Origin: a virus
Direction: 5' to 3' (one strand)
DNA: 31,128 nucleotides
Virus record (IMG/VR): IMGVR_UViG_3300009149_005829
Span: 1-31,128 of that record
Shown: positions 1 through 31,128 of the stretch, one piece after another
Layout: each line of letters starts with the position of its first letter
Position numbering within the stretch: position 1 is the stretch's first letter
Program-made: the position numbers and the translations under genes
The notes under the pieces: model-generated
Told to the model about the DNA's origin: nothing
The model's input: only the letters and a program-made list of their open reading frames with translations
Databases searched by the model: none

Positions 1-2
1 CA

Positions 3-155
3 CCGTGGGCTGTGGGTGTGAGTGAAACAGAGTGCACACCAGACACTTGTTACCAGTGTGTATTCTACGAAAGGAAAATAGGGTACTGCGCCTACTTCGG
101 GGAGTATTACCCGGACAACAACACAGGATGCAACTATGGGAAACTCTCCGCATGA
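3..155 (+). CDS. Cysteine-rich small protein, possibly 5'-partial
   Basis: The reading frame is open from the left edge and stops with TGA at 153-155. A GTG at 18 could start a 45-residue protein, but no clear ribosome binding site is visible, so the gene may begin outside the window. Five cysteines lie in a short stretch (TEC, DTC, YQC, GYC, TGC), with a CYQC knuckle. This suggests a small zinc-binding protein such as a zinc ribbon. The next gene starts inside its 3' end at 136. The function is not recognised. Confidence 0.45.
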   Translation, partial: PWAVGVSETECTPDTCYQCVFYERKIGYCAYFGEYYPDNNTGCNYGKLSA

Positions 156-309
156 TACCTGCTTCGCGTGCCTGCAGGACAGAAATTCTATTGAACACGC
201 TGGGGGCATATTGCGCACGATAAGAATTGTGTATGTACCGAAATACATTTGTGACCATTGCTTGCGTGAACTCGTAAGGTTCGCCAACAGAGAAGGTGTA
301 ACGCTTTAA
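136..309 (+). CDS. Small zinc-finger-like protein with two CxxC motifs (57 aa)
   Basis: ATG at 136 is preceded at good distance by AGGATG (126-130 region), and the frame ends with TAA at 307-309. The protein carries CFAC near residue 10 and CDHC near residue 43, a spacing usual for a single treble-clef or zinc-ribbon fold binding one zinc with four cysteines. It overlaps the upstream cysteine-rich frame by 20 bases, the normal arrangement for consecutive phage genes. It is the last gene before the terminator at 366-415. DNA-binding or protein-binding roles are both possible. Confidence 0.5.
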   Translation: MGNSPHDTCFACLQDRNSIEHAGGILRTIRIVYVPKYICDHCLRELVRFANREGVTL

Positions 310-365
310 GTCTTATAAATGGGGCAGTGTCGTTTTTTCTCCTGCCTTTTTCGCGGCACTGCATT

Positions 366-415
366 GACAGAGAAGATAGGCTCCCATTTGCTTGAACTTC
401 TCTGTCCTTTTTTTT
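366..415 (+). terminator. Rho-independent terminator
   Basis: A perfect 10-bp stem, GACAGAGAAG (366-375) with CTTCTCTGTC (397-406), encloses a 21-nt loop and is followed by C and eight T residues (407-415). It closes the leftmost short operon. The loop is longer than usual, but the stem and U-tract are classical. Confidence 0.8.
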
Positions 416-426
416 GCTGATAATCG

Positions 427-476
427 AAAATAAAATAAAAAAGTGGCAGTTTTTCGCAGATTGAGGCGATAATACT
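427..476 (+). promoter_or_regulatory. Promoter-like element, copy 1 (A-tract + TGGCAGTTTTTC + GGCGA)
   Basis: An A/T-rich block (AAATAAAATAAAAAA) is followed by TGGCAGTTTTTC, nine variable bases, GGCGA and a TAATACT box. The same order of blocks recurs at 5918-5970 just before the HTH gene, while the sequence between the blocks differs. The A-tract resembles an UP element and TAATACT a -10 box, but no good -35 hexamer lies at 17 bp. A promoter needing a phage-made activator is therefore more likely than a plain sigma70 promoter. This is inferred from conservation alone. Confidence 0.45.
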
Positions 477-530
477 ATGAGGTGTCTCGTTTTCATGTTA
501 AGGGGTACCTCCCTACAGTATAAGTTTTTA

Positions 531-550
531 GGGGAGGCTGTTCCCTCCCC
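531..550 (+). other. Short GC-rich hairpin in the leader region
   Basis: GGGGAGG (531-537) pairs with CCTCCCC (544-550) around a 6-nt loop and is followed by ACTTTTC. It lies 55-75 bases downstream of the promoter-like element and could act as a weak terminator or attenuator. The stretch 310-573 otherwise holds the terminator at 366-415 and the element at 427-476; no convincing gene was seen in it. Confidence 0.4.
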
Positions 551-573
551 ACTTTTCAAAGGGGTTGATAGAC

Positions 574-681
574 ATGCACATACTGATTAGAGTAAATATA
601 GGAACTCAATTTTCAACGGGTATCTCGAATACAGGGGGGCTGTGTCTCCCCTGTATCGCACACGGTAACATCTATGGGTAA
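574..681 (+). CDS. Possible 35-aa leader peptide coupled to the next gene
   Basis: ATG 574 follows AAGGGG at about 9 bases, and the frame ends with TAA at 679-681, which overlaps the ATG at 674 of the next gene. That next gene has no visible ribosome binding site of its own, so this small frame could supply its ribosomes by translational coupling. A strong hairpin (629-656) lies inside the frame. The peptide contains a CLPC motif and no other recognisable feature. Evidence rests on the Shine-Dalgarno sequence and the stop/start overlap only. Confidence 0.35.
   Translation: MHILIRVNIGTQFSTGISNTGGLCLPCIAHGNIYG
629..656 (+). promoter_or_regulatory. Leader hairpin just upstream of the gene at 674
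   Basis: ATACAGGGG (629-637) pairs perfectly with CCCCTGTAT (648-656) around a 10-nt loop. No U-run follows, so it is not an intrinsic terminator. It ends 17 bases before ATG 674 and would shadow ribosome entry there unless opened by translation of the short upstream frame. Confidence 0.5.
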
Positions 682-1198
682 GATCAGTGAAAAAAGAATC
701 TATGTGAATGATTGCTTCGGATGGGCAAAGAAACGCACGAAACCTTGCTTGGATTGTGTGGATAAAAGAGCTTGTATCGAATATCACAATGCACTACTCG
801 AAGAACTGCCGCAGCATATTGGTCCAGTCTATGCACCCTATAAAAGTCAGAGTTACCCGGGGAGAAGGGCATACAAAACTGTATCGCCTGTGAGTGAACT
901 TCCCTATGCACACACAACCGTTGGACAGCAGACTTATGTTTTGTTTGAGTCGAGTTATTTTGTGTACCATACGAAAGCACTCAAGCGCAAACTAGGTGTA
1001 CGAGGGAGTTTGTCACTGGACTCGTGGGTAATACACCGGAGTAAATACGGATACTTTCATCTCCGCGAGGTTGCAGTTTTCCTGGCGAACAGCAAAAAGA
1101 AGTTAAAATATTATATGTTTATCTTTACAGAACGGTCTACAAGCATAGAGGGAGAGAACACAAGTGAGCCAAAAGAAGCAAAAACCGATCCGTCTTAA
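674..1198 (+). CDS. Hypothetical protein with N-terminal cysteine cluster (174 aa)
   Basis: The frame opens with ATG 674 and ends with TAA at 1196-1198. The N-terminal region has cysteines spaced C-x10-C-x2-C-x5-C (residues about 14-34), which looks like a zinc-binding knuckle. The central part is rich in tyrosine and basic residues (for example a KALKRKLGVRG segment), and the C-terminus is polar and charged. No SD sequence precedes ATG 674, so translation probably depends on the upstream 574-681 frame. The 3' end overlaps the methyltransferase start by 35 bases, placing both in one transcript. No family was recognised. Confidence 0.7.
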   Translation: MGKISEKRIYVNDCFGWAKKRTKPCLDCVDKRACIEYHNALLEELPQHIGPVYAPYKSQSYPGRRAYKTVSPVSELPYAHTTVGQQTYVLFESSYFVYHTKALKRKLGVRGSLSLDSWVIHRSKYGYFHLREVAVFLANSKKKLKYYMFIFTERSTSIEGENTSEPKEAKTDPS

Positions 1199-2441
1199 AT
1201 GTTGCGATTGCCTGGATGGACTGAAGCTACTCAAAGATAATTCCGTGGATACAATTATAACTGACCCACCATACGGACTCAGCAAACAACCTGACATTGC
1301 CGAGGTAATGCGTCACTGGATTGCAGGAACTAATTACGATCACAAGTCTGCTGGTTTCATGGGTAAGTCATGGGATAGTTTTGTGCCATGTCCTGATATC
1401 TGGAAAGAATGTTTGCGTGTGTTGAAACCCGGTGGATTTGCTCTGGTGTTTGCCAGCACTCGCACAAGTGATCTAATGAGTATATCGTTACGCTTTGCAG
1501 GGTTTGAAATCAGGGACACTATAATGTGGTTGTACGGTTCAGGTTTTCCCAAGTCACTTGACATCAGCAAAGCCATTGACAAAGCACCGGCAACACCTGA
1601 GGCTGAAACATGGAGTGGTTACGGAACAGCATTGAAACCAGCATGTGAACCAATCATTGTTGCAATGAAACCACTTGAAGGAACATTTGCACAGAACGCT
1701 TTGAAACATGGTGTTGCAGGTTTGAATATTGACGGTGGAAGGATAGGAACGGAAGATAATCTTAGTGGTGGTTCAGTTACAACAACTCGCAAACGAAAAA
1801 TGAGTGGAGATAGTAGGGGTGGAAAATCTTTGGGGATGTTTTGTGAGGGTTCACAGAATAAAAATTGGAAACAACCACAAGGCAGATTCCCTGCAAATGT
1901 AATTCTGGATTCTGAGGCTGGTGCTTTACTTGATGAACAAAGTGGAATTAGTAAATCCAGTAGATTTTTTTATTGTGCGAAGGCTTCTCGTAGTGAAAGA
2001 AACTTCGGGTGTGAAGGACTGTCTAAAGAAGCTAAAAATAAGGACTACCGACCAAACGATGACGGCTCTAAAGGTATTGCATCCAGACTACACGGAGCAA
2101 CTGCACAAGGCGGTAATTCACACCCAACAGTTAAACCCATTAAGCTGATGGAATACCTGTGCAGGCTCACCAGAACTCCTACAGGCGGAGTTGTACTTGA
2201 TCCCTTCATGGGTTCTGGAACGACTGCCCTGGCTTGTCTGAAAACCAAGAGGCGGTTCATCGGCTTTGAAATAAGCTCAGACTACTATGAAATAGCGAAA
2301 AAGAGAATCACAAAAATTATACAGGAGATGCGGAATGGCAAAGGAAATGAAGAAAAGAAAAAAAGCCCCATCAGTAATGGAAAGAAAGTGCCTGGTAAAA
2401 CTGGCGAACAGACTGAAACAAATCCCAGCGAACCTGGATAA
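1164..2441 (+). CDS. DNA adenine/cytosine-N4 methyltransferase, beta class
   Basis: This 425-aa protein is an S-adenosylmethionine-dependent DNA amino-methyltransferase. The catalytic motif IV, TDPPYGLS, is at residues 33-40 and the AdoMet-binding motif I, DPFMGSGTT, at 346-354. DPPY before FxGxG is the beta-class order. The long middle part (about 150-320), including FFYCAKASRSERN, is the target recognition region and is typical of phage orphan methylases. The start is GTG 1164 with GGAGAG eight bases upstream, overlapping the previous gene. No restriction endonuclease partner is beside it, so it probably protects phage DNA or marks it epigenetically. The motifs do not distinguish N6-adenine from N4-cytosine. 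The last 107 bases overlap the RuvC-like gene. Confidence 0.92.
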   Translation: MSQKKQKPIRLKCCDCLDGLKLLKDNSVDTIITDPPYGLSKQPDIAEVMRHWIAGTNYDHKSAGFMGKSWDSFVPCPDIWKECLRVLKPGGFALVFASTRTSDLMSISLRFAGFEIRDTIMWLYGSGFPKSLDISKAIDKAPATPEAETWSGYGTALKPACEPIIVAMKPLEGTFAQNALKHGVAGLNIDGGRIGTEDNLSGGSVTTTRKRKMSGDSRGGKSLGMFCEGSQNKNWKQPQGRFPANVILDSEAGALLDEQSGISKSSRFFYCAKASRSERNFGCEGLSKEAKNKDYRPNDDGSKGIASRLHGATAQGGNSHPTVKPIKLMEYLCRLTRTPTGGVVLDPFMGSGTTALACLKTKRRFIGFEISSDYYEIAKKRITKIIQEMRNGKGNEEKKKSPISNGKKVPGKTGEQTETNPSEPG

Positions 2442-2928
2442 GAATGGGAACATTAGCGTCAAGCTGCTTGCAATCGATCCCGGAAGTTATAAAAGTTCTC
2501 TGGTAATGGTTGATACTGCAGACTGCTCTATTCTGGAAATACAGGATGGACTCTGTAATAAAGAGGTGCGAAAGCGTCTTATGAATCACAACTACGATGT
2601 GCTGGTAGTTGAAATTCTGGCACACATGGGCAATGTCGGGGGAGCATCCCTGTACGAAACAGCCTACTGGATAGGCAGGTTTATCGAGACAGCTAAGATA
2701 AAAAACTTTCATCTGATGTACAGACGCGAGGAATATATGCACTTTTTCGGAAAAGGCACCGGGAATGATTCTGTTATCATCCAGACTCTGACCAGGAGAT
2801 TCGGGGAAAAAGGTACAAAAAAAGATCCCGGTCTGACTTTCGGACTTGCAAATGATGCTTGGCAGGCTTTCGGAGTTGCTGTCATTGCTGCTGACAAGCT
2901 GAATAACCGAGTACACTTGGAGGATTAG
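2335..2928 (+). CDS. RuvC-like Holliday junction resolvase (RNase H fold)
   Basis: The 197-aa protein has the RNase H-fold signature of phage RuvC-like resolvases: AIDPGS with Asp48 on the first strand, VVEIL with Glu93, GNDSV with Asp145, and AFGVAVIAAD with Asp187 near the end (Asp174 is a further acidic candidate). These would form the two-metal site that cuts branched DNA. A lysine/arginine-rich N-terminal extension of about 40 residues precedes the fold. ATG 2335 has AGGAG seven bases upstream, inside the methylase gene. In a phage with recombination-driven replication such an enzyme resolves junctions before packaging. The gene ends with TAG 2926-2928, two bases before the next ATG. Confidence 0.78.
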   Translation: MAKEMKKRKKAPSVMERKCLVKLANRLKQIPANLDKNGNISVKLLAIDPGSYKSSLVMVDTADCSILEIQDGLCNKEVRKRLMNHNYDVLVVEILAHMGNVGGASLYETAYWIGRFIETAKIKNFHLMYRREEYMHFFGKGTGNDSVIIQTLTRRFGEKGTKKDPGLTFGLANDAWQAFGVAVIAADKLNNRVHLED

Positions 2929-2929
2929 C

Positions 2930-3064
2930 ATGAGCAAGCACGGTTTCAAATTTGTTTACTGGGAAGATTTTACTAAGATCGTCACAATTTCCGCTCTGAC
3001 CAGTTTCACCATCGGTTTATGCTGCGGAACCCTTGTAGGGTTTTTACTGTGGAGGGTATGGTGA
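2930..3064 (+). CDS. Small single-pass membrane protein (44 aa)
   Basis: ATG 2930 has a perfect GGAGG (2919-2923) at six bases, lying over the stop of the resolvase gene, and the frame stops with TGA at 3062-3064. The protein has a short polar N-terminus, then a continuous hydrophobic stretch from about residue 18 to 42 containing TIGLCCGTLVGFLLW, ending in RVW. A single inner-membrane helix is expected. The next gene starts within its last codons. Such small early membrane proteins often interfere with host functions, but no specific role can be read here. Confidence 0.65.
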   Translation: MSKHGFKFVYWEDFTKIVTISALTSFTIGLCCGTLVGFLLWRVW

Positions 3065-3300
3065 AATCAGAGAACTTATATCAGCATTACAAGGGTGGTT
3101 TATACATCCATATAGGGCTATCTGAGGATGCAGACACGGGTAAATTATATGAGATTTACAAGTCTGTGGAAACGGGCAAGCTCTGGCACAGGAGAGAGAA
3201 AAGTTTCCATGAAAATGTTGTAGTGGGGCAAACCGATGAGGGTTCTATTGTGCGCTCTCGTTTTTCACCAATACGCACAGCAAAACAGGTACTACTATAA
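3061..3300 (+). CDS. DUF1653-like small protein (79 aa)
   Basis: Two candidate starts exist. GTG 3061 has GGAGG (3051-3055) at the usual five-base distance, whereas ATG 3058 has it only two bases away, so GTG is preferred. The pattern YQHYKGGLY near the N-terminus, followed by a conserved-looking YEIYKSVETGKLWHR stretch and a final RFSPI, matches the layout I know of DUF1653: a small beta-barrel family of unknown function common in bacteria and phages. It overlaps the membrane-protein gene by 4 bases, and its stop overlaps the next ATG. Confidence 0.6.
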   Translation: MKSENLYQHYKGGLYIHIGLSEDADTGKLYEIYKSVETGKLWHRREKSFHENVVVGQTDEGSIVRSRFSPIRTAKQVLL

Positions 3301-3968
3301 TGGTAGACTTTAATGATCTTGGTTTGACCTTTGTAGCGGGTGGATTCAGGCTTGGTAAACACCCGGAAAGAATTGCTGAACGCTACAGTGATATCGTGAA
3401 CATTATGCTCCTGTGTGAAAAGAAGCGGTGCAAGACATTGATTTTACTCGGACCTTTCTTTGACCACAATGAAATCAATAATGACACCTGGGAAGCATTT
3501 CAGGATACGATCTGGCGACTAAGTGTATCCAAGGTAAAGAACCTGGTGTTTGTAGCCGGTGAGAGGGAGAGAGCGCAGCACCCTACTCAGAGACAACTGA
3601 TTGATATACTCGGAACATTCACGGGGTTTATCCGATACAATGTTGCTTATATCACTGAGTTTGTCGATACTGAGCACTTTGTAATAGTTCCGTCCTATCC
3701 TCAGCGCAGGCATGGATCTGTATTGTCAGCCTGTCGCGGTAAAAATGTTCTGGGGAATATCCCGAAAGAATATCTGAAGGATGTGTGGAAGATCGCAAAA
3801 ACCGTAATAAAAGCTCACTCTCCCACTGTGAAAAAAAAGGAACGGTATGTCAGTCTGGGTGATTGGAATATCCCTGGAAGTACAGCCAATGTATACTGTT
3901 TGATGAAAGCCGACAAGATACAGCCGAAAAGGAATGAACGAGGGGCTGGAATCCTCGAAAAAAAATAA
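3300..3968 (+). CDS. Degenerate SbcD/Mre11-type metallophosphoesterase-like protein
   Basis: The first 100 residues follow the ground plan of SbcD/gp47 nucleases: a strand and loop (FVAGGFRLGKHPERI), a helix with YSDIV, then TLILLGPFFDH, and later LVFVAGERER. In active enzymes these positions read DxHxG, GDxFD and GNHD/E. Here they are GGFRLG (14-19), GPFFDH (51-56) and GERE (87-90), so almost all metal ligands are gone. No GHxH motif was found in the C-terminal half. The protein is probably a non-catalytic relative that binds DNA or a partner. An intact paralogue lies at 19833-20768. ATG 3300 overlaps the upstream TAA. The assignment is by pattern and could be wrong. Confidence 0.5.
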   Translation: MVDFNDLGLTFVAGGFRLGKHPERIAERYSDIVNIMLLCEKKRCKTLILLGPFFDHNEINNDTWEAFQDTIWRLSVSKVKNLVFVAGERERAQHPTQRQLIDILGTFTGFIRYNVAYITEFVDTEHFVIVPSYPQRRHGSVLSACRGKNVLGNIPKEYLKDVWKIAKTVIKAHSPTVKKKERYVSLGDWNIPGSTANVYCLMKADKIQPKRNERGAGILEKK

Positions 3969-3979
3969 TAGGGGGCATT

Positions 3980-4195
3980 ATGCCAGAGAACATGAAAGAA
4001 GTAAGTCCAAGTGAGTTTAGAAAGAGGTTGGAGGAACTGAAATGGATAGAGGGTGGAGCAACAACCAGAGAAATAAATGCCGCTCCTGAAAATGATTTCA
4101 CAGCCAAAGTCGAGTATTTCATCGGTGAAGAAAAAGTGGCAGAAGCCGTTGCAAATAAAGACGATAAGCAGCGCAGATTCTATGTGCTTACTTGA
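3980..4195 (+). CDS. Hypothetical protein (71 aa), paralogue of 4242-4436
   Basis: ATG 3980 follows a GGGGG tract at normal distance. The protein is charged, with no membrane segment. It aligns by eye with the next gene: both have S-x2-EF near residues 9-12, then LE, an aromatic W, a GA-x-T, and a YF/YI beta segment before the end. The TGA stop (4193-4195) is embedded in the TTGACA -35 box of the next promoter. No function was recognised. Confidence 0.65.
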   Translation: MPENMKEVSPSEFRKRLEELKWIEGGATTREINAAPENDFTAKVEYFIGEEKVAEAVANKDDKQRRFYVLT

Positions 4196-4220
4196 CAAGT
4201 GTTAAGTTTCCGGGTATAAT
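4192..4220 (+). promoter_or_regulatory. Strong sigma70-type early promoter P1
   Basis: TTGACA (4192-4197), a 17-bp spacer and a perfect TATAAT (4215-4220). The spacer reads AGTGTTAAGTTTCCGGG and is nearly the same in P2 (5284-5312) and P3 (25200-25228), although spacers are usually free to vary. Transcription should start near 4227, 15 bases before the ATG at 4242. The upstream gene's stop codon lies inside the -35 box. Confidence 0.9.
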
Positions 4221-4241
4221 TGGTATGTAGGGAGGTGCGAC

Positions 4242-4436
4242 ATGAGGAAAATAAGCGACACGGAATTTGAAAATTTACTGGAAAAATGTGAATGGTACAC
4301 CAAAGGTGCCGAGACAAAGAAAGAACGCTTCGATGGGGGAGATCGACTGGAAATTGATTACATCTGTGATGGGAAAGTGATTGTTCATGGAAGTTACACA
4401 ACTGGGAAGGCTGTCTACACCATCAAGGAAGATTGA
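4242..4436 (+). CDS. Hypothetical protein (64 aa) first behind promoter P1
   Basis: ATG 4242 has GGAGG (4231-4235) six bases upstream and lies directly behind a consensus promoter, so it should be strongly expressed soon after infection. The protein starts MRKISDTEF and ends with a beta-rich half (LEIDYICDGKV). It is a paralogue of the upstream gene at 3980 and shares the RKISDT opening with the 51-aa protein at 6253. Its size, charge and position fit a host-takeover or regulatory peptide, but nothing in the sequence shows the target. Confidence 0.7.
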   Translation: MRKISDTEFENLLEKCEWYTKGAETKKERFDGGDRLEIDYICDGKVIVHGSYTTGKAVYTIKED

Positions 4437-4443
4437 GGAACCT

Positions 4444-4740
4444 ATGAAAAGCCAAGTCAGAGTCATCGACTACAAAAGAACTGTAACAAAGCAATGGTTG
4501 CAGATGGGGTTTTCCAGGCGGCACCTGAATACGCTTCTGGACGAGGAAAGACCCTTTCACAAAACGGAATCCGCAATGTGGGAAATGTTCTATCAGTGGT
4601 TTTTCCACGAGCCGCTGAACGCACCCAGAGTGGATGAGTTTCTGGTACGGGCTGCGGTGGAATACAGAAGGGCGAGGTTTGCAATGTCCCTTGCGGGATG
4701 TATCAGTAACAAACAGATGCGCAACCCGGAAGTAAAATAA
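4444..4740 (+). CDS. Hypothetical protein (98 aa)
   Basis: ATG 4444 is chosen because GAGGAA lies at a good distance and it begins just after the previous stop; the frame itself is open further upstream, inside the preceding gene. The protein is basic and aromatic (WLQMGFSRRHLNTLLDEE near the N-terminus and MFYQWFFHEP in the middle), probably helical and soluble. It belongs to the P1 operon, between a small early protein and the HD hydrolase. The family is not recognised. Confidence 0.6.
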   Translation: MKSQVRVIDYKRTVTKQWLQMGFSRRHLNTLLDEERPFHKTESAMWEMFYQWFFHEPLNAPRVDEFLVRAAVEYRRARFAMSLAGCISNKQMRNPEVK

Positions 4741-4756
4741 CAGTTTGGGGGTGTTT

Positions 4757-5287
4757 ATGAGTGAACTGGGTCAGAAGATTAAGGTGATTTTGGACGAGTA
4801 TTTCTCAGAGGAAATACCGTTCACTTACGAGTTCATGCTGAATAAAGCCATGCTCGTAGCGTCTATTGCACACAGGCATCAAGCGGACAAGGGTGGTATG
4901 CCGTATGTAGAACATCTGTTATCAGTTGCTTTCCGTCTTGGAAAATGGAATCCTACAAAAGTAGTTATTGCTCTGCTCCATGACATTGTTGAGGACACAG
5001 AGATTACTGCAGATGAGCTGAGTGAAATGGGTTTTCGTTTTCATATAGTGGAAGCAGTAATGCTTCTGTCAAAAAAGGACAACACTACCCTTGACGAATA
5101 CCGGGAGTATATTCACAGAATAAGTGAAAATACTCTGGCACGCGCTGTAAAAATCGCTGACCTGGAACACAATCTTTATTTGCAAAGGATTAACAGGGGA
5201 ATTACTGAATTTGATCTGGCGCGAGTAAACAAGTACATAGAAGCACTCCACTATCTGAACAAGCGCGAGGAAAATAAAATTACTTGA
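4757..5287 (+). CDS. SpoT/MESH1-like HD phosphohydrolase (possible ppGpp hydrolase)
   Basis: The 176-aa protein is a stand-alone HD domain. Its motifs match the hydrolase half of RelA/SpoT: HRHQ with a following GGMPYVEH (His39/His41, His53), LLHDIVEDT (His75, Asp76, Glu79, Asp80) and KIADLEHNL (Asp135). All metal ligands and the catalytic ED pair are present. There is no synthetase or TGS domain, so it resembles a small alarmone hydrolase. The likely role is breakdown of (p)ppGpp, keeping host transcription and nucleotide supply running, although other nucleotides are possible substrates. ATG 4757 follows GGGGG at five bases. The TGA stop lies inside the -35 box of promoter P2. Confidence 0.8.
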   Translation: MSELGQKIKVILDEYFSEEIPFTYEFMLNKAMLVASIAHRHQADKGGMPYVEHLLSVAFRLGKWNPTKVVIALLHDIVEDTEITADELSEMGFRFHIVEAVMLLSKKDNTTLDEYREYIHRISENTLARAVKIADLEHNLYLQRINRGITEFDLARVNKYIEALHYLNKREENKIT

Positions 5288-5312
5288 CAGGTGTTAAGTT
5301 TCCGGGTATAGT
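5284..5312 (+). promoter_or_regulatory. Strong sigma70-type early promoter P2
   Basis: TTGACA (5284-5289), a 17-bp spacer GGTGTTAAGTTTCCGGG and TATAGT (5307-5312). Spacer and flanks match P1 apart from single bases. The leader that follows contains TGTTTTGGAGG (5332-5342), which forms the ribosome binding site and is complementary to the CCAAAACA in the element after the gene. Confidence 0.88.
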
Positions 5313-5347
5313 TAAGTTGTGGGATAAAAAATGTTTTGGAGGTACTA

Positions 5348-5815
5348 ATGGGAGCAAAGATCGACAAAGGAAACATCGAGAAAGCGGTTGCAGTTGTATT
5401 GAAACACGGCAGGCAGATTCAGGAAATTGAACTCAAATATGCTGACAGGCTTGCTTCTCTGGAAGAAAAAATGATGAAACTCCGGGCTGAGATGGATGCC
5501 CAGATTGAGCCTATCTCTGAAAAGAGGAAAAAGATCCAGGAAGGCATTGAGGGGTATGTTGCAGCAATGGGGCTGACAACTACTCTCCTGACCACCGGGG
5601 AAATTTATGTGCAGGTCACAAAGTTTCTGGAATGTGAAGATGAAGTAAAAACTCTGGGTCTGCTCAAGAAAGATGGTAAAACCAACTTCATCCGCATCAA
5701 AGAATCGCTGGATAAAACAGCACTCAGAAAGCTGGATGAAAAAGAAATGAAGAAATACAAGCTGGCAATGGGCGAACGCAAGCATGTGACAGTCAAAAGC
5801 ATTGTAAAGAAATAA
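5348..5815 (+). CDS. Gam-like host-nuclease inhibitor
   Basis: A 155-aa protein with a long N-terminal coiled coil (about residues 10-70: alternating charged heptads from IEKAVAVVLKHGRQIQEIE to EKRKKIQEGIEGYV), then a compact beta part beginning TTLLTTGEIYVQVTK. This architecture is that of phage Mu Gam-type proteins, which bind double-stranded DNA ends as dimers and block RecBCD/AddAB. ATG 5348 is preferred to the in-frame TTG upstream because GGAGG (5338-5342) is five bases away. The gene stands alone behind P2 and is followed by an RNA element, fitting a very early, tightly controlled protector of incoming DNA ends. The assignment is from layout, not from catalytic motifs. Confidence 0.68.
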   Translation: MGAKIDKGNIEKAVAVVLKHGRQIQEIELKYADRLASLEEKMMKLRAEMDAQIEPISEKRKKIQEGIEGYVAAMGLTTTLLTTGEIYVQVTKFLECEDEVKTLGLLKKDGKTNFIRIKESLDKTALRKLDEKEMKKYKLAMGERKHVTVKSIVKK

Positions 5816-5822
5816 GTTTCCG

Positions 5823-5872
5823 CCAAAACACAGGGGCAGGTACGATCATTGCGGTCTACTTGCCCCACCCCT
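5823..5872 (+). ncRNA. Conserved 3'-UTR RNA element E1 (anti-SD flank + hairpin)
   Basis: Eight bases after the Gam-like stop, CCAAAACACA is followed by a stem GGGGCAGGTA (5833-5842) with TACTTGCCCC (5857-5866), one G-U pair, and then ACCCCT. The copy at 25143-25185 has the same flanks but an unrelated stem sequence, so the flanks and the presence of a hairpin are conserved, not the stem bases. CCAAAACA is complementary to the leader TGTTTTGG of the same gene. No U-tract follows, so it is not a standard terminator. Confidence 0.55.
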
Positions 5873-5917
5873 TACCCTTCAAAGTTCTGCACGGAAACAC
5901 ACCAACAATAATTACTT

Positions 5918-5970
5918 AAATAAAATAAAAAAATCTGGCAGTTTTTCCTTCTTTCGGGCGAGATATTACT
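5918..5970 (+). promoter_or_regulatory. Promoter-like element, copy 2, upstream of the replication operon
   Basis: It has the same block order as at 427-476: AAATAAAATAAAAAA, TGGCAGTTTTTC, nine variable bases, GGCGA and a TATTACT box. It ends directly before the ribosome binding site of the HTH gene and is the only promoter-like sequence seen ahead of the long replication operon. A phage-dependent middle promoter is a reasonable guess. The stretch 5816-5986 otherwise holds only RNA element E1. Confidence 0.5.
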
Positions 5971-5986
5971 TTGGAGGTATAAGAAA

Positions 5987-6256
5987 ATGACGCACGTAAA
6001 CACACCTGAATCGGTAGAGAGCGAGAATATGTCCCTGAGCTTTGCGGCACAGGAGCTGGGAGTCACCAGACAGGGACTCCGATACATTCTCAATGAACTG
6101 GGTATAAAACCCTATTGTCTAAAGCACTATGGAAAATCAAAAAGTGGCGGTGTCCAGTATCTCACACAAGAACAACTTGAAGTCCTGAAGGAAAAGTATG
6201 TGCCTTCCTTCAGAGGAAAACGACAGCCATCTATCGAGCCGGAGAAAAAAGTATGA
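5987..6256 (+). CDS. MerR/excisionase-like helix-turn-helix protein
   Basis: The 89-aa protein contains LSFAAQELGVTRQGLRYI at about residues 17-34, a helix-turn-helix of the MerR/excisionase kind, followed by a wing-like segment (about 45-58) and a last helix (TQEQLEVLKEKY). The basic C-terminal tail may contact DNA. ATG 5987 has GGAGG (5973-5977) nine bases upstream. As first gene of the replication operon, beside the repeated promoter element, it is a good candidate for a phage transcription regulator acting on that element. That link is inference. Confidence 0.72.
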   Translation: MTHVNTPESVESENMSLSFAAQELGVTRQGLRYILNELGIKPYCLKHYGKSKSGGVQYLTQEQLEVLKEKYVPSFRGKRQPSIEPEKKV

Positions 6257-6408
6257 CAAGGTACGACATACGAAAAATAAGCGATACCAGGTATGAACTG
6301 TATGAGATTAAAGACGGTGTTTCCACCCTGAAAGCTGATGCTTCTGACAGGGAAATTCTGGAGGATCTGAAAGAGCACCTTGAAAATCATGGGAGAATCC
6401 TCGGATGA
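6253..6408 (+). CDS. Small hypothetical protein (51 aa)
   Basis: ATG 6253 overlaps the stop of the HTH gene (ATGA), and its TGA (6406-6408) overlaps the ATG of the next gene, so both junctions suggest translational coupling. The protein starts MTRYDIRKISDTRYELYE and is charged throughout. RKISDT also opens the 64-aa protein at 4242, hinting at a shared short domain. The function is unknown. Confidence 0.6.
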   Translation: MTRYDIRKISDTRYELYEIKDGVSTLKADASDREILEDLKEHLENHGRILG

Positions 6409-6677
6409 GCAATTTTGTTTTTTCACCGAAACTGCTGTCCGATATTGCACAGCGCATAGAGGGGGACGCATCACACCCTGTTCGAACGCGGGCTTTCCAG
6501 TATGAAAAACTAAAGCATCAGATATCCCGGACTCGCGGTATGCGCTCCGTAAACGATCAAGCAGCATTCGAAGATAGGATCAAAGATGTAATCGCAGCCG
6601 GTATTGTCTACTTACAAGCAATAGAAGACGACAAAATAAGAGAGGTAGCAAATGGAAGTTACAGCAGCTCTACTTGA
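6405..6677 (+). CDS. Hypothetical protein (90 aa)
   Basis: ATG 6405 overlaps the previous stop and follows GGGAG at about nine bases. The protein is helical and mixed in charge, with an ISRTRGMRSVNDQAAFEDRI segment that is compatible with nucleic-acid contact. Its last 26 bases overlap the start of the 5' nuclease gene. No family was recognised; the tight packing with replication genes suggests an accessory replication role. Confidence 0.6.
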   Translation: MSNFVFSPKLLSDIAQRIEGDASHPVRTRAFQYEKLKHQISRTRGMRSVNDQAAFEDRIKDVIAAGIVYLQAIEDDKIREVANGSYSSST

Positions 6678-7584
6678 CAAATTTGAAACTATCGTACTGG
6701 TAGATTCATCATACTGTCTGTACCGGGATTTCTTCGCATCATCACACCTGGAATGTAATGGGGTAAAAACTGGGCACTACAACGGATTCGGAAGAATGCT
6801 TCTGTCCTTTTATGAGTTCAATCTGGTTGAACCCCGTTTAATCCTGTGCTGCTTCGATTCCCCTGCGGATATCCGGGCAAAGATATTCCCTGAGTACAAG
6901 AAAACCGAGCAACGAAAAGAAACGCATAAGTTAGCACCGCCTATTCATTCCCAGGTGCCGGATTTCAAATTGATGGTCAATGCAATTCCAAACGCATACT
7001 GCTTACAGTGGGATGGGTATGAGGGTGATGATATTATCCAGAACATTGTCACCAGGTTTCCAGGCAGGGACTATATGATCTTTTCTACGGACGAGGATCT
7101 GTATTATCTGAAACAGCATGGTGCGGAATTCTGGCAGAATTTTAATAACCCAATTAACATCCGACAGAGATTGGAGAAAAAATACCGCATAACTGTTCCC
7201 GGACTGGTTCCATATCTCAAGGTGTTATACGGGGATAAGAGCGACAATATTCCCCGCATCTTTGGATTGAAGGAAACTAAAAAAATTATCCCCAGGTGGT
7301 TCGATCAGCAAAAAATCACATTATTCACCCCGGAATTGCAAGAAAAGCGTGAAGAAATAATAAGAAATTACAAATTAGTTCAAAAAATCAAGAAAAAAGA
7401 ACTAATTATGGACGAAAAGCCACCAGAAAAGGAAAAAAATTTCCAGAAAAATTTAATTTCAATGTGCTCCCGCTTGAAACTCTGGACATTTCTTTCAGGC
7501 TTGGCAACCCATAAACTGCTTAGTGAGAAGGTTTGTGACAAAATACTCGCTAAATTCAAGTCGGAGGAATTGGATGACAAATAG
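6652..7584 (+). CDS. FEN/RNase H-type 5'-3' exonuclease
   Basis: A 310-aa structure-specific 5' nuclease of the PolA-exo/T4 RNase H family. Acidic metal ligands appear in order: VLVDSS (Asp18), CCFDSP (Asp69) with the arch residues IFPEYKKTEQR, GYEGDD (Glu124, Asp126, Asp127), FSTDEDL (Asp147, Asp149), and YGDKSDNIP (Asp195, Asp198), the last being the helix-hairpin-helix region. The expected reaction is removal of RNA primers and 5' flaps during lagging-strand synthesis. The phage polymerase at 11202 lacks this domain, so this gene completes the PolA set. ATG 6652 has GAGAGG upstream. The TAG stop lies within the start of the next gene. Confidence 0.9.
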   Translation: MEVTAALLDKFETIVLVDSSYCLYRDFFASSHLECNGVKTGHYNGFGRMLLSFYEFNLVEPRLILCCFDSPADIRAKIFPEYKKTEQRKETHKLAPPIHSQVPDFKLMVNAIPNAYCLQWDGYEGDDIIQNIVTRFPGRDYMIFSTDEDLYYLKQHGAEFWQNFNNPINIRQRLEKKYRITVPGLVPYLKVLYGDKSDNIPRIFGLKETKKIIPRWFDQQKITLFTPELQEKREEIIRNYKLVQKIKKKELIMDEKPPEKEKNFQKNLISMCSRLKLWTFLSGLATHKLLSEKVCDKILAKFKSEELDDK

Positions 7585-8074
7585 TGATAAAAAATCCAGA
7601 ATTTCCAAACTGGGAAAAAAAATGATTACAATGGAGCCTGGACAACTCAGTTCATATACTGTGTTTACACTCGGTGATAACAAGATTGATTTTGCCAAAC
7701 TCCTCAGCGCAAAATTTGAGCAGAATGAAGCCAGTCTGGAATTTATAGCACTGACACGCATGAGAGCCTGCGCAACTATGCTTATCCCCTACTTCAAACG
7801 CAGACGAGATATCTCCGAATTCCAGCTCAAAGTTCTCTACTCAAAACTCTATGGAGATGTCCAGCACGACCTTCAGAAAGAACAGAAGCGTGTAACAGAT
7901 AAGGTCATAGAGTCAGAGATCCTACAGAATGACGAATACACTAAACTCATGCTCCGCAAGATAGAGTTCGATACTCGTGTGGACATTTTGTACGGAGTTG
8001 TCTACCAGGTTGATGCCAGACGGCAGGATATGCGTTTCCTCGCTGGTGATCGCGGTGGACTGGTGGAACATTGA
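7574..8074 (+). CDS. Hypothetical protein between FEN nuclease and recombinase (166 aa)
   Basis: ATG 7574 is chosen because GGAGG (7563-7567) lies six bases upstream; the frame is also open further 5' inside the nuclease gene. The protein is mostly helical and rich in charged residues, with long helices around residues 70-150 (FKRRRDISEFQLKVLYSK and later a KRVTDKVIESEILQ region). It lies between the 5' nuclease and the RecA-like gene, and its stop is one base before the recombinase ATG. That position would suit a recombination mediator or loader, but no motif proves it. Confidence 0.65.
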   Translation: MTNSDKKSRISKLGKKMITMEPGQLSSYTVFTLGDNKIDFAKLLSAKFEQNEASLEFIALTRMRACATMLIPYFKRRRDISEFQLKVLYSKLYGDVQHDLQKEQKRVTDKVIESEILQNDEYTKLMLRKIEFDTRVDILYGVVYQVDARRQDMRFLAGDRGGLVEH

Positions 8075-8075
8075 T

Positions 8076-9056
8076 ATGGGCGCAGTTAAATCTCTCCTGA
8101 ATTTATTTGATGAGGAAAAGGAAGCTAAACGGCTACAGTCGTCTGTCATGGTTTTCAACCTGGCAACCTACGGTGGTATTCCAGAATCGCGTACTATTGA
8201 AATTTATGGCCCTGAGCACTCCGGGAAAACTTACTTCGCCCTCAACTTATGCTGGGCAGGACTGAGAACATTCCCAGATGCAGAGGTACTGTACATTGAT
8301 GCTGAGCGGACATTGAGCACAGCTTTCCTCAAACCATACAAAAATACCCCGGAGATAAGCAGATTCCAGTATGTGCAGGAGAACAGTGCTGAAGCTGTCC
8401 TGGAACTTATAGAGCAGAAGTATGCTGGTCATCAAATAGAGGTGACAGTCAAGGGGAAGGATGGTCCGAAAAAGCAGAAAAAAAACATCCCCCCTGCAAA
8501 GCTGCCAATCATTGTGATTGACTCTATCGCCAGTCTGTGTACTGATAAACAGATGGAGAAAGGGATGCTTGTACAGAATATGGAATTCTCTTTTCAGAAG
8601 CTGATGAGTCTGTTCTACAAGCGTAATCTACAGCGGATCAACGGATGGCTCATTCTGGTCAATCAACTGCGAGCCAGCCCCAACCTAAACGCATACAGCA
8701 AAGCACCCACCGAAGGAACACCGGGCGGAAGAGCTATAAAGTATCACGCATCTTTGAGGCTGAACATCACAAAAAGGAAACCGTTCAGTGATGATTCCCT
8801 GTTTGCTTTCACTCTGGCATCAGACAAAAGCAAAATCAGCAGAGCATTCCGCTGTTTCCTGGATGTGAATAAAGACATGCTCCTGGATAAGTGGATGGGC
8901 TGTCAGGATCTGCTTAAAGACTCCGGGCTTATTAAAATTTTTACGAATGGGAGGTATCAGTATAAGGATGGAAAAAGTCTTTTTTGGAGTGAGTTTGTAA
9001 AGGTACTGGATGAGAATGAGGCTGAGATTCTGGAAACGATTTCAGAACTACAATAA
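8076..9056 (+). CDS. RecA/UvsX-like recombinase
   Basis: A 326-aa RecA-fold ATPase. Walker A is GPEHSGKT (45-52), the catalytic carboxylate follows in YIDAE (Glu77), Walker B is IIVIDSIASL (Asp149), and a polar-loop segment WLILVNQLRASPN and the glycine-rich GGRAIKYHASLRLN follow as in RecA/RadA/UvsX. A lysine-rich insertion near residues 123-140 is unusual and could contact DNA. It should form filaments on single-stranded DNA and drive strand exchange for recombination-dependent replication. ATG 8076 is the first start after the previous stop; the SD is weak, suggesting coupling. It is followed at once by the SSB gene, its natural partner. Confidence 0.88.
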   Translation: MGAVKSLLNLFDEEKEAKRLQSSVMVFNLATYGGIPESRTIEIYGPEHSGKTYFALNLCWAGLRTFPDAEVLYIDAERTLSTAFLKPYKNTPEISRFQYVQENSAEAVLELIEQKYAGHQIEVTVKGKDGPKKQKKNIPPAKLPIIVIDSIASLCTDKQMEKGMLVQNMEFSFQKLMSLFYKRNLQRINGWLILVNQLRASPNLNAYSKAPTEGTPGGRAIKYHASLRLNITKRKPFSDDSLFAFTLASDKSKISRAFRCFLDVNKDMLLDKWMGCQDLLKDSGLIKIFTNGRYQYKDGKSLFWSEFVKVLDENEAEILETISELQ

Positions 9057-9071
9057 TGGAGGCGAAAGCTA

Positions 9072-9974
9072 ATGGCACATGACCCGTTTGATCTCGATGC
9101 ACTGGCAAAGAAAGCAGCAGAAGAACACAAAAGAATGGAACAGGACAGAAAGGACAACAGCAAGTGGGGCAAAGTCCAGAATGGTGTCCCGGTGGGAACA
9201 ACAGGAGTTCGCTTGTTTCCCATACCTGGAAGCACCGGGGGCTGTCACGAGGTGATACCATTTCACTCATTCCCACCAAGCATGAATGAAAATGGAAAAT
9301 GGAAAAGTTCCCCCTGTCAGGAATATTTTGGGAGGGCTTGCCCGGACTGTGTGCGAGCAGAGAAAGGTGGACTCAAAACAGGGAACAGGAACATGGTTAT
9401 CGCGGTGCTCAAGAATAAGGACGCGAGCCTGGATCTGTCTACCCCAAAATTTACGGTACTTCCCCCATCGGTAGTCAGTATGATGGTAGGTAATTTTACT
9501 CCAACAGGGGATGATGACGATGATGGTGGTTATGAATTCAAAGATTTTGTCAATGTGGCACCCTCAGCAATGGCATTCAATGTTGTTCGGTCTGGTGCTG
9601 GTAAAGACACAAAGTATGAAGTTAAAGTGCGCAAGAATCCCATTGAACTCCCACCGGAAGTCATAGAAAAAGTCAAAGAGTATGCACTTAATTTCAAAAA
9701 GTACATTGCTGAACTGTACATGGACAATGCAGAACAGGCAGGAAACGCAGCTACTGGAGACGATGACGATGATGCCGATGCACCTCCGGCAAAAACAACT
9801 AAAGCCGCAAAGAAGTCGCCAGCCAAAACTACTAAGAAGCCCACTCCCTCAGTAGACAAAGCTGCTGATGAGGCTCTGGACTCCGCCATAGGTGACGATG
9901 ACGACCTCGATGGTGGTGACGATGATGCTACGGATGATCTGGACGACTTCGATCTGGATGATGAAGACCTGTAA
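9072..9974 (+). CDS. gp32-like single-stranded DNA-binding protein
   Basis: A 300-aa protein built like T4 gp32: a basic, helical N-terminus, a core with a zinc site His65/Cys82/Cys90/Cys93 (HSF...SPCQEY...RACPDC), a long linker with lysine-alanine repeats (about 235-265), and a very acidic tail ending DDFDLDDEDL. T4 gp32 uses His-Cys-Cys-Cys with nearly the same spacing. It should coat single-stranded DNA and recruit polymerase, helicase loader and recombinase through the tail. GGAGG lies nine bases before ATG 9072. The same final residues recur in the protein at 14330, suggesting a shared docking tail. Confidence 0.82.
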   Translation: MAHDPFDLDALAKKAAEEHKRMEQDRKDNSKWGKVQNGVPVGTTGVRLFPIPGSTGGCHEVIPFHSFPPSMNENGKWKSSPCQEYFGRACPDCVRAEKGGLKTGNRNMVIAVLKNKDASLDLSTPKFTVLPPSVVSMMVGNFTPTGDDDDDGGYEFKDFVNVAPSAMAFNVVRSGAGKDTKYEVKVRKNPIELPPEVIEKVKEYALNFKKYIAELYMDNAEQAGNAATGDDDDDADAPPAKTTKAAKKSPAKTTKKPTPSVDKAADEALDSAIGDDDDLDGGDDDATDDLDDFDLDDEDL

Positions 9975-10013
9975 AACTTAAAGGAACGGGGGACGGGCAA
10001 CTAAATTACCGGG

Positions 10014-10616
10014 ATGTCTAGTTATAATGCCTGCCCCCATCCCTACAAAGGAAATATGATGTATTCAACCTGTCAGCATTTCTTGGAAACATTCGACAGC
10101 GCAACGGTCGATGTAGAGCAGCCCCTCACAATCTGGATTGAGAACTCGTCCGATAGTGATATGCTTATCACTGAACTGGAAACAGAAGCCCTTATCCGGG
10201 AGGATGTAGAGGAATTCACCAAGTCCATGCGAGAAGCCTACAAGAGCAAGAATAAGACTGTAGAACGGCTGTGCTACCGCATAGAAAATGCTCTGGCTCG
10301 TCTGGGCAGAAAGAAATCTGCATTCATTCCGCTGTACTATCCCCTGGATACCTCTCCACTGACAGAACCACCGAGGCAGTTCGGAGTCTATCTCTGGACA
10401 AGGGAGCGCATCCATCTGCATTTCCTGTATGAAAAAACAAACTATACTCAGCTTCTGGAATCCCTGTTCTTCTACAGTTGCATTCTGCAGATACTGGCGA
10501 AGCGTTTGGGCAAGAAAGCTGGCATTATTCGAGGACACTATCAGCACTATGTGTTCGAGGACAAGGACACTACGCTGCGCGACCGTATTGTCGAAAAATA
10601 CGGACTGGATGATTAA
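10014..10616 (+). CDS. Thymidylate-synthase-like fold, catalytic cysteine missing
   Basis: The C-terminal half follows the order of thymidylate synthases: an arginine/lysine-rich helix (ENALARLGRKKSAF), a strand ending EPPRQFGVYL, then RIHLHFLYEKTNY, a long helix, LGKKAGIIRG and HYQHYVFEDKD. In ThyA these read VPCxQ, RSxDxxL/RSND, a G-x-I strand and HxYxxD. The cysteine nucleophile is replaced (residues 118-122 are EPPRQ) and RSND is replaced by KTNY, so it is probably not an active ThyA. It may bind a nucleotide or a partner. ATG 10014 has no good SD; ATG 10056 with AAAGGA is an alternative start. The match is by eye and tentative. Confidence 0.5.
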   Translation: MSSYNACPHPYKGNMMYSTCQHFLETFDSATVDVEQPLTIWIENSSDSDMLITELETEALIREDVEEFTKSMREAYKSKNKTVERLCYRIENALARLGRKKSAFIPLYYPLDTSPLTEPPRQFGVYLWTRERIHLHFLYEKTNYTQLLESLFFYSCILQILAKRLGKKAGIIRGHYQHYVFEDKDTTLRDRIVEKYGLDD

Positions 10617-11215
10617 TGGACTATAATATACTCTGGGAACAGTTACTGCAATTTTCAGTTTTCAAATCACTGTCTCTGTCCGCTGAACAGATCCTGTTGA
10701 GCACAGACAATCAGGATAGAGTATTTCACTGCTGTCGAAAAATGAGCCACTACCTGCTTGCAACAATAGACAGTGCGGACGAGGCAGAGGCAATGGCTGC
10801 TATGCGGAATTTGCTCAGGGAAACATTGAACCTGGCATCTCTGAACGGTCTGAAAACACCAACTGCATTCATTGAGGCTCTGAACAAGCATATCCGGCAT
10901 ATAGATTTACCCGGACGGTTGGTATACGGGCATGAATTTTCTCTGCACCACCTGAAAAAACATTTTGGCAATTTTGTATTACAGGACACCTTTACCTTGA
11001 CAGGCACAGCCTTGGAAGCTCTGAGGAACATTGTCTACCTGCAGTCTGCCACAGATCAGAACCTTCCCCCCGGAACAATGTTGTTGAGGATTCGGGAAAA
11101 AATATACAGAGAGCACTTATTCCGTGCAACCCTGTCCGCGTTCTGCTTCATTGATATGTGGGGAGTTGGTCGGCTTGAGGGTTATTTACAGGAGAAAACT
11201 GATGCTACCGTTTGA
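10616..11215 (+). CDS. Hypothetical helical protein (199 aa)
   Basis: ATG 10616 overlaps the previous TAA by one base, indicating coupling. The protein is predicted mainly alpha-helical, with a leucine-rich N-terminal half and several histidines in the centre (FSLHHLKKHFGNF). No nucleotide-binding or metal motif was seen. Its last 14 bases overlap the polymerase gene and its 3' end carries that gene's AGGAG site, so the two are expressed together. Clamp-loader-like or polymerase-accessory functions cannot be tested from sequence alone. Confidence 0.62.
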   Translation: MDYNILWEQLLQFSVFKSLSLSAEQILLSTDNQDRVFHCCRKMSHYLLATIDSADEAEAMAAMRNLLRETLNLASLNGLKTPTAFIEALNKHIRHIDLPGRLVYGHEFSLHHLKKHFGNFVLQDTFTLTGTALEALRNIVYLQSATDQNLPPGTMLLRIREKIYREHLFRATLSAFCFIDMWGVGRLEGYLQEKTDATV

Positions 11216-13892
11216 CATGGACATCTGCAAAAACTGCCCCCTGTTTCCGCTCTATCACAGCCGGGTGTTTCACGGAAAGAGTAACCTCACTTCTCCCATC
11301 ATGTTTATCGGTGAATCACCTACACAAACCGCAAGCGGTGAGGGTTTTGACGACCGGGAATCAAAATGGTTTCTGCGAACTCTGGGGCATGCCTTTGGGA
11401 TAACAAAAAATCAAGTCGAGGAAACATTTTACTTTACATACGCTACCAAGTGCACACCCCCTGAAGGGCAGAAGAAAGCGAATATCAGGAAGTGCTGCAA
11501 TAGATATCTGTACCGGGAGATAGAAATAATCAAGCCGAAACTGATTGTACTCCTGGGAAGGGATGCTATCAATTCCGTGTTCGGTGGTAATGCTACGGTA
11601 GGCGGAAAACGAGGAAGGATGTTTGAGGGGCAGCTCGGACGCAAGTTAATATCCAGTGGAAAAAATGCCGGGTCAGAGGTTATTGAGTTTGAGAAAGGTC
11701 ACGGGGAAAAGTATCTGTTCCTACCCACTTATTCTCCCTCGGATGTCAACCGGAATATGGGTTTGCTGAAAATCTTTGTGAGGGATATCGGAACTATTAT
11801 TCGGTACATGGAAGACGATCTGCACAAGGTGCAAGTACCGTACAGCATTATCCGCACCGATGCGGGTGTACGAAAAATGCTCAGGTATGCGGAAGTCAAG
11901 AAATTTAACTGGCTCTCCAACGATGTCGAAACAAACGGCAACAATACTATGCTGAACAAGGTGACTCTGAGTGGGTTCACCTTTATGAATACCAACACTG
12001 GGGAAGTTAAAACCTTTGTGTTGGACATGAAAAAGTACAGGAGTGAGAGTGCGAAACCGCACTGGCAGAAAAATGTAATCCTGAAAACAATTTTTAACAA
12101 TCTCCCGTATGTTACGACTCTCTGCGGACAGAATTTTAAGTTCGATATCCGCTCCAGTCGCAAATACGGTTTTCCTGACCGCATGGACAAAGAAATTCTG
12201 GACATCCAGTTGATGTCATATATGCTCGATGAGGAAAAATTCGGTGGTAAGACACAGCACTCCCTGGAGGATCTGCTCAGCTATTACTACCCGGAAGCTG
12301 TGGGATATAAAAGTGGGAAAAAAGAAAAGAAACCGAAGACTGAGGCTGAAATCGAAGCCCACTTCTATGACCACAAATACTGCGCAGAGGATTCTTACTG
12401 GACACTCAAGCTGGCACTTATTATGCACACAGAGTTGCTGAAGCCCAGTAACAAGTATGTGTGGAATCTGTATTTTCGTCTTTATCCTAAACTAATTCAG
12501 CTCACAGCACGCATGGAGAATACGGGGATCTGCATGGATGTAGAGAAGCTGCGAAAGCTCAAAGCCCGGTACGAGGAACAACTGCCAAAGTACATCCTGA
12601 AAATGAAACGCATCGTTTACAAAGAAACAGGGGATAAAAAATATGCCAAGGCTTTCAATCCAGAATCGCCACAACAATTAAAAAAACTGTTCTTCGACCA
12701 TTGGCAGTTTCCGATATTGAGTAAAACAAGAAAGGGTGCACCCCAGCTCGACCAGGCAGCAATAGAGAAATACTTTGCTGCGGTGGAGAATGGCACATTA
12801 AAACTACCTAAATATGGTAGAAAGTTCCTGTATACCCTCAAAAAATTCAGATTAAAACAGCAGCGTTACTCGACCTTTATTGAAGGTATGTTTAATCACC
12901 TTGACCATCAAGGGCGCATACACACTAATTTCAATCTGACAGGCACGGCTACCGGGAGATTCAGTTCCAGCAATCCGAACCTGCAGAATATACCGCGAGA
13001 TTCCACTGACAATGAAATAAAGAGACTGTTTGTAGTAAGCAGTCCTGATCGTTCCTTTGTAGAGATTGATTTTTCACAGTTGGAACTGCGTATCCTGGCA
13101 CACCTGAGTCAAGACAGAGGTTTGATCTTGGCTTACAAAAATAAAAGAGACATCCATCTGCAGACTGCCGTAAAAGTAAATGCAATCCTTCATCCACATG
13201 AAGCTGTATCCTATAAGGTGGCTGCAGAAGAATACAAGGTCAGCGAGGAATCGTGGAGTACGAATCGAACAAAAGCGAAAGGTGTAAACTTCGGTATCCC
13301 TTATGGCATTACTGCTGTAGGTCTGGCTGCTCAGGTCAAAATAGCCATTGAGGAAGCTCAAAAATTCATTGAGGGTTTCATGGAGGCATATCCAGGTGTC
13401 GGAGAATATCAGCGGAAAACAGTTGCTTACTGCGAGAAGAAAGGATATGTCTGCACCCTGTTCGGCAGACGCAGACACCTTCCGAATATCAATGACAAGA
13501 ATAAATATTTCAAAAAGCGTGTTGAGCGACAGGCACAAAATGCCCGTATTCAAGGTACAGCCGGGGATATTACAGAGTTTGCAATGATCTATACAGATGA
13601 ACGGCTCTATCAGACCAAACTTAACTGGGATATGCTTATCCAGGTGCATGATAGTATACTCTTTGAAGTTGACGATTCCTGTTTGACAGAATTCACTGTC
13701 AAACTGCGAAGCCTGCTGGACAATCTACCCTTACAGGAAGCTCTGGGAGCAAAGCTGTGTATACCACTCCCGCACGATATGAAGGTGGGCAAGTGTTGGG
13801 GAGATATGACTAAGAACATAAGAAAATATGCGGAGGATCTATGTCGGAAAAAAGAACAGAGAGAACGCTTCCAGAAATTGCTGGAAAGTTAG
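11202..13892 (+). CDS. Family A DNA polymerase with N-terminal UDG-like domain
   Basis: The 896-aa replicative polymerase starts at ATG 11202, with AGGAG seven bases upstream. Residues 1-200 form a family-4-like uracil-DNA glycosylase domain: iron-sulphur cysteines Cys9, Cys12, Cys84 and Cys98/99, and FIGESP as motif 1. Motif 2 reads PTYSPS (175-180) where active enzymes have a histidine. Residues 235-410 are the 3'-5' proofreading exonuclease: DVET (Asp241, Glu243), QNFKFD (Asp315) and Tyr393/Asp397. The polymerase has motif A EIDFSQLELR (Asp623), motif B RTKAKGVNFGIPYG (689-702) and motif C QVHDS (His816, Asp817). HDS replaces the usual HDE. No 5' nuclease domain is present; it is supplied by 6652-7584. 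UDG-PolA fusions are, to my knowledge, present in SPO1-type phages. Confidence 0.93.
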   Translation: MLPFDMDICKNCPLFPLYHSRVFHGKSNLTSPIMFIGESPTQTASGEGFDDRESKWFLRTLGHAFGITKNQVEETFYFTYATKCTPPEGQKKANIRKCCNRYLYREIEIIKPKLIVLLGRDAINSVFGGNATVGGKRGRMFEGQLGRKLISSGKNAGSEVIEFEKGHGEKYLFLPTYSPSDVNRNMGLLKIFVRDIGTIIRYMEDDLHKVQVPYSIIRTDAGVRKMLRYAEVKKFNWLSNDVETNGNNTMLNKVTLSGFTFMNTNTGEVKTFVLDMKKYRSESAKPHWQKNVILKTIFNNLPYVTTLCGQNFKFDIRSSRKYGFPDRMDKEILDIQLMSYMLDEEKFGGKTQHSLEDLLSYYYPEAVGYKSGKKEKKPKTEAEIEAHFYDHKYCAEDSYWTLKLALIMHTELLKPSNKYVWNLYFRLYPKLIQLTARMENTGICMDVEKLRKLKARYEEQLPKYILKMKRIVYKETGDKKYAKAFNPESPQQLKKLFFDHWQFPILSKTRKGAPQLDQAAIEKYFAAVENGTLKLPKYGRKFLYTLKKFRLKQQRYSTFIEGMFNHLDHQGRIHTNFNLTGTATGRFSSSNPNLQNIPRDSTDNEIKRLFVVSSPDRSFVEIDFSQLELRILAHLSQDRGLILAYKNKRDIHLQTAVKVNAILHPHEAVSYKVAAEEYKVSEESWSTNRTKAKGVNFGIPYGITAVGLAAQVKIAIEEAQKFIEGFMEAYPGVGEYQRKTVAYCEKKGYVCTLFGRRRHLPNINDKNKYFKKRVERQAQNARIQGTAGDITEFAMIYTDERLYQTKLNWDMLIQVHDSILFEVDDSCLTEFTVKLRSLLDNLPLQEALGAKLCIPLPHDMKVGKCWGDMTKNIRKYAEDLCRKKEQRERFQKLLES

Positions 13893-14302
13893 GAAAAAAG
13901 TCGCGCCTGAAATTTCTGCTGCAGGGTGTTACTAATTCCAGTTCAACCAGGATGCTTTCCATACTGCGGAATACGCTGGAAGGTGACCCGGAGAAACTGA
14001 AAATATTAGTAGAGGGGCTACCAAACGAAAAAAAGGTTGATCTTCTCATTGCACTGGGAAAAGAGGAACGGTCAAACTTCGAGTTCATTGCGAAGTTGAT
14101 AGAGAAAGTGGAGAAGTTGGACATAGAGAGACAGAAAGCTGGCGGAGCGGAACCCACTGACCCGGATGAAGATGGTCCGGTAGAAGCTCAGAGGGTTCCA
14201 GAACACTTAGCTCCACTTCTGGACAAGATCCTGACTGCGAACCTGACACCGAAAGAGGCTAAGAAATTGGAAGCTATCCTGGACAAGCGTTCAGCAAAAT
14301 AA
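13841..14302 (+). CDS. Hypothetical protein (153 aa) overlapping the polymerase 3' end
   Basis: ATG 13841 has a GGAGG a few bases upstream inside the polymerase gene and overlaps it by 52 bases. The protein is highly charged and helical. It has a lysine/arginine-rich start, a middle with repeated leucines (LLIALGKEERSNFEFIAK), a proline- and acid-rich linker near residue 105, and a final helix-turn-helix-sized segment (LTPKEAKKLEAILDKR). It may bridge polymerase and DNA or another replisome protein. No known family was recognised. Confidence 0.65.
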   Translation: MSEKRTERTLPEIAGKLGKKSRLKFLLQGVTNSSSTRMLSILRNTLEGDPEKLKILVEGLPNEKKVDLLIALGKEERSNFEFIAKLIEKVEKLDIERQKAGGAEPTDPDEDGPVEAQRVPEHLAPLLDKILTANLTPKEAKKLEAILDKRSAK

Positions 14303-14329
14303 CGAATAAGACCACGGAGGACACACACA

Positions 14330-15451
14330 ATGGGAATCAATCTCGAAGTAAAAGACCTGAATGAAGAACAACTGCTGGAAATCATTACGCGGGGAATGGT
14401 ACGCAGGGCGCATGAAGCAGCACGGACACGAAACAACAAGAGAGTGCCAGACGGTATGAAAGCAGATCGGGGTCCGCGTATCATCAACGGATTTCCGTGG
14501 TTGCCCTGTTCTCAGTTAAAGGTGGGGAGATTCACCTCAACTGACATTCAGGGTGCTTTCCATATTCTGCGGGCGGTTCTTTACAATGCCATCCTGAATA
14601 AGGTTCAGATACCTATTCCCGGTGGACAAATGCGCGTCAAGATGCAGAGAAGCATGCGTCCGGAACATAAAGACCTGGATGTCAAGTTCCCCAAGGTCAA
14701 ATTCTATCCAGAGGATCGCATCAAAAATGAGCTCATCACAGAGAACGATGTGGAGAAAGCCCTATCAAAAGCGCATGCTCATATTAATGTACTCAAAGCA
14801 AATCTCCGCAGAGAGGTTATCGAAGAACTGGCGAAAGAGGTTGCACAGTATGCTTTTGCTCCATCCGCCTTTGATCTGGAGGACGAGAAACAGGCTGAAG
14901 CAGAAAAGAAAGCTGCAAAGGCTGCTGCAAAAGCTGCTGAGAAAGATGCCGCTGAGAAAGCTGCTGCGGTCGAGAAGAAAAAAGATCCGCCTACTACTGA
15001 GAAAGCTAATCCAGAGAAAGAATCAACTGCAGAAGCTCCAGCAACACCAGCCGGTAAGAAAAAAACGAAAACTCCCCCCAAGCCAGAACCTACACCGGAG
15101 CCAGAGGGTGATGCCGAAGAAATTGGAACTTTCGGTGACGATATAGACGCAGAGGATGGAGATACAGCGGGTGCAGAAACTGCCCCTGCAGGAGATGATG
15201 ATTTTGACGACTTTGACCTGGATGGTGACGAGTCCGATGGCACAGATGCACTCTCGGACGATACAGAAACTGAAACAAATGACGAGGATGCTGATGAGGA
15301 TGCGGACGCAGATACTGCTGATAAAAACGGAACTGATGCAGACGCTGGAGATGGCGAGGACGATGAGTTTGATGGTGATGATAACGATGATTTTGGCGAT
15401 GACAATGACGATGAGGATGATTTCAGCGATTTTGACGATGAAGACCTGTAA
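14330..15451 (+). CDS. Replication-operon protein with long acidic low-complexity tail (373 aa)
   Basis: Residues 1-175 form a plausible globular domain with basic patches (ARTRNNKRV; QMRVKMQRSMRPEHKDLDVK). Residues 180-260 are an alanine/lysine-rich then proline-rich linker, and the last 110 residues are almost entirely Asp, Glu, Gly and Thr, ending DFDDEDL. The tail ends like that of the SSB at 9072 (DLDDEDL), which suggests that both tails dock on the same partner or that this is a second DNA-binding protein with an SSB-type tail. GGAGG lies nine bases before ATG 14330. It is followed by a strong terminator. No family was recognised for the N-terminal domain. Confidence 0.7.
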   Translation: MGINLEVKDLNEEQLLEIITRGMVRRAHEAARTRNNKRVPDGMKADRGPRIINGFPWLPCSQLKVGRFTSTDIQGAFHILRAVLYNAILNKVQIPIPGGQMRVKMQRSMRPEHKDLDVKFPKVKFYPEDRIKNELITENDVEKALSKAHAHINVLKANLRREVIEELAKEVAQYAFAPSAFDLEDEKQAEAEKKAAKAAAKAAEKDAAEKAAAVEKKKDPPTTEKANPEKESTAEAPATPAGKKKTKTPPKPEPTPEPEGDAEEIGTFGDDIDAEDGDTAGAETAPAGDDDFDDFDLDGDESDGTDALSDDTETETNDEDADEDADADTADKNGTDADAGDGEDDEFDGDDNDDFGDDNDDEDDFSDFDDEDL

Positions 15452-15461
15452 GTAATTAATG

Positions 15462-15488
15462 GGGGAGGACTTCGGTTCTCCCCTTTTT
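15462..15488 (+). terminator. Intrinsic terminator with UUCG tetraloop
   Basis: GGGGAGGAC (15462-15470), loop TTCG, GTTCTCCCC (15475-15483), including one G-U pair, then five T residues. The C(UUCG)G tetraloop is exceptionally stable. It lies between the acidic-tail gene and the primase gene without a visible promoter after it, so it probably reduces rather than stops downstream transcription. Confidence 0.85.
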
Positions 15489-15501
15489 CAACGGAGAAAC
15501 A

Positions 15502-16404
15502 ATGTTATTTTTTGGACAGCTACAGCGGTACGGCTTAAAGCCCAGACAGGACAGCTCTGGTAACTTCCTGATGAACTGCCCGCAGGGAAATTGCCCATCC
15601 ACAGCAAAGGGAAAGCAGAAACTCTGTGTCAAGGACACCGCCCCCACTGAAATAAAGTTCAAATGCTGGGTATGCGGATGGAAAGGTACAGCCCGCATTG
15701 GTGTTGACAGCAGTATCCAGAAAATCCTGAAATACAATAAGCAGTACCGACCCCCGGAGGGTGGCAGACTTATATCCCCCAGTGCCCGAAGAAAACGCGA
15801 CAATAATGAGGTTACACACTTCCACCCAGAGTTATTTAAGTACCTGGTGGACTCCCGACAGTTTTCTGAAAATGCGGTTACCTCACTGGTGAAAGATTTT
15901 GGAATTTATTACCAGGAAAAAAAGGTTTACTTCACATCATTTTTCGAAGATCAGGAAAAATATACTTTCTACAAGGATATTGAGAGTGGGCGATACATGA
16001 ATGCAATCGGCAGCAAGTTTATATTCAACTTCAATGCCCTGTTCAGCGACCTGCCCTACATTATTCTCGTAGAGGGAGTATTTGACTGCCTGAGACTGCA
16101 CACGCTGGGAATTCCAGCGATTGCACTTCTGGGCAAAGATTTTGGACGGAATTCTCTGCGTGCCTTCACACAGTATGCGGAGAAAAATAAACATGTGTGG
16201 ATAATGCTAGACTCCGACATACGACACAGAGAAGACCTGAAACTGCGACAGAAGCTGCGCATGAATCTTCCCACTACTCGTATCGGAGTATTACAAATAA
16301 AAGAGGGTGACCCGGATGAAGTTTTCAGAGATGGAACCGCTGCCAAGCACTTGCAAAGTTGTCTTGAGTCTGAAACAAATCAAGGACATACTGTCAAGGT
16401 TTGA
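15502..16404 (+). CDS. DnaG-like DNA primase
   Basis: A compact 300-aa primase. The N-terminal zinc ribbon has Cys26, Cys31, Cys55 and Cys58 (NCPQGNCP...FKCWVCGWKG). A TOPRIM fold follows, with ILVEGVFDCL (Glu191, Asp195) and WIMLDSDI (Asp237, Asp239), the metal site of DnaG and T7 gp4 primases. It should synthesise RNA primers for the lagging strand together with the DnaB-like helicase at 18424. It is shorter than bacterial DnaG and lacks the C-terminal helicase-interaction domain, as expected for phage primases. ATG 15502 has GGAG just after the terminator. Its end overlaps the next gene by 89 bases. Confidence 0.88.
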   Translation: MLFFGQLQRYGLKPRQDSSGNFLMNCPQGNCPSTAKGKQKLCVKDTAPTEIKFKCWVCGWKGTARIGVDSSIQKILKYNKQYRPPEGGRLISPSARRKRDNNEVTHFHPELFKYLVDSRQFSENAVTSLVKDFGIYYQEKKVYFTSFFEDQEKYTFYKDIESGRYMNAIGSKFIFNFNALFSDLPYIILVEGVFDCLRLHTLGIPAIALLGKDFGRNSLRAFTQYAEKNKHVWIMLDSDIRHREDLKLRQKLRMNLPTTRIGVLQIKEGDPDEVFRDGTAAKHLQSCLESETNQGHTVKV

Positions 16405-17023
16405 TGCGAAAGTCAGTTACAAAGACCTCGGTAGGGAAGTTTTCCGCAGTGTAGCGGGAGACAAAGACCATGTTGTCGAGGGCGAAGATGTACTGCTATT
16501 TTTCCTCAGCATATATGGGAATATATACAAACTGAATAACAACACAGGAAAGGCTATTCAGCAGCTTTTCGTGCAGCTTAAAGCCACCTATGAAACGGTA
16601 CCTGTCAGTACATTGGTAAGGCGGTATATCGAGTTTATCCGGTTCTATTACAACAATAGTCCACCAGATGTAAAAAAAATAATTTCGGTAGTGGTATTTC
16701 ATAATTTCATTGAGTATTATGATATTGTCATCGAGTATAAAGAGCAGGTAAAGATGCTCAAGACTGCCGACTTCACAAGCGGGGAGCAAAACAACTTTCT
16801 GCTGGCATTCTTTTCAAAAAAATCTGCCGAACTGGGTGACGGAATTGGGATTGTCAATCCACAGCATGAATGGTACGAGATCATGTGGGACTATGCCATG
16901 CAAACGCATAGTGATATCCGTATGTTCATTCGTTTTGGTTCCCTGGACGCATTAGCCAAATACAACGATGAGTACCAGATTTTAGCAACCTATCGAGCAA
17001 TTTTGCTCACACAGAGGCATTAG
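16316..17023 (+). CDS. Hypothetical protein between primase and helicases (235 aa)
   Basis: ATG 16316 follows GAGGG at about eight bases; a GTG at 16307 in the same frame is less well placed. The protein is helical and aromatic-rich (IEFIRFYYNNSPP and HNFIEYYDIVIEYKEQV), acidic to neutral, with no nucleotide-binding motif. Its position between primase and two helicases, and its size near 26 kDa, fit a helicase loader such as T4 gp59, but this rests on context only. It ends with TAG one base before the next ATG. Confidence 0.62.
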   Translation: MKFSEMEPLPSTCKVVLSLKQIKDILSRFDAKVSYKDLGREVFRSVAGDKDHVVEGEDVLLFFLSIYGNIYKLNNNTGKAIQQLFVQLKATYETVPVSTLVRRYIEFIRFYYNNSPPDVKKIISVVVFHNFIEYYDIVIEYKEQVKMLKTADFTSGEQNNFLLAFFSKKSAELGDGIGIVNPQHEWYEIMWDYAMQTHSDIRMFIRFGSLDALAKYNDEYQILATYRAILLTQRH

Positions 17024-17024
17024 T

Positions 17025-18422
17025 ATGCACTTGAAATACTACCCGCGTAAACCACACTCTGTTTTGACAGTACACAGCACTGCGGAACTTGAGGATTATC
17101 AGCGAGTAGCAGTGGCAATGACAGCATACAAACCGGAGAGCGATCTTTTCCAGATAAACAGACAACGCAGAATGCAGGGTAAACCACCGTGGGATGGTAA
17201 AATTGAGTTCATGCGGGATTCCATTTTTCCGAGCGGTCTGACTTTCCGTGTCCGAAAAATTCTGGATAAAATGGGTCTGAATTACGATTTCAGCGTGTTC
17301 TGCAAGGAAAGCGGAGATACTGTAGTTGATCCAGAGTTTTACAATACTCTCCGCCCACTCCAGAAGGATGTTGTAGACCGGCTGGAAGCACACAAACAGG
17401 AATACAAGTTCATCCGAAAGATTGTGAATATTCCAATCGGGAGCGGAAAGAGTTACCTGATCGAGCATTTTTCAGACCTGTTCCCAGGGACAACATCCAT
17501 CCTGGTAGTGGATGCTATATCGCTGTACGACCAGTATGTCGAAGCAGGATATATCAATGAGTCTAAGCAGACTGGAATACGCAGCGGCTGTGTGAATCTG
17601 ATGATGGTCAAATTCTATTACGACTATTACCGTGAAATTGTCAACAGCCTGACCGGAATAGACTTTCTTTTGCTGGATGAAGTGCACCTGAAAGAGATCC
17701 GGGAGACCCTGCAGAAGTCTATCGGATTTCTCAGGGCGGGCATGATTGGATTTACCGCCACACTCCCAACTCAGAAGCTCGACAAGCTGAACCTGTACGG
17801 TCTAATCTCCAGCTCCGTATACAGCAGGAACTACGGGGATGTTTACACCACTACTCCAACCGTGAGAATAGTTGTAAACACGACTCTCCCGGATGGATAC
17901 CGAAAATCGTATGCACAGCTTTTCGATATCCTTGGAAAAGACGAAAATAGAAATGACCTGCTCTATCGACTACTAAAAAAACACCGAAAAGACAGGGTGC
18001 TTGTGGTTTTCAATCGGGTGGAGAAACACCTTGAACCTGTATACGAGTATCTGAAATCGCGCGGGGTCACAGGTATGCGAATGGTACACGGTAGAATCCC
18101 CAGAAAGAAAAAAGCACTGTACAAAAAAGCATTTGAAGAGGGAAAAATTCGGTATCTGCTTGCATCCTCAGTATTCAAAAACGGTGTCAATGTAGACGAG
18201 GCGGATGTGCTGATATTTTTTGCAGACTACAAAGACAATACTCCGGTAACGCAATTTGTGGGGAGGATTATCCGGGGGAGTAATGAGCAGGCAGCATCCA
18301 AAACTATTTACGATTTCTATGACAAGTATTATCGGTATTTCCGACCGCACGCACTGGACAGGATAAAGATTTACAAAAGCCACGGGTGGAGTCTCGAAAA
18401 AATGACAGAGGGGTGTTTCTAG
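17025..18422 (+). CDS. UvsW-like SF2 DNA helicase
   Basis: A 465-aa superfamily 2 helicase. The Q-region is LRPLQKDVV (109-117), motif I is IPIGSGKS (136-143), motif II is LLLDEVH (Asp218-His221, a DEVH box), motif III is GFTATLP (242-248), and motif VI is QFVGRIIRG near residue 415. The 100-residue N-terminal extension matches the layout of T4 UvsW, which unwinds branched DNA and R-loops and moves replication forks backward. It probably helps recombination-dependent replication together with the RecA-like and RuvC-like proteins. AGAGG lies seven bases before ATG 17025. The stop TAG is one base from the next gene. Confidence 0.87.
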   Translation: MHLKYYPRKPHSVLTVHSTAELEDYQRVAVAMTAYKPESDLFQINRQRRMQGKPPWDGKIEFMRDSIFPSGLTFRVRKILDKMGLNYDFSVFCKESGDTVVDPEFYNTLRPLQKDVVDRLEAHKQEYKFIRKIVNIPIGSGKSYLIEHFSDLFPGTTSILVVDAISLYDQYVEAGYINESKQTGIRSGCVNLMMVKFYYDYYREIVNSLTGIDFLLLDEVHLKEIRETLQKSIGFLRAGMIGFTATLPTQKLDKLNLYGLISSSVYSRNYGDVYTTTPTVRIVVNTTLPDGYRKSYAQLFDILGKDENRNDLLYRLLKKHRKDRVLVVFNRVEKHLEPVYEYLKSRGVTGMRMVHGRIPRKKKALYKKAFEEGKIRYLLASSVFKNGVNVDEADVLIFFADYKDNTPVTQFVGRIIRGSNEQAASKTIYDFYDKYYRYFRPHALDRIKIYKSHGWSLEKMTEGCF

Positions 18423-18423
18423 G

Positions 18424-19836
18424 ATGGAAGAATATAAACTGTTTGCTCTTATTGCTCTCGCTCTCAAGCACAATATCGGTGTCGAAACCTATATGCCTAT
18501 ATTCCAGAAAATGACGGGGGAATTCAGCCTGCTCTCCTATGACTTTCTGAGTCTTACCCGACTCAAAGGCATCCTGAACCTGTCGGACTTCATAAAGCAC
18601 TTTGAGGATTACTACAAGGACATTTGCGAAGCTCAGGATTATTCCCTGGTGGAAACTGTTTATGAGATAAAAAAACAGTTTAAGATCCACAGAAAATTAT
18701 CCAAAAGTACCATACACAATACGATCAGACAGGAACTGGTGAATTTCCTCTACACGCAGATACCCAAAATAAATTACGATAATGAATCTACCATTGAGTC
18801 CAAAGAAGTCGGTATCAAGAAAATGGAAGAATACCTGGCTCTCATACAGGAACTGCAAAACGAGGAAGACTTCAATACCGTTTCGCGCCTGAATATTGCG
18901 GACGAAACAGCCGTATCAAGTTATGAAACACTTCAGGCAACAATAAACGCGGAGCAGCAATTTTCCATTCGTACCGGAATACCCACCCTTGACAAGTATC
19001 TGAAGGGTGGTCTGAAAAATGCACGCATCGGTCTGATCTTTGCTCTCCCGAAAAGATTCAAAACAACAATGGCTCTGAATCTGGCTATCCGGGCTTTTGC
19101 CGGGGGCTACAATGTCGTGTTTATTTCTCTGGAAATGAATCTGGAGGATGCTAAGGCAAAAATATCCCAGATAAAATCACTCCAGTCAATGTGGAGACTC
19201 CGGGAAAAGAAACAGTACAACAACTTTTTTGAAATTGTATATCGACCCCCACACTCTTTCAGCACAGACGATCTGCAACGATATCTCAATGAATTAGTCC
19301 GAGAGGGTAAACGACCCAACCTAATACTCATTGACTATGTAGACATTATGCGTAATCCCGATCTGGGGAGAGGTGCTGAAAAACGACACATGCTGAACAG
19401 CCTGTACTATAAGCTCCGTGGAATTGTGAACAAATACAACATTTCTCTATGGACTATTTCCCAGGCGAACCGACAGGCGACACAATCCACAAAAACAAAA
19501 ACTGAGCATATCGCGGAGGATTTTTCCAAGGTCGCGGGTGTGGATTATCTCATAAGTCTCTCTCAGCAGCGGCTGCAAAAGAAGCAGGGCTTTGTCACTA
19601 TGAGTTTTCTGGAAAGTCGCTGGACTGATTGGACAGACCTGGATGCCGATGACATTGTACTCTACAGGAAAAACGGCTCCCTGATATTCAAGGAACTCAC
19701 CCCTGAGTCAACTGACCTTGTACAATATACAGATAGCAATGCAGCTCCAGCGAAACTCACAAAGGCTGAAAAACAAGAACAAAACCGAGGACGCTTACAG
19801 AAACTGATAGATAAAAAGAGAGGTGAACCCGCATGA
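18424..19836 (+). CDS. DnaB-like replicative helicase with non-canonical Walker A
   Basis: A 470-aa RecA-fold replicative helicase. The N-terminal 180 residues are helical, like the DnaB N-domain and linker. The ATPase core begins at GIPTLDKYLKGGL (185-197), with VVFISLEMN (Glu237), Walker B LILIDYVDIM (Asp304) and the sensor-like WTISQANRQ. Motif H1 reads ALPKRFKTT (207-215): the lysine and threonine are present, but the glycine before the lysine is phenylalanine and the first glycine is alanine. The C-terminal 50 residues are polar and lysine-rich. It should form a hexamer at the fork and act with the primase. GAGGGG precedes ATG 18424. Confidence 0.85.
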   Translation: MEEYKLFALIALALKHNIGVETYMPIFQKMTGEFSLLSYDFLSLTRLKGILNLSDFIKHFEDYYKDICEAQDYSLVETVYEIKKQFKIHRKLSKSTIHNTIRQELVNFLYTQIPKINYDNESTIESKEVGIKKMEEYLALIQELQNEEDFNTVSRLNIADETAVSSYETLQATINAEQQFSIRTGIPTLDKYLKGGLKNARIGLIFALPKRFKTTMALNLAIRAFAGGYNVVFISLEMNLEDAKAKISQIKSLQSMWRLREKKQYNNFFEIVYRPPHSFSTDDLQRYLNELVREGKRPNLILIDYVDIMRNPDLGRGAEKRHMLNSLYYKLRGIVNKYNISLWTISQANRQATQSTKTKTEHIAEDFSKVAGVDYLISLSQQRLQKKQGFVTMSFLESRWTDWTDLDADDIVLYRKNGSLIFKELTPESTDLVQYTDSNAAPAKLTKAEKQEQNRGRLQKLIDKKRGEPA

Positions 19837-20768
19837 GATATCTAATTTTCGGAGATACGCACATCCCAGTTGCTCCCAGGTTCTTTGAACACAGACTGAC
19901 CGAACTCTGCGCCATTGTACAGCAATACAAATGCACAAAGGCGATCCAACTGGGTGACCTGTTTGACCTGTACCACATGACAAACGACCATATTGACCTA
20001 TTCATGCAGATGGTTGTCAGACTCCGAAAAGCAGGCATCGAACAGTTCCACATCATTCAGGGGAATCACGAGATACCAAAACACACCGGGATTGCACCCA
20101 TCTCACAGATTCTGGATAGGTTTGGAGAAGCCGGATTCTGCATCGAGAGTGTTTCCACACCCAGATACATTGACGATATCTTTTATGCAGTACCGTACTG
20201 CACAACTCTCCCGGAAATTCCACACGGGGCTATGATTGTTTCGCACCTCGACCCCCCACTGGTGAAACAGATCCAGGCACAATGTAATCCAGTCGGTCTA
20301 TTCAATGGGCATAACCACACCCCTCGGAAATACGGGGAAAATATTTATGATGTCGGCTCTCTCTTTCCCATCGAGTTCGATAAGAAGTATAAGGATAAAA
20401 ATTACTATGTGGTAGGGAAGGGTCACCGATTCAAGCTGCGTCCGTTCCCACAACAGATAGCGCAGCGCATCGTAGAAATAAATTCTGCGAAGGACTTGAG
20501 TGAACTGGAAAGGAATTCTGAATTTTCCCTGGTAAAAACAATCATTAAAACCAAGGAAATAGGTAGAAAACAAATAAAACGCATGCGGGACGAGGGGCAC
20601 ATTGCACAGATTGCCTTTGATTACAAGTATGAGCTCAGCATCGAGAACGAGCTTCAGGAGATCCAGGAACTGTTTTCGGAAAATGCAGAACTGCTCCGCT
20701 CCATTGACTTCAAACTGTATGCGCAGATATCCGATACACTGAATACATTAGTACAGAAGGGGGAATAA
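19833..20768 (+). CDS. SbcD/Mre11-type nuclease (T4 gp47-like)
   Basis: A 311-aa calcineurin-like phosphoesterase with all motifs intact: FGDTHI (Asp8, His10), QLGDLFDLY (Asp42), IQGNHE (Asn78, His79), SHLD and GHNHTP. The C-terminal 100 residues are helical and would contact the SbcC-like partner. With that partner it forms a DNA-end-processing complex, 3'-5' nuclease and endonuclease, which makes single strands for recombination. ATG 19833 overlaps the helicase stop (ATGA), and the stop overlaps the SbcC-like ATG by one base, which is the classical gp47/gp46 arrangement. Compare the degenerate copy at 3300. Confidence 0.9.
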   Translation: MRYLIFGDTHIPVAPRFFEHRLTELCAIVQQYKCTKAIQLGDLFDLYHMTNDHIDLFMQMVVRLRKAGIEQFHIIQGNHEIPKHTGIAPISQILDRFGEAGFCIESVSTPRYIDDIFYAVPYCTTLPEIPHGAMIVSHLDPPLVKQIQAQCNPVGLFNGHNHTPRKYGENIYDVGSLFPIEFDKKYKDKNYYVVGKGHRFKLRPFPQQIAQRIVEINSAKDLSELERNSEFSLVKTIIKTKEIGRKQIKRMRDEGHIAQIAFDYKYELSIENELQEIQELFSENAELLRSIDFKLYAQISDTLNTLVQKGE

Positions 20769-22348
20769 TGCACTTACTGGAAATATCATTCACAAACATC
20801 AAAGCTGTACGGAAATTCTCCCATAATTTTGAGCTGGGAACGACTCTCATCACTGGAGAAAATGATCGGGGGAAAACTACCATCTTTGTGGCTGTCAGAG
20901 CTGCTATTACAGGTGAACTTAAAAAGCATCTGGTAAATAACCAGGCATCCTCCGGGAAAATCTTTCTGAAATGGGAATACATGGGCGATATCTATGCTGT
21001 TGAAAAAGAATTTTTTACCCAGGCGAACAAATCCGCAACTGCGAAACTGTGGATAAACGATATGAAAAAGCCGCAGTCCACTTCCTGCAAGTATGTCAAA
21101 GACACTTTGAGGAAGCAGTTCTATTTTTTCCACTCCCTCGGTTTTCTCTGGGCTGCAAAGATCGGACGCATCCTTATGGAACACAATATCAAGAAGGATG
21201 CTTTCATTGTAGACTTTTTTGAGTTGCAGCCTATATATGACTACATCAAAAGCATGAACAAGCATATCAACAATACCAAAAAGTCAATTCCAGACTGGGT
21301 GTATGACTTCAATGCTGTCGAGGCGAAGCAGCACTACACACATTATAAGGCGAAAGCCCAGACCATGACAGAGGAAATCACAGAGTGGCGAACCAAGCTC
21401 AAAAAACTCCAGAAAAAACTGGGGCAAAGCATCCTGCTGGAAGGTCGCACCATTGCCACAGAGGAAGAACACCAGGCAAAACAGTCCGAGATAGCAAAAT
21501 TCAGAAACGCACACACAAAAGGCACTACAATGCGCGATATGAAACAGAATGTGCTGCGTATTGTGTCCGGGTCTGAACTGGGCGGTGCCTGCCCGATCTG
21601 CTATTCAGAGATTACGGACTCCGCACAACTTCGAGATAAAATTGCGGCAGAAATTGACACACTGGACGCAAAATGCTCTAAGCGGTTGAGGAAACTGCGG
21701 GAACTACAGGAAGCCAGTAAAAAATTGATAGTCATAAATGAAACTGTGCAAACAGATCCAGAAGAAATCGAAAAATTGCGTGTGAAAGAGCAAAAAATAG
21801 AGGATAAAGTGGAAAAATTGGACGAAAAACGCGGAAAATATGCTGTTAGGGTCGAACAACTGGGGGATAATCTCCGGGAGTACAGGCGGTACGAGGAAAA
21901 GCTGAAAACTGCGGACATAGATAACATTGCAGCCATTGCAGCTCGACTGACTGGCATGATGGACAACCTCGCACGGAAATTAAAAACCGAACTCGTAGAC
22001 AGGATGAATGAGTTCATGTATGTGGTTTATGACGGAGAACGCACCATACAAATTGAGGATGGAGTCATATACTTAATCGATCCACACGGGGAAAAAATCC
22101 TACTGGATGAACTGAGCAGTTCCGGCTCCGGTTTGGAAATAGTCACCTTCATCTTTACCCTTTCCCTTAGCATTTTATGCGGAAATAAGGTAATATTACT
22201 GGATGAAATATTCAATACTGTGGGAGTAAACCTGTTTCCAAAGGTAAATAAGCTCCTGGCATACGCTACCGAGCATTATCTGACCCAGGTTTTGATTATC
22301 TCACACAAGACGGACTTTATCTCAACCCACTCCGTACAACTGCAATGA
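20768..22348 (+). CDS. SbcC/Rad50-type ATPase (T4 gp46-like)
   Basis: A 526-aa SMC-like ABC ATPase. Walker A is GENDRGKTT (30-38), followed by head-domain strands. A first coiled coil runs about 185-250, the zinc hook is CPIC (Cys275-Cys278), and a second coiled coil covers about 290-410. The C-terminal head has a signature-like SSSGSGLEIV (450-459) in place of the usual LSGGE and a Walker B with catalytic glutamate, KVILLDEIF (Glu480), then a final ISHKTD switch. The short arms are typical of phage gp46. It drives the nuclease encoded just upstream. The start overlaps the nuclease stop by one base. Confidence 0.9.
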   Translation: MHLLEISFTNIKAVRKFSHNFELGTTLITGENDRGKTTIFVAVRAAITGELKKHLVNNQASSGKIFLKWEYMGDIYAVEKEFFTQANKSATAKLWINDMKKPQSTSCKYVKDTLRKQFYFFHSLGFLWAAKIGRILMEHNIKKDAFIVDFFELQPIYDYIKSMNKHINNTKKSIPDWVYDFNAVEAKQHYTHYKAKAQTMTEEITEWRTKLKKLQKKLGQSILLEGRTIATEEEHQAKQSEIAKFRNAHTKGTTMRDMKQNVLRIVSGSELGGACPICYSEITDSAQLRDKIAAEIDTLDAKCSKRLRKLRELQEASKKLIVINETVQTDPEEIEKLRVKEQKIEDKVEKLDEKRGKYAVRVEQLGDNLREYRRYEEKLKTADIDNIAAIAARLTGMMDNLARKLKTELVDRMNEFMYVVYDGERTIQIEDGVIYLIDPHGEKILLDELSSSGSGLEIVTFIFTLSLSILCGNKVILLDEIFNTVGVNLFPKVNKLLAYATEHYLTQVLIISHKTDFISTHSVQLQ

Positions 22349-22358
22349 GGGGAAGCTA

Positions 22359-24275
22359 ATGGGCGCAATAGTAAGTGCATACCAGCGTAAGAATGTACAG
22401 CTTATAAAACTTGGAAACAGAACTATAAAGATAGTTCCGGAAGTGGGCATCGAAGAATTTTTCTGCGAGCCATACTTCATTGGGGAAAGCACCAGAAAAG
22501 ATGCTGTAAAAGGTGGTGCTATATTCGGTATCTGGCAGAAAGCCCTCAAGGAAATCTATTCAAAGCGGGAAAAGTCCGAGGTAATTCTGACAGGTGGGAT
22601 AGGACTCGGAAAATCCATGTGTGCAGATATCGGCATAGCGTACAGCATTTATCGCATACTCCGTCTGGAGAATCCACAGGATTTTCTGGGGTGTATGACA
22701 GATGATTCTATAGTTATTGCTTTCATTAATCTCACCCTTGATCTGTCAGACAGTGGAAATGTTGTCAGAGTTATAAACATGCTGCAGAGATCGCGAGCTT
22801 TCACCGACCTTGGTGTCAGATGGAATACCCGGACAGCTTTACCTACTCCAATACTCCCCAAGAATGTCATGCTAACCTCCGGCTCTGCCTTTGCAAAAGG
22901 ATTCGGAATTGTCGGAAAGAACATTATCACTGGGGTTCTGGATGAGATTTCCGAAGTACGCAGCAATGCAAAATCTCAGATACGATTCTCACAGAAAAAA
23001 GCCTTGGATCTGTATCGAACTGCTGCCAGAAGAATTAAATCCAGGTTTATGAAAAAATGTGACTTCGCAAAGCTGTACCTTGTTTCATCCAAACAGGAAA
23101 AAGATCAGTTTCTTGAACAATATGTTGAAAAGGTGAAGAATGAACCGCATATTCTTGTATACGATTTCCCTCTCTGGGAAGCCAGACCCGAAAACTACAG
23201 CGGAAAAAAATTCTATGTAGGCATAAACAAACTCTGCCAGCCTCTCATAGAGGATCGTATGCACAAAATCCCAAAAAATTATAAAGTGTACGCTATCCCT
23301 GTAGAGCATAAACCGGAGTTCAGACTTGATCCTATTACAGCCCTGGCAGATATTGCCGGTGTGAACCTGAACATGCACAAGATGAAGTTTTTCAGGAATC
23401 TCAATAAACTCAAATGCGCTTTTCTCCATGCGAATCTGTGCCCGGACACAATCGAACTCAGTTTATATGATGACCGGGATATTATAAGTTGCTTCAATAT
23501 GGAAGAACTTCTCAAATTCAGCGGGCAGAAACTGTCCATCCACATTGACACATCGTGGACAAAAGATTTAACCGGGATCTCCGCCAGTTATCTGATCGGA
23601 AAAGAAAAAGTGGATCTGATAGAAAACCGCGATAATTACATGGACCTGATGAAAGACATCACCGGAGTCATAAATAGTGCGGGGGCTGCAGATCGTAGAG
23701 CCGGTAAAAATGAGGATACAATAGAAGAAATTCCTGTAGTGCATCCTCTGGGTAAACTTGTGAGCCAGAAAACCATAACCATCCCCCGCATCCGCACACT
23801 GTTCGCCCTGGGAATAGTTCCACGGGATGAAATACCTCTGTTCAAAATTCGCCAGTTTATATACACACTGCGAAAACTGGGTTTCAAAATTGCCATTGTC
23901 ACAATGGACGGATATCAGTCCGTGGATATGCAGTAGCTTCTCCGAAAGAACCGCATTCCGACTGAACTACTTTCCCTCGATAAAACAATGCTCCCCTATA
24001 CATCTATGCGGACATTCATTTATCATGGGTACTCGGAACTTCCACAGAGTAAGCTACTATACCGGGAGCTTAAAAACCTGATGGAAGTCGATGTGAAAGT
24101 AGACCACCCGGAGGATGGAAGTAAGGATGTTGCTGACAGCACATGCGGATCGATATTTAACCTTCTCAATACAAAAAGTCCCCTGAACACGCACACCACC
24201 CGCGAGAAGCTGGATATGTGGAAAAGCTGTTTGAATGGGGCACTATTAAAAAAACACCGGGAGGAAAAGGAATGA
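22359..24275 (+). CDS. Terminase large subunit, interrupted by an in-frame amber codon
   Basis: ATPase motifs: Walker A TGGIGLGKS (78-86), Walker B TGVLDEISEV (Asp195, Glu196) and coupling motif LVSSKQ (241-246). The RNase H-like nuclease starts with IHIDTSWTKDLTG (Asp397, Asp403). The frame meets TAG at 23934-23936 (codon 526) right after DGYQSVDMQ, then stays open to TGA 24273-24275. The 112 codons beyond continue the conserved terminase pattern (LLSLDK; ELKNL; VDHPEDGSKDVADSTCG), including the last nuclease aspartate. Without decoding of UAG, the protein is 525 aa and lacks part of the catalytic site. GGGG precedes ATG 22359. Possible explanations are readthrough, amber reassignment (CAG would be one base away), mutation or sequencing error. 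Confidence 0.85.
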
Positions 24276-24616
24276 GCGACAAGAACAAAGAAGCGCAAGA
24301 TGCGGCACAAAAGGACGAACAACTGTACCTGCTGAAACTGATAAGTGGTGAAACACTCATCGTCATAGGTGCTTTTGTGGAGCAGGGAAATATTCCCGCT
24401 TTTGTATGTACACGGGAACCGCAGTCCATTAAACAGATTCCAAAGTCACCCACCCAGACGGATATGCTTCCGTTTAAGTACATTCCGGGGTCGCGGGGGT
24501 ACTTACCTGTTTTCTATGCAAGTCATTTTATGCACGCCCCACTACCAGACAAGTACATCAATGAAACACTGAAAAAACGATACCTGGAAAGCATTTCCGG
24601 TATCAAGTGCGCATAG
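24272..24616 (+). CDS. Hypothetical phage protein, possible Sm-like fold (114 aa)
   Basis: ATG 24272 overlaps the terminase TGA (ATGA) and is preceded by GGGAGGAAAAGG. After a charged 17-residue N-terminus the protein reads LYLLKLISGETLIVIGAF, then a PQSIKQIP loop and a terminal LPDKYINETLKKRYLE helix. Short phage proteins with the order K-L-I-S-G-E, a strand pair, a proline-rich centre and a final helix resemble small Sm/Hfq-like barrels. That is only a structural guess. It is the next gene after the terminase in the same transcript and ends with TAG. Confidence 0.6.
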   Translation: MSDKNKEAQDAAQKDEQLYLLKLISGETLIVIGAFVEQGNIPAFVCTREPQSIKQIPKSPTQTDMLPFKYIPGSRGYLPVFYASHFMHAPLPDKYINETLKKRYLESISGIKCA

Positions 24617-24627
24617 TTGGAGGAACA

Positions 24628-25092
24628 ATGTTCAAAAAAAAGAAGGTATCTCAAATGCACGAAACACTAGGGTATGAAACCCTGGAAGAATTTATGCCTG
24701 TCGTGAATGATATTCTGCAGAGAGTAATGAAAACTCTCCAGAAAGAGATCAAAAAACCCAAAAATGTCAGGGCTTATCTACTCAAGTATTCCGGGGATAA
24801 GCAATTCCGAGATGTGGCAACCCAGGCTATACACTCCGTGTTTGTCAATGACTCCCAGACAGATTTCTACGGAAGAATGCTGTTTTCTGCTTGTATTGAA
24901 ATGGTGGACCTCGATCCCCACATGGAATCAAAAGAAATTGCAGTATTAGTTTCGCACGACCTCTGGGAACGCTTGGAGAGTGGTCGAGAACTTGCCGCTG
25001 ACATCCTGGCAATGTTCTATACGGCACTGTTCCGCAGGCTGAGTTCGATAGTTGCTGCAGCAGTGACGAAAGGTTCCGCTGCTAGGCATTGA
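24628..25092 (+). CDS. Hypothetical protein (154 aa)
   Basis: ATG 24628 has GGAGG (24619-24623) four bases upstream; an in-frame upstream extension lies in the preceding gene. The protein is helical with a lysine-rich start (FKKKKVS). It has a regular pattern of long helices and no cysteine cluster or nucleotide motif. An alanine-rich end (SSIVAAAVTKGSAA) closes it. The TGA stop (25090-25092) lies within the -35 box of the promoter P4, as for two other genes in this window. The function is unknown. Confidence 0.62.
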   Translation: MFKKKKVSQMHETLGYETLEEFMPVVNDILQRVMKTLQKEIKKPKNVRAYLLKYSGDKQFRDVATQAIHSVFVNDSQTDFYGRMLFSACIEMVDLDPHMESKEIAVLVSHDLWERLESGRELAADILAMFYTALFRRLSSIVAAAVTKGSAARH

Positions 25093-25117
25093 TTGTCGCT
25101 ACGCTTTAAGGTATAAT
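25089..25117 (+). promoter_or_regulatory. Promoter P4 for a putative small RNA
   Basis: TTGATT (25089-25094), 17-bp spacer, perfect TATAAT (25112-25117). The -35 contains the stop codon of the upstream gene, as in P1 and P2. The expected start site (~25124) coincides with the beginning of the 18-bp palindrome at 25123-25140. No protein gene begins before the next promoter at 25200, so the product would be a short RNA. Confidence 0.7.
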
Positions 25118-25122
25118 TGAGT

Positions 25123-25185
25123 TGCAAATATCTATTTGCACTCCAAAACACAGGTCACGGGTCACCACAACCCGTGACCACCCCT
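25123..25185 (+). ncRNA. Putative ~60-nt anti-Shine-Dalgarno small RNA (element E2)
   Basis: Directly after P4 come a perfect inverted repeat TGCAAATA-TC-TATTTGCA (25123-25140), a single-stranded CTCCAAAACACA (25141-25152), a 9-bp hairpin GGTCACGGG/CCCGTGACC (25153-25179, loop 9 nt) and ACCCCT. CTCCAAAACAC is the exact complement of GTGTTTTGGAG (25245-25255), the ribosome binding site of the helicase gene that follows, and pairs over 10 bases with the Gam-like leader (5332-5341). Two hairpins with an exposed anti-SD between them is a common antisense-RNA architecture. No U-tract follows the second hairpin, so the 3' end is uncertain. The inverted repeat could alternatively be an operator. Confidence 0.5.
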
Positions 25186-25199
25186 ATTAAAAAAGTTAC

Positions 25200-25228
25200 T
25201 TGACAAGCGTTAAGTTTTCGGATATACT
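25200..25228 (+). promoter_or_regulatory. Strong sigma70-type promoter P3
   Basis: TTGACA (25200-25205), a 17-bp spacer AGCGTTAAGTTTTCGGA and TATACT (25223-25228). Spacer and boxes are near-copies of P1 and P2, 20 kb away. The leader GTGTTTTGGAGG that follows resembles the leader of P2 (TGTTTTGGAGG), so promoter and leader look like a duplicated cassette. Confidence 0.88.
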
Positions 25229-25262
25229 GAAATTGTGGTACAAAGTGTTTTGGAGGATCTTA

Positions 25263-27311
25263 ATGAAAAAAATTGGATTTCAAACGAAAAAGAAAACTGA
25301 CATCCCGGACTTTATTCTACATGACATTGTTGATGAGGATGCGTGCTGGGAAACTTCTCGCTATCCGCATATCAAGTATCCATTCTCCCATTTTAACCGA
25401 GTACAATCTACCATTCTGGAGAAGGTGGGATACGACATAGATGTGAATATCGTACTGGGAACTAGGACGAGTTCCGGAAAAACCATTTGTGCGGAACTGT
25501 TGATGGGTGATACCCTTACAAAGGGTAAAAAAGTAGTGTACATCTCTCCCTTGAAATCTCTGACCCAGGAAAAATTTGATGACTGGTCAGAACTCTTTGA
25601 AGATTACAAAATCTGTATCCTCACAGGTGACTATGTACTCTCTCCAACGAAAGCCGGTGAATTGAAAGATGCAGATATCATCTGCTTAACTTCGGAAATG
25701 ATTGACAGTCGCTCCCGGAAAGCAGACATGGAAAAATCGAGCTGGTTATTCGATGTAGGGCTTATCCTTGTGGATGAAGCACACATTATCGCTACGAGCA
25801 GAGGGCACGCTGTAGAAGTAGGGCTGATGCGTACAGCAAAACTGGTACCTAATGCCCGGATAATGCTTCTCTCTGCTACTATGACCAATATCGAGGACTT
25901 TCTCATCTGGCTCACTCGCTTGAATGGGAAGCGAACAGTAGGAATAAACTCAAACTGGCGACCCACTGAGTTGACATGGGAATATGTAGAGTACAAAAAC
26001 ACAGCACTCTGGAAGTACAAGGATATGGTACAGGAACAAATATCTCTGGTCATTGCACTCCTGAAAATGAAACCAGATGAGAAGTTTCTCGTCTTTGTGC
26101 ATGCCAAAACGGTCGGGCATCAGCTCCTGAAAGCTATCAAAGCTGCCGGAATCACAGTGCAGTTTCATAATGCGGATCTTGCTCAGGATGAACGCATGAA
26201 AATTGAGCGATCATTCGAAAATAGGAAAGGTGGTCTGCGCGTGCTGCTCTCCACCTCAACACTTGCATGGGGCAGAAATCTCCCCGCGAGAAATGTCGTG
26301 ATTGTTGGAATAAAACGAGGCATAAGCGATGTCGATATCCTGGATTTCATCCAGATGGGTGGTCGTGCTGGGCGACTGAATATTGATCCATGCGGTACAG
26401 TGTTTCTGATCTGCCCGGATGAACAGCTATGGAAACAGAAAATAGCGAGATCCAGACCTATCATTTCCACACTCCTGAATAAAGATATCCTGGGCTTCCA
26501 TGTCCTTGCAGAAATGCGTATTCACACTATAGACAATGACGGAAGCCTGTTTGACTGGTTCAAGCAGTCCCTCGCATACATTCAAGGGCAGTGGGACGAG
26601 TGTATTGCTCTCCAGGCTGTCGAGGATCTGAACCGCATGCTTATGCTGCACATTAAGAACGAGGAATACAAAATAACTCCCCTCGGAGTTATCTCAGCCA
26701 TTATGTACTATCTCCCGAAAGATGTTTACCACCTTGACAACACTTTTGGGACTATTGTGCAGGCAGATGCCTGGGGTGACGACTGTTCTCTGGCTTATGC
26801 AATCGGAGGTCTGCCTACACACCAGCTTAGCTACATCCCGAAGGACTTAGCTACCCAGACAAACAATTTTTCAAGCGATTTACGGTCTACTGGAGTGTTT
26901 GTATATGCTCCTGACTCCGCAGTGGCTGCCGCGCTTTACCACTTCTGGGAATTCGGAAAGTCGCACATAATCTTCAGCCAGATTCAGCGGGATATTGACA
27001 GAATTTCCGAAACAATCCGACAGATTTCCAAAGTCAGACAGTGGGGAAATAATATAGAAAGGGAACTCCGCATACTGGGAGTCCGTGTCAAATATGGTGT
27101 CCGCAGGGAGCTTGCACACCTCTGTCTGCTGCCTGGAATCGGGAAGGTGAGAGCTGAAAAACTCGACCTCATGGGCATACGCAAGTATTCAAACTTCACT
27201 GATGATAAGCGCGGTATGATTTCTGGTATAATCGGTGTAAAAACTGCTGAAAAGGTGTTCAATTTTTTGAATAAAAAACGGGCAGCGAAGATCCGCACAC
27301 AACAACAATAG
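25263..27311 (+). CDS. Ski2/Hel308-like SF2 helicase
   Basis: A 682-aa helicase starting at ATG 25263, with GGAGG (25252-25256) six bases upstream; upstream in-frame codons lie inside promoter P3. Motifs: FNRVQST (Gln48 of the Q region), GTRTSSGKT (66-74), ISPLKSL, LVDEAH (DEAH 171-174), LLSATM (203-207 region), HNADL, and QMGGRAGR (364-371). The C-terminal third holds helical domains and a helix-hairpin-helix, LLPGIGKVRAEKLDLMG (about 620-640), as in Hel308/Brr2-type enzymes. Such helicases unwind lagging-strand forks or structured RNA. It stands alone between promoter P3 and its own terminator, separate from the replication operon, suggesting independent early expression and control by the anti-SD elements flanking it. 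Confidence 0.88.
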   Translation: MKKIGFQTKKKTDIPDFILHDIVDEDACWETSRYPHIKYPFSHFNRVQSTILEKVGYDIDVNIVLGTRTSSGKTICAELLMGDTLTKGKKVVYISPLKSLTQEKFDDWSELFEDYKICILTGDYVLSPTKAGELKDADIICLTSEMIDSRSRKADMEKSSWLFDVGLILVDEAHIIATSRGHAVEVGLMRTAKLVPNARIMLLSATMTNIEDFLIWLTRLNGKRTVGINSNWRPTELTWEYVEYKNTALWKYKDMVQEQISLVIALLKMKPDEKFLVFVHAKTVGHQLLKAIKAAGITVQFHNADLAQDERMKIERSFENRKGGLRVLLSTSTLAWGRNLPARNVVIVGIKRGISDVDILDFIQMGGRAGRLNIDPCGTVFLICPDEQLWKQKIARSRPIISTLLNKDILGFHVLAEMRIHTIDNDGSLFDWFKQSLAYIQGQWDECIALQAVEDLNRMLMLHIKNEEYKITPLGVISAIMYYLPKDVYHLDNTFGTIVQADAWGDDCSLAYAIGGLPTHQLSYIPKDLATQTNNFSSDLRSTGVFVYAPDSAVAAALYHFWEFGKSHIIFSQIQRDIDRISETIRQISKVRQWGNNIERELRILGVRVKYGVRRELAHLCLLPGIGKVRAEKLDLMGIRKYSNFTDDKRGMISGIIGVKTAEKVFNFLNKKRAAKIRTQQQ

Positions 27312-27317
27312 TTCCGT

Positions 27318-27366
27318 CTCCAAAACACCACCCAAAGGAAAGACCCGGATAAACACCGGGTCTTTT
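27318..27366 (+). terminator. Terminator with upstream anti-SD motif (element E3)
   Basis: Seven bases after the helicase stop, CTCCAAAACAC (27318-27328) is followed by CACCC and then a classical terminator: AAGACCCGG (27340-27348), 7-nt loop, CCGGGTCTT (27356-27364) and TTTT. The first motif is the exact complement of the ribosome binding site of the same gene (25245-25255). The hairpin lies between convergent genes and may also stop minus-strand transcription. Confidence 0.8.
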
Positions 27367-27448
27367 CTCTGAGCCTTGCATCTCATTACAGGAGAAAATG
27401 GAAAAAACTTGTCCCATTCACTGTAACGCATATCTGTGTATCTGTCAA

Positions 27449-27865
27449 TCAGAATCGGAAACCGTATTGCACACCAATATACTTAATTCCACCCCATTCT
27501 AGGTCAGTATTCAGCCTCTCTGTTGTATTTATAGGTGTTTCATAGACACCAAACCTCAGTTTCCCCGAATAATAATCACCCATCTCTGCCAGTAATCGAT
27601 CCTGTACACCTTCCTCTAGCTCATTCCACAGCATTTTGTACGCGGTATCTTTGAACTCCAGTGCATTAAAATCCTCCGAGTGCCGAATAAGGTAGTCCTG
27701 GATGCGCCCTGTAAAGCCGCAGATTGCATTGTACACAACCTTATCGTCTTTATTGAGTGTTCGGTTGGTTCCGTACTTAATAAGTGTAGGAGCGAAGCTA
27801 CAGACGGCACTGACAAGAATCCAGTACGCGAAAACATTCACGATCCACATGATATCAAAAAACAC
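27449..27865 (-). CDS. Hypothetical membrane-anchored protein of the lysis region (138 aa)
   Basis: A GTG start at 27865 has GGAGG four bases upstream on the minus strand; ATG at 27850 is an alternative with poorer spacing. Residues 1-32 are hydrophobic (IVNVFAYWILVSAVCSFAP), either a signal anchor or an uncleaved leader, followed by a soluble charged domain of about 100 residues ending YIGVQYGFRF, whose beta-strand pattern might be exported. It is last in the minus-strand lysis cassette, so a spanin-like or superinfection-exclusion role is conceivable, but there is no lipobox and nothing conclusive. It ends with TGA. Confidence 0.65.
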   Translation of the reverse strand: MFFDIMWIVNVFAYWILVSAVCSFAPTLIKYGTNRTLNKDDKVVYNAICGFTGRIQDYLIRHSEDFNALEFKDTAYKMLWNELEEGVQDRLLAEMGDYYSGKLRFGVYETPINTTERLNTDLEWGGIKYIGVQYGFRF

Positions 27866-27873
27866 TTGACCTC

Positions 27874-27904
27874 CAAAAAAAGAGGGAGGTTATTCCCCTC
27901 CCTC
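27874..27904 (-). terminator. Intrinsic terminator abutting the next ribosome binding site
   Basis: On the minus strand GAGGGAGG (27904-27897) pairs with CCTCCCTC (27889-27882) around a 7-nt loop and is followed by seven T residues (27881-27875). The T-run runs straight into the GGAGG of the gene starting at 27865. Readthrough past this hairpin is therefore needed to express that gene, which looks like an attenuator arrangement. Confidence 0.75.
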
Positions 27905-27939
27905 AATTACCGGGATGTAATGTTACCGGGTAGGAAACA

Positions 27940-28401
27940 TTAGCTTTTACTAAGTTTAATTGCTTTCAATTTTGTCAGATTACCGTGTATTGCGGTTTTC
28001 GCGAATGCCTTGACATCCTCAATACCCGCAGCCAGTAATTCCCGATCCTGAGATTTCATGGAATTCCAGGCATCTGTATAGACACTGACCCAAATTTCCT
28101 CGGCTTCTGCTCCGGTAATTTTGTGATCGCCTTCATATTTTGCCTTAATCTCTTTTTTAACAGTCTGTTCTGCACCGAGAACACCCATCTCCAAAGCTCG
28201 GAGAAATTCCACTTTTGTATTCACGAATTTTGCGTGCTCACCAGCTTCTGCAGCCTGTTTCTTTTCCAGCTCAGCTTTCGCGATCTGCGCACTCATAAAG
28301 CCCTTGACCTTGAAAGCTATCCAACCTATGACTCCAAGCAGCGCATTGATAAGTAGCTGCTGTGCCTCTGGACTGGCAAAAATCTTCTCAAGTAATTCCA
28401 T
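27940..28401 (-). CDS. Holin-like protein (LLH type layout)
   Basis: The 153-aa protein has a short amphipathic N-terminus, one hydrophobic segment (about residues 15-33, INALLGVIGWIAFKVKG), then a long charged coiled-coil region and a helical C-terminus. This is the layout of the Holin_LLH family of phage proteins, which have one membrane helix and a cytoplasmic helical tail. GGAGG lies six bases before ATG 28401. It sits directly after the endolysin gene in the same transcript, as holins often do. With only one membrane segment, an accessory holin or antiholin role is possible. Confidence 0.6.
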   Translation of the reverse strand: MELLEKIFASPEAQQLLINALLGVIGWIAFKVKGFMSAQIAKAELEKKQAAEAGEHAKFVNTKVEFLRALEMGVLGAEQTVKKEIKAKYEGDHKITGAEAEEIWVSVYTDAWNSMKSQDRELLAAGIEDVKAFAKTAIHGNLTKLKAIKLSKS

Positions 28402-28414
28402 TCCGTACCTCCGA

Positions 28415-29023
28415 TTAAATAGTTCTATTATTTTTCAGAAAGTCTCTCAGCTTTCTGATTCTGACCATCCAGCCATTCAAAGAATCCACGAAAAAGAACT
28501 TCTCATCATTGACTACACAATACTTCTTATCATACGCAAGATATCGAAAGAATTCAAGTCGCTGCAACAGATATTCACCCACCAGGGCTTCCTGTGCATT
28601 GTCATACTGATCCTGTCTCTTGTACTCTGCGATTGTTTTCGCTCCGATAACCCCGTCATCAATAAGTTCCCCGCCAAGTGCGTTCAGAGCACGCTGTAGG
28701 AACTTTGCTGACTGCTTTTTACCGTGGTTAATGTTTGAGTCGAAGTGTACCAGGCTGAGAGGATATCCTATACTGTCGCAACTCCCATATTTCCAGTATC
28801 GACCCTGGTAAATTGTGACTGCATAAGGCAATGTAAGATTCTCGATATCCTTCTTTGCGGCTCCGGGCATGAGTGCCCTCTGACTGATCCCGTACTTTGT
28901 CCATCCGCCTGAATCTTTACAGAGTTTATCACCCTCAAAATCCAGAATAAGTTCCATGCACTTCTCAAAATTCCGATCTAAATTCAGCCCCCGCAATTCC
29001 TGGAGTGTCTTTTGACTCACCAT
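28415..29023 (-). CDS. GH108-type endolysin (N-acetylmuramidase)
   Basis: A 202-aa lysozyme. The N-terminus has LILDFEGD (catalytic Glu30 in the EGG-like position) followed by SGGWTKYGIS (38-47), the signature of glycoside hydrolase family 108. A helical core follows, and GVIGAKTIAEY marks the peptidoglycan-binding-3 C-terminal domain usually found with it. It hydrolyses the MurNAc-GlcNAc bond of peptidoglycan. There is no signal peptide, so release depends on the holin. EGG is changed to EGD, a mild variation. ATG 29023 has GGGGAGG nine bases upstream and overlaps the end of the receiver gene by 59 bases, linking their translation. Confidence 0.87.
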   Translation of the reverse strand: MVSQKTLQELRGLNLDRNFEKCMELILDFEGDKLCKDSGGWTKYGISQRALMPGAAKKDIENLTLPYAVTIYQGRYWKYGSCDSIGYPLSLVHFDSNINHGKKQSAKFLQRALNALGGELIDDGVIGAKTIAEYKRQDQYDNAQEALVGEYLLQRLEFFRYLAYDKKYCVVNDEKFFFVDSLNGWMVRIRKLRDFLKNNRTI

Positions 29024-29489
29024 CTTCTGTTTCCTCCCCGACTTCCATATTAAACTGAACCGCCATACTTTCCAGCAGGTCTAAATGTTCAGAACCTTCC
29101 GTCATCCCGGCATCTACGAGAAAAATTGCCTCATCTATCCTCTGCATTACCTCATCTGAGGTCAATGATTTTGGAATAACTGTGATACAGTTGCGACCCT
29201 CCAGGTCTTCTCGGAGAATCTGCTCCGGTACACCTGTGTATATTACAGCCGGTACATTATTTCCTGAGTCTCTAAGTTCTCGCAGGAAGGTAAGTCCAGC
29301 TCTCTGATCGTGCGCGAAACGGATGTCTAAAACAATAAGTTGAAAAGGGGTTGTTTGTAGCGATTCTCGTGCAATATTTATATCTCCGGTGAACTCTACC
29401 GACACATCAGCATACTGTTTTCGCTCAAAAAGCCTCCAGTACAGTCGCCTGAGTGAGTCATCACCTTCTATAAATAGAATACGCTTCAT
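28965..29489 (-). CDS. Stand-alone CheY-like response-regulator receiver
   Basis: The 174-aa protein has an apparently complete receiver domain: FIEGDDSL with the acidic pair Asp10/Asp11, LIVLDIRF with phosphoacceptor Asp55, VIYTG with Thr85, and VIPKSL with Lys107. There is no DNA-binding or enzymatic output domain, only a 45-residue acidic C-terminal extension (about 130-174). Such proteins act by binding partners according to phosphorylation. GGGAGG lies six bases before ATG 29489. It is in the lysis operon, between the coiled-coil membrane protein and the endolysin. A receiver is very unusual there and could couple lysis or another late step to a host histidine kinase. The phosphorylation source is unknown. 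Confidence 0.87.
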   Translation of the reverse strand: MKRILFIEGDDSLRRLYWRLFERKQYADVSVEFTGDINIARESLQTTPFQLIVLDIRFAHDQRAGLTFLRELRDSGNNVPAVIYTGVPEQILREDLEGRNCITVIPKSLTSDEVMQRIDEAIFLVDAGMTEGSEHLDLLESMAVQFNMEVGEETEDGESKDTPGIAGAEFRSEF

Positions 29490-29501
29490 AAAAAACCTCC
29501 C

Positions 29502-29897
29502 TCAGAGTCCTAGCCATACTGACAGATATTTACCTGCGATCAATAATGTGATTGCTATTGCCATGCCGATGAGCTTGTCTTTCCAGTAGCCTTTTTTGGC
29601 TGCTGCACTGTTTCTCGCTGCTGTATTTGATTCAACTTTCTCTAGTATTCCCTTCGCCTTCAAATCCACCCAGAGGGGGCAGTTGTCGTGTACGCAGGTT
29701 TTTCTTTCTCGATCTTCTATACCCCTAATCCTGTTATCAATCTGCTCATTCCTTATCTGCTGTTCGCTTTGAGCCTTTTCACACTTTTCCAGCTTATCAT
29801 TGACCTGCTCCATTCGCTTTGGCATACCCTCCAGAGCACCGAGTGCCAGGAGCATTCTATCCTTTATTGTAACTGTGCCGTTAAATTCATCTGCCAT
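29502..29897 (-). CDS. Coiled-coil protein with C-terminal membrane anchor (131 aa)
   Basis: Residues 20-65 form a coiled coil (KRMEQVNDKLEKCEKAQSEQ), a CVHDNCPLW motif with two cysteines is near residue 68, and the C-terminal segment KLIGMAIAITLLIAGKYLS (108-126) is a membrane helix with a short tail. Tail-anchored coiled-coil proteins of this kind are common in phage lysis cassettes beside endolysins, acting as holin partners or antiholins. AGAGG lies eight bases before ATG 29897. It is the first gene of the minus-strand lysis operon, behind a -10 box at 29925-29930. Confidence 0.65.
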   Translation of the reverse strand: MADEFNGTVTIKDRMLLALGALEGMPKRMEQVNDKLEKCEKAQSEQQIRNEQIDNRIRGIEDRERKTCVHDNCPLWVDLKAKGILEKVESNTAARNSAAAKKGYWKDKLIGMAIAITLLIAGKYLSVWLGL

Positions 29898-29924
29898 CTT
29901 TCTAGCCTCTTATTTTCTACTTTA

Positions 29925-29953
29925 ATTATACAGCGTATCCATGGGTATATAAA
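29925..29953 (-). promoter_or_regulatory. Possible promoter of the lysis operon
   Basis: On the minus strand a perfect TATAAT (29930-29925) is preceded at 17 bp by TTTATA (29953-29948), a weak -35. It lies 28 bases upstream of the first lysis gene. The poor -35 suggests low or activator-dependent use, as expected for late genes. Confidence 0.45.
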
Positions 29954-29959
29954 TGTAAT

Positions 29960-29990
29960 AGGGGCTGGCCCTTACATCAGACCAACCCCT
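29960..29990 (-). terminator. Hairpin after the fibre gene
   Basis: On the minus strand AGGGGTTGG (29990-29982) pairs with CCAGCCCCT (29968-29960) with one U-G pair; on the plus strand the same position would be a C-A mismatch. This favours a function in the minus-strand transcript. It is 22 bases after the fibre stop. The following sequence is A/U-rich rather than a pure U-run. Confidence 0.6.
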
Positions 29991-30011
29991 CGAACTTAAC
30001 TTCTTTACGGG

Positions 30012-31128
30012 TTAAAGTACATTCCAACGACTAAACTGACTATCAAATAGCAACACCAAAGTCCTAAACTGATTATCAAGAACAATGTTACTTGCACCAG
30101 TGATAACAATGTTTCCTGTTCCATGCACAATAGTAATAGCGTATTCACTTTCGTTGACTATTCTTATTTCCATCCCATCAACTCCACCATTAATGGTGAG
30201 TAAGCTATCAACACCAGATGTTTCAGGTGATAATTTAATGAATGATGATGTTGCCGTGATAATACCGCTTGCTATTGTTGCACTTGCTTTGGTGTGAATG
30301 ATAGTACCATTCACCTCTAATGCTCCACCGGGAGTCAATGTACCAATTCCAACCTTACCGCCCATGATTGCCATTGTGCTATCCTGTGCTAAAGTTCTAG
30401 CAGTATTATCAAGTCCAATGGCAACAGAATAAACTGATGATACAGATAATCTATTTCCTATTGTTGTTGATTGATTGCCTGATATTGTTGTTGTGTTTCC
30501 AAGTGCCTTGCCTCCATAAGCTGTGCAGGTATTATATGATCCAAGAGCAACTGAATCATATTGCACTGCATTACCATTTCCAATAGCAACTGGAGCAAAG
30601 TCAGTATTGGTAATTGTATTATTAAGCCCAATGGCTGTGGCACTGCTACCGCTTGCAGTATTTGCAATGGAGTTATTGGCACCCATTGCCACTGAGCTAT
30701 TTTCTGCAGCCGTACAGCTTGCACCAACAGCAAACGCTTTTGATCCTGATGATATACAATTATATCCAAATGCAATGGAATTATCTCCAACATTGGAATC
30801 ATCCCATTGAGTTCCAGTTACCTGGCCAGCTCTGAAAGAGCTTTTACTTTTATCAAACCAAAATCGTTTATCATGATCAGTATCAACATCATCAGCAAGC
30901 TGATCAGAGCCAAAAACAAAATCATCAGTTGAGTATGTTACCTCAGCAGAATTTGCCCTGATAACTGTACCAGCTTTCTCAAGGTATGATGTTCCACCGG
31001 GTAAGCCAGTAAGACCGGAGCCGTCTCCTTCAAAAGCTGTTGCTTTAACTGTTCCAACAACCTCAAGAGTTTCCGAGGGAGTTAAAGTACCAATACCGAC
31101 ATTTCCACCAAGCACTATCATACTATTA
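30012..31128 (-). CDS. Tail-fibre/adhesin-like protein with YadA-head repeats, 5'-partial
   Basis: The frame is open to the right edge (two codons precede ATG 31121 without a stop), so this is the 3' part of a longer gene. The segment VGIGTLTPSETLEV near residue 9 recurs as VGIGTLTPGGALEV near 257, typical of phage fibre and peptidase-linked adhesin repeats. Between them is a run of short repeats (FAVGAS, VAMGANNS, TAIGLNN, VAIGNGN, VALGSYN, VAIGLDN), the beta-roll of trimeric autotransporter heads. The last 110 residues form a beta-rich end domain. It is probably a trimeric receptor-binding or virion-decorating fibre. The DNA looks more A/T-rich than the replication genes. No chaperone domain is visible. 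Confidence 0.8.
   Translation of the reverse strand, partial: NSMIVLGGNVGIGTLTPSETLEVVGTVKATAFEGDGSGLTGLPGGTSYLEKAGTVIRANSAEVTYSTDDFVFGSDQLADDVDTDHDKRFWFDKSKSSFRAGQVTGTQWDDSNVGDNSIAFGYNCISSGSKAFAVGASCTAAENSSVAMGANNSIANTASGSSATAIGLNNTITNTDFAPVAIGNGNAVQYDSVALGSYNTCTAYGGKALGNTTTISGNQSTTIGNRLSVSSVYSVAIGLDNTARTLAQDSTMAIMGGKVGIGTLTPGGALEVNGTIIHTKASATIASGIITATSSFIKLSPETSGVDSLLTINGGVDGMEIRIVNESEYAITIVHGTGNIVITGASNIVLDNQFRTLVLLFDSQFSRWNVL

Follow-up and report, generated by a model that had tools for sequence, protein, structure and literature searches.

Does an amber codon inside the terminase large subunit (TerL) gene of a virus mark a change in its genetic code, or is it an isolated fault in a genome that is read conventionally? 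The question is raised by IMG/VR record IMGVR_UViG_3300009149_005829, of which the window, i.e. the whole stretch of DNA analysed here, comprises 31,128 bases; the record is classed as linear and is therefore probably a fragment. The TerL frame (22359..24275, plus strand) is 638 codons long and contains a single internal TAG, codon 526 (23934..23936, plus strand).

The terminase gene and its internal amber codon

The N-terminal 525 codons (22359..23936 on the plus strand, the TAG included) encode the ATPase together with nuclease motifs I (D397, D403) and II (D517) and end in DGYQSVDMQ directly before the TAG. Past this codon the frame stays open, as had been predicted, for another 112 codons (LLRKNRIPTE...VDHPEDGSKDVADS...HREEKE) up to a TGA at 24273-24275. 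This downstream part (23937..24275, plus strand) can be aligned to the conserved terminal part of known TerLs, and holds D541, K580, H583, S588, D590 and D593 and the region of nuclease motif III. With the base composition found here, 112 open codons in a row would arise by chance with a probability of about 0.001; the two alternative frames of the same stretch contain 6 and 7 stops.

Identification of the frame as TerL draws on tblastn, alignment and an AlphaFold model, and rests on tblastn and fold because PHROG and Pfam searches gave no family match. The 638-codon read-through product matches 347 phage records in tblastn, and 261 of these matches span 80% of the frame or more. Many records in this set are annotated as TerL, with identities below 35%, and the nearest known TerL relatives are only 33-34% identical. 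A sequence-profile search for solved structures returned no match. The AlphaFold model has a mean pLDDT of 82, and the best PDB matches of the predicted fold are the large terminases of D6E, HK97, Sf6 and T4. The Walker A motif GGIGLGKS, D397, D403, D517 and D590/D593 lie in one frame only if the TAG is read through, so that the Walker A and the aspartates of nuclease motifs I, II and III by which a terminase large subunit is recognised are complete with readthrough only. The expectation that a 525-residue product would contain the ATPase and an incomplete nuclease is borne out, as this product lacks motif III. In the model, codon 526 is placed in the middle of a helix (residues 519-530) between D517 of motif II and motif III, whose D590/D593 would sit in a helix of residues 590-604. 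A chain ending at residue 525 would hence break the nuclease fold rather than stop at a domain boundary.

The TerL of the window shares 23-34% identity with a family found in the Thermus phages phiLo/phiYS40, Bacillus phage SP-15, Vibrio SIO-2-like phages, Rhizobium phage RHph_TM and the Maribacter Colly phages, and has in common with them the domain order and the motifs DGYQSxDxxQxL and DHPxxGSKDxAD. The members of this family that were examined are uninterrupted by stops, and some of them contain inteins whereas the window's TerL does not. In one relative (L016:1879-4680), nuclease motif III is interrupted between DHPYSG and SKDVADA by an intein-like insert (C...VHN|S). At L011:1435-2901 and L026:7200-7470 (Bacillus phage SP-15), TerL is broken into pieces that lie far apart, and both breaks have intein-like ends (VHN|C), one of them just before Walker A, which suggests a split intein arrangement.

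The residue at codon 526 and the state of the downstream part

Comparison with related terminases had been proposed as a check on the residue at the TAG. When 12 terminases of annotated phages were aligned with the window's TerL, codon 526 fell in a column of invariant Gln (Q526). Approximately 90 TerL loci were then collected by patterns that are independent of codon 526; 88 have Gln at this position and three are aligned with Glu, one of these by misalignment. After removal of redundancy Gln is found in 66 of 68 relatives and Glu in two, and none of the roughly 90 loci has an in-frame stop anywhere in TerL. Position 526 is thus a nearly invariant Gln, as would be the case in a recoded phage, and it is equally what an ordinary CAG-to-TAG change would produce. 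TerL offers 32 sites at which a transition creates a stop, and CAG to TAG is the commonest type among them (16/32), so that Gln codons would be a frequent target of ordinary nonsense changes and of C-to-T miscalls alike. The match to Gln is therefore compatible with both readings.

The downstream part was originally predicted to be under selection, and this holds at least until very recently. Of its positions, 21 are conserved across 70% or more of the relatives; 19 of these (90%) are kept, where intact relatives keep 93% on average. Such a lack of decay means that the change to TAG, and with it any loss of function, is very recent, or that the part is still translated.

Stop codon usage and tests for UAG recoding

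Recoded phages avoid TAG as a terminator, whereas here TAG terminates seven of the 24 well-supported plus-strand genes other than TerL. Of the six minus-strand genes three stop with TAA and three with TGA, and the original description of stop usage on the two strands is correct. The phase-specific UAG recoding that was read into it finds no statistical signal, as zero TAG stops in six genes has a p value of 0.13 if the strands are alike (Fisher 0.29). Reading through the plus-strand TAG terminators gives short tails or overlaps. The two TAG-ended genes downstream of TerL, the adjoining gene (24272..24616, plus strand) and a DEAD-box helicase gene (25200..27311, plus strand; Pfam PF00270/PF00271), would gain tails of 30 and 87 residues, and the extended helicase frame runs antisense into the minus-strand gene at 27449.

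Further in-frame TAGs had been suggested as a sign of recoding, and in the well-supported genes of the fragment, amounting to about 9,400 codons, the one in TerL is the only internal TAG. CAA and CAG alone encode Gln elsewhere, with TAG accounting for 0/270 Gln codons in the 24 other plus-strand genes and 0/39 in the six minus-strand genes; the recurrent internal TAGs at Gln positions of several genes that characterise a TAG-to-Gln phage are not seen. A naive count in which TAG is read as Gln gives 10 of the 28 window ORFs with an internal TAG. It was rejected as evidence of recoding because, leaving TerL aside, the TAGs are genuine terminators close to the 3' end or precede the true start, or else the ORFs themselves are spurious and antisense. 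A tRNA with a CUA anticodon was also sought; neither tRNAs nor Rfam RNAs were found in the 31-kb window, which is a linear fragment of a genome that could carry a suppressor tRNA elsewhere, and the tRNAs of 34 related loci include none with this anticodon.

The published TAG-to-Gln phage phAss-1 (OQ749652) served as a positive control. It has TAG in 41 of 147 ORFs and three Sup-CTA tRNAs, and its TerL is broken by TAG where other TerLs have a conserved Gln (PMC10607447). In this last respect it resembles the window, which in contrast has one internal TAG and no tRNA. TAG makes up 26%, 9% and 11% of the Gln codons in the three stretches of phAss-1 that were measured; at these rates the probability of finding at most one TAG among the 57 Gln codons of TerL and the minus-strand genes ranges from 6e-7 to 0.03. 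A second precedent is the crAss-like phage OFRY01000050 (Yutin et al. 2021; PMC7886860), which gained a suppressor tRNA for TAG and in which, in contrast to its nearest relatives, TAG codons have begun to build up in conserved genes, TerL among them. As in the window, TAG appears in its TerL while close relatives keep sense codons, but OFRY01000050 has the acquired suppressor tRNA and several TAGs, whereas the incomplete genome of the window shows a single TAG and no such tRNA.

Genomic context and a close relative

TerL is encoded on the plus strand inside a replication and recombination cluster, and is not among the genes of the 'late strand'. The cluster includes genes for a methylase, an HD hydrolase, an exonuclease, a UvsX-like recombinase, a UDG-DNA polymerase A fusion, a primase, helicases, SbcD and an SbcC-like protein. 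The TGA of TerL overlaps the ATG at 24272 of the next gene (ATGA), which encodes 114 aa and is preceded by the Shine-Dalgarno sequence GGGAGG. No integrase was identified among the genes of the window, and none of the other genes appears broken.

Several neighbouring genes are of interest in their own right. The polymerase fusion (11124-13892, plus strand) has a Uracil-DNA-glycosylase superfamily domain N-terminal to a family A DNA polymerase with 3'-5' exonuclease, according to Pfam. A stand-alone response-regulator receiver domain protein is encoded in the lysis-side operon (28965-29489, minus strand), and its gene overlaps that of a GH108-type endolysin by 59 bases. Two plus-strand genes (14330-15451 and 9072-9974) have products whose long C-terminal tails are acidic and D/E-rich and finish with DEDL in both cases; the product of 9072-9974, which adjoins the recombinase, may be an ssDNA-binding protein.

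Searches of IMG/VR with TerL, its C-terminal part, the SbcC-like protein, the DNA polymerase and the helicase identified one close relative, the contig L002. It is identical to the window over 402 TerL codons and ends about 370 bases before the TAG. An exact-pattern scan of IMG/VR across codon 526, with the codon itself left free, found no match. Genome contigs yielded no close relative and two distant ones, from MAGs. A search of phages for distant DNA matches to the flanks recovered the DNA methylase alone, and nothing for the right flank.

Over 4,539 bases the window and L002 show six differences. Five of these are synonymous third-position transitions that lie inside a DnaB-like gene, in a stretch of only 37 bases (19152-19188), and the sixth is a missense change at 21006 in the SbcC-like gene. 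This distribution indicates a strain mixture, or a mosaic or locally mosaic assembly patch. A mixture or mosaic assembly in turn makes a base error at the level of the contig, or a minority allele, plausible without proving it.

Origin of the amber codon

Taken together, the TAG is probably an isolated C-to-T change at a CAG codon in a standard-code phage whose TerL is otherwise intact, most likely as an error or in a defective variant. The altered base could have originated as a sequencing or assembly error, as a damaged-base call in the metagenome contig, or in one defective genome of the population. L002 ends before codon 526, so the TAG is covered by this contig alone and an error is presumed rather than shown. 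What the original prediction had listed as the plainer options, an amber mutation or a sequencing error, fit best, and the TAG most likely does not represent a functional, heritable feature of TerL. If the 525-residue product is taken literally, it would keep the ATPase and lose the helix and strands that follow motif II as well as the motif III aspartates. We infer that a TerL truncated in this way could not complete its nuclease and should not package DNA productively. The position of the TAG exactly at a nearly invariant Gln counts against an isolated change, because recoding predicts it too. The likelihoods given to this and the following explanations are judgements and not computed values.

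The chief rival, incipient amber suppression, is unlikely. It supposes that a phage or host tRNA reads UAG as Gln often enough for TerL codon 526 to have become the first tolerated TAG, which would mean that UAG-to-Gln reassignment has only just begun in the lineage, or that its host has an amber suppressor. The nearly invariant Gln and the intact downstream frame agree with this, there is the crAss-like TerL precedent (PMC7886860), and TAG terminators would still be kept at an early stage. In addition, only 52% of code-15 phages have a detectable Sup-CTA tRNA (PMC11210395). Nevertheless the event is a single one, neither the window nor the tRNAs of the 34 relatives supply a suppressor, and the TAG-ended neighbours downstream of TerL would be extended as well. 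A phase-specific reading of UAG as Gln that is already established in late genes, as known from crAss-like phages and phAss-1, is extremely improbable. The phAss-1-like position of the TAG and the absence of TAG stops from the six minus-strand genes speak for it, but that absence is not significant, the scarcity of internal TAGs is hard to reconcile with phAss-1 rates, and TerL lies with the early cluster, where genes downstream of it end in TAG.

That a genuine amber mutation is fixed in a dead or host-dependent lineage, such as a defective prophage or a satellite-like state, is improbable: the intact remainder of TerL would fit a recent event, but the apparent integrity of all the other genes speaks against a prophage in decay, and an integrase is missing from the identified genes. 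An isolated programmed readthrough that yields two forms of TerL, ATPase-only and full length, is very improbable. It is in keeping with a frame that is open on both sides of the TAG, but the short form would end in mid-helix and no relative has a stop, conserved or otherwise. The special readthrough context suspected from the C that follows UAG fares no better, since a C in this position does not favour amber suppression in bacteria and RNA folding near the TAG is neither stable nor unusual compared with shuffled sequences (z -0.4 to -1.3). Least credible of all is a fixed split of TerL, with the C-terminal end made as a separate subunit from an internal start. In-frame ATGs do follow the TAG at 23988, 24006 and 24081, but no start codon after the TAG has a Shine-Dalgarno sequence at the proper spacing, unlike most genes of the window. 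A start at 23988 would moreover omit residues 526-543, including the nearly invariant S539 and D541, and the break would again fall within a helix.

Significance

If the TAG is an error, which is the more likely case, the locus illustrates that recoding should not be called from one TAG in a hallmark gene when the sequence is a metagenome contig, unless reads, a suppressor tRNA or a second TAG back the call. If instead the TAG is real and read as Gln, it would offer a rare view of a genetic code at the onset of change, in a phage that lies outside the crAss-like groups, and the gene of the packaging enzyme would have been affected first.
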